Source of the DNA: Siphonodentalium dalli
Lineage: Eukaryota > Mollusca > Scaphopoda > Gadilida > Siphonodentaliidae
Assembly (NCBI GenBank): GCA_032622095.1
Contig: CP136066.1
Span: 96,741,319 to 96,805,318 of the forward strand
Length of the DNA: 64,000 nt
Direction of reading: 5' to 3'
The position numbers and the translations under genes are program-made. The notes below the pieces were generated by a model that was not told the origin of the DNA, searched no databases, and saw nothing but the letters and a program-made list of their open reading frames with translations. This document shows positions 1 to 64,000 of the stretch, one piece after another (position 1 is the stretch's first letter; each line of letters opens with the position of its first letter).

Positions 1-420
1 TTAAACATAACTGATTACAATGCCAGAAGTATTGGCAAGCATATAACTGCACAGGGGTTTAGAGAATAACACTTGTTTACATTCAGGGATATCGACTAGA
101 ATCATGGCCTAGATAGTATAAATCAATGATGACCCAGTTCCTGCAGGACCATGAAATCCCCCAGCTCAGCTGATGGGATTATATATAGCTTCAGTATTCA
201 TTATACAAATGAAGCTCTGATTAATCAGATTTGTTACATCTTTATTGCATTGATGTTACAGTAACAGGCAATGCCAGAGAAGCCGATTCATTCCCAGGCA
301 TTAGACCAATTAAAGCTATTGGCTTTTTACCTATACTCAGTGTTATTGGCCATATAATTTTTTCACTTACGAAATGCCTCCATATTTTTCCTATCCAAAA
401 TTAGTTTTACTCAGTCTCCT

Positions 421-600
421 AGTCAGTTTTGTCAGCCATAAGATTATTTCACTTTTAAATATAGAATGCTGATTTGATCACATTGACTACTGCTGGGATT
501 GATTAGTATAAACCAAGTTCTAACCTACTAGTAGCTGTCAATTTGAATATTATCACCCCGAAACCTCTGATTAACAACTGCTCAACAAATGGGTATGCAA
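421..600 (+). repeat. Family I dispersed repeat, copy 1
   Basis: About 180 bp related to 3228-3665: a TTTTGTCAGCCA start, then AATGCTGATTT, CACATTGACTACTGC, GGGATTGATTAGTATAAAC and AGCTGTCAATTTGAATATT in the same order. It lies beside a family B palindrome, as the later copies do, so it may be part of the longer B unit. Confidence 0.6.
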
Positions 601-626
601 GCCTGTAAATAGTGTGTCTGTCATTT

Positions 627-697
627 GCAGAATGAGGTCCCCACAGGGTGAATTTAGGCTAGCATCACCAAATTCACGCTCTGGGGACCTCATTGTA
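627..697. repeat. Family B palindrome, worn copy
   Basis: Inverted arms GCAGAATGAGGTCCCC and GGGGACCTCATTGTAC surround a shortened centre (GCTAGCATCACC). It is preceded by the usual family flank containing GTGTGTCTGTCATTT. Confidence 0.7.
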
Positions 698-1832
698 CTT
701 AAGCCTCGTCTGGGAAGTATCTATAGTCTCAAATTAACACTGTTTTTAGATACTTTTCCCCTTCTCTTCAGTTTCTATATCCCTTTATTAATAACCCTTT
801 GAACCCTGGCTCCCCACAAAGATCGACACCATGACCCTGGGCTCCCAGTGTTATTTTTTATTTATTGTAGACTGTGTTTAGGCGCAATGTGCTGGTTCTG
901 TTTAAGTGGTGCCATAGATCTGAAACTTCACATGTATGTTACCCATGGACCACTGAGTATTTTAAGATCGTGATGCATTGCCACAACACGATCACACCCT
1001 GGCAATGGTTGCTATGCAACTACCCAAAATTGAAAGTAAAATGCAATTATAGCTTTTATTGACGTATTTCAGCCCAAGGAAATGGCGTTTTCGATGCAGC
1101 CAAAAATGTCCCATTGTGAAATGTGATATATATCTGGCCAGATGAGTGAACCTAACTTTTGTTTAAGGGTAGCAACGGTTGCTAAGCAAATACCCCAAAT
1201 GATCCAATGACACCATTGCCCTGAGCATTCAATTATATTATGCCTCATTTTAGACATTTCCTAGGCGCATGTTAGGTTTTTCGGAAATCACGTGACGAGC
1301 GTTTCGGTTGGTATCATCGACAACCAACTTCCAGAGTGCATCATCCCAAAGTAATCAACCTTGGGGTGTACTGTTCACACTTATTGAAGTTGGTTCAATC
1401 TGTGGTCCCGACTTCTCTTTTGGTGTAAAGGTACCGGTATTTGTCCTTTTTCCAGGTATGGACATTATGATCACCGTAACTAATTGCTGGTATGAAGCCA
1501 CGCCCCCACCTCGACATAAGCTCCACCCACTTCCACAACACCTCAACTGCCCCATACATTGATCTCTTGTATCAGTACTTGAAACAATGCCACCCGCTGC
1601 TGGAGCGACTGACATCTGAATCTCTCCCAGTGTCACTGTGCTTTCATTCTCCCATTCTAACTCACAACTGTCTAGTCATCATCTAAATCTTCCGCGTCCG
1701 ATTCCAAAATTTGCCAGACCACCTCGTCTACCGAAAATGTTTTAGCTTCATAATTCATGATGTTGTGTGCTTAAACGCAATGGCAACAAGACAAACAAAA
1801 AGATAATTATTGGAGAAGCAGACGACCATGAC

Positions 1833-2837
1833 CAGGGATGTGCTCACGCCGGGCGGGGGCACCCACCACTCAAAACGATCGCCCGGGAGTCACTACGTTT
1901 TCAAACCGTGCGCATCTTGCATGTCTGATAGCGACGACATGTTGCCGTCTGTGGCATTTTTAATGCCTCCTATAAAGCACGTGGGGAGCCTTGATTAATG
2001 AGGTGTCAAAAGGTCTGCGATGACCGGTGAATTTTATTACAAAGAGCCGACATAATCAAATACTTTCCGCGCGTGCTGATCTGAAGTCACGCATGGAGTT
2101 AAAAGTCCCGGGTTGAATTTGGAACGTTCAGTTTCAATGATCCTTAGCCAAAACGATGTCGTTATTGAAATTTTTCACTCAAACTTTGAAAAGTCAAAAG
2201 CTCAAATCATGTCTCAGAAACCGCATGGTGGAGGAAACATTAGACGCGGTCATGCGTTTAGTAATTGAAGTACCGCCCCTTCCACGACGCGGTTAAACTG
2301 TGGGCAGACGGAAAGAATAGGCGATTAAAAGTCCATTCCATGAAAGTGTGACGTAACAGAAGTTGTATAAACAAACATTGTAAATAGACGTCACTGTGTA
2401 TAGAAAAAAGAAGGAAATCACGTGGGAAATATGACATGACGCGATTAGTACTCAGGCGATGATTGGCACGTGTTCGTGTGACGCTGTTGTTAGTTCTCTC
2501 CCAGACAGCCTTTGATATAATGCCGCCGTTTCAGTTTACTGTACCGGATTAACCTGTTAAATAATTGGATTTATATAAAGAATATGCAGAGGATACTTAT
2601 ACCGGGTGAGTTACACTGACTTTCAAATTATGTTCGCCCAAATTTAAAATATGAAATGTCCCTATTTTATGATAATTTGTCAGAGGCCTTGTGGTGTATT
2701 TTACACCTGAAATGCAAGGAAAACGCGTTTGCGGGCGCTAATAATCAAAATTTTCTTCCGATTGGGCAGACCATAGTCGCCCAATCGGACCGATGACCCT
2801 CCCGCCCGGGACTGATTTGGGGATTGGCACATCCCTG
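1833..2837. mobile_element. Candidate hAT-like element, GC-richer, no clear target duplication
   Basis: Perfect 11-bp inverted ends CAGGGATGTGC and GCACATCCCTG lie 1,005 bp apart. The interior is clearly GC- and CpG-richer than the surroundings, and both ends continue into C/G-rich CGGGCGG-type sequence. The CAGGG terminus is typical of hAT elements, but the 8-bp flanks (ACCATGAC, CACGACGA) do not match. It may be an old or rearranged copy, or chance. No transposase was recognised inside. Confidence 0.35.
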
Positions 2838-3080
2838 CACGACGATGTCTGTAAACAATAAACAGGTGGCGGTCAGTACATGGCCGGTTGAGCAGCCAGT
2901 ATACCGGCCACTTGGGTATTTGGAGGTTCACGCTGCGGCCGGTTTTCCGGCCGCTCGGGTTCAAAGTGTTCATTTTCAGAAGATAAAATGCATAATCGAG
3001 GTGACTAATGGGTGGAACATCACTCACCAACTTGGAAACTTCAATTTGATCCTAGGTCTCCCATAGCAGTTGATGCCTAA

Positions 3081-3180
3081 GCAGAATGAGGTCCTGAGAG
3101 GGTGAATTTGGTGATGCTAGCCCACTGTGCAGGATAGCGTCACTAAATTCACCCTCTGCCTCTGGGGATCTCATTCTGCA
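3081..3180. repeat. Family B palindrome, intact copy
   Basis: The left arm begins GCAGAATGAGGTCC and the right arm ends GATCTCATTCTGC. The centre carries the family's GATGCTAGCCC / GATAGCGTCAC mirror. The CTCTGCCTCTGGGG run contains a small local duplication. Confidence 0.8.
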
Positions 3181-3227
3181 AAGGACAGACACACTATTTG
3201 CAGCCTTGTGGATATGGGGCAAAATAA

Positions 3228-3665
3228 TATTAACCCAGTTTTGTCAGCCAAATACAGGGAATTGTTTTGTTTAGGGTATGCCTCCTTTATTGTTCATATC
3301 CACCATTGGTACTACTCCTAGTCTGTGTTACCAGCCATCTTAATTGTTTCACTTATGGAATGCTGATTTCTTTATCACATTGACTACTGCCTGGGATTGA
3401 TTAGTATAAACTCAGACCTAGCTGTCACTCTCAATATAGTCACCTGGACCACCCCCTGATTAATAGCTGCTCACAAAATGGATATGGGGCAGAATAATAT
3501 TAACCTAGTTTTATCAGCCACACATATAATTGTCTCATTTTGAAATGCTGATTTCTCCATCACATTGACTAAAACTGGGATTGATTTGTAAAAACCAAGC
3601 TCAAATCAAGCTGTCAATTTGAATATTGTAAAATTGATCACCCCTGACAAATAGCTGTGAGCCTA
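3228..3665 (+). repeat. Family I repeat, two tandem copies
   Basis: Two units, from about 3228 and from about 3478, share GATATGGGGCA, AATAATATTAACC, AGTTTT.TCAGCCA, GAAATGCTGATTTCT and CACATTGACTA. They are homologous to 421-600. The second unit is shorter. No coding frame is kept between copies. Confidence 0.65.
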
Positions 3666-3770
3666 ATTCTCTTTGGTATGGATTAACCCTTTGATGACTT
3701 CATGTATACACGCTGATGGATAGTTAATACTTAATAGTTAACAAACAGGCTTATTATCTGAAAACAAGAG

Positions 3771-4112
3771 TTTTGGGATACCCCCATGGTGAAAATTATT
3801 GAAATATGGGCAGGACGGAGTCAAATTGTGAAAAAAAATGTGATGAACAAACAAATTACTTGACAATTCTAACAAACGACAGACGGAAATCCAACATTTT
3901 CAGATAAACAAAGAGGGATAACTCTTGAACGGAAAACATCAGGAGGGCTTTCAGAAGAGGCTTCATTGACATTGTTCACAGATGACAAACATTCATACCA
4001 AATTTCAATGAGATCTGATCACCCATGGATGAGATATATGAGCGGACGCACGGACACAACAGACGCATGTAATCCAGTATACCCACCATCTTTTGGGATG
4101 GGGGTATAATTA
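3771..4112 (+). mobile_element. Pearl/HINE-like element (family D), short
   Basis: The left end carries GGGATACCCCCATGG. The core reads like the common marine-invertebrate repeat (AACTCTTGAACGG, CAAATTTCAATGAGATCTG). A short GGACGCACGGACAC tract follows, then a 3' hairpin with stems TATACCCACCATC and GATGGGGGTATA. This order (core, ACGG-like tract, terminal hairpin) fits pearl/Helentron-associated elements. A diverged relative is at 19441-19715. Confidence 0.6.
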
Positions 4113-4217
4113 GAGTATACATGCAAATGGAAATAACCTAACACTATTTGAAGTTCAGCTGGCCATTGCCACTGGCCGAGTAACCTTCCATCTTCTGTCC
4201 ATCTACATGTAACTTAC

Positions 4218-4425
4218 TTGAACGGATGTCCTTCTCCTGTCTTTTGTACAGCAGCTAGTACATTCTTATAAACTCTGAAGCTGAACGTGACAGTGAGAGA
4301 CGCTAAGGATAGGTATGCCACAACGCTAAGTACTGAGAAGAATGCCAATGATAGCAGCATAAACAGCATGCTTCCGAAAACCACCCCTGTCTTCTTCACA
4401 TCTCGCCAGTATATGAGTTCCATCA
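4218..4425 (-). CDS. Reticulon, first RHD exon (membrane hairpin 1)
   Basis: A 208-nt exon encoding the start of the reticulon homology domain. After an excellent acceptor (TTTTTGTTCTCAG) it reads (V)[17 protein letters not shown], then about 35 hydrophobic residues (membrane hairpin 1), then [16 protein letters not shown] and EGHPF. It ends in phase 2 at AA|GTAAGT, which would complete the Lys/Arg that follows HPF in the family. These blocks (LIYWRD, KKTG.VFG, SVVAYL, SFR.YK, AVQK..EGHPF) match animal reticulons almost residue for residue, so the family call is very firm. The hydrophobic wedge inserts in the cytosolic leaflet of the ER to drive curvature. The 66-residue loop, second hairpin and C-terminal tail would be in exons left of position 1; none was seen in 1-4217. 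Which vertebrate paralogue (RTN1-4) it matches best is not meaningful, since invertebrates usually have a single gene. Confidence 0.96.
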
Positions 4426-4599
4426 CTGAGAACAAAAAGGAAATTACGATATATATAAATGCTGTGTAATATCTGAAAACAATTGCAACTACCGGTTTGG
4501 TACATGTATTATTAGAAATCATATATAAATTGAAGATTAATCTGGGTTTCCCATTAAATGTAAAATTGACACAGTTTAAAGGCATTGTGCCGAATCATA

Positions 4600-5590
4600 A
4601 ACTCGCGATTAATAGATCCAGCAATCTTCATTGTCCAACTGAGGGACAGGTTTGTCAAGATAAAAACAATAACACACATTTATAGCATAGCTTACAGCCC
4701 TTGGCCTTCTTCGAGATTTATATTTGACACAATGCCGTAAAACTATTTATTACATGATCCAACCCTTATTCCATTCATTAAACCAAATTCTGTGATAACG
4801 ATATACAATTCATTGTATAATGGGAAATTGTGCCAGATGTACCCAAATGTATTATTATTGTGCAAACGTGACCTTTGACTGTCGTCTGTTTACATTATGT
4901 ACGCTATACATGTATGCTAAATCTATGTTTGTGACTATTATTGAATTAGTTTAACAAATATTTCATTACATTTATGCCAATAAATATGAAAAAGAGTCTT
5001 ATTGGGAACTTTATAGTGACGTTGCTACGATTTCTCACATTGCTATGACAAAATTCCTACATTAAACTTTCTCTTCAGCCCTAATGTAATCATCCAATAA
5101 AAATACAAAGTGTATTTTTGGAAGCAGATGGCAAAATACTCGAGTTAATGAAATGGTTGTAATTATTCAACGATAACTGGCTTAAATACATGTATATCTG
5201 ACTAGATGGGGGGAAATCCATACTAGTAACTTATCCAGGATGTTGTTTTAATTTCCAAGACTGCAATATAAAGATAATATCCCATAACTTTCTAGAATTT
5301 AGACAGACTCATAACGTTCATAGTACCCAAGTTATACAATTTAATGCTTTCATTTCATTTGAATTGAGAGCGAAGTCATTTTTCAATCTGGACAGTTTGA
5401 TCAAACCGAATTTCTGCTGAATTCACCACAAATTTTTGTAAAGCATGTAAAGAGATATGTTATACAGGTTTCGCATAGTTCAAAACTGGGAAATAGTTAT
5501 TAAAGCTTATGTCATGACACTATATTATATTCACAATGGAGAATAGTAAATATTATATGTCAGGGGCCCCAGCACTGTAGAGCCATAATG
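4600..5590. other. Plain AT-rich intron
   Basis: I see no gene, clear repeat or RNA here. A short poly-C run (about 5608-5617) lies just beyond. Confidence 0.6.
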
Positions 5591-5920
5591 GGATGGTTAA
5601 GTGTGCCCCCCCCCCCACAATTTACATTACTACATTTGTACAAGAACCCTTATCCTCATATGACCTACATATAGCAACCCCCAGAGTTATGAAATTGATT
5701 TTACTGATACATCTGAAATCTAATACAATTTACATTATTGAATTATCTATGCAATGGTATATAGACAAAGCTACTATGGGATTTGAGCTATTACATTCTA
5801 ATGAGTCTGACAGTGAGTCTCAACTGTTAACCCAGGATATAATGAGTCTGATACCAAACCCTAGAGAGATCAGCAATAAGCGCTTAAGATCTAATAGCCT
5901 GAGAATATGGTGCTGGAATT

Positions 5921-6155
5921 TGCTGAATGAGAAATCCAGTGGATGAATTTAGTGACGTAACCCCACACAGCTAGTGTCACTAAATTCATCCTTTGGGGAC
6001 CTCATTCTGGATGGCCTCATCCATTATGGGAGACCTATAGACTACGATTTAAGTTCCCAGATGGTGAATATTGTGATGTGCACCCGTTGGGTGCCTCAAA
6101 TACATATATGCAATGTGTCATCTGCCAATTTGGGGATATAGAGAAACTAAACTAA
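5921..6155. repeat. Family B palindrome plus downstream unit
   Basis: A diverged palindrome (5921-6009, arms CTGAATGAGA and GGGGACCTCATTCTGG) is followed by the family's flank: ATGGGAGACCTATAGAC, TTTAAGTTCCCAGATGG, GTGCACCCGTTGGGTGCC and CAATTTGGGGATATAGAGAA. Confidence 0.7.
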
Positions 6156-6649
6156 TTGAGAGGCTGATCACGAACGTCAGATGTTTAACCCATACCTTCG
6201 ACCATAATGACTAAAACAATCTAATATAAACCATTAATCTACAAAAGAATATCAGAAAATTATTCACAATGTTGTCAATAGTGCCTTCAACCAGGCCGAC
6301 TCAAAATCAGTGAATATACACTTGCACAAATAATGTGGAGACGATTAGAAAGATATATGAGGGGGCTTCCATCGTTGGATATGTATAAATATGAGACTGA
6401 CTACATGCTGACTAGAGAACATTTTACGATATATGGAATTTATTATCCATTAATTTCATACTGGTATATTTCCGATGATTTAGAGAGACACTAACAACCA
6501 ATATGGCAATTAAAATGACTTTGTTTAGTATTTATAGGCCTATATGATGTGTCACATGTGCTTTGTATTACAAAGATTAGTTTTTCAAAGCCACTGGTAC
6601 ATGTATAAAAGTAAATAAGATCTTTATTATTAACAAAATATCAAAATAT

Positions 6650-6840
6650 CTTAACCACAGCAGAATTATGGGTAATTTTTCAGGAATTAGTCGAAAATAT
6701 GGCTTGTTGCCATTCATCGGAAAGCTCTCACTGAGAGCTTTCCGATGAATGGCAACAAGCCATATTTCCGACTAAATCCTGACAAATTACCCACAATTCT
6801 GCTGTGGTTAAGGAGTCGATTATTTAGGGCATTACTGTAC
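6650..6840. mobile_element. Family A palindromic MITE (5' end missing)
   Basis: A near-perfect inverted repeat runs from TTAACCACAGCAGAATTATG through the mirrored centre CTCTCACTGAGAGCTTTCC to GGGCATTACTGTA. The outermost roughly 27 bp of the left arm is missing. CAGTAATGCC-type ends with a TA target suggest Tc1/mariner-type mobilisation. Confidence 0.85.
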
Positions 6841-7290
6841 ATATAGAGGAAAATTATGGAACTTCATTTTTGTCAGCATTAGTCTCTTCCTTTAGATATG
6901 TCATGAAGACAAATGGCGTTATCATGCCACTTCTGCCATCAAATAAATTTTGGGCTGAATTTTGATAGAATGTGCCACCATCCCTCCACAAACCCACTCG
7001 GAATTCACCCTGCAAAGGCCCAGGTTTAAATTCAATGTTCTACTGGTAGAAATATTTCACTTTATTGTCATCTTGTGACAGACAAGCCCTGTATATTTTG
7101 TGCATGTGAAGGCAATTGTTTTTAACAAAATAACAGGCATAGTAAGAATTATAATAATATTTTGGGTGATGACAGGGAAGTTACATCACTTTGTCAAAAC
7201 TTGGTATACGTTGTCTGCTAACCCGATAGTGATCAACAATGAATGGCATCCTAATAATATTGAGGCCTTAAAATAAGGTGCTGGACATTT

Positions 7291-7482
7291 GAAGAATGAG
7301 CCCCCCCCCCCCCCCCCCACCCCCACAAGGGTGAATTTTAGTGATGCTACCTCACACAACGGTCTAGCGTCACCAGATTCATCCTCTGGGGACCTCTCAG
7401 ATGTTGATGTGCACCCATTGGGCACCTCGATAATGCATTGTGTCAGCTGCCAATTTGGGGATGTAGAGAAACTCAACTAAGA
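7291..7482. repeat. Family B palindrome with poly-C expansion, plus downstream unit
   Basis: The GAGGTCCCC run of the left arm has become an 18-base C tract (7301-7318). The rest of the palindrome follows (GATGCTACC, CTAGCGTCACC, CTCTGGGGACC). From 7400 the family flank with GTGCACCCATTGGGCACCTC and CAATTTGGGGATGTAGAGAA continues. Confidence 0.75.
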
Positions 7483-7557
7483 AAAAGAAACTTTCTAAAA
7501 AAAAAACTTTTTAATTTGATAACAAAGATACTTTCCCCCGATAAGAAAAGGTCTAAC

Positions 7558-7650
7558 CAGAATGAGGTCCCCAAAGGGTGAATTTAGTTATACTAGCCTG
7601 CTGTGCAGGGTAGTGTCGCTAAATTACCCCTCTGGGGACCTCATTATGCA
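7558..7650. repeat. Family B palindrome, intact copy
   Basis: The arms are AGAATGAGGTCCCC and GGGGACCTCATTATGC, with a TACTAGCC / GGTAGTGTCGC centre. It is one of five B copies between 5.9 and 8.4 kb. Confidence 0.8.
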
Positions 7651-7942
7651 AATGACCAGCACCATATTTTGAGGCCTGCTAATATTCAGACAACTGAATC
7701 ATCAGACAATCGATATTAGGAAGACTATGAAATCAATTAACTCAACATGGTCCATTCTACAGCTCATAAAACTCCACTGTGCAAATAAGTAAATGAGCAC
7801 CAGGCCCAATCAATGTTCAGTCTTCTATGCAAGTGATATTTATGGGTCACATAATTCCTGGAGATGCCAGCTGAATGAACACAACACAGGGTCATAGCTG
7901 TAGGGAGACTCCCCAAGCCTGGAAATAGCATGTCTGGCGTTT

Positions 7943-8027
7943 GCAGAATGAGGTCCCCCAGAGGGTGAATTCTACCCTTACAGTGGGATAGCATCACAAT
8001 AATTACTCCCTGGGGACCTCATTCTGG
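7943..8027. repeat. Family B palindrome, copy with altered centre
   Basis: Arms GCAGAATGAGGTCCCC and GGGGACCTCATTCTGG are conserved. The central CTAGCCC portion is shortened to CTACCCTTACAGTGGG. Confidence 0.75.
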
Positions 8028-8139
8028 TTAGGTCTCAATCCGCCTCATCTTTTGGGTAGTCCATATATACATGTACATGCATATAGTCTCAATTTAACAT
8101 TGTATTTTGTTACTTTTTCCTTTCTGATCAGTTTCTATA

Positions 8140-8357
8140 TCCTCTAATTTGCAGAAGATAAAATGCATAATCGACGCTCAGGTGACTAATGAGTGAGCAT
8201 CACCAACTTCAACTGGGAGACTTCAATCTGATCCTATGTCTCCCTAGCAGTTGAAGCCTTAGAAGAAAGAGGCAGAAGGTAAATTTTGTGACACTAGCCC
8301 ACCATACGTGATAGTGACTAATTTCACCCTCTGGGGACCTCAAGTCACCTTATTCTA
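8140..8357. repeat. Family B flank and worn palindrome
   Basis: The flank unit (TTTGCAGAAGATAAAATGC, GGTGACTAATGAGTGAGCAT, GGGAGACTTCAATCTGATCC) precedes a strongly diverged palindrome (8252-8357) that still ends CTCTGGGGACCTCA. Read this way round, the flank is the reverse complement of the flanks at 16340 and 27050. Confidence 0.6.
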
Positions 8358-8715
8358 CAAATGTCAGATTTCTAGGCTTGGGACTCCCATGAGAAAAAGT
8401 TTGCACTTTCTGAAATATTTTACAGGTCAGCCCTTGTACTACCATAAACGAGTTTAGTGCCAGGGTCAATCTACCAGATTGGCTCTGAAACAACAGTCAG
8501 GAACGCTAACTTAAGTCATTGGATATTTGATTTGTGGTAGGTCTACAGTGCTTAAATTAAGAGCCTGTTTATATGAGACTGGGCTAGACCAGCCAACCAA
8601 GTGAGCCCAGCTAACCAAGCTGAGCGTTTGAGCTGTTTATATGACTACCCCGTGCCCGCCTGCCTGGAGATAAGCAGAATTAAGGATTTTATTACCAATC
8701 ACTTGATGTCATAAC

Positions 8716-9268
8716 CAGGGTCCGCGCTGGACTGAAATTTACTTTTGCCAAATAATTTGCCAAATGAAAATATTTTTTGCCAAATTATTTTACCATTTGC
8801 CAAATGCTGATAGTATCGTTTTCTGTAACCTTAAGTCTTATATTTTGACACTCGCTGTTTGAAGGACTTGATATCGATAGAAAAGCAGTTAATTAGTAAA
8901 TAATTAATAATACTCGCATCTCTATTGTGGTTTATCATACACCAATAAACCAATCACCGAACAATACAATGGTAGAAGGGTTGCTTCATTATAAGGGCAT
9001 AGGATTAGCAGTGTAAACACCACCACCACACTAAATACCAGTAATCACTCCAACAATGGGTACTAATGCTTTGAGATAAAACACCACTAATATAATTATG
9101 TTGTAAAGAGTTTCCTGAAATTAATTGTAATGATTGACCAATATTGTTCAACTTTCTTGTGAAATTAAAAAGTGACTTGCCAAAACTTTTGCCAAATGAA
9201 AATATTTTTTGCCAAATGTGAATTATTTTTGCCATTGGAAAATTTGGCAAGTGACAGCGCGAACCCTG
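8716..9268. mobile_element. hAT-type non-autonomous element with perfect 8-bp target duplication
   Basis: Terminal inverted repeats CAGGGTCCGCGCTG and CAGCGCGAACCCTG (one mismatch) bound a 553-bp element. They are flanked by identical 8-bp duplications GTCATAAC at 8708-8715 and 9269-9276. Eight-base duplication and CAGGG ends are hAT hallmarks. Subterminal regions are rich in TTTGCCAAATG in both orientations, as in the element at 36181-36778. There is no transposase frame, so it depends on a helper. Confidence 0.9.
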
Positions 9269-9276
9269 GTCATAAC

Positions 9277-9873
9277 ATTTTCATTCCGATATGCATGTGC
9301 TGATCTATGTGCGTGATGTGCATATTTTATACTTTATCTTAATTTTAACAAGATAAAATGAGTCCAAAAAATCGCGAGCCATTTCCGAAGATTATTTTTA
9401 ATTTTGCTTTGCTTTCGTAAGAAACATATAAACTTTGAGAACAGTACGCTTGTACTTGAAAAAGAATTTGACTGTCTTAACATTCACACCCACACAGATG
9501 TCTATCTCATATTTATAGCTGGCTCGGTTCACAGGACTGGCTCGTCTAATATAAACACAAACATTTTTAACATATTTGTTGTGTTTAAAAAGACTATTAT
9601 TTATGAAGGTCCATTTAAAGATATCATAGAGCGAAAAATGACAAATTTATAGTATCGGTATATTCAGCCATGTTAGGTCTTTTATGTAACGTCAAGATAA
9701 AATCTCAAAGGTTCAATTTTCGTTGAGATAATTAAATTCATGTGTTTAGGCTTTTATGACCTAGCTATCATTCTTTTGAATATTACTGATTGGAAATAGT
9801 TACCAGAATTCAAATGCTGCTGCAGAGCCTAATAATTGGTTTCCAAACTATGCCATGTCATGTTGGGAAGGAT
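9277..9873. other. Plain AT-rich intron
   Basis: I see nothing gene-like. An 82-codon frame at 9404-9652 has AT-driven composition and no recognisable domain. Confidence 0.55.
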
Positions 9874-10040
9874 CAACATTTAAATCAAACAGAAAATCAA
9901 CATTCAAATCAGAGAGAAGTTCAGCATTCAAATCAGAGAGTAGATCAACATTCAAATCAGAGAGTAGATCAACATTCAAATCAGAGAGAATTCAACATTC
10001 AAATCAGAGAGAAGATCAACATTCAAATTGGATAAAAGAT
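9874..10040 (+). repeat. 24-bp minisatellite, seven monomers
   Basis: Seven head-to-tail copies of a roughly 24-bp unit (consensus CAACATTCAAATCAGAGAG plus five bases). One monomer is 23 bp. The outer monomers are the most diverged, as usual for arrays homogenised from the middle. A frame of Asn/Gln/Ser/Lys-rich repeats crosses it but is not kept through the 23-bp monomer. Confidence 0.9.
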
Positions 10041-10172
10041 CTTTAAAACTTGATGACAGAAAAAACAATGGTCAGGGTATACCAGTAGATCTATTCATTA
10101 AACAATGGTCGGGTATAGATCTAGACATTTAAACTTTTGAATATTCTTTATTGTTTGACTAATACATTGTCT

Positions 10173-10447
10173 TTAATATGAGATGCGCTAGTGCAGCATT
10201 AAAGATCTAGTGCCAGTGCATTGACTTATATATGGGAATCTCCCATAGGGAGCCTCGCATATATACATGTAAGAGAATGCACTGGCTTACAAGGTCAAGG
10301 TAAATATTGTTAGGCCTGGCAATGTATTCTCTTATATAAGCGAGACTACCTACATGGAAACTCGCATATACATAAGAGATATGTATAAGAGAATGCATTG
10401 GCACAGTTTCACCAAATTTGAGGAAGCTTCAGTCATGGAAGGGTTAA
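10173..10447. mobile_element. Family C TTAA MITE, copy 1
   Basis: It contains two inner hairpins built on CCAATGCATTCTCTTATATA / TATATAAGAGAATGCA. The right end is CAGTCATGGAAGGGTTAA and the left end is worn (TTAATATGAGATGCGCT). Both ends carry TTAA, the target of piggyBac-type transposases. Confidence 0.8.
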
Positions 10448-11002
10448 TTTATGGGCTGGCTATCATGACGTAATGATACAATATAATGTGCATACTAGTA
10501 TATTCAATAAATGATTGAAATTTGAACTAAACTGGTCACTTTACCCTGTCAATCCATTTTTGTATTAATCCACAACAGCGTCCACAACGCTGTGAGTGGA
10601 CATGTGTTACATATTAAGTAGTACATCGACCAAAGTAACATTTACAGGGTGCTTGAATGGCAAAGCTATTATTGAGGGAATACACATTATTTCGTATTTG
10701 GTCCTTTGTGAGCTGAATTGCATATAATCAGATCAATAACCAATGCATAATTGATTCAGTCGCACGCACGGCAGAACGACAAACGGCTGAATAAAGCAAA
10801 AATAAGCACCATGGTGCTGGAATGCTAAATAAGCCACAGAAGCAGGGATATAAACATAATTTGATATGCAATGAGGTTCAACATAATTGATTGTTATGTG
10901 ACAAGAAGCATTGCTCATGGGTCACTTTCACGGAAACGGGGCAACCTTTATCAGATCAATTGTTGTATCACACTGCACATATATCAAGGTGCGTAAATTG
11001 AC

Positions 11003-11168
11003 ATGAAATCAGCAGACAAGAGAATCCCACGATCAATAATCTGTAAATATCATCAGATCTAAACGAGTGCATCGGTGCCTGCAAAGGTCGCTCAAAGTAA
11101 ACTAATTTTCTCAAATCAATCGCAGCTAAGTTCAATGTCAACAGCTGGTTTTTGTTAGTAAACATGAA
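11003..11168 (+). repeat. Direct repeat pair, member 1
   Basis: It matches 11669-11843 in the same orientation: AATCAGCAGA.AAGAG, GATCAATAATCTG, AAATATCATCAGAT, GAGTGCATC, CTGCAAAGGTCG and GCTGGTTTTTGT are shared in order. I estimate roughly 85% identity by eye. The pair flanks a family C copy. Confidence 0.7.
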
Positions 11169-11196
11169 CTGTCGGGGTGTTCAGAAGGGAATGGCG

Positions 11197-11442
11197 AAAC
11201 CCTTCCATGACTGCAGCTTCCTGAAATCTTGCGAAAAACCCTGTGCCAATGCATTCTCTTATATATGCGAGTCTTTCAAGGAGACTCGCATATAACATAC
11301 ATAAGAGAATACATTGACCTAACAATATTTAACTTGACCTTGTAAGCCAGTGCAGTTTCTCCATATGGGAGACTCGCATATATAAGAAAATACACTAGCA
11401 CATGGATCTTTAATGCTGCAACTCCCGTCATGAAAGGGTTAA
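11197..11442. mobile_element. Family C TTAA MITE, copy 2 (opposite orientation)
   Basis: It runs from AAACCCTTCCATGACTG to CCGTCATGAAAGGGTTAA, with the two internal CTCTTATATATGCGAGT hairpins. The orientation is opposite to copy 1. Confidence 0.85.
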
Positions 11443-11668
11443 TGGCAGGGTAATTGCCGTACGTTTATCGACTAATAATTCGTCCAGAATTAAGGAGTAA
11501 ATATTTGTGCTTCGTTCCGACGTTGTGTTCTCTGAAATGGTACTGTAGATTTGGTTGGAGTATTTGGAAATCTTATTTGATTTCTACATTCTTCCAGTGG
11601 AGATAAATGTCTGGGTACTAACTTATCAGTTTTATTGACAGAAATAAGTCCACAATATGTCTTTAAGA

Positions 11669-11843
11669 AAACAAATCAGCAGATAAGAGCCTCCCACTCT
11701 CGATCAATAATCTGAAAATATCATCAGATTTTAACAGAGTGCATCAATGTCTGCAAAGGTCGTTCAAATAAACTCATTCTCTCAAATCAATCGGCGCTAA
11801 ATTCAATGTCAACTGCTGGTTTTTGTCAGTCAACATGAACATG
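11669..11843 (+). repeat. Direct repeat pair, member 2
   Basis: Second copy of the segment at 11003-11168. Because only one family C element lies between, either the segment was duplicated with an insertion between the copies, or these are two members of an unnamed dispersed family. Confidence 0.7.
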
Positions 11844-11849
11844 AACTTG

Positions 11850-12660
11850 ATGTTGGTTTCAATCAAACACCAATAAGATTTCAATGGGAGACTTCCGAGA
11901 TAAAATCAAAGTTAGCTGCTGGCATCATATTTTCCAAAAATAAATAGCCTTCAATATTTTATATACTTATCCTTTCCAAAACAAAAATAATGTGCTATTT
12001 GCTTTTTGTTTAATGTTATAGTCGTCCATTCAGAATGATTTTATCCCATGTATAGATGTGTAAAAAAAACCAGCACCCACCAGCACCCACACCCCTAATT
12101 TTTCTAGCTTCACACAATTTTTTGGAGTGAATAAAATACATGTACTCAAAATTTTAATGATTGCTGTGTAACACTCGAAATCAATTATTGAAAATATATC
12201 AGAGCTCTTATTTCAGGGAGTTCATTGATTGTTTATCATCAAGACTCTCTCTCTCTTTAGATACATCGATCAATAAAATGCATCTATTTTACTATGATGA
12301 AAGCAAGCCGGCACTAGTTTTAATACACCTTTTATCAGTATGATCATCATCTGAGTCAGACTTTATCTAACTGAGTCACAAAGCATGAAAATCAATTCCT
12401 CACATCATTGCATGTTGCAATCACTCACCGACAGTAAAAGCGGATAACACTCACGCACACTCTTGGCACAGACAGCAATTGCATGCTAATAATTCAATAT
12501 TACAGTTATTTAAAAAGAGATTGCAGGGAAAATCACTGTCTTTCTAGGCATCCTGGCATTGTAGGCAGAAAATAACCCAAGAGACTTAAATGTTATGCTT
12601 TGTAGAATACCTATAGAGCCGGTCAGTCTGATTCATTGCATTGTTTGTAAAGGATTTTAT
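11850..12660. other. Plain AT-rich intron
   Basis: I see no gene or clear mobile element. A small CAGCACCCAC duplication is at about 12070. Confidence 0.55.
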
Positions 12661-13343
12661 CTCAGCTTAAAAGTGGTCTACCTCTTTGTAAATATGTGTT
12701 ATATAGTTAACGGGGCATAGAATATTAGAAGACCCATGTCAGGAAATGCTTATATCGATTAATATTGATTATATTTTTGAATATTTTCTGGTCTAAAAAG
12801 GTGTAGTTGTTTAGCTAACGAACAATTTATGGTTACTGTTAAGAGAGAAGAAATTTTATTGTGTAATTTTGTCACACATAAACGTTAATTACATGTAGAC
12901 TCATTATTGATTTCACTATGTAATAAAACAATACAAACAATCAATCTGGGATATTTGACATTCAGAGCAAAGCTATGGGAACATCTTAATGATCCATATC
13001 GCCAAGTGGTTCCACCTGAATGTTCTGTTCTAAAAATAGAACAATAAAGTGTCACACTTTATAATAAAATACTCAACATAAAATCAATATTAATTGATAA
13101 GCATTTCCTGGTAGGGATTTCCAACTCATTTGGATTATTTCATACCCAGAAAACTATCTAAGATTTGTTATTTAACTCTTTCGCAGCCAAACGCGCATAA
13201 ATGCGAACTTCGAAGACGCTGCCAATCGCGCATTTTTGCGAATTTGGTATGTAGTCTAATGTATGGGATATAACTCTATTCTTTCGGGCATGTTTGACAG
13301 TGTACAATGTATTTATATGTAGTACTGTTGCGCGCGAAGTGAC

Positions 13344-13470
13344 AATTTTGATATATACCTGTATTGTCAGTAAGGTTTTGATAAATTTTCAACAGTTGGA
13401 GATCTTGAAGTGCCAGTTGTAATTTAGTTTGGTCCAGTTGGGAGTTATGGGCAATGATCTATTGGGGGAG
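13344..13470 (+). repeat. 127-bp segment identical in inverted orientation to 16678-16804
   Basis: From AATTTTGATATATACC to CTATTGGGGGAG, every base I compared matches the reverse complement of 16678-16804. Homology stops abruptly at both ends. Perfect identity among otherwise diverged repeats implies a very recent copy or gene conversion. Confidence 0.9.
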
Positions 13471-13620
13471 TGACAATGTCCTCAAGGTCATGCTATTTCT
13501 GACGTTATGGGAGTACAGTCAGAGCCGGAATATTGCGTCATTGTTGTTAGCACGTGGTTATCTGTCGAAAATGGCTGCTCGCAAAAGACTCAGGACTGAA
13601 GAAGTTATTGTTATTACCTC

Positions 13621-13822
13621 TATACTCTAATGATCGAGGGGCACCTGCGGCGCATAAGATACTTATACCTATTATTTAGGTGGGCAGTAGCCTCTATAGG
13701 GGCGCCTGCGGCGCATAAGATACTATGGGTGGCGGGATAGGGTGGCGGGTGGGTAACTAACCTATATACTCTAATGATCGAGGGGCGCCTGCGGCGCATA
13801 AGATACTTATACCTATTATTTA
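13621..13822 (+). repeat. 58-bp direct repeats with GGCGCCTGCGGCGCATAAGA core
   Basis: Copies at 13621-13678 and 13765-13822 are nearly identical (one difference, GGCACC against GGCGCC). A third, partial copy (GGGGCGCCTGCGGCGC) is at about 13699-13724. They lie inside the TTAA element. Confidence 0.85.
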
Positions 13823-13979
13823 TAATACACCTTTACTGGTTTTGAACAACCCTTGTCTATTGTATCATTTTCCAGTGATGATAACAGGCAACTAAATTAA
13901 TTATGCTGGTGAGTTGACCATGCGTACGCCCGCGTGACCCATATAATTCACATAAATCATCGTAAAACCCAATTTTCCT

Positions 13980-14410
13980 GAAATTCAAGATGGCCGCCAA
14001 GATCACGTGACTTATAAGGGGCGGAGCAGGGTCATATGTCCCCCTGCAGGTATATATATACATATGGGTATGGTTATATATATCTATATTTGGAATTGTA
14101 CCTATCAGGGAATATTCAAGCAACAAAAGCACGAACTCAACAAAGTGCGCCATTGTATCCCATTTTGCTACAAATAGGTGGCAACTTGCATAAATCCAAG
14201 ATGGACGCCAAGGTCACGTGACCTATTTTATGTCCAAAGTGGGTTCATATAGGTTACTCCCGTGTACCCTACTGTTGGACAGCGTATAATTGGGTTGAAA
14301 ATTAGAAAACAAACAACACACCCATTCATAGCCACACAAACTGTACATATACTGACAAATAGCCACTAATCCAAGATGGCCGCAAATGTCACGTGACCTT
14401 GGTGGGCGTG
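13980..14410 (+). repeat. Three CAAGATGG...TCACGTGAC repeats
   Basis: CAAGATGG(C/A)CGC with GTCACGTGACC-type palindromes occurs near 13987, 14198 and 14373, spaced 211 and 175 bp. The units are diverged outside these cores. CACGTG is an E-box core, but its presence in a transposon repeat does not show binding. Confidence 0.65.
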
Positions 14411-14635
14411 TCCACCTATGTATATCTATGTCTATATACATGTGAAGTTTCAACTAATTATATTAGAAACTGCTTGAGATATAATGTATTACCCATATAT
14501 ACCTGAAATACATGGATATATGTACAGGATGCGTGGCACTGGGGGCTACGTCTGTGGTGGCGGGTGGCAGCGAAAGAGTTAAAGAGCTAATCCATCTTTA
14601 ACCTCTTCGCTGCTATGACATCCATAACTATTACG

Positions 14636-14714
14636 AATGTAAAAGTGCATTTTGTATGCTATATGGTCCATAGTACCTACGGACCATATAGCATACAACA
14701 TGCACTTTTACATT
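14636..14714. repeat. Long near-perfect hairpin (34-bp arms)
   Basis: The arms 14636-14669 and 14681-14714 (AATGTAAAAGTGCAT... and ...ATGCACTTTTACATT) match at 33 of 34 positions around an 11-bp loop. It lies just after a TTAACCTCTTCGCTGC sequence that resembles the end of the neighbouring TTAA element, so it may be a second, smaller MITE whose far end I could not place. Confidence 0.75.
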
Positions 14715-14716
14715 AC

Positions 14717-15528
14717 TTCAACGCACTTGTAGGTGGCCATCAATAATCATTGGTAACTCAGAAATTAGTGCAACTGACAAGTGTATCTCAAAGTTTCTAA
14801 CAATGTGCAATGTTCAAGGATTGTGTATGATAATAGCTTTGCTTTTCACAACATTTCCATTATATTTTTCCACTGCAAAATGCCAAGAACGTCATTGGCC
14901 ACTCTTTAAGTCCACTTTTACAAAATCTGTTCAGCTTCTCACTGGGAGAACTCAGGTTCCAACCAACAATGTAAGAAAACTTAAAATAAAACAATAAACA
15001 TTGACAGAAATTTTATGTGAGCCATGAAAATCTATAAATTTATCAAATGTAGGAAAATAATCAACTCAATGAGTTGAACTCATACTAGTAATATTGGTTG
15101 AAAAAAAAACTAAAAGAATGGTTGATGGGGGGGGGGGGGGGGGGGGTGTACATGTACTACCCTAAACTGTTGCACAACATATCTGCAGACAGCAAGTGAC
15201 GAAACAGCTGGCTCCTGCTATTATACTCATCTCATTATCCCAACATTATCCCCACCCTCAGCATGGTATGTCTGCCCTTCTGTACTTAGACCATTCTTCA
15301 GGCCAACATTAATTTTGTTCAGCTTCAGCCAGATTTACTAGAATCTTTCTACCAGTCCACATTGCTTTGGTACAAAATAGCACACATGGCACCAATATGT
15401 GCCATGTCCTTGACAGACCAATGTATACAGCTCAAATAGTCCCTGGCAATCCATCAAAATGTTTACCTGGTGTACCCTGTGAGGCCATTATAAAATGTAC
15501 TATGTTTTCCATGTCCTTTGTGGAAAAA
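14717..15528. other. Plain intron with 20-base poly-G
   Basis: I see no gene. A run of 20 G lies at 15127-15146. The 64-codon frame at 14803-14997 starts with hydrophobic residues but has no recognisable domain. Confidence 0.5.
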
Positions 15529-15745
15529 TACAGTAATGCCCTAATTAATCGACTCCTTAACCACAGCAGAATTATGGGTAACTTTTCAGGATTTAGTCGA
15601 AAATATGGCTTGTTGCCATTCATCGGAAAGCTCTCCCCGAGAGCTTTCCGATGAATGGCAACAAGCCATATTTCCGACTAAATCCTGAAAAGTTACCCAT
15701 AATTCTGCTGTGCTTAAGGAGTCGATTAATTAGGGCATTACTGTA
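15529..15745. mobile_element. Family A palindromic MITE, full length (217 bp)
   Basis: The best copy: TACAGTAATGCCCTAATTAA through GAGAGCTTTCCGATG to TTAATTAGGGCATTACTGTA, two arms of about 105 bp that can pair almost fully. The ends are TA|CAGTAATGCC and GGCATTACTG|TA. A 95-codon frame through the hairpin is a by-product of the palindrome. Confidence 0.92.
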
Positions 15746-15802
15746 CCTACACAAAATCTTCTATTGGCCTCTTAGAAATATGTTAACTTGTGGGTCGGGA
15801 TA

Positions 15803-15994
15803 TTAACCCTTTCATGATGGGAGTTGCACTGGTGCAGCATTAAAGACCCTATACCAGTGCATTCTCTTAAATATTGGGAGCCTCGCATATATTTATAAGA
15901 GAATGCACTGGCTCTATACAAGGTCAAGGTAACTATTGTTAGGCCAATGTGTTCTCTTATACATGCGAGAGAATGCATTGGTAATTTGGGTTAA
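15803..15994. mobile_element. Family C TTAA MITE, copy 3 (internally shortened)
   Basis: It starts TTAACCCTTTCATGATGGG and ends in GGGTTAA. The second internal hairpin is reduced to ATGCGAGAGAATGCATTGG, so about 70 bp of the consensus is missing. Confidence 0.8.
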
Positions 15995-16051
15995 AAACTT
16001 TTTTTATGTTACAACTTACATAGAGTGACAGAATGATGTACATAGACAAGC

Positions 16052-16316
16052 CGTGGTGATACGGGGTAGTAGGCGGTAACCACTGCGGTATCGAGATGGT
16101 CACTGTAGTGGAGTTATGGTACCATGCAGTTATAATACTGTGGTCTATTAGTGGGTTGTCACACCAAAACTTAAAGAAAATAATACGTCCACGAGGATCT
16201 TATTAAGTTCCACAGATATAAGGAGAATCACTGCATTTTATTTTCATGCCTGCGAACCGTGACTGAATGCATCGAGGTGTAACTGCGGACCGCAGTGTTA
16301 CCGGGGTGACACCACG
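16052..16316. mobile_element. Possible 265-bp fold-back element, GC-richer
   Basis: The ends CCGTGGTGATACGGGGTA and (reverse-complemented) CGTGGTGTCACCCCGGTA are diverged inverted repeats of about 50 bp that both continue into CACTGCGGT and (A/C)TCGA(G)ATG. Family unknown, no clear target duplication. Confidence 0.4.
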
Positions 16317-16339
16317 TTAGAGGTGGTCAATTACTTATA

Positions 16340-16470
16340 TATAGCTGTAGGATCAGATTGAAGTTCCCAGTTGAAGTTGAAGACGTTCACCCATTTAATA
16401 GTCACCTCGGTGATGCATTTTATCTTCAGCAAATTAGGGATATAGAAACTGAAGGGAAAAAGTAACTAAC
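16340..16470. repeat. Family B flank unit without its palindrome
   Basis: Contains AGGATCAGATTGAAGTTCCC, GTTCACCCATTTAATAGTC and TTAGGGATATAGAAACT, the stretch that normally joins two B palindromes. No palindrome is adjacent. Confidence 0.6.
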
Positions 16471-16804
16471 AAGACAGTCAATGACTGTGGGGTCGCACAC
16501 CAGACTGTAAAGACCGAGAAGACTGGGACTCAGAAGTCTACAATAGTCAGTACTTGTAAAATCACTTCAAAACAAGTAGTTCTAAACACAGGTTGACACA
16601 GGTAGAGGGTCTTCTTTAAATGGTGGGAGGGGTATTGAGGGTGTCCACCTTGAAATTTCTAACTGCACCCTCTCCTCCTCCCCCAATAGATCATTGCCCA
16701 TAACTCCCAACTGGACCAAACTAAATTACAACTGGCACTTCAAGATCTCCAACTGTTGAAAATTTATCAAAACCTTACTGACAATACAGGTATATATCAA
16801 AATT
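16469..16804 (-). repeat. Dispersed repeat with GACAGTCAATGACTG start; 3' 127 bp identical to 13344-13470
   Basis: 16469-16600 (ACAAGACAGTCAATGACTG, GGGGTCGC, GACTGGGACTC, AATCACTT) matches 28198-28330. The part from 16678 to 16804 is the exact inverted copy of 13344-13470, and a diverged equivalent follows the 28-kb copy. The whole is probably one repeat family. Confidence 0.7.
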
Positions 16805-17439
16805 ATTACATGTAATATAGGAAGCTATATACAAGTAGCAAACATGAATTCATAGCATAGATAGGGTGGGTGCGGGAGTGTTAAATCTCCTACATGTATC
16901 TCTGCCCCAATTTGAACCAAATCTAAATCCCAATCTATGAGATCCATTGATCAAAGTATTTTCAAAGGGTATATTAACAAAGTTGAAGTGAGTTCACAAA
17001 TTTTAGGGAAGGGTTAACAACATGGCACCTCTGATAATTGTTCCTGGAAATCATGATCAGCATAATAAATAAGACTCATCATTATCACAGATGAAAAGGA
17101 GTTAATAGCCTATATAAACATAATATTGTAACACCTGCATGTACAATTGCATAGAACACAGCACATATGAATTAATCTAATTTAAATTGAAATTAATGAC
17201 ACAAATAACCATTATCCAGCCATTTCTGTTATTAGTTTATCAAACACTTTCAGACAAAATAAGATCTCATTTCATACACAAGAAACGTTGGAGATAATGG
17301 CAGGCAGACAAGCTTTATATTGTCGTCAGTGAAGGAGATGACTTCTCAAATAATATTGTGGCATTAGGAATGTGAAAGCACAACATTTGTAACACTGGTA
17401 CATGTACTTATTTGACCCTTCAATTTGCAAGGGTAATGA
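16805..17439. other. Plain AT-rich intron
   Basis: I see nothing identifiable. Confidence 0.5.
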
Positions 17440-17645
17440 TCTGTTAGTTCATGATTTTTCTCCCAGACCCCTGGATCGATTTCAACTAAATTTGGTGGGG
17501 TGAGGCGGTGTGCCCTGGCGGATGTTGTAACAGGGTTAGTTTTTAAAATTTAAAATTAAAAAATATTCAAATAAAGAATTGTTGATGGATGGACGGCTAG
17601 CTGGACGACGGACGAGTGATGACTATATCCCCACAACTAAAAACA
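17440..17645 (+). mobile_element. Pearl/HINE-like fragment (family D)
   Basis: Core-like text (CCCCTGGATCGATTTCAACT) is followed by GATGGATGGACGGC, GGACGACGGACGAGTGATGA and CTATATCCCCACAACTAAAA. This matches the 3' end plan of the element ending at 31312. Confidence 0.5.
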
Positions 17646-17692
17646 ATGTTAATTTGAGACTATCGATACACTTCCTTGAAGATGAGGCGTAA

Positions 17693-17783
17693 GCAGATTG
17701 AGGTCCCCAGACAATGAATTGGTGATGCTAGCCCGCTATGTGGAGTAGCACCACTAAATTCACATTCTGGGGACCTTATTCTG
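17693..17783. repeat. Family B palindrome
   Basis: Arms GCAGATTGAGGTCCCC and GGGGACCTTATTCTG, with centre GATGCTAGCCC / GAGTAGCACCAC. The upstream flank AATTTGAGACTAT.GATAC is conserved with the 27-kb and 30-kb copies. Confidence 0.8.
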
Positions 17784-18062
17784 AAAATGACCAACACACT
17801 ATATCCAGGTTTGTACATGGAGATATTTAGATGAATATCAAAGTTATCCAAACTCAGATAACAGTTCTAACAGGCAGACGACATCTTGGGGTCTGAATTT
17901 TTTATAATATGGTCACTTTGAGGGTTGTCATAGTTGTCAAAAGTACAGTACCACTTTTGTGACAAAAAGACGCCATTTATTCTCCTCATGTGGTTTTTGC
18001 ATTAAGATCACATGGCAAATTATAAGAAAGAAAATATATTTTTCAACACCATATCAATGAGT

Positions 18063-18254
18063 TACAGTATGCCCTAAATAATCGACTCCTTAACCACAGC
18101 AGAATTATGGGTAACTTTTCAGGATTTAGTCGGAAATATAACTTGTTGCCATTAATCAGAAAGCTGTCAGTGAGCCATATTTCTGACTAAATCCTGAAAA
18201 ATTACGCATAATTCTGCTGTGGTTAAGGAGTCGATTATTTAGTGCATTACTGTA
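18063..18254. mobile_element. Family A palindromic MITE, centre shortened
   Basis: TACAGTATGCCCTAAATAAT to TTTAGTGCATTACTGTA. The central GAGAGCTTTCC mirror is lost (about 25 bp), leaving CTGTCAGTGAGCCATATTT. Confidence 0.88.
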
Positions 18255-18785
18255 GGTTAGAACTATTTCATACAGGTTTGTCTTGATATCCATTTAGTGT
18301 TGAAATGATTAGGGGTTTTCAGAAGTGGACTACAAGTCATTCATCAAACCTAGTCTCCTGGAACATGATTGACAACGGAACGTCTTTTCAAACTATATTT
18401 TGAAAACTGTTACTGTTGAGTTTCTGGCGGATTACTTCACAAATATGCCATTAATGCCAACTTAATGGTAATTGTCACAAGAAATCCAGTCAAAAATAAA
18501 AATAATCAGCCCGACAAATGTTTCTATTAAATATCGGCATCATCAAAGGGTCACTGCAGGGAGTAATAATGGAATCTTTGAATAATAAGGGTACCGAATT
18601 ATTGAAAGTTGTTCATCTTATGAAGGGATCTTTACACCACATGTTGTTTGTGGCGATCAGTAGGCCAAGTCAGGGATTTGTTTTGACTAATCGACTGGTG
18701 GAGTTCAGCATCGATTCATTTAATTATCAAGTCTACAACGATTAGTTTAAAAAATCATTTCAAAACTAATATACATCCTCCAAAA
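18255..18785. other. Plain intron
   Basis: The 75-codon frame at 18518-18745 has no recognised domain and no splice or conservation support. Confidence 0.45.
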
Positions 18786-18786
18786 T

Positions 18787-19374
18787 TAAGGCCCTGCAAA
18801 TCGGGGGTTTAGTCAAATCAAATATCGAATCGAATCAGGGTGCGAATGAAATCAGATTGAAGAGGAGAATCAAAATTGGTTCTGACGATTTGAAAGTTGA
18901 GAATATCCAGTATGTTTGTTCATTAAAACTTGCAACTGCATTCCCCAGCACTGCTAATATTGGAGTGCTGAACACAGTCACTTGATCTTATGAATAGAGC
19001 ACATGTTTATTGGTAACTAGAGGTTCAAGAACATGCGCTGTGATCACCTGTGATTGAAAAATACAGAAAAGGTGCAACATAGTTTGTTTTCTTTATTAGA
19101 TACACAAGCAACACATATAATTAAATACACGTGCATGTTTTCGAGGCATAAATATATATTTTTTCAAATGTTTTTCATGACTAACAGTCATTCGACTGAC
19201 ATCTATCACCATTTCAACTGAGCTATTTAATATTATTTCACAAGAGTTTGCTATGCAAATCAGATGTTGGCAATTGCACGAATCAATTTTGATTTTCGCC
19301 AGTGATCGTCACATCACGAAAATCTTTATGCGAATCGACTTGGTGATTCGCGTGGAAAATTAAACCCTGTACAC
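18787..19374. mobile_element. Possible worn relative of the hAT element at 20032
   Basis: The left end TAAGGCCCTGCAAAT resembles TAGGGCCCTGCGAAT of 20032-21145, and both continue into repeated ATCGAATCGAAT. A candidate right end is TTAAACCCTGTA (about 19363-19374). No 8-bp duplication could be matched. Confidence 0.35.
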
Positions 19375-19440
19375 AAAAACTATTCGGGAGTGGATTTCAT
19401 CAGAGGGATGTAAAATATCATACAAAAAGGCTGGACTTGA

Positions 19441-19715
19441 TCGAATGGGATGAAAACAGGGCTGTTGCCTGGTGTGGGCATACCTATAACATATTGCTGA
19501 GATACTCAGGCAGATGGACTCCAAAATCAAAATTTTCAGATAAATAAAGATGAAGAATAACTCTCAAACAGAAAACCCAAACAAAACGATTGAACAATCC
19601 ATTAAATGTACTCATTGTAATGAACATTCATACAAATTTCATTGACATCTGACAACCCGTGGTTGAGATATGATATCTGCCCCAGACGGACAGAAGGACA
19701 TTACGACAGATGGAG
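19441..19715 (+). mobile_element. Pearl/HINE-like fragment (family D)
   Basis: Diverged relative of 3771-4112: shared AAATTTTCAGATAAA, AATAACTCT..AACAGAAAA, CATTCATACAAATTTCATTG and a GGACAGAAGGACA tract. Confidence 0.5.
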
Positions 19716-19740
19716 GATTGGATGAGTAGTTATCCCACAG

Positions 19741-19945
19741 TAAATGTTCAAATAATAAGTTCAACAAACGACCATGTTCGATGAACTTATTATCTAAATA
19801 TTTCCCTCAATAAATGTCTTCACTTTTATCTGTTGTCCCCTTGTTTTACCTTAACATCTCTCCAAATGAATAATAGATAATTCCAATGTACACTTTTATA
19901 ACTGAGTGGGAGAATCCATTTAGTATAGAAAGGTTATACCATTCA
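19741..19945. repeat. Family H fold-back repeat, one half
   Basis: It contains the small palindrome ATAATAAGTTCAACAAACG / GATGAACTTATTATC, then the arm GAATAATAGATAATTCCAAT, ACTTTTATAACTGAGTGGG, AGAATCCATTTAGTATAGAA. Related arms are at 26703, 51254, 51900 and 55805. Confidence 0.6.
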
Positions 19946-20031
19946 AGTGACATTTTTAACCCTTCCATAACTGGAGCTTCCTGAAATTTTGCGAAAACCC
20001 TGTGCCAATGCATTCTCTTATATATGTGAGT

Positions 20032-21145
20032 TAGGGCCCTGCGAATTTTGATCATATCGAATCGAATATCGAATCGAATTATACATGTGTGTTGCATTCT
20101 TAATTAGGCATGTTTTGCCAAAGATTAGACGATGTTTGAAACGTTCTATGAACTTCCATGAACTTCCATCATAACTTATGTGGCGATCAACCGTCGATCG
20201 CGATACTATTAAATTCAACTGATTATTGTCGAGAAGAAAAAACAACAGATCAAAACGTCCATGCGGACCTTTACGATTAATATATAACCGGCTTATCGGA
20301 ACTAAAATCACACAAAGTTTGTACAGTTTGCATGTACATGTAAAATTGCAAATGAGCATTCGGAAACATCCGTTATTGTAAACTTGAAGATGCAACAACA
20401 GTCGCAGGGTAGCCTGTTTGTGTAGTACTGGATGCTTCTCGAACTGATGATTCCATAGATGGGTTGTTGTCCCAGATGCTTGCGATTTATACACCATGTT
20501 GTATTCATCACACGTGTAAGTTCTTGTACTGTCTGAGAAGCTTATCGTGTTTAAAATAAACATGAATAACGGACGACTTATATTGTCAAGTGTCATGTCA
20601 AAGGAACGCTCCGAAACTGACAGTCAACTTCAAAAGAAAACTCCACCAACATGCACTTTTCGATGCCTGAAACACGTGTTGTTTACATCATCAGCGATGT
20701 CACATACACATCACGCGGAACCTGAGATGGATAGTCGGCGGAAAACGCTAGCAGTTGCTCAGTTTCATAGTTATTATAATTTACATGCGTCGTCGGTCCA
20801 ACGGCGATCTCAGAGATTTTGGCAACCATGTTAAAAGCTAGAATTCAGACGTATTTAGTGGTCCTAATTTAGTGGCTAATTACTGGCCATACTTATAGTT
20901 AACAGCATGCGTACAATCGTTATGTACAATAAGAATTATAAAGCGCATATATTCATAATTTTAGGGAATTAAATGGCACAGAAATAGCTAAGATCGACGT
21001 GTGTACGTGTTCGTAAGTAGCCTATAATTTCATCCATATACATGTATATTCGAAATTTCGAGTTGGAAATTTCGACTCGAATTCGAATCGAATTTGACAT
21101 TCGAATCGAATCTCGAATCGAATATCGAATATTCACAGGACCCTA
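20032..21145 (-). mobile_element. hAT-type element, 1,114 bp, inserted in family C
   Basis: The ends TAGGGCCCTGCGAAT and (reverse-complemented) TAGGGTCCTGTGAAT are inverted repeats. Subterminal DNA is rich in ATCGAATCGAAT. The flanks ATGTGAGT (20024-20031) and ATGCGAGT (21146-21153) form an 8-bp target duplication with one difference. A minus-strand piece of transposase-like sequence lies within. The element is far shorter than an autonomous hAT (usually over 2.5 kb), so most of the transposase gene is deleted. Confidence 0.9.
20150..20560 (-). pseudogene. hAT transposase remnant with BED-finger-like segment
   Basis: On the minus strand one frame reads TRTYTC, then VYKSQASGTTTHLWNHQFEK with HP after it. 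This fits the K..GTT.LW.HL...H half of a BED zinc finger, the DNA-binding domain at the N-terminus of many hAT transposases. The second cysteine of the finger appears replaced by Tyr, and no RNase-H-like catalytic part or C-terminal dimerisation domain follows. The frame continues into low-similarity sequence (possible remnant near FIERF). It looks dead. The call rests on this short motif plus the hAT ends around it. Confidence 0.6.
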
Positions 21146-21312
21146 ATGCGAGTCTGCCATATATATAAGAGAATCATTTGACTAACAATATTTACATAAG
21201 CCAGTACATTCTCCTTATATACGAGGCTCTCTATGGGAGACTCGCATATATAAGAGAATGCACTGGCACAGGATCTTCATAGCTGCACCAGCGCAGCTCC
21301 CGTCATGAAAGG

Positions 21313-21883
21313 ATACAAGACAACAATAAATTCCAATTTGACATACACGTACTAGCCCTTGAAACCTGATGGAAACAAAGATATTTTGAACTCTGGCCTA
21401 AAGCAATATGTACTTCTGTTAGAGCAGTAGCAAGTCACTCCATCGTTCTATCTCACTTCATCATCAGATCTCACCTGTACCACTGCCTTTATTCTCTCTG
21501 TTTGTCTTAGGATTTCTCAGCATTGTCTGTAGTTATTTAGTGATAGAATAGCTCACATAGCTCCAATAAGTTAGGCGATCATAACATTATCTGTGCACAG
21601 CTTCTGGTGCATATCTGATGAGTTTTCGGGTTGTCTGATGTCAACAAGATGAATGTTTTCTTATCCATGCTGGCTTCTATTGGTCTTCAAATAATTACTG
21701 CTGACGATGACTTCACGATGTCAATGAATTTATTGTGGAAATGTTCCAAATAGACATGTGGAGGTTTTAATTTTAATAGTCTTCAAAAATAGCAAGGCTC
21801 CTTCATTGAAAAGGAAGAAGTCGATGATCTAATCTTGAAGCAGTTGTACCAAAAGTATATGAATTGTCTCTGCCACTTGGTAT
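21313..21883. other. Plain intron
   Basis: I see nothing identifiable. Confidence 0.5.
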
Positions 21884-22256
21884 TTAACCCTTTCATGATG
21901 GGAGCTTCGCTGGTGCGCAGCATTAAAGATCATGTGCCAGTGCATTCTCTTATATACATGTATGTTAGTCTCCCATAGACAGCCTCGCATATATAAGAGA
22001 ATGCACTTGCTTACAATGTCAAGGTAAGGATAGGATAATTTTTGTTTACAATATACACACATGAAAAGTACAATTACAAATATATATAATATTAATAAGA
22101 CTATTCATGTATATTGTTAGGTAAATACTGTTAGGCCAATGTATTTCTATTATATATATGCAAGGCTCCCTATGGGAGACTCGCATATATAAGAGAATAC
22201 ATTGGCACAAGGTTTTCGCAAAATTTCAGGAAGCTCCAGTCATGAAAGAGTTTTAA
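21884..22256. mobile_element. Family C TTAA MITE, copy 5, with a roughly 96-bp insertion
   Basis: It starts TTAACCCTTTCATGATGGG and ends CCAGTCATGAAAGAGTTTTAA. Between the two internal hairpins, about 96 bp of AT-rich sequence (about 22029-22124) interrupts the consensus CAAGGTAAATATTGTTAGG. The inserted piece has no recognisable ends. Confidence 0.8.
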
Positions 22257-22922
22257 AAATTATGAATATACATGTACATGTATCATCTGATAGATCATTA
22301 TATAATATTCAAGATTGAAATATTCGAGATTGTGTACAAGCCATAAAACATATGGTATAAAGCCCAGCATTTGTGGGAAATAACTTTCGATAAGGTTTTA
22401 ATACATAATGTATATATATATATATACAGTACTAGTACATGGCGTACACATGCCACTTATGACATACAGTGTACATTGAGCCAGTATATCAGGTTCTTAT
22501 ATGCTGATTAAATGTAAATATATTTGACCCCCTGCTACTCTTATCAACAGTTGTATGCATATATTGGTAGTTAACATGGATGGTCTACAGTAGCAACCGT
22601 TCATGCAAATATAATGTACATGTATGTATCTGTACATAACATTTCAATGTGGAAGTACTGTATAAAGTTGTTATATAAATACAGCATTGAAACCACATAT
22701 GGTTGCCATATATATTATTAGTATTGTGCAACATTCATATACTAGTAGTAGTCTATGGTGAGGCGACATAATAGGCATTTTCTATATTAAAATCCTGCTT
22801 GCAGAATTCTGAGTTGTTATGATAGGACATTTCATAATATTTCAGTGACTCATAACTTAATTTTTTTTAAATGGTCTAGTTTCGGAGACTGATCGAGACA
22901 CATTAAAATTAGCATAAGATAG
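22257..22922. other. Plain AT-rich intron with (TA)8
   Basis: A TA dinucleotide run lies at 22411-22426. I see nothing else. Confidence 0.5.
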
Positions 22923-23875
22923 CATTTAGTCAAAGTCTTCTCGTACATAAACCAGTTAAGATATTGGGATAGCGAAATTCAGTTTTTTGTCCGAGACCGC
23001 CCCATTACCATTTGTATGACATGAGTTCCAACCATGGTTGGTGGAGGGAATTGTAAGTTTATTTTACTTGATCTTACCTAACAAATCAATACCTGATGCT
23101 ATGTATATCAGAAAGAGTGACATATTATGTCATAATGGTGTTTTATAATCTAACTTTCATGGTTAAATAACACATAGAATATTCCTGTTTATTTGGACTA
23201 ACATTGGTTTGTTTACATTTTAATAGTTGAAAGCCAATGTATTCCGTAATGTACTCGGCTAAGTCCGGCTTCTACATGTATGCTAACAATCCAGTGCATC
23301 CAAGATCACCCATAAAACAATCGAGTACACCTCATACACAATAGATCACCGACAACATTCGCTGTTATTTTATTCCAACATCCCACCACTATTTTATGTG
23401 TTTATTTTAACTGTATTAGTGGTCCTATATTACTTAATACTTTTCTTGCACGGAACATCTCGCAATATATACATGTATGCAATTTTTAATTTACAAATTT
23501 TGACCACAGGGTTTTGTTTATGATTATCTTACGATTGTTAGAAATTTTTTGCGAAATATGCTGATGTCACTTTGTGAGGTCAATTGAGTTTGCATACTTT
23601 TTATAATATGTAAACGCTACAGAAATGTCTTTATTTCACATTAAATTACCGCTTTCAATTTACAACTGACGTGGTTTTCAGAACAAATATCATGTCTTCT
23701 ATGGAATAAACCTGTTTATTGTCGCAATTGCGATAGCTGATTACATTTAATTGTGGTTTTATGTGAGCTGGTCACTAATGGTAATGGGGTGGTCTCAGAC
23801 GAAAAATAGCACTTTATAGCTATCCCAATATATTAGCTGGTTTTCGTACGAGCAGACTTGGACTACATGTATATA
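22923..23875. mobile_element. Element with roughly 85-90-bp terminal inverted repeats
   Basis: The left arm (TCAAAGTCTTCTCGTAC, ATATTGGGATAGC, GAGACCGCCCCATTACCATT) and the right arm (AATGGTAATGGGGTGGTCTC, GCTATCCCAATATATTAGCT, GTACGAGCAGACTTGGA) are inverted copies about 750 bp apart. The interior is unrecognised. This looks like a non-autonomous DNA transposon of unknown family. Confidence 0.65.
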
Positions 23876-24187
23876 GCATTCTGTTGTGAAATCTTCCAAC
23901 TACCACAATATATACAAGTATATCATGCTGAAATGTTAGCAAATGTTGAAACAGACATAATTGTCTGACAGACATAAATTGTAGATGCAGTGATATGTAC
24001 ACTTAATGAACCAATACTTTATAGAGATTCAAGAGATTGAATACAAGTTTTAAATAATAAAATTGTAGATCAGTAGAGAATTCGTTTGACAAAACATGAG
24101 AGGGCTCAAAATATTCACCTGTCTGCCTGTCAGTGAGAGGTAATTAATTCCTGGTGACAGGTAGATTATTGTGCTACATTGTACATG

Positions 24188-24365
24188 TACAGTAATGCTC
24201 TAATTAATCGACTGCTTAACCACAGCAGAATTATGGGTAACGTTTCAGGATTTAGTCGGAAATATGGCGTGTTGCCATTCATCGGAAAGCTCTCAGTGAG
24301 ACGTTAGTCACGTTACCCATAATTATGCTGTGGTTAAGCAGTCGATTAATTAGAGCATTACTGTA
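24188..24365. mobile_element. Family A palindromic MITE with arm-matched variants
   Basis: TACAGTAATGCTCTAATTAA to TTAATTAGAGCATTACTGTA. The inner part of the right arm is deleted. Differences from consensus (GCTC, TTAATC, CTGCTTAA, GTAACG) occur in both arms in mirror positions. Confidence 0.88.
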
Positions 24366-24457
24366 TTTGTAATGTATGACAGGAAAGCTCCTAATAAAGT
24401 CTTCAGGTCTATACATTACATGTAGAATCAGACCTAAAAATATGGTGCCGGACATTT

Positions 24458-24549
24458 GCAGAATGAGGTCACTGAGGGTGAATTTAGTGACACTTCCCGC
24501 GCAGTGGGCTAGTGTCAGCATATTCATCATCTGGGGACCACATTCTGCA
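24458..24549. repeat. Family B palindrome
   Basis: Arms GCAGAATGAGGTCAC and GGGGACCACATTCTGC, with a GTGACACTTCCCGC / CTAGTGTCAGC centre. The GGGGACC to CACATTC change is not mirrored in the other arm. Confidence 0.78.
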
Positions 24550-24671
24550 AATGTCACCATATTTTCAAGTCTGCATAGAATATGAAATGACATAAACTTT
24601 TATCAGTTTGAGACATCCCTTGGTATGTATTTTTAACTGTTGGCATAAGACACATGTATTCAACAGAATAG

Positions 24672-24800
24672 CAAGCACCAGCAAATTCATCCTCTGGGGA
24701 CCTCATTCTGCATGGCCTTATCTGCTATGGAAGACTTAGACTCAGACTTAAGTTACCCGATGGTGAAGATTGTAATACAATGTGATGAAAGTGCGACGTC
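24672..24800. repeat. Family B half-palindrome and flank
   Basis: A right arm (AAATTCATCCTCTGGGGACC) is followed by TGGCCTTATCTGCTATGG, AGACTTAAGTTACCCGATGG and GAAGATTGTAAT. The left arm is missing. The 97-codon frame from 24712 starts in this repeat and is not supported as a gene. Confidence 0.6.
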
Positions 24801-25061
24801 TTTAACGGTTATATCCGATGTATCATGCCAGTATCGAAGATCCGACAAGACTGTTGATTCTCCGATAAACTTTGAATTAAATCTGTGTTGGTTACAGACG
24901 GTCAAACTTTCATCACATCGAATACCTGTGGCTTTCCGTAAATTGGGTTTGGAAATCCTCGTTACCAACTGTTACCAAGGGGGAAACACGTGGATGACGA
25001 AATAATTCTAATTTTATTGTCTTCGTTTCGATGAAGGCGCAACATCTTCACGGGGTCTAAA

Positions 25062-25203
25062 TACAGAACACAACTTGCATCACAATCTAGAATCTTTTAT
25101 TGAACTCGTTGCGGACGGCGTATAGTCACATTTCACACAAGCTCCGTTCAAAACTCATTCAATAAAAGATTTTCGATTAATATGCATATTGTGTTCTGTC
25201 TAT
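25062..25203. repeat. Fold-back of about 140 bp
   Basis: Mirrored blocks CAGAACACAA / TTGTGTTCTG, TTGCAT / ATGCATA and AATCTTTTATTGAA / TTCAATAAAAGATT surround a CGTTGCGGACGGCG centre. Unknown family. Confidence 0.55.
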
Positions 25204-25293
25204 TTCCAGATCAGTTATTGCCGAGAAAGATCATACATGTACAGGCCTGGAGATTTCAAAAACTATTGTTTGTTTGCCTAGTTACTAGAGAGT

Positions 25294-25471
25294 TACAGTA
25301 ATGCCCTAAATAATCGACTTCTTAACCACAGCAGAAAATTACATTACAGGTAATTTCTCAGTGAGAGTTTTCCGATGAAAGGCAACAAGCCATTTTTCCG
25401 ACTAAATCCTGAAAAATTACCCATAATATTCTGCTGTGGTTAAGGAGTCGATTATTTAGGGCATTACTGTA
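25294..25471. mobile_element. Family A palindromic MITE, left arm shortened
   Basis: TACAGTAATGCCCTAAATAA to TTTAGGGCATTACTGTA. The left arm is cut inside (GCAGAAAATTACATTACAGG), while the right arm is complete. Confidence 0.88.
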
Positions 25472-25472
25472 C

Positions 25473-25600
25473 ACAAATGGTTATAATTACTACACTGGGC
25501 ACAGTGGGTGCACATCACCATCTGGGAACTTAAATCATAGCAGATGAGGCCATGCAGAATGAGGTCCCAGAGGATAAATTTAGTAATGCTAGAACGTTGT
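25473..25600 (-). repeat. Family B flank and half-palindrome (minus orientation)
   Basis: GGGCACAGTGGGTGCACATC, CATCTGGGAACTTAAAT, GCAGATGAGGCCATGCAG and AATGAGGTCCCAGAGG. This is the flank unit reversed, then one arm. The second arm is lost near 25600. Confidence 0.6.
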
Positions 25601-26182
25601 GTGGGTTTTCTGACCCCTCCCTCCTGGCTGCAATATACATGTAAGAAACAGATACGAGTCACAAGACAAAACAAAACAATGTCACATCAACAGAAAGCGA
25701 AAGGGAAACAGAAGCTAACAGGGAGAGAAATCCAGTCCTGGGATCATGGTACATGACAAGATATGAAAACCACTAAGACTTGAAAACAGCTGTCTGACAA
25801 AGCCTCTCACCCATATTTAATAATACTAAACTTTCTAAAGCCAGCTATACATGTAGGTATTTCAACATGAGTGACGAATATCTGCTAAAGGGTTACCCAC
25901 ACCAAACCAACAAAAGGAGTTTGGACACACAAAAGCTAGCAAAACGAATGCATGTCATTTTATTTTACGTCTTTGAAGAATTTAATGAAATGTCCTCAAG
26001 AACATGTTGTGACAACTTTTTAAGCTTATTACAGTTTAGAATGGATGTAGAGTTAAGTTCATACATGTATACCGGTATATATTAAGATTGTAAAACATAA
26101 AGAATGTGGAAAATAACGTTAAATAGGTTAAATTTGTCTTTATGGCAATTAATCTTTTCTTTACTAAATTTATTCTCCCATT

Positions 26183-26707
26183 CAGTTTAGATCATGTCAT
26201 GAATCTTTACTCTGGCTAATGCCATTAGAGATCATATTCCATAAACCTGGGAACTTTTAGAATTTTTGACAGTGAATCTAATAAAATCGAAAAAATAACA
26301 CAGGAAATATATTTCTTTGTTATTATATGTTTCTTAATAATGTACTTCACTGTGGGTGAAGGTCCCAACTCGAAACATCATTATTTAAGTGACTTTGTGA
26401 GCAATTTTGCTTTGCGATTCTTACAATTATTGAATTTCTGATGGGTAATTAACTGAATGTTTATTGCGATAATGGTTCTCAAAAGTCACAGAAAAGCATG
26501 CAATTTCGTGTTGGGACCTTCACATATTGTGAAGTACATTATTAAGGAACAGATAATCATTAAGAAATATATTCCCCGTGTTATTTTTTTTCGACTTTAT
26601 AAGGTTCCCTGTCAAATCTTCAAAAAGTTCCCAGGTTTTGTACAGGTGGAATATGATCTCTACGGGCGTTAGCCATAGTAGAGATTCACAACATGATCTA
26701 CCATTCA
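26183..26707. mobile_element. Family G fold-back element, full copy
   Basis: Two arms of about 190-200 bp: the left TTAGATCATGTCATGAATCT, GAGATCATATTCCA, CCTGGGAACTTTT, AATGTACTTCACT; the right is the same text reversed, ending AGAGATTCACAACATGATCTA. They flank a roughly 130-bp loop containing GAGCAATTTTGCTTTGCG. Partial copies are at 27570, 28118 and 31311. No transposase and no obvious target duplication. Confidence 0.75.
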
Positions 26708-26900
26708 GTTATAAAGGTATACATTAGAATAGTCTATTATTCAACTGGAGGGATGTTCAGGAAATATACAATGTAACAAGACAACAGATAATTAAAGTGT
26801 CAAAGAATTCTTATTAATTGGTGGGAAATGTTAAGATAATAATTTCAACAAATGGCCTTAAAATTATTATCTGAACATTTCCCAAAGGAACTACTTGACA
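26703..26900. repeat. Family H repeat
   Basis: Arm CAGTTATAAAGGTATACATT, AATAGTCTATTATTCA, CTGGAGGGATGTTCAGGAAA, then the GATAATAATTTCAACAAATG / AAAATTATTATCTGAACATT palindrome. It abuts the family G element. Confidence 0.6.
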
Positions 26901-26959
26901 AAGAGATCTGGTAAAGAAAGTTTTAAATACTATAATCACTTGAATCCTTCATTCAAGTT

Positions 26960-27328
26960 ACCGTATGTTATCCTGCTCAATGGGCTAGCTTCACCAAATT
27001 CATATTTTGGGAATCTCATTCTGCTTAGGCCTCAACTGCTATGGGAGACCTAGATATAGGATCAGACTGAAGTCTCCCAGTAGAAGTTGGTGATGTTCAC
27101 CCAATAGTCACCTTGATTATGCATTTTATTTCTGCAAAATTAGGGATGGATAAAGAAACTTCCCAGAAGGGAAAATGTAATTAAAAACAATGTTAGTTTG
27201 AGACTATAGATACTTCCCAGAAAATGAGGCCTAAGCAGAATGATGACCTCAGAGGGTGAATTTTGTTATGCTAGCTTGCTGTGCAGGATAGCGTCACTAA
27301 ATTCACCCTCTGGGGACCTTATTCTGCA
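26960..27328. repeat. Family B half-palindrome, flank unit and full palindrome
   Basis: 26980-27030 is a right arm (GGGAATCTCATTCTGC). The linking unit follows (ATGGGAGACCTAGATATAGG, GTTCACCCAATAGTC, TTAGGGATGGATAAAGAAAC, TTTGAGACTATAGATAC). 27235-27328 is an intact palindrome GCAGAATGATGACC to GGGGACCTTATTCTGC. Confidence 0.78.
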
Positions 27329-27569
27329 AATGACAGACACACTATTTGAAGGCTTGAGGCTCTCCCACCATATTGCTTGCATCCATCCATTCCAAAACAC
27401 TATTCAAACTTCAAAGTAGTACTCTTCTCAGTTAAGTAAAATCTGTTTTGCTCACAGAGAGGAAATATTTAGGTTCGCCATTCAGAAAATGAGAAAGATG
27501 AATAACATGTACATGAGAATCAGAGTTGATAGCAGAGAAATTTCCATCCACAAGAAGTGAACCAAGAGT

Positions 27570-27700
27570 TTAGATCATGCCATGAATCTCTGATCAGAAT
27601 ATGCAAGTACAAATAATATTCCACCAGTTAAAAACCTGGGAACTTTTAGAAGTTCTTGCTGGGATCTTTATAATATCGAAAAATTATGCGGGTAACAACC
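27570..27700 (+). repeat. Family G, left arm fragment
   Basis: TTTAGATCATGCCATGAATC, AATATTCCACCAG, AAACCTGGGAACTTTTAGAA, ATCGAAAAATTATGCGGG match the left arm at 26183. The loop and right arm are absent. Confidence 0.7.
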
Positions 27701-27827
27701 CATGAAATTGGCATTTTTCTTACACAGCATTGCCTTGGAATTGCATTAAAAACTATTAAATTTGGCTTCTACAGGTTATTCTACATGATCTCAGTGACTT
27801 TTGTGAGTCAATACAGTATGAATATAA

Positions 27828-27960
27828 AATATGAATTGATTAATAAGATCAACATTAATTGATAGAAGTGTTTCCAAACCGATGTCTTCGACATATATTT
27901 TTTATTTTATAACCCGGAATCTATATAAAATGTATATAGATAGACCATCTTAAAGTTTAG
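27828..27960 (+). repeat. Family J repeat, partial
   Basis: AACATTAATTGATAGAAGTG, TTTATTTTATAACCCGGAA and ATAGATAGACCATCTTAAA match the family J arm. The middle is diverged. Confidence 0.5.
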
Positions 27961-28117
27961 CCAAATATACAACATAGCATAAGATATTACCAATCAGTGT
28001 TTAGTATGCTACTTTAATTATAGCATGTTTGATAGATATCAATAGAAACTCATGGGACATTGTGATGAAATTATAGCAATCGCGTGGAATGATTGTTTAT
28101 ATTTAGAGTTCGCAAGC

Positions 28118-28196
28118 TCCTGTCATGCTACATGTAGATCATGCTGTGAATATCTACTATTGTTATTAACGCCCGTAGAGATCATATTCCACCAGG
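28118..28196 (-). repeat. Family G, outer-arm fragment
   Basis: GTAGATCATGCTGTGAATAT, ACGCCCGTAGAGATCATATT and CCACCAG match the outer arm at the 26.7-kb end. Confidence 0.65.
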
Positions 28197-28197
28197 A

Positions 28198-28500
28198 AAC
28201 AAGACAGTCAATGACTGTGGGGTCGCTCACAAGACTGCAAAGACTGGGACTCTGGAGACCAAAACAGTCAGCACTTTTCATAATCACTTTAAAAGAAGTA
28301 GATTTACACAGGATATGTGGCTATGTAGATTGGTGAAAATCAACCTTGAAATTGCCAACTATACACTACTGATCACCCCCTCCTCCAGCTCAACAAGTCC
28401 CCTCCCGACTGGGCTCCAGACTCCCAAGTCTTAGGTTGGAATTTCACAACCGACACCTCAAACTTTCTCAATTGTTGGAAATTTCCAATCTCACAAGCGC
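28198..28500 (-). repeat. Second copy of the 16469-16804 repeat
   Basis: It opens AACAAGACAGTCAATGACTG, followed by GGGGTCGCTCAC and AGACTGGGACTC. The second half (CCCCCTCCTCCAGC, CTCAAACTTTCTCAATTGTT) is a diverged form of the 127-bp block at 16678-16804. Confidence 0.6.
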
Positions 28501-28539
28501 CTTTTTCTAAAACCATTTAGATATGTTTGAAGCCCAATT

Positions 28540-29142
28540 ATCCATGGACCCAAAACACAATACATGTATGTCAGACCAATCAGTCAGGTGGTTCCAAGGT
28601 AAATGTTTTAATGAATTTGGTATTTCGATGATTTTATTAGACACAAAAGTGTTAACTCCCCATAGCCTGCCATTTCTTGACAGGTTGACCTCATTTTAAC
28701 AAATCTGAATCTCAGTCACAAAAGAATCCTGATTCCTCCATACTATATGTAAGCTAAATAGTCCAAACTCTCTTGAGAAGACATTTTAAGAATTACTATA
28801 GAGATATATAGTTATGTCCCTGGTCCCACCCTATTTAACCTGGTGACCCCATCTGAATAAATTTGAATCCCAGACACCAAAGAACCCTTCATACATATCA
28901 TAAATATCAGTAAAATAGACCTGATGGTCCTTGTGAAGGAAGCATATTAAGAGGGAAACTGTCCTTCGCTTGGCCCCTATTTGACCAGGTGACCCCATTT
29001 AAAAAAATCTGAATTGCAGTCAAGGAAGAACATTCCATTCTATATAAGCCAACTAGTTCTTGCAAACATATTTTAAGAATTACTATGTAGTGAAATAGTT
29101 AAGTCTCTTGCTCTGCCCTTATTTGACTTTGTGATCCCATTT
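28540..29142 (+). mobile_element. Pearl/HINE-like tandem core (family D), about 150-bp monomers
   Basis: TGACCYCATYTKAAYAAATY with GAAT..CAGTCA recurs at about 28687, 28843 and 28992, a spacing of 156 and 149 bp. The monomers include AGAATTACTAT and TATGTCCCTGG. There is no terminal ACGG tract here, so it is an incomplete element. It is closely related to 30780-31312. Confidence 0.65.
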
Positions 29143-30315
29143 TAAGATTTAAGTTCCCCAGTTGAAGTTGGTGATATTCACCCATTGGGCACCTCATTTA
29201 TGAATTTTATCTTCTGCAAATTAGGGGATATAGAAACTTCCTAGAAGGGAAATTTAACTAACAACAATGTAAATTTGATACTATAGATACTTCCCAGAAG
29301 ATGAGGCCTAAGCAGAATGAGGTCTCCAGAGGGTGAATTTGGTGATGCTAGCCCGCTGTGCGGGATAGCATCACAAAAAGCGTGTCTGTTCCTACATTGT
29401 GCATGCCTGGCCTCAAGCAACACAATGTATTATACAATCAAGCCTTGAAATAGTGTGATAGTGTGTCTGTCATTTGCAGAATGAGGGCCCCAGAGGGTGA
29501 ATTTAGTGACGCTATCCCGCAGAGTGGGCTAGCATCACTAAATTCACCCTCTGGGGACCTCATTCTGATAAGGCCCTCAACTGCTATGGAAGACCTAGAA
29601 TAAGATTGAAGTTCCCCAGTTGAAGTTGGCGATGTTCACCCATTGGGCACCTCAATTATGAATTTTATCTTCTGCAAATTAGGGGGTAAAGAAACTTCCT
29701 AGAAGGGAAATTTAACTAACAACAATGTAAATTTGATACTATAGATACTTCCCAGAAGATGAGGCCTAAGCAGAATGAGGTCTCCAGATGGTGAATTTGG
29801 TGATGCTAGCCCGCTGTGTGGGATAGCATCACTAAAAGCATGTCTGTTCCTACATGTGCATGTCTGGCCTCAAGCAACACAATGTATTATACAATCAAGC
29901 CTTGAAATAGTGTGTCTGTCATTTGCAGAATGAGGTCCTCAGAGGGTGAATTTAGTGACGCTATCCTGCACAGCGGGCTAGCATCACTAAATTCACCATC
30001 TGGGGACCTCATTCTGCTAAGGCCCCCAACTGCTATGGCAGACCTAGGATAAGATTGAAGTTCCCCAGTTGAAGTTGGTGATGTTCACCCATTGGGCACC
30101 TTAATTATGAATTTATCTTCTGCAAATTAGGGAATATAGAAACTTCCTAGAAGGGAAATGTAACTAACAACAATGTTAATTTGATACTATAGATACTTCC
30201 CAGAAGATGAGGCCTAAGCAGAATGAGGTCTCCAGAGGGTGAATTTGGTGATGCTAGGCCGCTGTGCGGGATAGCATCACTAAATTCACCCTCTGGGGAC
30301 CTCATTCTGCAAATG
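29143..30315. repeat. Family B tandem array, about 450-bp period
   Basis: The palindrome-bearing unit repeats in tandem. Palindromes begin at 29312, 29476, 29770, 29925 and 30218. Equivalent ones are spaced 458 and 448 bp. Full palindromes (29476-29567, 29925-30017, 30218-30310) alternate with half-lost ones (29312, 29770), in which GATAGCATCAC is followed by a spacer with GTGCATG(C/T)CTGGCCTCAAGC. The units are very alike, so this is a recent local amplification. Confidence 0.88.
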
Positions 30316-30599
30316 ACATTAGTCCTGATATGAACAATACATGAATGATTGGGAATTAATGACTTCTAGCAGATCTGCAAGGAATGTTTATAAACATATG
30401 AAGATTGACATGATTGTGTCAGCATACCCAGCGTATATACAGTTACAGCCAAAGTAAATGCTTCTTATTAATGATTCTGTCAAGAATTTGAGTAAATTTT
30501 ATTTTTGGGACCAGGCCAGCGTGGCAGAAGCAGTGCACTTGAGTGAAGGGCCAGGGGGCACAACCTTCAGAAATGTAATGGCATTAGTTTTTCAATTTT

Positions 30600-30780
30600 C
30601 AAAAAATGTTAAACAATATATATATATATAATTGACCATGGAGTTAAATACAATTTTTTTTTTTTTTTTTTAAATATTTTAATAAAAAAAACAATTCCAC
30701 AGTTTTTTTAAATATTCTTTTATTTTTTAATATATCATTTCTATTCTTTTCTCTTTTCTTTTAATCTGAATTTTTGTTTT
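30600..30780. repeat. Low-complexity AT/poly-T tract
   Basis: A (TA)n run near 30620, a long poly-T at about 30653-30671 and further T/A runs to 30780. Only simple sequence. Confidence 0.8.
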
Positions 30781-31312
30781 TGGAGTTATGTCCCTGGCCC
30801 CACCCACATTTGACCCAGTGACCTCATTTGAACAAATCTGAACCCCAGTCAACCAAGGATCCTTCATATCAAATATGAACCCATTTGGCCTGATGGTATT
30901 TGAGAAGATGTTTAAAAGAATTACTATGGAGGGAAAGAGTTATGGTCCTGGTTTCTCAACTAATCAACCTGGTGACCTCATTTGAACAAATCTGAATGTG
31001 AGTCACCTAGGGAACATCCACACCAAATATGAACCCATTAGGCCTTATGGTTCTGGAAAAGAAGTCGTTCTAAGAATTACTATCAAGGAATAGAGTTGTG
31101 GCCCTGCTTTCGCAACTATTTGACCCAGTGACCTCATTTGAACAAATCTGAATGAGAGTCACCTAGGAAACATCCACACCAAATATGAACCAATTCGGTC
31201 CAATGGAACTTCAGAAGAAGATGTTCAAAGAATTGTTGACGGACGGATGGACAGACGGATGAGGAGTGATGACTATAGCTCCACCGGAGACTTCGTCTCA
31301 GGTGAGCTAAAA
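30780..31312 (+). mobile_element. Pearl/HINE-like element (family D) with 3' hairpin
   Basis: Three core monomers (TGACCTCATTTGAACAAATC at about 30823, 30972 and 31128; spacing 149 and 156) are followed by GACGGACGGATGGACAGACG. A compound hairpin ends it: TAGCTCCACC and GGTGAGCTA outside, GAGAC and GTCTC inside. Core, ACGG-like tract and terminal hairpin are in the order expected for pearl/Helentron-associated elements. Confidence 0.7.
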
Positions 31313-31674
31313 ACCTTGGAACTTTTTGAAGTTTTGACAGGGAACCTTATAAAGTTGAAAAATAACGCAGGGAATATATTTCTTAGTTATTACCTGTTCC
31401 TTAATAATGTACTTCACTGAAGGTGAAGATCCCAACTCGAAAATTGTCAAAATTGCATGATTTTCTGTGATTTTTCTGAGATGATATCGCAATAAACATT
31501 GAATTAATTACACAGGAGAAATTCCATAATTGTAAGCGAAGCAAAGCAAAATCGTTCACAAACTTGATAAAATTCCCTGTCAAAACTTCAAAAAGTTCCA
31601 AGGTTTTGTACTGGTGGAATATGATCTCTACAGGCAAAAGCCAGAGTAGAGATTCGTGACATGATCTAATGTCA
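31311..31674. mobile_element. Family G fold-back element, left outer arm missing
   Basis: AAAACCTTGGAACTTTTTGA to TACTTCACTGAAGGTGAAG is the left arm. A loop with AATTGCATGATTTTC follows. The right arm is AAAATTCCCTGTCAAAAC to GATTCGTGACATGATCTA. It abuts the pearl-like element on its left. Confidence 0.72.
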
Positions 31675-31679
31675 TGCAT

Positions 31680-32155
31680 TCAATTCAATTCTTAATTGGT
31701 CAAAAATGTCCTATGGGAGCGTTTTGTTTACAAAGTTTGCCATCACGCCTATACTCAGGTTTTTTAGGAGAGTGTGGAATTTCCCAGCCCCGCATAGATA
31801 TATACATTCGCACGTAGTCGTGTGTTTTTATGCTTAACGTCACAGACGATCATTGCTTCCTAGTTCAAATAGTTAATTTGGTTATGATTATAAGAACCGG
31901 AAGTTGCGCAGTGTAACGTTAAATCAGGTCCGCGCACACATTCGAAAGACACTGTGCAATCAACGATATAGATTCTAAGAACAGCCAGCATCGCAAGACA
32001 GCGGCAGTTACTTCATTACGCTAATGACTAATTAAACATTCTCATTGGTTGATGAGTTATTACGAGGGGGGACAGCTTGAGAAATCTAAAAGCTAATAGG
32101 ATAGCGTCCTTTCACAAGAACTTTCGTTGGGTGTAGGACGCAAAAAAAAATCGTC
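31680..32155. other. Unassigned, slightly CpG-richer stretch
   Basis: More CG dinucleotides than the surrounding intron and ATTGGT/CCAAT-type boxes (near 32045), but no reading frame or end repeats. It could be an old element or an internal promoter; I cannot decide. Confidence 0.3.
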
Positions 32156-32280
32156 GTGGTTTTTCCTTGCTTTCTAAGTTTCAACACGTTTTGTTTTAAA
32201 TTCACAAACTTTTACAACACACAATTTTTAGTTTCTTGGCCCACCACCACCCCATTGAGCACCACCTTTTCTTCAGAGGC

Positions 32281-32508
32281 GGTCTTTTGGTCGCCCGCAA
32301 CATTATTTTTAGGTTATGTAAATATTCTATTTCAGGATTCGTTATGTATATAAATATTTTATGATTTTCTATATAAATGTCCCATCTCAAAAACGGTCTT
32401 TTGGTCGCCCGCAACATTATTTTTAGGTTATGTAAATATTCTATTTCAGGATTCGTTATGTATATAAATATTTTATGATTTTCTATATAAATGTCCCATC
32501 TCAAAAAC
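32281..32508 (+). repeat. Perfect tandem duplication of 114 bp
   Basis: 32281-32394 and 32395-32508 appear identical (GGTCTTTTGGTCGCCCGC to CATCTCAAAAAC). As 114 is a multiple of three, the minus-strand frame over it repeats a 38-residue block, but no gene is indicated. Confidence 0.93.
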
Positions 32509-32669
32509 ACAGCTGATGGGAGCCATATCCACGTGTCCACATACCGCCTGTAGTTCTTGATCACGCAAATGAGCAAGAGATTCATGTCATGATATACCAA
32601 TTGTTAGGAATACATGTAATACCAGTTGATGAAGATGAGTTCATAAATATGTGTGCAATTTGGTACTAT

Positions 32670-32855
32670 TACAGTAATGCTCTAATTAATCGACTCTTTA
32701 ACCACAGCAGAATTATGGGTAACTTTTCAGGATTTTGTTGGAAATATGGCTTGTTGCCATTCATCGGAAAGCTCTCACTGAGAGCTTTCCGATGAATGGC
32801 AACAAGCCATAATTCTGCTGTGGTTAAAGAGTAGATTAATTAGGGCATTACTGTA
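32670..32855. mobile_element. Family A palindromic MITE, right arm shortened
   Basis: TACAGTAATGCTCTAATTAA to TTAATTAGGGCATTACTGTA. The right arm lacks the ATTTCCGACTAAATCCTG part. CTCTTTAACC is mirrored as GGTTAAAGAG. Confidence 0.88.
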
Positions 32856-33677
32856 TATATGTAAAGTTCAAACATGAGTTAGACCAGTATAATTTATCAG
32901 TCGTGCCTGAGTTGAGTCATTTCATTCTTAAATGTCTTTAGATATATCTTCATGCCAATAGCATGAGAAGCGCAATTCTCTCAATCACAAAAGCTTGGCA
33001 GGATGCATGTATACCCACGTCCATCAAATATATAAAAATAGCAACATGCAACTTACGGCAACTAAAATCTTCTGCAGTAGACTCAGCTAGAAAACAGAGA
33101 TACATATAGCAACCAATAGAAACAGAGGGAAAATAAAGAAAAAATTTATATCTGAAAATAGTTTCCTAAATTAAAAAAACAAAATTCCCCATAAATCATG
33201 TTTCAAATTCAGAGCAAATCGCCTTTCTGAAGTAGAATCGGCTCCAAAATAAACACACAGAGATAGAGAGAAAATAAAGAAAAGATTTATACATTTAAAA
33301 TAATTATGGACTAAATTGATAATGGCATTCTGAACAAATATTTTTCCTTTTCAAACTGGGTACATGTAACTTGAAACATAGTTCAAAGTGACTGTACTTG
33401 TAAGAGCTACATGTACTTGTAAATGTAGCAGGTCAAATTGTACATCTTGTATACAGGAAATCTGATTGAAACCAAATTTTATGCAACTGACTGATATATT
33501 GATCCAGTACAACCGTTGGTTGAGCAACTCAAATAGATCATTTTCAGTGGTAACAGTTGTATTTCATTGAAAACTGGGATGTGTTGTTATAACATGTACT
33601 CGTATGTACATTACATGCGTAAAATGCACTGACTTGGTATTTCTTCCCAGAAGCCAACACTTACAAGTACTAGTTAC
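32856..33677. other. Plain AT-rich intron
   Basis: A loose repeat (AAAATAAAGAAAA.ATTTAT, about 33130 and 33275) is the only structure seen. Confidence 0.5.
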
Positions 33678-34078
33678 AGGTATTAGAGCGTTTTAGCTTT
33701 TGAGAAAAATTCATGAAGCCATTAATTTGAAGAAGCAGCTTTATCTGGTTTTAGTTTTTATTAACTATTTCACGTCACTATTTTAAATCAAGTGATTATT
33801 CTGTTTATTATATTCCACTATAAACATCTGATTTACCAGAAATCTGAATAGTACCTCCATTATACCCATGATGCAGAAATGTTGGTAGCGCGTATGAATA
33901 CATAACGTGATAGTTAAAGTGACATAATTCAAAGTGAAATTATCATTTATAATCACTCGAGAAATCAAGGTAAATCATACATAGGAATGTAATAAAGTGT
34001 TTTAACTTTTGAGACAAATTCATGAATCCATTCATTGGAAGAAGCAGCTTTATGTCAGAAGATATAGTTTTTATTAAA
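33678..34078 (+). repeat. Pair of roughly 85-bp direct repeats
   Basis: About 33686-33763 and 33996-34078 share GTTTTA(G/A)CTTTTGAGA, AATTCATGAA.CCATT, GAAGAAGCAGCTTTAT and TAGTTTTTATTA. They are separated by unrelated sequence. Confidence 0.65.
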
Positions 34079-35416
34079 ATTTGCCATGATAATCAATATT
34101 GAAATAAGCGATCTCTCCACTACTTTAAAAACATCTGAAAATCTATATGTGGTAATTATAAATAAGGTGAGTTATTTTTCTGTTTACAGCAATATATATT
34201 GATTTCCTCAGCTGATTGCATCTAATCTGACGCAGTGCAACTACGTAATTGTCTGGTAGTTCAAAGCATCGCTTCAGAGGAAAGCTGAACGAGGTGAATC
34301 TTTTTCCCCGGGTAATTATATATCGGAGAGACAACCAGACATACTGAGAACACATGTATTAGAGATGAGGATCAACGAGACGTCCCGACGACATGTGTAA
34401 ATCAATGATGATCAATGAACACGCTATACTCATGAGAGCGAGAGATTTTGTGGTTAAGATGGCGCTAATGTCACAATTATTTTCCCTCACCATCCTCATA
34501 TTTATTTAGTTCTTCAAAAATATACCATGGCCAGCAATACTGAAAACGTTACCTATGGCTTGTCACCTTAATACGGCCCTAGGATTTCAGAAAATTTGAA
34601 GAACTTCCCTCAGCAAAAATTTATACATGTATTTCTGGCAAATTTGGAAAAATATCACCATTTTCAATTATTGGGAATCTTTCAACCCAACTTGGTTTTG
34701 GTTTTTTAGGGTTTATTGATGTTTCAATCACCAGGCTATAAATTGGGGTTGTCCAGTTTTATTTGTGGAGAAAGTCCCCCACCCCCCCCCCCAAATTTCA
34801 CTTGAAAATCAAACCACTGGACATAGAAACAAACACCCCTCCCCAGTAAGCAACTAACAATCATGCATAGGCACACAGACCACTGGTATGTTAACCACTC
34901 TCAATCTGCACTTATTCGGTAGTCAACCAGCTTGGGCATTACTTACAGCTTTAATATTACCGCCTAATGTGGATGCCCCTTAATACTGGCAAAGCCACCT
35001 GTGTCCCCATCATAACCCAGATGCGCTATTTTATAAATTATTGAACAAGAGATTGACAATATTATGCTTATAAATTCAATTCATGTTACTAACATTACTT
35101 AAGTGAACAGAATTATGGTTTCTTGGGACAAATCCATTCTGACCTTACCACTCCATATATATGCAAATGCCCCCCCCCCCCCAATTGTGTTTCAAACGAG
35201 TTCATCAAATTGAGTGCGATTGTATAACAAGTATATGTACATATAGCACATCTTTATTTGTAATGCAACATTGCCTAAAACTAATAGTTCAGCATTTGTG
35301 TTCCAATGGATGTTGTTTTGTGATACAATTCTAGAATGTACATGTATCACAAAAAGTCGTGGTAAACTCAATGCAAATGCTGTCACCATCTCAAACTTTC
35401 AGAACACTCATACATG
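34079..35416. other. Plain intron
   Basis: Short poly-C tracts lie near 34780 and 35170. No gene or clear element. Confidence 0.5.
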
Positions 35417-35588
35417 TACAGTAATACCCTAAATAATTTATTCCTTAACCACAGCAGAATTATGGGTAATTTTTCAGGATTTAGTCGGAAATATGGCTTG
35501 TTGCCATTCATCGGAAAGCTCTAAATCCTGAAAAGTTGCCCATAATTCTGCTGTGGTTAAGGAGTCGATTATTTAGGGCATTACTGTA
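35417..35588. mobile_element. Family A palindromic MITE, right arm shortened
   Basis: TACAGTAATACCCTAAATAA to TTTAGGGCATTACTGTA. The centre jumps from CATCGGAAAGCTC straight to TAAATCCTG. Confidence 0.88.
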
Positions 35589-36180
35589 CATGTACATGTC
35601 ATCCTGCAATCAGATTCTTAGTGATCAAATTCTACTATAAGTCCCGACTTGCCATGTATATATTTCATAATTGGTAGATAATACAATGTAATTTCACCTA
35701 TATAAATGACCACATGTTCTGAGATTGTCATGAATGATAGTATATGCACTGATACCCACATCAAAAGATCCAATCAACATTGGCAATAAAGCAGTGCCTT
35801 GTCTGTGGTATTATATGTTTATGATGGCATTGTTAACATAACTAGTGAGAGTAAGAGACATGCCGCTGACTAATACATGGTTTATACAGAAAGCATGGGT
35901 AGATACCAATCTACTAACTGCACTGTGGTGCACAGGCTACATGTACCAGCAAGTAATTGAGGAAATGCACTCTATGTTAAGAAGCTTGTGTTAATATGTC
36001 CACTCGCTGCATCATCAGTAGTCTACCCGCTACTTAGGACTGAAAGGATTCGTCACGAATACAATGCATAACATTATACTGGTAAATAAGATCGCATTTA
36101 AAGTGATTTTGAAAAAATTGAAAATTTTGAGACTGAGACCTTAATAGAGGACAATCAAACTTGTATTAAATTGTTCACAT

Positions 36181-36778
36181 CAGTGTTCTCGCTGTCGGTG
36201 GCCAATGGCCATTTTTTTCTCAAAAGTGACCACAAAAAATTTCATTTTGCCAACCTTTTGGCCAAACTTTTTTTCACCACAATTGTGATGGTTGTTCAAA
36301 GGTGATTATTAATTGTCAAACACCTTAATCTCTGCACTGGTTATATCATATTTTGTTGATTAGGCAATCTGTAAGATGAAATATGTAAATGCATTGTCCT
36401 ATAATTCGATGTACCAGCGATGGCATTTCAGGTACGTAATGTGTTGTAAACTGCCTCCCGTCTTATAACAACAACCGGGCTTAACACCATAAAGGTTATT
36501 AATACAACAATAGGTATTCAACATTTATCGCCTCACGATAATAAGCAAAAGAACAGTTGTTTTATTTCTGCAAAAATAGCGATGACAACAAACACAAACT
36601 CATTACTTGATCAGTTGACGAACATGGTGTCAGCGATGCGACATCGAGAGTTATATATTTTAGAAATATAATTTAGTCATCAATTGTGAGCCCAGAAAAT
36701 GAGGATTTAATTTGGCCAAAGTTTTTTAATTTGGCCAATTTTTTTGGACAGAAGATTTTCGGTCCAGGGTGAACACTG
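36181..36778. mobile_element. hAT-type non-autonomous element, 598 bp
   Basis: The ends CAGTGTTCTCGCTG and (reverse-complemented) CAGTGTTCACCCTG are inverted repeats with two differences. The flanks GTTCACAT (36173-36180) and GTTCACAG (36779-36786) form an 8-bp duplication with one difference. TTTGCCA / TTTGGCC motifs near both ends relate it to the element at 8716. No transposase. Confidence 0.85.
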
Positions 36779-36786
36779 GTTCACAG

Positions 36787-37469
36787 TACAGCCCTCCAGT
36801 TTAAACGGACATGACTCATTTGAGCTAAGATAGGCTGACAAAAACACAAAATATTAATATACCAGCTGCTTTTGCTTTGAAAAATAATTTCCATGGTCAC
36901 AGCCATATATGGGTCAGTATGTGAGACTTGTATGACACGGTATGAGGTCACATATATTGTGTTCTCCTTCATTTATGGTGGCTTTGTATAAAGATAGCAT
37001 CAATTTCTGTTGGGGATATTGACCTTACACTATATTTTAATACAAGTATTGGTACATGTGCACCAAATACCAAATTACCTAAGTTATCATACTTAACAAG
37101 CAAATTACAAAAAGTTATATCAACCTACGCTTAACTAAGACAGTTAGGCTTCCCTTGCTAAACTATAATCCCGTAGAAAGGTAGTTCAAATATTTATCAA
37201 CCTATTTTGATACAGGCAAAATTTCAAAAGCGAATATTATTACGTGTATTTTGGAGCGCAAAGCTTTAAGCTTTAATATCATATTAAAAATATTTAATCC
37301 TGAAATTTGTTTAAATTAACAAGAAACTCAAACTGAATGTCACCAAGGAGTATAAACTTGTAACCAACACAAATCAACAAGGAATCATGCAGAATATATT
37401 TATAAGTTATACATGTATAGGCTAGTATCGTAGGTGATTGTTAGGTAACAGCTATATATAGTAACTCAC
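36787..37469. other. Plain intron next to the microexon
   Basis: No repeat or gene recognised between the hAT element and the microexon. Confidence 0.5.
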
Positions 37470-37499
37470 CCCGTGGATCTACATTCTTCATCCATGTTG
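37470..37499 (-). CDS. Reticulon 30-nt microexon (10 codons, phase 1-1)
   Basis: Predicted microexon too short for ORF finding. On the minus strand it follows a pyrimidine-rich tract ending TTTTTGTAG and is followed by GTGAGTTA, both strong splice signals. Its 30 nt keep the frame. Taking the phase-1 G from exon 1, it reads A-T-W-M-K-N-V-D-P-R, and its last G joins the TG of the RHD exon to give [10 protein letters not shown] Trp/Lys-containing linker just before the (V/I)xLIYWRD start of the RHD is also seen in short vertebrate reticulons. It divides the long intron into 24,861 and 33,044 bp. Because both neighbours are phase 1, it could be constitutive or skipped without a frame change. An in-frame ATG at its fourth codon could also start a short isoform from an internal promoter, although no promoter was identified here. 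Confidence 0.78.
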
Positions 37500-37792
37500 C
37501 TACAAAAACAAAGCAGAAAATGAAATATTACTGTACTATGATACATGTACATATATTATCATACATGTGTTTCGCCAAAAAATTCTGATTGGAGGCTTTA
37601 TAATATACCCGAAAATCATTCGAAGTTAGAGAGAACTATGTACAGAGATTTTGGTACAAATGCGGAATCAACATGTTCGGAATATAATTGGTCATATACT
37701 CACTCGTCAACATAAAATTACTTTATAAGAAATTACCGGGGTTTTTTTTCTATATATTTTTAAAAATCTTTAATGACAATACACATGTCCCT

Positions 37793-37900
37793 CAGCCCTC
37801 ATAATTGGCTACGGCAATCAGCAATGCCAAAGCCATTTGCTGAAGCAACAGGGCCAAGACAAAGGGTTGCCGTAGCAGATTGCCGAAGCCAAACAATGTG
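37793..37900. mobile_element. Family E MITE, right end missing
   Basis: CAGCCCTCATAATTGGC, then TACGGCAATC, GGGTTGCCGTAGCAG and TTGCCGAAGCCAAACAATG. It breaks off where the 90-bp tandem begins at 37901. The full form is at 56845-56967. Confidence 0.75.
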
Positions 37901-38080
37901 AACTAGAGGTGTGACTGTCCCAATGGGACTACGGATACCCCCCTTTTTAAAATACTAAGATGTTTCACATGTCAGTAAACATTTAGTTAAAACTAGAGGT
38001 GTGACTGTCCCAATGGGACTACGGATACCCCCCTTTTTAAAATACTAAGATGTTTCACATGTCAGTAAACATTTAGTTAA
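37901..38080 (+). repeat. 90-bp tandem duplication (left end of pearl-like block)
   Basis: 37901-37990 and 37991-38080 appear identical: AACTAGAGGTGTGACTGTCC, GGGACTACGGATACCCCCC and CAGTAAACATTTAGTTAA. Confidence 0.92.
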
Positions 38081-38800
38081 AATAATAAAATAACAGTACC
38101 CATTGCAGGTGTACAACCATAACCCTAATCTTAAACCTATTGACCGAAAATTGTAGGAATAAAAGCTTGGACAAAATTATGTATGTTGCGAAAAAATTTC
38201 TAAGTCGAAAAAGGGGAATAACTCCACACAAAAAATGCCGGACAGACGTCATAATCGCAGGTGCACAGGTTCCCATGGTACTAAATATCAGTTCCAAGAT
38301 TAAAAAACATTGACTGAAAAATGTAGGAATAAAAGCTTGGACAAAATTATGCATGTTGCAAAAAAAGTTTCTAAGTTGAAAAAGGGGGATAACTCCACCA
38401 AAAAATGTCAGACAGATGTCATAATCGCAGGTGCACAAGTTCCAATGGTACTAAATATCTGTGCCAAGTTTTAAAAAAATTGACCGAAAAATGTAGGAAT
38501 AAAAGATCGGACAAAAGTATACATGTTGCGAAAAATTTCTAAGTCGAAAAAGGGGGGATAACTCCAAAAATAAAAGTCCGACAGACGTCATAATCGCAGG
38601 TGCACAGGTTCCCATGATGGTTGATGTCTGTGCCAAGTTTCACAGAAATTGATCAAAAAACGACTGAGAAAAACTCCGGACAAATTTGTGTCCACGGACG
38701 GACGGACGACGGACGACGGACGGACGACGGACGGACGACGGACGGACGGACGGACAAGCTGACTCCAGTATACCCCCCCTAACTTCGTTCCGGGGGGTAT
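38081..38800 (+). mobile_element. Pearl/HINE-like block (family D), copy A of a 720-bp duplication
   Basis: Core monomers of about 170 bp (GTCATAATCGCAGGTGCAC at 38248, 38418 and 38587) end in a long GGAC/GGACGAC microsatellite (about 38691-38755) and a 3' hairpin with TATACCCCCC and GGGGGGTATA stems. The next copy follows at exactly 720 bp. Confidence 0.82.
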
Positions 38801-39424
38801 AATAATAAAATAACAGTTCCCATTGCAGGTGTACAACCATAATCCTAATCTTAAACCTATTGACCGAAAATTGTAGGAATAAAAGCTTGGACAAAATTAT
38901 GTATGTTGCGAAAAAATTTCTAAGTCGAAAAAGGGGAATAACTCCACAAAAAAATGTCGGACAGACGTCATAATCGCAGGTGCACAGGTTCCCATGGTAC
39001 TAAATATCAGTGCCAAGATTAAAAAACATTGACCGAAAAATGTAGGAATAAAAGCTCGGACAAAATTATGCATGTTGCAAAAAAAGTTTCTAAGTTGAAA
39101 AAGGGGGATAACTCCACCAAAAAATGTCGGACAGATGTCATAATCGCAGGTGCACAAGTTCCAATGGTACTAAATATCTGTGCCAAGTTTTTAAAAAATT
39201 GACCGAAAAATGTAGGAATAAAAGATCGGACAAAAGTATACATGTTGCGAAAAGTTTCTAAGTCGAAAAAGGGGGGATAACTCCAAAAAAAAAAGTCCGA
39301 CAGACGTCATAATCGCAGGTGCACAGGTTCCCATGATGGTTGATGTCTGTGCCAAGTTTCACGGAAATTGATCAAAAAACGACTGAGAAAAACTCCGGAC
39401 AAATTTGTGTCCACGGACGGACGG
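38801..39424 (+). mobile_element. Pearl/HINE-like block, copy B (lacks the terminal hairpin)
   Basis: Same text as 38081-38704 shifted by 720 bp with only scattered differences (for example TACCC against TTCCC at the start). It stops inside the GGAC tract, where the GTTGACAGATACG tandem at 39430 takes over, so the terminal hairpin is absent. Confidence 0.82.
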
Positions 39425-39955
39425 ACATACAGTTGACAGATACGTTAGGTCAATAATTTTGTCCATGCATAATGGGGTTAGTAAATATGTCAGTGCCCCC
39501 ATTGTGGGGTTGGCATTAGCTGAACAGTTGACAGATACGTTGTGTCAATAATTTTGTCCATGCATAATGGGGTTAGAAAAGGGTTTTGTCCATGTATACT
39601 GGGGTTATAAACATTGAGGGGTTGATAAAGTCCATGCATTGTGAAGTTAAACCATATATTCATTATGAGGTCATAAAGGGTTTTGTCCATGTATACTGGG
39701 GTTACAAACATTGAGGAGAATATGCGTTGTGTCAATAATTTTGTCCATGCATAATGGGGTTAGTAAAGGGTTTTGTCCATGTATACTGGGGTTATAAACA
39801 TTGAGGGTTGATAAGTCCATGCATTGTGAAGTTAAACCATATATTCATTATGAGGTCATAAAGGGTTGTGTCCATGTATACTGGGGTTACAAACATTGAG
39901 GAGAATATGAGGGGTTGATAAAGTTCATGCATTGTGAAGTTAAAAAAATCATATT
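39425..39955 (+). repeat. Irregular tandem array: TTGTCCATG...TGGGGTTA units
   Basis: GTTTTGTCCATGTATACTGG occurs near 39583, 39680, 39769 and (variant) 39868. AATTTTGTCCATGCATAATG occurs near 39453, 39547 and 39738. They are mixed in larger repeats of about 190 bp with AAACATTGAGG and CATATATTCATTATGAGGTC. The same vocabulary (CATGGACAAA, TGTGGGGTTA) returns at 42745-42900, suggesting both are parts of one pearl-like family. Confidence 0.75.
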
Positions 39956-40390
39956 TGAATGAAGTCTCCTACTCAGAAGAGCTAAAATAATAAATTAGAC
40001 TGATCCATTGTTCATTTGAAGGGGTATTTTCATAATGAGCATACGGCAGCAAGAAATAACTTTCCTGAGATTTATTAATGGATTCCCATTCATTCAGTGG
40101 TAGTGATGTTCAGATCTGATAACTTATTAACTGAACATCCATATATGTTCCGTCTCCAGCAAGATTCTAGGGTTCTGACCGGTCAAAGAACCCCTCAATA
40201 TTTGTTATGTTCCCCTCTTGACACGCGAAACCAAGGGCCTTATGTTCACGGATGACGTCATGCAGAAATAGACTGTCGGGGTAAATTGTTCTGCATTTTA
40301 ACAGTTATCATTCTGTTAACACTTAAAAGGCAGAAAACAAAGATTCCGACGGAACATACATGTATATGTTAGTGTGGTTCATTGACGATA

Positions 40391-40488
40391 ACATGGTCTG
40401 ATGTTTACAGCATACAACGTATGTTCAACCTCGACGTTTGCATCTCAGTTGAACATAAATTCCAAGCAGTGAACATCAGACCATGTTT
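40391..40488. repeat. Fold-back with roughly 45-bp arms
   Basis: ACATGGTCTGATGTTTACAG with ATGTTCAACCTCGA is mirrored by CTCAGTTGAACAT and GTGAACATCAGACCATGT. Confidence 0.7.
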
Positions 40489-40524
40489 AATACCGTCAAT
40501 CCACCACAATAACTTATAATTTGT

Positions 40525-40826
40525 GTTTAAAATTGGATTGAAGACAATACTAAATACTGTCTGAGTGGACAAACTAGTGCACGAGCTGTAGAAGATCAGT
40601 GTACATGCGCAAATCAATGTTTGGCGAAAACTAACTTTCATGTAAAAATTAGATGAAAAATAAGAAATTTCTATATATTTCGTCTAACTTTCCAAATAAT
40701 AGTTTCCATAAAAAATTGATTTCTACATGTGCACTGTGATTTTCTACACCTCATGCAGACATGCACTAGTTTGTCCTATCAGACAGTCATTTATTTATGT
40801 TTTAATCCAATTTTAAACACAAAGCG
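40525..40826. mobile_element. Fold-back element with roughly 85-95-bp arms
   Basis: The left arm GTGTTTAAAATTGGATT, ACTGTCTGAGTGGACAAACT, AGTGCA is mirrored on the right by TGCACTAGTTTGTCCTATCA, GACAGT, AATCCAATTTTAAACAC. The spacer is about 120 bp. Unknown family. Confidence 0.7.
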
Positions 40827-41900
40827 CTTTGGTTTAGAGGCTCAATGTTCCCGGCCCTGTTACAGTTGGAATCAGATTAAGTGGGCATTTAAGCTCGGTT
40901 TTAGCACACCCCGTAGCGAGAACACTGCCACGCATAAGCGCGATTATCCAAAAATGTATGCACACATAATGCACCATGTGAACTCTTGTTATGGAAAAAG
41001 GTTCATCATGGATTTATGTCAGCCAAAATTTTTTTTTTCACTTTTCAAGTTAGTCAGAATTTAACAACAAACATGAAATTCAAAGAAAATTTATTATTTG
41101 TGAATGCTTATCAAGAAATATAGCCTGTGGGACATGTGTATTGTGCTCGCTAACTGCGTGCACATATTTTTAATAAGCGCGTTAATATTCGCGTTTAAAC
41201 AGACCGCCCACTTAATACGATTCCTTCTGTATTTATGGGGTTTGTCTATTACAGTATACATCCTCTTGACTGCCAATGTATTACAATATTCATTCTTTGC
41301 AATTTTGTATTTTATTCGAAGCAATGATCATTGGGCAACACAAAACCGCCAAAATTACAACTGATCACAACGGCTTTTATACTTTTAGTCAATAACTCTG
41401 TTAAGCTAATTTGAACATCTGGACAGAAACTTCTGCCGATTTATTTTCTTTTGCCTAAATACCAGCATCGGACTGTGATTCGGACATTTCATTCTGCCAG
41501 AAATGTGATGTGCAATGTGTAGGATGCATTTTGTCAGATAAAATAATCAATGTAATTTGTGAATGCGATTAAAAGTAGATTATAAGCCGTTAGTAGATTT
41601 GGTGGTTTTGTGTTGCTCGATGGTCATTGCTTTGAATAAAATCCCAATTGTATTGCGCATTTTCGCGCTAATTATTCGCGACATGTTATATGTTGTGTGG
41701 GCCAATATATCTGGATGGGGGTGTCAACCTTTGACCCACGGCTTCATCTGCCAATCAGCCGATAGTTACCTGTTCACAGGTAACTGAAAGTAATGAAAGT
41801 TGCAAATATTATTTCATAACATAAAATTTATATTGAATGTCTCAAAATAACATGTTTTCATATACATTTATAGATGTAATGACTTTCACATTCTAATAAT
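40827..41900. other. Unassigned intron beside the piggyBac remnant
   Basis: Overlapping frames on both strands at 41094-41364 have no recognised domain. ATTAAGTGGGC occurs at 40876 and inverted near 41210, which hints at another small inverted-repeat element. Confidence 0.4.
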
Positions 41901-41929
41901 GTCCCAATTTGTGAGAAACTGTACTAATT

Positions 41930-42467
41930 GCAGATGAGTTTATCCATAAATGTCCATTTCCTGGATAAAGGTGTGTCCTCCGCAACTTGTGATGAAAACA
42001 AATTTGTTTGGTAAACAATCAAGTCTAAAACTTCATCAGACATCACTGACATCAGTCAGAAAAAGTTCCAAGAACTCAATTTCTGTTGAATTCTCATCCA
42101 AAGAAAGCTGAGGACCGGTATTATTCCTGTCAAATCATGGAATTGACGACGAACAAGATTTTCAGTCCAGGTATCAGCAGGTGTTGTTGATTGTTGAGGT
42201 GGGTCACTGTGTCGTTGTTGTTGTTGTTGACTTCCGCTATTCACTATCCGTTGAATAAGAACCCAAGTGCTGTGTTCCCTCAGGTATTATCACTGCAAGT
42301 ACTAATACTCTCTACTTCATAACGGAGTCCATCGGAGTCGCTATTTTCATCATCCGTTATTCATAGTCAGATTCATTTTATTCGGAGTCCGATAAACTGT
42401 CATCTAAGTCAGAATAATCTAGTATTTCAACCGGAATTATTTTCGTTCTCTGTCGCAAAGATGGCAT
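41930..42467 (-). pseudogene. piggyBac-type transposase remnant (N-terminal part)
   Basis: From an ATG at 42467 the minus strand reads MPSLRQRTKIIPVEILDYSD and then an Asp/Ser/Glu-rich stretch, a Gln run (SGSQQQQQRHSD), RRQFHDLTGIIP, and in a second frame SLDENSTEIEFLELFLTD and LDLIVYQTN. An acidic start, an F.G..G.-type segment and (E)FLELFLTDE..D.IV..TN are the N-terminal plan of piggyBac transposases (DDE_Tnp_1_7). Stops and at least two frame changes break it: one stop follows DSLSDSE, and a shift is needed after GIIP. Similarity is lost after RKWT (about 41930), so the catalytic Asp region is missing. It is a dead, truncated copy of a possible helper for the TTAA elements nearby. Confidence 0.7.
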
Positions 42468-42724
42468 ATAGCATCCGCAGAAACTCAGGTGGACTAAACC
42501 AGGTGTATCATGAGAAAAAACATTGAAAATTTACCGATAAAAACGTGTACATTATTTTCTATGGAGGCCGCCATTGTTGTTACCCGGATGTGCATGAAAC
42601 GGAAGCGGTGCGTAAAAATATTGTTCCGTCACCGGTTCAATCTCTTCTGATTGGTCGACGGAAACAAATCGGGAACAGACGGAAATTAACGGAAATTATG
42701 ATGGTTTCATGGTGTTGTCCATTA

Positions 42725-43020
42725 TAAAATAGATGGACAGATCAGTTTATGGACAAATCCGACCATGGACAAAACATTGTGGGGTTATTTTCAAAAACAT
42801 ATTTTTTGACCCCACAAAGTTCTTGTCAGCAGTCTCAGACATATGTATTGTGGGGTTAACCTCACAATACGTAAAAAACCCCACAATGCAGCACTGGACA
42901 GACAAATAACTTCACAGTGTATCTCTTGTAAGGACGACGCCGACGGACGACGCCGGACGGACGGACGGACAAGCTGACTCCAGTATACCCCCCCTAACTT
43001 CGTTGCGGGGGGTATAATTA
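42725..43020 (+). mobile_element. Pearl/HINE-like 3' portion (family D)
   Basis: CATTGTGGGGTTA / TAACCTCACAATACG / ACCCCACAATGC repeats are followed by GACGACGCCGACGG, a GGAC run and AAGCTGACTCCAGTATAC. It ends in the hairpin TACCCCCCC / GGGGGGTATAATTAAG. The last 50 bp is almost identical to 38753-38802. Confidence 0.72.
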
Positions 43021-43485
43021 AGAGGGCTGTGTACCTGGTAATCCCACACATAATGACATTGTAGTTTAACTAATAAATTGATCCAAAATAATTCTGATTT
43101 ATTACATATATATTATAAATTTTAATATCCTAGTGAACTGAAAACAAGTGAAGGAAAATAATAATGGGGCGGGGTAGGTGAGGGGAAACAAACACTTATG
43201 GTTTAACCCTTATAGATACTCATTAAATATGGTCTGCATGTGTATCTCTTCCTAAATACATTTTATATAGTTTTCAGGATATAAAATAATAAATATGAGT
43301 TGAAAACACCTATCCAGAAGTGCTTCTATCATATAATATTGATTTCATATCAATATTTCCTTATAAAATACGATAATCAATATGGACAGTTTTTCATTAC
43401 TATTTTTAGAGAGAGTTATCACTCAACCTACACTCAATAATGCAAACTGTAAAATGTCCCAAATTTATTGTAAGAACATTTTATA
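43021..43485. other. Plain AT-rich intron
   Basis: I see nothing identifiable. Confidence 0.5.
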
Positions 43486-43830
43486 TAAAATCAATAATAA
43501 TTGATAGTAGCACTTCCTGACAGGGCTGTTCAATTCATCTTTATTATTTTATACCCAGGAAATTATATAAATCTTGTTATAGGAAGAGATAGACCATCTT
43601 TAATTAATAAGTAGTTCCCTCAGGAATATTCAGATAAGTTCAATGAAAGACCACAGGCTGTTTGTTGAATTTTTTATCTGAATATTTCCTTCAGCACTTG
43701 TATTATGGGTCTCTTGTCTGCATATACAAGTATGTCCCTAACATCCCTCCTGATAAATAATGAAACATTACAATGCATAATTTTGTAACTGAATGGAAAA
43801 ATGACATATTTCATCTACAACTGTATCTAT
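43486..43830. repeat. Family J repeat followed by family H repeat
   Basis: 43486-43600 is the family J arm read uninterrupted (ATAAAATCAATAATAATTGA, TTTATACCCAGGAAATTAT, GATAGACCATCTTTAA). 43610-43830 carries the family H palindrome (CAGATAAGTTCAATGAAAGA / TTTGTTGAATTTTTTATCTG) and arm. Confidence 0.6.
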
Positions 43831-44552
43831 GTGACCTTAACATTGTTGTTTATACATACAAACACTGCCCCTGTCCCAATAGCATGTTCATTTGAGCACG
43901 CACACAGTGATCATCATCTGAAAGCATGCACTTCATTCAAACATTGGCACGTATAGAAAACGCTATTAAAATATACAGAGTGCACACGCATAATCAAACA
44001 GCCTGATCCACGGCCACGACTCTGATCCCCAGCTGAATATAGGTTTATGTCCAAAGCCATGTCATAATTAAAGAATCGCACCTTTTACTATTTATTATTA
44101 ACTGTCAACTCTGGCATCTGGGGGCATTATGTAGCTGGAGTGATATTAGGCAATGTTTTTTATCACTGATACAGCTGACTGGTATGGAAATTATCCAGGG
44201 TTGAAAGTGTCGCACAAAATATAACAATATGCATATTTTCCGCTTGGTGTTTCATTCATTTCTACCTATTGCACGCAGTCATATAAATATGAAAGTGAAT
44301 ATATACAAAATATTCAGCGACATAAGGACATAAGAGCGACATAAGGACATAAGAGCGCTAGTCTTGAATTATATGATGCCTTCAACAAAAAAATATATTT
44401 AGCACAAGATCAATAGTTCAGGGTGCAGATCAGAGCTGTGGTGGCATATCAGGCTATTTGATTACATACATGTAGTACCATAAGCTATTTATATATAAAT
44501 GGTATGACCAACTACTGAAACAAAATATTATATCAATTATGCATATAAATCA
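43831..44552. other. Plain intron
   Basis: A short duplication (GACATAAGGACATAAGAGC) lies at about 44320-44355. Nothing else seen. Confidence 0.5.
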
Positions 44553-44700
44553 TTAACCCTTCCATGACTGGAGCTTCCTGAAATTATGTGAAAACCCTAT
44601 GCTGATACATTCTCTTATATATGCAAGCTCCCATATATAAGAGAATGCATGGCACATGATCTTTAATGCTGCAGCAGCGTAGCTCCCATCATCAAAGGGT
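44553..44700. mobile_element. Family C TTAA MITE, copy 6 (short)
   Basis: TTAACCCTTCCATGACTGGA to CCCATCATCAAAGGGT, with only one internal hairpin (CTCTTATATATGCAAGC / ATATATAAGAGAATGCA). Confidence 0.8.
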
Positions 44701-45792
44701 CAAGGTAACAGTATCTAGATCATACCATTCCTCAATTAAAGAGACTCAAGGCCTTCAAGGTGGTTTCATACAAAATAACATAAAAGTCTATAAAACAACT
44801 ACATTGTACTAGTATCATCTACAGGTACATTTACATGTTAAAATTAGATATATTTTGTTGTTATTTTCATTACTAATAACTCTCCAATAATGCGATCTCA
44901 CATGTCAAAACCATTGTTATGTAAACATTAGTGTTACAGTGGAATTACCAATAAATTACAATTACATGTAGTTGAATAAGATACCAAAGGTTAAACAAAA
45001 CTTGATGGTAAACATTCACTGGAAAAGGAAAAAATAATTGAGAAATATTCTGAAAATCATATTCAGACTAAAATATTTGGACTGACTACATGATTATCGA
45101 TGTTTGTTGACAAATCACTATAACAGTTTTGTTTACATAAAAAATGGTTTCAACTCGTAAAATTTAGTTATTGAAGAACTATCAATAATGAATATGAGAA
45201 CAAAGTTTTTCTATTTCTCCATGATCTTCTTTGTGGTGATTTTTTTACAGACTTTTATATTCTTTACCAAAGTGCCTTGGACCCCTTTAAACATTAATTG
45301 CGGGTTCCAGACATCGTGCTGCAAGAACATATTCTGTTTAATATAAAATCTAGTTTCTTACACAACTGGATTCATAAGTGCAGTTTACAAATGAAAATTT
45401 AATTAGAAACCATGGGACATGCACATAAACTGGTCTCATAAATATAAAACAAAGGCAATTTTTCCTCGTTTAAATACATAATTACAATAATAATATAAAC
45501 ATAACATGAACTGTACCAATTAGTCCCTCACAAATTATTTCACTGAAATAATATTGAATGATTTAGACAGAACAAATATTTACAATAAATACATACTAAT
45601 GAAATCTTAAATGTGTCCAGCATTCTGAAGACGCTGTACTTTTATGATGCAAGAGTTTTGCAGGGCAATTATAATTCATAGAAACAAATAGCCACATTTC
45701 CAAATGTACTCCATACATGTATATACCATACATGTATTTCATCATGATCAAATACAGTCAACATACTCAAAATCATACTGACATACTGCATG
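44701..45792. other. Plain AT-rich intron
   Basis: No gene or repeat recognised. Confidence 0.5.
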
Positions 45793-45968
45793 TACAGTAA
45801 TGCCCAAAGTATATGACCATTTAACCACAGCAAAGGGATTTAGTCCGGAAATATGGCTTGTTGCCATTCATAGAAAAGCTCTCACCGACATATTTCCGAC
45901 TAAATCCTGAAAAAATTTCCCATAATTCTGCTGTGGTTTAGGGGTCGATTATTTAGGACATTACCGTA
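45793..45968. mobile_element. Family A palindromic MITE, worn copy
   Basis: TACAGTAATGCCCAAAG to TTTAGGACATTACCGTA. The left arm lacks the ATTATGGGTAA portion. It is more diverged than the others. Confidence 0.8.
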
Positions 45969-46211
45969 TGTCTATCGTGGTCTCTTCTAAATATAATTTC
46001 CCAGAAGCGTCCAGGCTTCCCCCAAAAGTATGTCACATCATGTCAGTTAATCGCTTTGATTGGGACACTTTTATCTTAGGGCTGCTAATAGTGAGTTCTG
46101 ATTGGCACAGACGTGGAACGTGATATAATAGCGTAGTTACGGTCCCATGGGATATGGTAGATCCATGTGTATTGAAATTGAGGCCAAGCATTTAATGAAA
46201 GTGTCAATGAC

Positions 46212-47525
46212 ACTGTAGCTCAACTTGGAAAGGGAATAACTTAATGTATTACAGTAAATGGAGCGATTAGGAATGTGGAAAGTTGAATGTCTAATACTAG
46301 TTTATAGACATGAAGAGAAAAGTAAAATCCAAGATGGCTGCTGGCGGCCATATTTTCCGGCGAATGACCCCAAAATGAGTCATTCCCATCTACATGTCAT
46401 CGTTAACATCCATGAAAATTTTTCGGACGATCAGACTAAAGGTACGCCCTGTAGCCCATGCTAAAGAATTTAGTCATACAAAGAGTAAAATCCAAGATGG
46501 CTGCTGGCAACCATGTTTTTTAGCCGAATGACCCAAAAATGACTCGTTCCCATCTACATGTCATTATTAACATTCATGACAAATTTCATGATGATCAGAC
46601 GAACAGTACGACCTGTGGCCCATGCTAATGGATTAAATTTTGAAATCAAAGATGGCTGCTGGCAGCCATGTTTTTTGTCCGAATGACCCCAAAATGACTC
46701 ATTCCCATTTACATTCCAATTTCAACAGCAATGACAAATTTTATGATGATCAGACTAAAGGTACGACCTGTAGCCCGTGCTAAACGATTTAGTCATACAA
46801 AGAGTAAAATCCAAGATGGCTGCTGGTGGCCATGTTTTTTGGCCGAATGACCCCAAAATTACTCGTTCCCATCTACATGTCAATATTAACATGACAAATT
46901 TCATGATGATCAGACGAACAGTACGACCTGTGGCCTGTGCTAATGGATTAAATTTTGAAATCCAAGATGGCCGCTGGCGGCCATGTTTTTTGTCCGAATG
47001 ACCCCAAAATGACTCGTTCCCATCTACGTTCCAATTTCAACAGCCATGACAAATTTCATGATGATCAGACTAAAGGTACGACCTGTAGCCCGTGCTAAAG
47101 GATTTAGTCATACAAGGAGTAAAATCAAAGATGGCTGCTGGCGGCCATGTTTTTTGGCCGATTGACCCCAAAATTACTCGTTCCCATCTACATGTCAATA
47201 TTAACATCCATGACAAATTTCATAACAATAAGATGAACAGTACGGCCTGTAGCCCGTGCTAATGGATTGGATTTTGAAATCAAAGATGGCTGCTGGCGGC
47301 CATGTTTTTTTTTCGAATGACCCCAAAATGACTCGTTCCCATCTACATGTCAATGTCAACATCCATGACAAATTTCATAATAATCGGACCAAAGGTACGA
47401 ACTGTAGCCCGTGCTAAATGAAATTGTTGACGCATCACACGCGGACACACATACACGCACACACGGACGACGGATACCAAGCCATGGCAATAGCTCAAAC
47501 TTTACAAAGTAAAGTTGAGCTAATA
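46212..47525 (+). mobile_element. Pearl/HINE-like element with seven tandem monomers
   Basis: The left end TGTAGCTCAACTTGGAAAGG is followed by seven monomers, each opening AAGATGGCTGCTGG or close, at 46331, 46494, 46649, 46813, 46964, 47128 and 47283. From the second on, two monomer types alternate (GAGTAAAATCCAAGATGG and TTTTGAAATCAAAGATGG), giving a roughly 315-bp higher-order unit. A CACG-rich tract (CACACACGGACGACGG) and a 3' hairpin (AGCTCAAACTTTAC / GTAAAGTTGAGCT) close it. Confidence 0.8.
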
Positions 47526-47882
47526 AAAACATGATGTCCCTTGAATTCATTCAGTCTGCAGTAAGATCTCTACCAGCATTGAGAAGAGAAGGGCCAAATA
47601 TCTTTGGAGCAAGGAAAATTCTCATATTAAAATGTGAATTGACAAAGGTTCAGCAGTACTTTGAATCTGACCAGGTACATGTACTTCGCACTTTGAGAAT
47701 TGTAATCATGCTAATTCCGTGAGCAGCTAGCGAGACGTGGTTGTAAATCATACAGAGATACAGCTCACACAGAGCAGGTATGTGTTCTGCCAAATTTATG
47801 GAAAATCTCAAAAATAACCTGATGATAACACCTCTCCCAATTACAACAAATTAATATATTACTACAATCATCAGTCAGTTAT

Positions 47883-48069
47883 TTAACACTTCCATGACTG
47901 GAGCTTCCTGAAATTTTTTGAAAATCCTGTGCCAATGCATTCTCTTTATTATATATGCGAATCTCACATATATACAAGAGAATGCATTGGCCGAACAATA
48001 TGTACCTTGCCCTTGTAAAGCTAGGGTCTTTATTAATGCTGCACCAGCGTAGCTCCCTTCATGAAGGAG
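47883..48069. mobile_element. Family C TTAA MITE, copy 7
   Basis: TTAACACTTCCATGACTGGA, one hairpin (CCAATGCATTCTCTT / AGAGAATGCATTGG), then GCACCAGCGTAGCTCCCTTC and ATGAAGG. The right end has lost its GTTAA. Confidence 0.75.
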
Positions 48070-48870
48070 CTATATTGACTAATTCTTTCCAACTTATTTG
48101 GCAGTTCTCAGGGACATTAGTTTTTCAAAATTTGGTTAATTTTAAAATATACAAAATTTAAAGGGCCTTCCTTAACACACGAATGTGCCACAGGCCCTTC
48201 CAGTGCTGAATAAAGGCTCCCAAAGGGAGTCTGTTTCAGCTAGTCTACTGTAAAAAGAAATCTTTCAACAATGGGTTGGTTCCATTCCAAAACTATAGTA
48301 ATACATGAATATATCATACATGTATCCGAAACTTGACGAAAGTGGGTTCGCCCGCGAGCCGACAGGTCCGACGATGGAATGTTCGCTTAGCAAATCATAC
48401 TTTTAAAATCAATACATGTGTACAGGTAGAACCTGTATGTATCAGTTAATACTGGGGCACAATTTTTCTAGAGATAGGTAATAAATCTATTAAATCTACA
48501 GTGCAAACATACCTTCTTTATCTTAATACACTCCATTTAACCCTGTCCTTGCAAACAAAACAAGATAAAAGCTTCCAAGTATGAATTGCAGCATAGCTTT
48601 ATATACATGTAGTACCTTTCAATGATCCTAGTCTCGTAGGGGTCTATTCATGGTCAGGAATATCATAATCAACACCATGTTTTTTTTTTTTTTTGCCATG
48701 TCAAGCTTTCACAGTACCTTTTGTTCGGTGAAGAAATGGTCAACATGTAATTACAGTACTGACATGAGGTAAATTGAGGGTGGTTTAGCATTTTTGTTAT
48801 TTCTAGCCTTTAGGTCATATCACAACCCTTCCAGTTTTATTGGGAGTCAAGGCTGCACATACATGTAGGC
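48070..48870. other. Plain intron with poly-T
   Basis: A T run of about 16 lies near 48680. Nothing else seen. Confidence 0.5.
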
Positions 48871-48874
48871 AGGG

Positions 48875-48970
48875 GGCCCTGAAAATTAATTTGATTCAAT
48901 GCGATTCAGAATCGTTTGTCTGATTTGAAATTGGCTGCGCTGATTCAAATTTTATCGAATCTATTCTATC
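48875..48970. repeat. Possible hAT-end fragment
   Basis: GGGGGCCCTGAAAATTAATT followed by GATTCAATGCGATTCAGAAT and ATTTTATCGAATC recalls the ATTCGA-rich ends of the elements at 18787 and 20032. One end only. Confidence 0.35.
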
Positions 48971-49298
48971 AAGTGCATTGACTGCATTCACATGGTTTAT
49001 ATAGACTACAGAGTACTTACACCATTACTCTTGTGCTAAGTAACTTAATGGTACTAAGGAAGGCATGAACAAACAAGACAATTCTGTCGCAAATGATCTA
49101 TTAATGGAACACCCAATTATTTCATGCATTATAATCTCATTAAGAATGATGTAAACCCAATATGAGTCAATATGATATCAAGGAGTTCAGAATGATACAA
49201 TTTAAATGGTGGATTGCAGTAAAACATGGATATCGTCGAAGTTAGCCGACTGAAATTTGGAAAGCACATTATAAAGAGGTAATCCCCATCCACCACTC

Positions 49299-49408
49299 AA
49301 TGAGAGCTTCCGCTGAATGGCAACAAGTCATATTTCTGACTATATCCTGAAAAATTATCCATAATTCTGCTGTGGTTAAGGAGTCGATTATTTAGAGCAT
49401 TACATGTA
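49299..49408 (-). mobile_element. Family A MITE, single arm
   Basis: Only the right half remains: AATGAGAGCTTCCGCTGAAT, CAACAAGTCATATTTCTGAC to GCATTACATGTA. Confidence 0.82.
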
Positions 49409-49429
49409 TCTCCCTTTATCAGATCACCA

Positions 49430-49545
49430 ATCCATGCTTATCGGGAATTGAACCCGAATTGTCATCGCTGGAAGACTGGCTTTCGATATGACTGCCTAAT
49501 GTGCCATGAGCCCTACCGACTTGGCCACTGGAAAACCCTGACATT
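49430..49545 (-). repeat. tRNA-derived SINE head (A and B boxes)
   Basis: On the minus strand an A-box-like TGGCCAAGTCGG (49516-49527) is followed about 60 nt later by a B box, GGTTCAATTCC, within a perfect 5-bp T-arm (TCGGG, TTCAATT, CCCGA; 49441-49457). The acceptor ends do not pair and the middle does not form a normal anticodon arm, so this is a RNA polymerase III promoter region of a SINE or a dead tRNA copy, not a working tRNA. Confidence 0.55.
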
Positions 49546-50019
49546 GAGACTTGATGACCGTGAACCAACTTACCAGCTGCAAGTGTGAAATGTTATAAAG
49601 GAGTGATTACATGTAGTTATGAATATTATAAAGTTTTTACACCCAATTTACTAGTAAGGTATTTACAGACAGGAGAAATGCAAGCATTGCAAGCTTCACA
49701 TTGTTTTGTATTGTCAGCTAGTGCTGCCATGATAAACCCCTTCTATGATACAATATACACATACATGTACATGTACAAGTGTATCACAGCTTTTGCTCAC
49801 AGTACAATATGGCTTTGTCGTACATAACGCGAAATACATGTAGGCACCTGGCAAGCGTATGTTCATGTGGATGTGAGTGTATGTGTATATGCATGTCTCG
49901 CTGCTCTAGTGAAAAGCCTGTAAAATGGCAGCATGCATCTATTCGGCATTTCTCAAAATGTACCTGGTGTAATAATGTACATGTTCAATAAGCATATTGG
50001 TACTCATGATAATAAATAA

Positions 50020-50465
50020 GGATATTAAGATACTCAATCCGATCAGATGGTCCCAATATCATCAAGTTACAACAACAACAACATTTCTTCAAAATGCGTT
50101 TTAGTTATCAGAATCTATTAATTACAACAAAATAATGTTAACCACTGTCAACTATGGTATAAAATTTCACAAAACGTGTTATATATCAACATGTTGTTCA
50201 AGAAATTTGGCCGTATTTATCAAATACCGGCATCTAAAACACAAAGCCACTTGAATTAAGGGTTATCCATCTTCATCCGCAATATGGTCGGTTTGACAAA
50301 TATTTGCCAGGTGGAATAAAGTACACATCTCGAGAAATAATGGACTTCTAAAATCGATATCTGATCACTCTGAGCTTTGATGAGATGTATCAAATATCTA
50401 TTATCCCCGAAGCCAAAGAAATAGTAATTTAGGGGTGTTTAATCGGATAATGCATCTTTAAACTG
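50020..50465 (+). repeat. Family F repeat, copy 1
   Basis: TCAATCCGATCAGATGGTCC, CAACAACAACATTTCTTC, AATAATGTTAACCACTGTCA and GGAATAAAGTACACATCTCG, ending GCCAAAGAAATAGTAATTTA. It matches 57955-58425 in order along its length. Confidence 0.7.
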
Positions 50466-50662
50466 TCCAATAGTATTAGGATATGCATTTGCAGAGGATA
50501 TTTCAAAGAAAGAGAGATGGGTACATGTATGAAAGGGTTTGCAGTGAAGGTGAAGCATTTCATTTTATTTATATGAGCAGATTACTAGCTGAACTACTGG
50601 TATAAAAAGTGGGTTTTTTTTCTAAAGAATGGAAAGTACTTGTATGGATTTTATTTTGGTCA

Positions 50663-50754
50663 CAGTCCTCATAATTTGCCGAAGCAAACTGAGCAACGAT
50701 AAAGGGATGCCGTAGTGGACTGCCGAAGCCAAACAATCTGAATTAAGAAGGCTG
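50663..50754. mobile_element. Family E MITE, shortened
   Basis: CAGTCCTCATAATTTGCCGA, then GGATGCCGTAGTGGACTGCC, CCAAACAATCTGAATTAAG and AGGCTG. About 30 bp of the left part of the consensus is missing. Confidence 0.7.
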
Positions 50755-51246
50755 ATCACATGTTAAGCCTAAGGCGATAGATACTTGATTTTCAGTTTTG
50801 TATTATCCACCACATTTTGTTTCTTGTCCAAAATTACAACACAATTTCAATATTATTAGGTGTACAAATGACCAGTATGTATCTGCACAATGAAGGACTC
50901 ATGTATATGCAGTATGATACTACATACATGTATTCAGTATTTGTGCAACACAAATTGTGCTATGATCAGACCGACATCCATCCGTTTATAAATATGGTGC
51001 GCTGCATATAGGGAATGGCTTGATTTTTTTTTATGTCTTTGGCTCAAGAATTAACAACATAACTATATCAGATGAAGGTTGAAGTTGGCAATTGGTGCAA
51101 CTTAGAAATGCTACTATTGTTTGAATCAAGGCTCCATGTCGCATCATATATTTGCAGATTAGTTAAATATTATCAGTTTAAAAACATCCAAAACATGCAA
51201 TTAACAATCATCTCATTCCCCATTCTGTTCTGTGATTCTAGTATAA

Positions 51247-52012
51247 CACTATTTGACCCTTTCAATACTGAATGGATTCTCCCACTCAGTTATAAAAGAA
51301 TACGAGTACATTGAAATACCAGGTCTATTATTCATCTGGACGGGTTTTCAGGAAAATATGCAGATAATACAAGTACAGTAACACCCTAAATAATCGACTC
51401 CTTAACCACAGCAGAATTATGGATAACTTTTCAGGATTTAGTTGGAAATATGGCTTGTTGCCATTCATTGAAAGCTCTCACTGAGAGCTTTCCGATGAAT
51501 GGCAACAAGCCATATTTCCGACTAAATCCTGAAAAGTAACCCATAATTCTGCTGTGGTTAAGGAGTCGATTATTTAGGGCATTACATGTATGTAATACAA
51601 GTATGTACAGCAGGAGTCCTATTTAATGGAGGGAAATGTTCAACAATCCATTCATCTGACAAACTTTATGGTCGTTTGTGAACTTACTATCTGAAAATTT
51701 CCTAAGGGAACTACTTGTCAATGAGTCTTTAGTATAGAAAGGGTTAAACTCTAAATAAATTGACCATGGATTGACCTTTACTAAATTGAGTCAATTCTCA
51801 TTGACGATTAGCTTCCTTAGCAAATGTCCAGATAATAAGTTCAACAAACGGCCATAGGATATGAATCCTTCTGCACTTGTAATACATGTACACTGTATCT
51901 GTTAACTTATTAAGTATTTTCGGAACATCGCTCCAGATGAATAATAGACCATTCAAATATATACTTTTATAACTGATGAGAGATTCCATTTAGTAAAGAA
52001 AAGGATTAAATA
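51247..52012. mobile_element. Family H fold-back, whole, interrupted by a family A MITE
   Basis: The left arm (CTTTCAATACTGAATGG, ATTCTCCCACTCAGTTATAA, GTCTATTATTCATCTGGACG) is mirrored by the right arm (TCCAGATGAATAATAGAC, ACTTTTATAACTGATGAGAG, ATTCCATTTAGTAAAG). Between them are the family's GTTCAACAATCC and AAGTTCAACAAACGGCC blocks and, at 51374-51590, a complete family A palindrome. Confidence 0.7.
51374..51590. mobile_element. Family A palindromic MITE, full length, inside family H
   Basis: TACAGTAACACCCTAAATAA, mirrored centre CTCTCACTGAGAGCTTTCC, to TTTAGGGCATTACATGTA. GATAATACAAG precedes it and GTAATACAAG follows it, suggesting a small rearranged duplication of the target besides TA. 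Confidence 0.88.
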
Positions 52013-52053
52013 TTAATGCCACTATTAAACTGATCAACTGATGAGATTTATAA

Positions 52054-52395
52054 CTTAAAGAGGTACTGTATACTAAATCCGGCCATTTATGGGACCATCT
52101 TCTTTTATACTCAACAGAATATATGCAACAAATGAATGAATTTGAGACATGGATTAGTGCAAAATACACTCATGTGTTCTTTGAACGATGCAAACAACAT
52201 AGTAATTATAATGAAAATGAATTTATGACTCCAGCCATTATAATTACCATGTTGTTTGCATCGTTCATAGAGCATATGAGTGTATTTTGCACGAATACTT
52301 AGCTCAAATTCATTCATTTGTTGCATATATTCTGCTGAGTATAAAAGGAAATGGTCCCATAAATGGCCGGATTTAGTGAACAGTACCACTTTAAG
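52054..52395. mobile_element. Fold-back MITE, 342 bp, roughly 150-bp arms
   Basis: CTTAAAGAGGTACTGT is mirrored by ACAGTACCACTTTAAG. Both arms carry AAATCCGGCCATTTATGG, ATATATGCAACAAATGAATG and GATGCAAACAACAT. The loop is about 22 bp. The 92-codon minus-strand frame here is only the arm sequence. Confidence 0.85.
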
Positions 52396-53098
52396 ACTAC
52401 ATGTACATGTAGTTCAATAGGAGAATTGATTGAATAATTTCAATTAAAATAGAGCATTTAATAAAAAAAATTTAATAGTAATACCACAAGATTTTTTTTG
52501 AGGAATTTCTCTCTTGTTAGCCAGAAGATGTAAACATAATTAAGAAAAGAAATGAAATAAATCAACAAATCACACTAGAACTTTCAATATGGCGCAAGTC
52601 TAGCAATATGGCGCAAGTCTAGCAAAATTGCAGATTGGATGTTTTCAAACTTGAATCAACAACATCAGGTTACTGTTATTTATTTTTACTCTGTCTGCTT
52701 AATATTGTTATTTTGTTGCATCAAAATCAAAGGAACTACTTTAAAACATTACTGATTATTCAAATTCATATCTATATGTAAAACATGCAGTTGTAAAAAA
52801 TAAATAAAATTTAAATTCTGTCAACTGGGTAACTTAAAATATTAAAATTGCTAACAGCAACAGCTCTAATTTAGTAACTGGCATCAACTATGATATTAAC
52901 ACATGTTTGAGAGCAAACGGGTTTGTCAACAATTATCTAAAAGGATCTTATTTTCCCTAGTTAGTGGATCTGTAACACATTGATTTTAGTGTTGAAATAA
53001 TAACTGCATTCAGTTTAATATCAAGGTGATTGCTCTAAGACACATTCACAACCACAGGTACTATTTACACATCTGTTTGTAAGAATCAATTCTGCTTG
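52396..53098. other. Plain AT-rich intron
   Basis: A short tandem (CAATATGGCGCAAGTCTAG twice) lies near 52590-52620. Nothing else seen. Confidence 0.5.
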
Positions 53099-53286
53099 TA
53101 CAGTAATGCCCTAAATAATCATCTTCTTAACCACAGCAGAATTATGGTTAATTTTTCAGGATTTAGTCGGAAATATGGCTTGTTGCCATTCATCGGAAAG
53201 CTCTCAGTGAGAGCTTTCCGATGAATCCCAACAAGCCATATTTTCGACTAATTCCTGAAAAATTACCCATAATTCTGCTGTGGTTG
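53099..53286. mobile_element. Family A palindromic MITE, right end missing
   Basis: TACAGTAATGCCCTAAATAA, a full mirrored centre (CTCTCAGTGAGAGCTTTCC), then the right arm to TTCTGCTGTGGTTG, where the last roughly 27 bp is lost. Confidence 0.88.
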
Positions 53287-54454
53287 CATATTTGTAAATA
53301 AAAACTTAAAACACATCTTAGTGCTGCTTTGTAAATGTCAATAACCAATGGGAATGATTTGTAAGTGTTCTGTACAACAATGCCATCTCCCCAGACATGT
53401 CAGCCAAGTCGCCCCTAAATCATCATCGGGGCGAGTTGTCTCCAGTCGGAGTCATTATGGATCTGTACCTACTGAATCAGAGCCAAATTACTTTTGTAAT
53501 GTATATTTTCCCATTTACATTCTTCTCTCACATCGATTTTATGTGTTTCTTATCTTTTTCCCATTGGGACTGAGAATTTGTTTTGGCCCTGTTACATAAA
53601 AAAAATCCTTAAATTCTTAAATCAGATGTGTAAACAATGTACCATACATGTATAAGTGAAAGTAGTCTTGAGGCCATGTGAGAATGGTATTATAAACCAT
53701 AAAGACAGAGAGCAAGACTGCAGATAGAGGTGTATTACGTGGAGGTTAACTCAACCATATACATACCATATTTTGAAATTATCATATTATACATAGAACA
53801 ATCTGAAATAAATTATCAATATACATGAAACACATGTAAAATTATTGGTCAAATCATTTATTGATAGATCAATCATACTGCACATTGTACAACATACATG
53901 GGCTCTTTCACGTTAAAGGTTGACAAAATAAATTTTTCGGATAGGGAGGGAAAATGATGCATTTGTCATTGTGTTTGGGAGTGTCTTAATATTTCTATAG
54001 TACTGACCTGCAGACAAAATTTCACTACTATATTGGAAAAAATAACAAAATTATAGGGCGATGGGTACCAATTTTGGCATATTTTGAGTGGCCAATCATT
54101 GCTGTGATGATTTTGTATTCCTTATATTTATTTTAATTTATGGGTTTGCCAAAAATGTCCTCATTTAACCTTTAGCTTATGTCTGTTTGATCATGTGGTG
54201 AAAAATTTGAGTGATTTCGTGCATTCAGTTTGATATTTGAATTTGAAGGTTATTGAGATAATCCGTTAAAATGATTTATAGCATGTGAATCTAAAATAAA
54301 GCTTTTTATGAACACAATTTACAATAACCATGGATCAGGAATATAGTTCAGTTGGACATTTCATGGTATAGAAGATTAATGGTAAAATTGGTTTTCTGTG
54401 TATTAGTCTATTTAAATTATATTCAATTCTCCAAAATATGTGCACATAAATTCC
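53287..54454. other. Plain intron
   Basis: An 83-codon frame (53348-53599) has no recognised domain. No repeats seen. Confidence 0.45.
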
Positions 54455-54610
54455 GTTAAAATCTGTCCTCTCCGAGAATCTTTGTCAACTGCTAATATAA
54501 ATGAAATGAGAAAATCATTTTGTATTGTGGGTAAACTGTCACTAGTATTGAGGGTGTATAAACTTTAATTGGTGGGCTGAACCATCCCGATTTGGTACAG
54601 CAGCTCATTA

Positions 54611-54997
54611 AATGTTAAAAAAAAAATGTCCTCTCCGAGAATTCAAGCATAGAACCCAGAGATTTTCTGGAAGACATTGGTTTATATTGAACTTTAACCA
54701 TTCTGTTAATGAGAATGGGGTGTAGTAATAATATACTATATTAAAATACAGTTTATGCAACATGCTGTGTCCAATTTGAGCTACTAATGTGTTATTTCAT
54801 TTATTTCCATTGAGGCAATTCAGGTCTGCTCAACTGCAATTGTCTGAGTAAATTGTCAATCTGAAGAATTTCTTGATTATTGATAATCATGTCATTGATT
54901 ACAAGTGGTTTGATGGAAGTGTTGTTCGTAAAACATATGTTTCTCAATAGTTAAACATAATTGTCTTGAATTATCGGAGAGGACACATTTTTTAACA
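54611..54997. mobile_element. Element with roughly 35-bp inverted ends
   Basis: ATGTTAAAAAAAAAATGTCC followed by TCTCCGAGAATTCAAG is mirrored by CTTGAATTATCGGAGAGGAC followed by ACATTTTTTAACAG. The same end motif occurs alone at 54463-54487 and 56634-56660 (GTGTGTCCTCTCAGAGA). Confidence 0.65.
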
Positions 54998-55804
54998 GAT
55001 TACAGAGTAAAGGAATAATCCATGTGTGTGTACATATAATAGCATTGGAATACCATCGGACCCGTAAACTAGGTTCATACCCTGGTGGTCTGTATAGTTC
55101 TCAATAAAATAGTTTAGACCATACAAAAGTATTATCCATATATTTATACAACCATAACACGAGGATTCTGCCCCTATGACCCCTCGATACACTCAATACA
55201 GATTACCACAGTTCATATAAAAAAACAGGAAGTAACCCCCAATAGAATGATTTCACACATTACAATGTTTTACAAGTAACTTGGAAACTAAAATCAATAA
55301 TAATCAATGTTAATCTTCTAAGCGCTCCATGGCCCCTAAATTTCAATGAACCATGACAGGATGAACAAATTGGAAATTATGGTTCATCGCAATAATCCAC
55401 ACCAAGTATTAACAATGTTTATCCGCCTTCTTGAATGGAGAAAAAGATTTTTGAAGTTCTTATTTTATTTAGAGTTATCTGACCCTTTTAATGCCTCCTG
55501 ACTAGGACCGCTCGAAGCCCCTGACATGATAAACTGAAGATAGCCCATTTTCCAAATGCTCTATAGCACTCAATAGATTTGTTTCATACATACCGGTAGA
55601 AAAGCATTGAAATCCATGACAACCCCAGAGCCCTCAATGCTAATCTTCTCACCCCTCATTGTCCCCTAAAATCCACTCAACCATGACCCTATGAACAAAT
55701 TATAAACCATGTCTCCATACCAAGTATTATGGAAATCGGCCCAGTGAGACTGAAAATAATTTTGAATTTTAAATAGTGCACTACTACATTAAATGTGGGT
55801 TCGC

Positions 55805-55903
55805 TCTGTCTGCTCATATTCTGAAAACATCCATACAAATGGACAATGGACTATTCCAATTTATACTTTTAGAATGAAATGGGAGAGTCCATTCATTTGT
55901 GAA
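55805..55903. repeat. Family H arm fragment
   Basis: CATATTCTGAAAACATCC, GGACTATTCCAATTTATACT, TTTAGAATGAAATGGGAGAG, TCCATTCATTTGTG correspond to the family H arm, diverged. Confidence 0.5.
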
Positions 55904-56044
55904 TGCCAATGAGTTACAGATTATAATAGGGCTAACATATGACAGCTAAAAATAACTCTAGTTCAATAATTCGCCTTGTCTGCAGGTATCTATTGTCTCT
56001 TATACAGTAAGGCCTGTATTAATCAGTAAACCTCACATCTGAAT

Positions 56045-56402
56045 AATTGTAAGTCAAAAAGTCACTCCAGTAAAAAAAATTGTATCAAACCCATATTCGA
56101 ACTTGATCTGTATTTTGGGCTGCGAAATCACAAACCAAAATACCAGATTTGGTTCCAGTCAGATAAAAACATGTTTGAGTCATCGCAGTATGCTTGAATT
56201 CTAAGTCGAAAAAGGCCCATACCTCTATTTAAAAATCATATCAAACCCATTTTCAAACTCATCCTGCATTTTGGGATGAGAAACTCGTAAAACAAAATTG
56301 TTCCGATTGGATAGAAAATGTTTGATTTATCGCACCATGCGTAAAATGTCTACATACGGATAGACGGACGGACGATGAGTGGTCAATCCGAACGTTAACA
56401 TT
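56045..56402 (+). mobile_element. Pearl/HINE-like element (family D), two monomers
   Basis: Two roughly 160-bp monomers share ATATCAAACCCAT.TTC, GCATTTTGGG.TG.GAAA and TGTTTGA.T.ATCGCA. They are followed by ATAGACGGACGGACGATGAG. The hairpin end was not identified. Confidence 0.6.
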
Positions 56403-56844
56403 ACGTATAAAATACGATGGTATGGGTACACATAAAAACCGGTTATGGGACAACAGATCTTGCCCCAACTTATCATTTGTCGAGTCATGTTTCCAAGAGT
56501 CTCAATATGTTTATCTTCACATTTCTCAGTTTGACAGGTCTATTCAAGTTCTCTAAAATATATAACAAGGCAATGAAAATCGTCAATCTTTCTAAGATTG
56601 AGTTACAAGACTCTGATGTATACAGTGAATGAATGTTAAAAAAGTGTGTCCTCTCAGAGAAAAAGTCAGTGGAAATTGACCCAGTTACCCATAGTAATGT
56701 GCTCATTGTGTTGTGTTATACAATGTATCATTTGTGGTGCCAAGGGCATATTGTTCATAATGAATATATTCCAATTATGGATGTTAATAAAAATATATTT
56801 CCGACCGCCAGCCCACAATACTTTTTTCCTTTGGTTACAGGAAA

Positions 56845-56967
56845 CAGCCCTCATAATTGGCTACGGCAATCGGCAATGCCGAAGCCATTTGCTGAAGCAA
56901 GCTGGGCCACGATAAAGGGTTGCCGTAGCAGATTGCCGAAGCCAAACAATCTGAATTAAAAGGGCTG
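56845..56967. mobile_element. Family E MITE, complete (123 bp)
   Basis: CAGCCCTCATAATTGGC to ATTAAAAGGGCTG, with mirrored TACGGCAATCGGCAATGCCG and GCAGATTGCCGAAGCC. It is flanked on both sides by AGGAAA (56839-56844, 56968-56973), a probable 6-bp target duplication. Superfamily not assigned. Confidence 0.8.
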
Positions 56968-56973
56968 AGGAAA

Positions 56974-57954
56974 CATCACTATTTTTGTTTAGGCCGCATA
57001 CACATTTTGCATAGTTCAGTACTGATCAGAAACTGGCACAAAAACTGATTACCACTAACAATTGCCTAGTACTTTTCCTCATAATACAACATGCAGTACT
57101 TATGACATACTAACAGCCTCATGACCGGAGATTTGTTTTAATAATTGACACCACAAGACAGATCTGTTTACCAGGCACATACTAATCCTCTACTGTCTGG
57201 GCATGACATCAAACGATCCCCGCCCAGACTGGACCAAACTGTGTGTGATCGTCTTATTTATAGATCAGCTTATTGATGAGGAAATGATTACAGACTGTCA
57301 ATAGACTCAATACACCATTCAATCTGCCAGTCCAAAGGTACATACCGTATAACCTGTCTGTATTAATATAATGCTATAATAGGCAGCCTTACAACACATT
57401 ACTGTGGTAGTTTTGTACTGTTGCATGTACATGTATGGTACATGTATAAGCCTGTTACATACGTTACGTACCACCACTTTTGGGATCTGAACAACAGTAC
57501 CCGAGTACACCAAAAATATTACAGGGTGGCTGAGGGTGCAAAGTTGAAAGTAAAAAAAACAGTACAATGTCAGTACATACTGAAAATATGAAATTATCTT
57601 ATAGACTGAATTATTGAAATGCAAAACTAGTATATATACATGTAGGCATGATATACCAGTAAATAATTTTTAATCTAGTTTTAGAAATATTACATTGTTA
57701 TATTTAACACTAGCATTCAATTCCACATAAAAATTCCTACAAAAAATAAATATACGTAACATATGTATGTACTAGTACTAGTACATGCACCTGTGTTTCT
57801 TTTAAATATAAATCAATTTCTGGGCATGTAGCCCAGAAATATTCCATCAATTTTCAAATGTATTAAACCAGTGATTGTTGCAAAATTAAAGCTGTGATCA
57901 GAGTAGTACATGTATGCACATGTACGGTACGAGCACAAGACTCCATAAAATTAT
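56974..57954. other. Plain AT-rich intron
   Basis: Rich in ACATGTA/CTAGTA words. A 101-codon minus frame (57319-57624) has no recognised domain. Confidence 0.45.
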
Positions 57955-58425
57955 TATATTAAAAGGTATTCAATCTGATTCGATGATCCCCATAATGGCC
58001 CATATAATCAGATTCCAACAACATTTTTAGAAATGACGCTTCAGTTATCAGAATCGATTAATTGCCCAAAAATAATGCTAACCACTGTCAACTATAGAAT
58101 TAAATTGCCCAAAATGTGTTATTTATCAAGATGTTGTTTTACGAAATTTGGCCTAATTATCAACAGAAAGCGTCTTGATTTTAGAGTTATCCATATTCAT
58201 CTGCAATTTTATCAGAAACCGTCGGCTCGTCGACTGTTTACCGGGCCACTGATAATTCTCGATGGTGAACAATTATTGATTTCAAAAATAGATATCTAAT
58301 AACTCTGAGCTTTGAAAGGTGGGTTCCTTGACTCGAATCAGATATTTTTTACCTCAAATCCAAATACCTGTAAATAGTAATTGAGGGGCGCTAAATCAGA
58401 TTATGCATCTTTAAATACTAAATTC
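57955..58425 (+). repeat. Family F repeat, copy 2
   Basis: Same order as copy 1: TTCAATCTGATTCGATGATC, AACCACTGTCAACTATAG, ACGAAATTTGGCC, GAGTTATCCATATTCATCTG, ATAACTCTGAGCTTTGAAAG, AGATATTTTTTACCTCAAAT, AAATAGTAATTGAGGGG. Confidence 0.72.
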
Positions 58426-61400
58426 ACACCCAGTTCAGACAGATATGCTATGAACGCAACAAAATTAAATTATGCCATTTACATGTACATGTACTTGTAT
58501 TTGAAATCAATGAGACATCTGTCTGAATAAAATAAGTTTGTCCAGACATGCTAGCGAAGGACTTTCCATCGGGCTGCGACAGAATTAATTCATGAGATGG
58601 ATTTAATTTGTGTTTGATTCAGACAGATGCAAAACCGACGTGTCGACACATAATCAAGTGGAAAACCCCAAGAATGACGTCATGATATTAATAGCGGACT
58701 GTTCTTTCAAGTTCAACAAGTACAGTTCATGTTTGTGTTTTCAATCATGCATGCATGCTTCAGGAAATACATGTATTATTATACCAGTAGTCCAGAGAAT
58801 TTATTTTTCAGTCAAATACAGTTTGATTTTAATATAGAGAATACGTATGGGGACAGTAAATGTATGTCTGATGACCAAATTTACACCATGAGTGAGATTG
58901 CCAATCTACCGGCCCCACGAGGCTTGGCAAGTGAGGTAGACAGGCAACCCCACGAGTGGTGTAAACTTGTTTTTTCAGACATACAGTCCGTATATTTTGT
59001 TATACCACGATCATTTATAAACACTTGTAATGTCATAAAACGTGACGAGAGCTCCATTTCTTTTGCTTGTTATATGCTAATAGTGATCGTTGGGAATTTT
59101 CTCCAAAAATAATAAACGTTCTGACAATATTAGCACCGAGAGTATATGTACATGTACATGTTCCACTGTGTTGCTTCTATAGCTTATCTGTCTCAATCAA
59201 AGTGTTACATCACATCACACTCAATAATCAATATTAATGTCAAATTTATATCAGATCATAACATCAGCTTGAAACTGATACAACATGTTACATGTTGTAG
59301 ACGAACAACTTAATTTGGATTTCAAAAATAATAATGTGCGACAGTAAAGATAACTTTCCAAAGATTGAGTGTGGAACTAAAAGTTTTGAGTCAATGTAAA
59401 CAAAAAACCAAACATTTATAGCAGATTTACTTCATCTTCTGTATTTGTAATGTTTTGGCAAGAGATAGCAATTCAGAACTTTTATTGGTATTTAAAATAG
59501 TAGAAATGATATAACGATAGAAAGAAAATAGCTAAATACTGGAGTAACATCTTTGATTGTATTATTCATATACCGATATACCAAAATACAGGAATATCCT
59601 TGTTTATGGTTTCAAGCTTCTAACTACCGTACATTGGTGCATAGTAATTTGTTATAAGTACATGTACAGGTACCGGTAAGTTCATAAATATGTGAAATAC
59701 TAGTAGTATGGGATGGAAACACTAAAGGGCAAGGGCAGCACAACCTTCAGAAAAGACTTTTCTCGATGCAATTTAAAATGTATTTGTACAGACTTCAAGG
59801 AGGCTTGGATCCCCTGCTCCGGCACTCCTCCATAAATACTGGTAGGTCACTGTGAAATACTTTTATGCAGACCTTACAAGTATTGGTATACCAGCATGTC
59901 CCAGAAAAGCTTACAAGACATACTCGCGACCCGCGTAGAATTACCACTTCGGGGGCCCTTTTCTTCTCCAGTCGTTTGTTGCAGGAAGCTAGCACCATAA
60001 CTTTTTAGAAAGAAAGCCAATTTGTTTAGCACTACCACGATATCAACAAGTTCATCTGGAAATTCTGCATGCTGTTAAGTATTTTTTAAATCCATAATTT
60101 GGCGGATTAATTGAAAATGCATATCTACCAGTATGGCGCATGCGGTACATGACTTATTATATTCCAATATTGAGGTCATGATATTCCAAAACAGCATCGA
60201 TGTTGGATGTAAAAACATCATCTCTATTTAACAGGTACACGTACATTTGTTACTGTACAAGAAACACAGATACATACCGGTACGTGTATACAGTAGTTTT
60301 CTTGGCATGAATATACTAGTACATGTATACTGGTAAAGGTTATGGCCCTACATGGGAGGCATCAAATCTGAAAATCTTTAATATGAGAAATATGAACCAA
60401 ATTACCAATAATATTAATGTTGATTCAAATTAATATAAAAAGTTTAAGATGAAAAAAATATATTGTTAGTACAATACGCTAATGCATTACTAGTACGGTT
60501 GTTAAGCATTAAGTATTAAGGTACATATTAATGCAGTGTTAATGTACTTAAAAGTAATGACACATCCAGATGAAATTTGTGCCTGCTTTATACCCAGTAC
60601 AATTAAGATCTTCTTGAAAATGTCCATAGTTAAAAGAAACAAGAAGAATCGTATTTTTCCATAAAAGCCAATACATAAAAATATGAAAACAATTAGAGGT
60701 AAATATTTCGATTTCAAATCCGAAAATAACAATTAGAACTGGAATAAGTTCACTGTAGAAAATTCAATCATCTACTGGTACAATGACGATCGACATGAAT
60801 AATATTAATTTTCAAATTTAACAATATTCTGAAAAGTACATGTACATTTGGGTTCATTATCAAAAGTTACATCATATCATGTACACCCGTTATGTACATG
60901 TTGCAATTTTTTTTAATTTTTTTTTTTGGCATTTCAATTCGTAAAAAATTATAGAACATTCATAATTATACACTGGGTACCTGAGATATCTGGATGTATC
61001 AGAAAATTTAAAATATGAAGACTAGAAAGACCATTAGCGTATCTGTGAACTGCTATTAATAGAATGTCAAGAAATGAAATCCTATTTATGTCCACAGTCT
61101 CTGATAAGCCAACATGATGAAAAAAAAGGTGAATTGACAAAAGTGGTAAGTAATCAATACCCTGAGGGCTGAGGGTCAAGATTTAAATTCAAAACCAGCT
61201 CTAACCGTTATTTCCGCATTCAGTGCCAAATCAAATGATATAATTGTTGAATGTTTAAGAATATGTATAGCTATTTTAATTTTGACAAAAAAATTAAAAA
61301 GTTATGGTTTGGTTCACTGGTGTTCATGGAAAAATAATATAATATAGTTAGATTTCAAAAATAATTATGTTGGAAATGCAGAGTGAACTCATATTAAAAT

Positions 61401-62218
61401 TATGTTGAGGTATATAAAAAGAAAATAATTATTAGTACTACTAGTACTGGAATGTTTTGGGCTTTATTGTAAAAAAAAAATTCTGAAAGACATTACCAAT
61501 TTTGTGAAGCATAAAAATTGTACCAGCTCTCAAAACTAACCAGGTGACAGTATATACCGGTATAGATAAAAGATCCCCATAAAAAGTTTTCATTAGATTG
61601 TTTTAACTAAAGAATGAGCTTGGTATGCTGACATTGAAGATACCAAGACTCGTGTCTTCCCCAATATCCTGAAGACATGCATCTTCTTTTTAGGCTAGAA
61701 CATTCCAAAGTTAACACATGAATGAAGCCATAAGTACTGGTACCAGTAGAATTATGTTTTTTGGATAACCCACCAATGAACAATGAACATTCAATAACTA
61801 ATAGTGGTATATTGCATATGTACAGGCAGATTTAATAGCATATATTATATATGTGACAACATCTAACTTAAACTTATCCCCAACCATACATGTATGGTAA
61901 GATTAAGAAATTACATTAATCCTCATCCACTGGCATTTGTGACCAGGGTCACACATGCAAAATATTTGTAATTTCAAATTCAATTTGCAATTTTGCAATC
62001 CATACCAGGGTATTGCTTCAATAGAAGTTACACATATGTAACATATATATATACTGGTACATTTATATATGTACCATTATCTAATGTGCAAGTTGGTTAG
62101 ACTAGAAGAAGAGAATTTTATCACTTCACCTGAAAGGAAAGTGCATGCATGTTTCAGACTGATTGTGTGATGGTAGCTTAATAAAATAGTTCAGATATTA
62201 GAGGCTAGTAGATCAAGA
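58426..62218. other. Plain AT-rich intron near exon 1
   Basis: No repeat family from the rest of the window recurs here, apart from a GGGCA.CACAACCTTCAGAAA match between 59727 and 30553. Frames at 58729-59112 (127 codons) and 59795-59998 (minus, GC-richer) have no recognised domain, and I could not tie splice sites to them. Confidence 0.45.
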
Positions 62219-62260
62219 TTGAACGTAATACTGAAGAAAATACCAAACTATTACGTTCAA
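62219..62260. repeat. Hairpin, 12-bp perfect stem, in intron 100 nt after the exon-1 donor
   Basis: TTGAACGTAATA (62219-62230) and TATTACGTTCAA (62249-62260) can pair fully around an 18-nt loop. In the minus-strand transcript it forms about 100 nt downstream of the donor. It may be a small transposon relic or may influence splicing; no family match in the window. Confidence 0.6.
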
Positions 62261-62360
62261 TTTGAACGAAGATGCTAGATGCAATACCATACCAAGGTAT
62301 GTCAATTCACTGAAAGCTAGCTTTTTGGACACATGCAGAAGAATGAGCATGTGAAGTTAC

Positions 62361-62895
62361 CTGATTTGGGAGCTATATCAGAAACTTCTTCTTTTGGTTC
62401 TGTGGAGTCGACAGGTTCCGTTTTGATAGGTGGCTCATATTTGACAGTTGGCTCTTTTTTCACAAATGTCTCTGCTTTAACAGAGGGCTCTGGGGGAGAA
62501 AACATGGGTTCATTAGCAGTTGCCTCAGGCTCAGATGTTGAAGACACGGGTGCAGAGTCTACATCAAATGGGCCAAAGTTCGGATTAGCGCTTGTTACTG
62601 GGGGAGGAGAAAAATCGAGCAAGGCCTCGTCAACTGTTGGTTCCCCATCTAGGTTAGAATCAAATTTGGACATCAAATCATCATATGCTGAATGGGCACC
62701 ACCAACAAGATCGGAAGTCTCAGTACCAGATTTGTGTTCCGCTTCGGAGCTCTCTTCCGCAAATGAGGTTGACGTTATTTCCTTATCTTGATGCTGGCCT
62801 TCGTGTTCTTCCGGTCTTTCAACCTTTTCGAAATCGTTGAAATTATTGGTCTCCATATTCAAACTTCCTAGGAGATCCTGCGTGGAATCAGTCAT
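62361..62895 (-). CDS. Reticulon, exon 1 (start codon and acidic N-terminal region)
   Basis: First coding exon of a reticulon, a family of ER membrane proteins that curve and stabilise tubules. The ATG is at 62895. The exon encodes 178 codons plus one G and ends at a good donor (TCAG|GTAACT), intron phase 1. The frame runs past the donor for only 14 more codons before a stop. The protein is acidic, serine-, proline- and glutamate-rich, with no cysteine and no membrane segment, as expected for the variable cytosolic N-terminus of reticulons. Notable segments are an LLDFSPPP stretch (residues 92-99), FEKV at 22-25, YDDL at 71-74 and a six-residue repeat with [VI]KxE at 139, 145, 151 and 157. 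The identity rests on joining in phase to the RHD exon at 4218-4425 on the same strand. The N-terminus alone would not identify the family. The -3 base at the ATG is C, so the start context is only moderate. Confidence 0.85.
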
Positions 62896-63260
62896 TTGTA
62901 AATTGACGTGAATGTGGAATCAACAAGTGTAATATATCCCAAATAGCGATGACAACCTCTCGTTGCATTCACCGCAATGGCCGACTGTCTAAGACTTCGT
63001 TTATGCGCATGCGCGCTAAAGGTGCACGTTATGTCGATTGTGTATGAAACCCCGATCGATCATGCAATCACGGTCTATTACCTATGGAACGCCGGTCCGG
63101 CCATTTCAGTTGTCAGTGTAGTTGGACGTATTGCAGTTGGCAGTTGGGTGGCAGCCAATCGGACGGCACTTCCCGTGGGCCGGCGAAAGATGGTAGTATG
63201 TCCGCAGACCAGAGTTACCCGCAAATTTAGGCATCCGCGGTCGCAATTTATCTGATCTTC
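62896..63260 (-). promoter_or_regulatory. CpG-rich 5' region and likely promoter of the reticulon gene
   Basis: Directly upstream of the reticulon ATG the sequence changes from AT-rich to clearly CpG-rich (about 62940-63245). It holds a perfect palindromic NRF-1-type site (TGCGCATGCGCG, 63004-63015) and an inverted CCAAT box near 63155-63159. This looks like a housekeeping-type CpG promoter plus 5'UTR. A TATA-like ATATAT lies at about 62930, only 35-40 nt from the ATG, and probably is not used. The transcription start cannot be placed from sequence. A 92-codon plus-strand frame (62977-63255) crosses this region but matches nothing I know. Confidence 0.5.
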
Positions 63261-63479
63261 GATTTTGAAGATCCCCCGATTCCTACCGAAAGATATTCGG
63301 CATTACTCGGTTTGACGTCTGGGTGTATTCTGCACATACTCCGAACAGATCCCCAATTTGTAACACCCGAGCTACGGGACATAACTCTAATCCATACATG
63401 CCAAGTTTCATAAATGTATTTTGCCGTATTGAAGGAACAAACACCACCGTCAAGTCGAAGCGTGAAATGTGTACCTATT

Positions 63480-63960
63480 CAACCCGATAAAACTCCTCTC
63501 AATTACTATTTCAATGGCTTCGGGGGTAAAAAATATTTGATTCGAGTCGAGGAAGTCACCCATCAAAGCTCAGATTTGTTAGATATCGATTTTAGAAATC
63601 TATTATTTTTCATTATCGGGAATTCTTTCTGGCCCAGAAGATAGTAAAAAATTCGTTATTATTACCCACTTGATTATAGAGTTATCCATCCTTGTCTGTT
63701 TGAATAGAATTTTGGCGTAAAATCTCGAGCATGTTACCAAATTGACGGCAGTTATAAGTACTCATCTCGAGAACATAAGAATTTTCAAAAATCAATATCT
63801 AATGACTCTGAGCTTTGTTTGATGGGTTCCTCGACTCGAATCAAATATTTTTTACCCCCAAAGCCAAAGAAATAGTAATATAGGACCCTCTGATCGGATT
63901 GTTGTTGTTGGAATCTGTTGAGATGGGGACCCTCTTTACGGGTTGAGTACCTTTAAGCAC
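63480..63960. repeat. Family F, fold-back copy upstream of the gene
   Basis: 63495-63610 (AATTACTATTTCAATGGCTT, GGTAAAAAATATTTGATTCG, AGTCGAGGAA, AGATATCGATTTT) is mirrored by 63775-63890 (AAAATCAATATCTAATGAC, GGTTCCTCGACTCGAATC, AAATATTTTTTACCCCCAA, GAAATAGTAATATAGG). The centre resembles copies 1 and 2 (GAGTTATCCATCCTTGTCTG). The 76-codon frame at 63414-63644 is the left arm, not a gene. Confidence 0.72.
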
Positions 63961-64000
63961 TGTATAAATATGTAGTGATTGATAGTGCAGTGAACACGAG

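Follow-up and report, generated by a model that had tools for sequence, protein, structure and literature searches.

Does a very long intron of a scaphopod reticulon gene conceal a functional exon of only 30 nucleotides, and would such an exon be a fixed or an optional part of the protein? The window analysed here, a stretch of 64,000 nucleotides from Siphonodentalium dalli, carries on its minus strand the 5' part of a reticulon gene, four more exons of which were found downstream beyond the window (exon 4 with 70 nt); the terminal coding exon escaped detection. The family assignment of the initial annotation holds, as Pfam Reticulon (PF02453) matched the joined exons over positions 1-155 of 157 with E 1.8e-44. 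The gene thus has the C-terminal reticulon homology domain typical of the family, as well as a variable N-terminal region encoded apart from that domain, the two being separated by an intron of 57,935 nt (62360-4426, minus strand) that had been put at 58 kb before. No Pfam match at E 0.01 was obtained within the first coding exon. In the genome of 2.23 Gb and nine contigs this is the sole reticulon gene detected, so that it appears to be single-copy; one weak match elsewhere (E 5.73), tried as a second reticulon gene, contained two stops and was set aside. Among 500-bp windows, those at 62751 and 63001 have CpG observed/expected ratios of 1.25 and 1.24; they belong to a CpG-rich stretch spanning 62.75 kb to about 63.75 kb, as would be expected of a promoter of the long form located just upstream of the first coding exon. 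Searches of the whole window for RNA genes were negative, both for Rfam families at gathering scores and for tRNAs.

The candidate microexon and the features to which it relates are compiled in the table. Its coordinates, length and flanks (TTTTTGTAG on the acceptor side, GTGAGT on the donor side), its phase fit to both neighbouring exons and its translation all proved exact as initially annotated. TTTTCTGCTTTGTTTTTGTAG immediately precedes the 30 nt and GTGAGT follows them, and 29 AG-free bases lie before the final AG of the 3' splice region. Scored with generic weights, the donor exceeds all six other scored donors of the gene (7.4-9.0 bits), and the acceptor falls inside the range of the five other acceptors (8.9-11.7 bits). 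The proposal of a phase-neutral internal microexon candidate with strong splice sites is supported at the level of its signals. In the protein, the ten residues would be inserted between APKS and VMELIYWRD, some 14 residues ahead of the first hydrophobic stretch as judged by eye, and in the joined exons the PF02453 match starts at residue 189, directly after them.

Coordinates of the reticulon exons, the candidate microexon with its splice signals, and the Srrm234-like gene (window positions unless a contig or other stretch is named)
Feature	Position	Strand	Description
First coding exon, long form	62361..62895	-	from the ATG to a codon split in phase 1; encodes the acidic N-terminal region; donor CAG/GTAACT
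3' splice region CAGTAATATTTCATTTTCTGCTTTGTTTTTGTAG	37500..37533	-	UGC at -16 to -14; acceptor 11.0 bits
Candidate microexon CAACATGGATGAAGAATGTAGATCCACGGG	37470..37499	-	30 nt; phase 1-1; encodes ATWMKNVDPR
5' splice site GTGAGT	37464..37469	-	agrees with GTRAGT at every base; scores 10.5 bits as a donor
First reticulon-domain exon	4218..4425	-	VMELIYWRD... to GEGHPFK; phase 1 in, phase 2 out; Pfam Reticulon
Srrm234-like gene	L010 1501-1605, L011 1501-1536, L012 1501-1572; C4 ~110.81-110.94 Mb		cwf21 and eMIC domain, the latter over two exons 37 kb apart

An exonised repeat appears unlikely as the origin of the candidate, for a genome search with a 231-nt query containing it matched only its own place (very common words are skipped by this search). 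A retrocopy of the mRNA, which could have proved the splice junction, was sought with the 593-nt spliced cDNA against its own genome, and 7/7 reported matches were the gene's own exons.

How often would a pair of splice sites of this quality arise by chance in an intron of this length? We scanned for AG/GT pairs enclosing 3-60 nt, in phase and open, with an acceptor of at least 2 bits and a donor of at least 0 bits; the position weights were generic ones rather than weights trained on this species. Among 266 pairs on the intron's minus strand the candidate ranks first with 21.48 bits vs 15.54 bits for the next, and the best of 249 pairs on the opposite strand has 17.28 bits. An equally strong in-phase pair appeared in 3/300 introns simulated with a first-order Markov model and in 9/600 simulated at fourth order, rising to 22/300 and 36/600 when any phase was admitted. 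Control DNA consisted of 20 stretches of 10 kb taken in 10-Mb steps along the same chromosome, i.e. 400,000 strand-bases, and contained no equally strong in-phase open pair; the gene flank (99,996 strand-bases) contained none either, be it in phase or of any length and phase. With length and phase left free, two equally strong pairs were present in the 400,000 control strand-bases, both in L023. Of 117 control pairs scoring more than 15 bits, 30 were both in phase and open; when the two pairs are scaled by this share and by the length of the intron, ~0.06 are expected, and the zero in-phase control pairs taken alone set a bound only below about 0.35 (95%). By these estimates the candidate pair is unusual, with about 0.01-0.06 expected per intron.

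A rule free of weights, which demanded GTRAGT, YAG, at least 14 pyrimidines in 16 positions, 3-60 nt, correct phase and an open frame, gave a similar picture. The candidate was the sole site in the intron; the opposite strand lacked any, and so did the 499,996 control strand-bases, where two sites appeared once any phase was accepted. Relaxing the rule to 12/16 pyrimidines yielded two in-phase sites in the intron and none in the controls.

Given these rarity estimates and the precedent of a small reticulon exon in the fly, we consider 37499-37470 to be probably a genuine internal coding microexon that is used in RNA, at a probability of about 0.7; its sequence, splice signals, phase and rarity were observed directly, while its use in RNA is inferred. 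In the mature mRNA the microexon would link the exon for the acidic N-terminus to the one that opens the reticulon homology domain. One competitor is a decoy, in which strong splice-like sites happen to lie together by chance and the spliceosome leaves them unused. Such pairs did turn up in the simulated introns (3/300 and 9/600) and, for any phase, twice per 400,000 control strand-bases, and the peptide itself lends no help, as ATWMKNVDPR is no closer than shuffles to the two leader peptides with which it was compared. The initial annotation had likened it to the Trp/Lys linker of short vertebrate reticulons, a likeness that was not supported on comparison: against the RTN4-C and RTN1-C leaders, 563/2000 and 762/2000 shuffles scored as well or better, and in a fixed register 1027/2000 and 272/2000 did so. 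A decoy, however, would have to combine a lead of 6 bits over the next of 266 pairs with a matching phase and an open frame, and no equally strong in-phase pair occurs in the 499,996 control strand-bases, which is why we regard it as unlikely.

If the microexon is real, it could be either retained or skipped without consequences for the frame, because both adjoining introns are of phase 1. Inclusion would add the ten residues next to the membrane part of the protein, and the downstream frame would be kept either way. Constant inclusion, a sub-case of a genuine exon in which there would be no switch at all, finds an argument in the splice sites, the donor being above and the acceptor on a par with the other sites of the gene. 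On the other hand, the UGC near the acceptor and the phase symmetry fit optional inclusion, and according to PMC10072275 the annotation of fly Rtnl1 comprises transcripts that have a small exon and others that lack it. We deem constant inclusion about as unlikely as a decoy, while optional inclusion falls slightly short of even odds overall, constant inclusion accounting for the rest of the probability given to a genuine exon.

Neural microexons of bilaterians have been linked to Srrm234 and its eMIC domain (PMC8797185), which raises the question of a potential regulator. The first search for SRRM_C (PF15230), run with a threshold of E 0.001 on unjoined pieces, returned nothing. At E 10, two pieces emerged on contig C4 at 110899559 and 110936977, which share a strand and follow each other directly in the profile, with E values of 0.083 and 4.97 when taken separately; joining the two exons across LDRRRITSARKRPVPYYRPSP resulted in a PF15230 match of E 1.1e-13. 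A cwf21 match of E 1.5e-7 lies at 110807512 on the same contig and strand, with the SRRM_C pieces downstream, and from contig, strand and order we infer that the cwf21 and eMIC pieces belong to one gene. A second, weaker cwf21 match (E 0.012) is found far away, at 22.8 Mb of the same contig.

The candidate shares only part of the profile of eMIC-dependent exons. It resembles these exons (PMC8797185) in size (30 nt vs a median of 31 nt in the fly), in a UGC near the 3' splice site and in the presence of an eMIC gene in the genome. The UGC is weak evidence because 41/289 strong AG sites of the control DNA also have one between -25 and -8, compared with 0/5 among the gene's other acceptors. In contrast to eMIC microexons, the candidate has a strong 3' splice site, its 11.0 bits ranking with the gene's other acceptors, and an ordinary rather than a long AG-free zone (29 nt vs 17-45 nt at the five other acceptors), and neither UCUC, which eMIC exons have in a rich tract, nor CUAAY, their strong branch-site motif, was seen by eye in the 60 nt upstream. 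Moreover, its flanking introns are very long, whereas weak 3' sites and short flanking introns are reported for the fly eMIC exons (PMC8797185). It is thus only tentatively that we suggest a role of Srrm234 and its eMIC domain in promoting inclusion in neurons, and this regulation is less certain than the exon itself.

It is very improbable that the microexon serves as a first exon whose in-frame ATG begins a short RTN-C-like form, a start at this ATG having been put forward in the initial annotation. The ATG is indeed in frame, vertebrate reticulons use several promoters, and alternative first exons exist in fly Rtnl1 (PMC3827500), but the strong 3' splice site at the start of the exon points to an internal one. 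The start codon is also in a poor context, with T at -3, and it competes with an out-of-frame ATG four bases earlier that has A at -3 and G at +4 and opens a frame of 41 codons terminating inside the reticulon exon. Next to the microexon, the windows at 37501 and 37251 have CpG ratios of just 0.69-0.83 against a median of 0.53 for the whole window, a content that neither proves nor excludes a promoter there, and of the 12 windows richest in CpG the nearest (38251-39000) lie mostly within tandem repeats. In a transcript whose leader lacks a coding start of its own, the microexon would more probably reduce than increase the output of a short form.

A more elaborate scenario, which we consider improbable, though less so than an RTN-C-like start, would have the internal microexon act as a neuron-specific, eMIC-controlled switch that is ancient among protostomes and equivalent to the 36-nt exon of fly Rtnl1, with the out-of-frame CAACATGG start lowering the short form in transcripts with a non-coding leader. 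If true, neurons would tune their tubular endoplasmic reticulum (ER) through a ten-residue insert beside the membrane hairpin.

The window and its surroundings hold several repetitive features besides. Just upstream of the microexon with respect to the minus strand, 38139-39359 is taken up by two partly CpG-rich arrays of a tandem repeat with a 170-bp unit, another tandem array is found at 39429-39909, and the array at 37901-38082 consists of two identical copies of 90 bp. Two further tandem copies of 114 bp at 32280-32508 match at 100%, a hint that they arose by duplication very recently or that the assembly produced them. On the minus strand at 20018-20623, an open frame of 201 aa had no Pfam match at E 0.1; it contains SGTTTHLWNHQFEKHP, which is reminiscent of the BED-type zinc finger of a hAT transposon. 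In a downstream intron of the reticulon gene, repeated inverted pieces around ATATAAGAGAATGCATTGGC (minus strand of L004, ~6630-6440 and 5510-5290) resemble palindromic mobile elements when inspected by eye.

The microexon alone would leave the understanding of reticulons unchanged. If it occurs in RNA, however, it would be a further example of a tiny exon easily missed by annotation pipelines, here beside a membrane-shaping domain and in a genome that encodes the eMIC domain, and it would offer a simple test of whether animals beyond vertebrates and insects tune the neuronal ER by splicing.

Among known systems, the closest counterparts come from vertebrates and the fly. The leader peptides of vertebrate RTN1-C and RTN4-C stem from separate first exons with a promoter of their own. 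Like these leaders, the candidate encodes a short peptide with Trp and Lys right before the reticulon domain, yet as a probable internal exon it differs from the vertebrate first exons. Reticulon isoforms in general vary chiefly in their N-terminal parts, as a result of splicing and promoter use (PMC5517149, PMC8125174, PMC9117662). No mollusc reticulon microexon appears in the titles and abstract openings among the matches listed from the open-licence literature. A small exon of whole codons in a reticulon gene is nonetheless already on record in Drosophila, where Rtnl1 transcript H has an extra exon of 36 bp relative to transcript F according to the legend of Fig. S2 in PMC10072275; this legend concerns expected amplicons, and the gel showed one amplicon only. 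Rtnl1 transcripts also have long introns, with a genomic amplicon of about 14 kb in the same source. The two exons differ in size, 36 vs 30 nt, and are compared here by length and host gene family. What they have in common is a reticulon gene as host, a small size and a length divisible by three.
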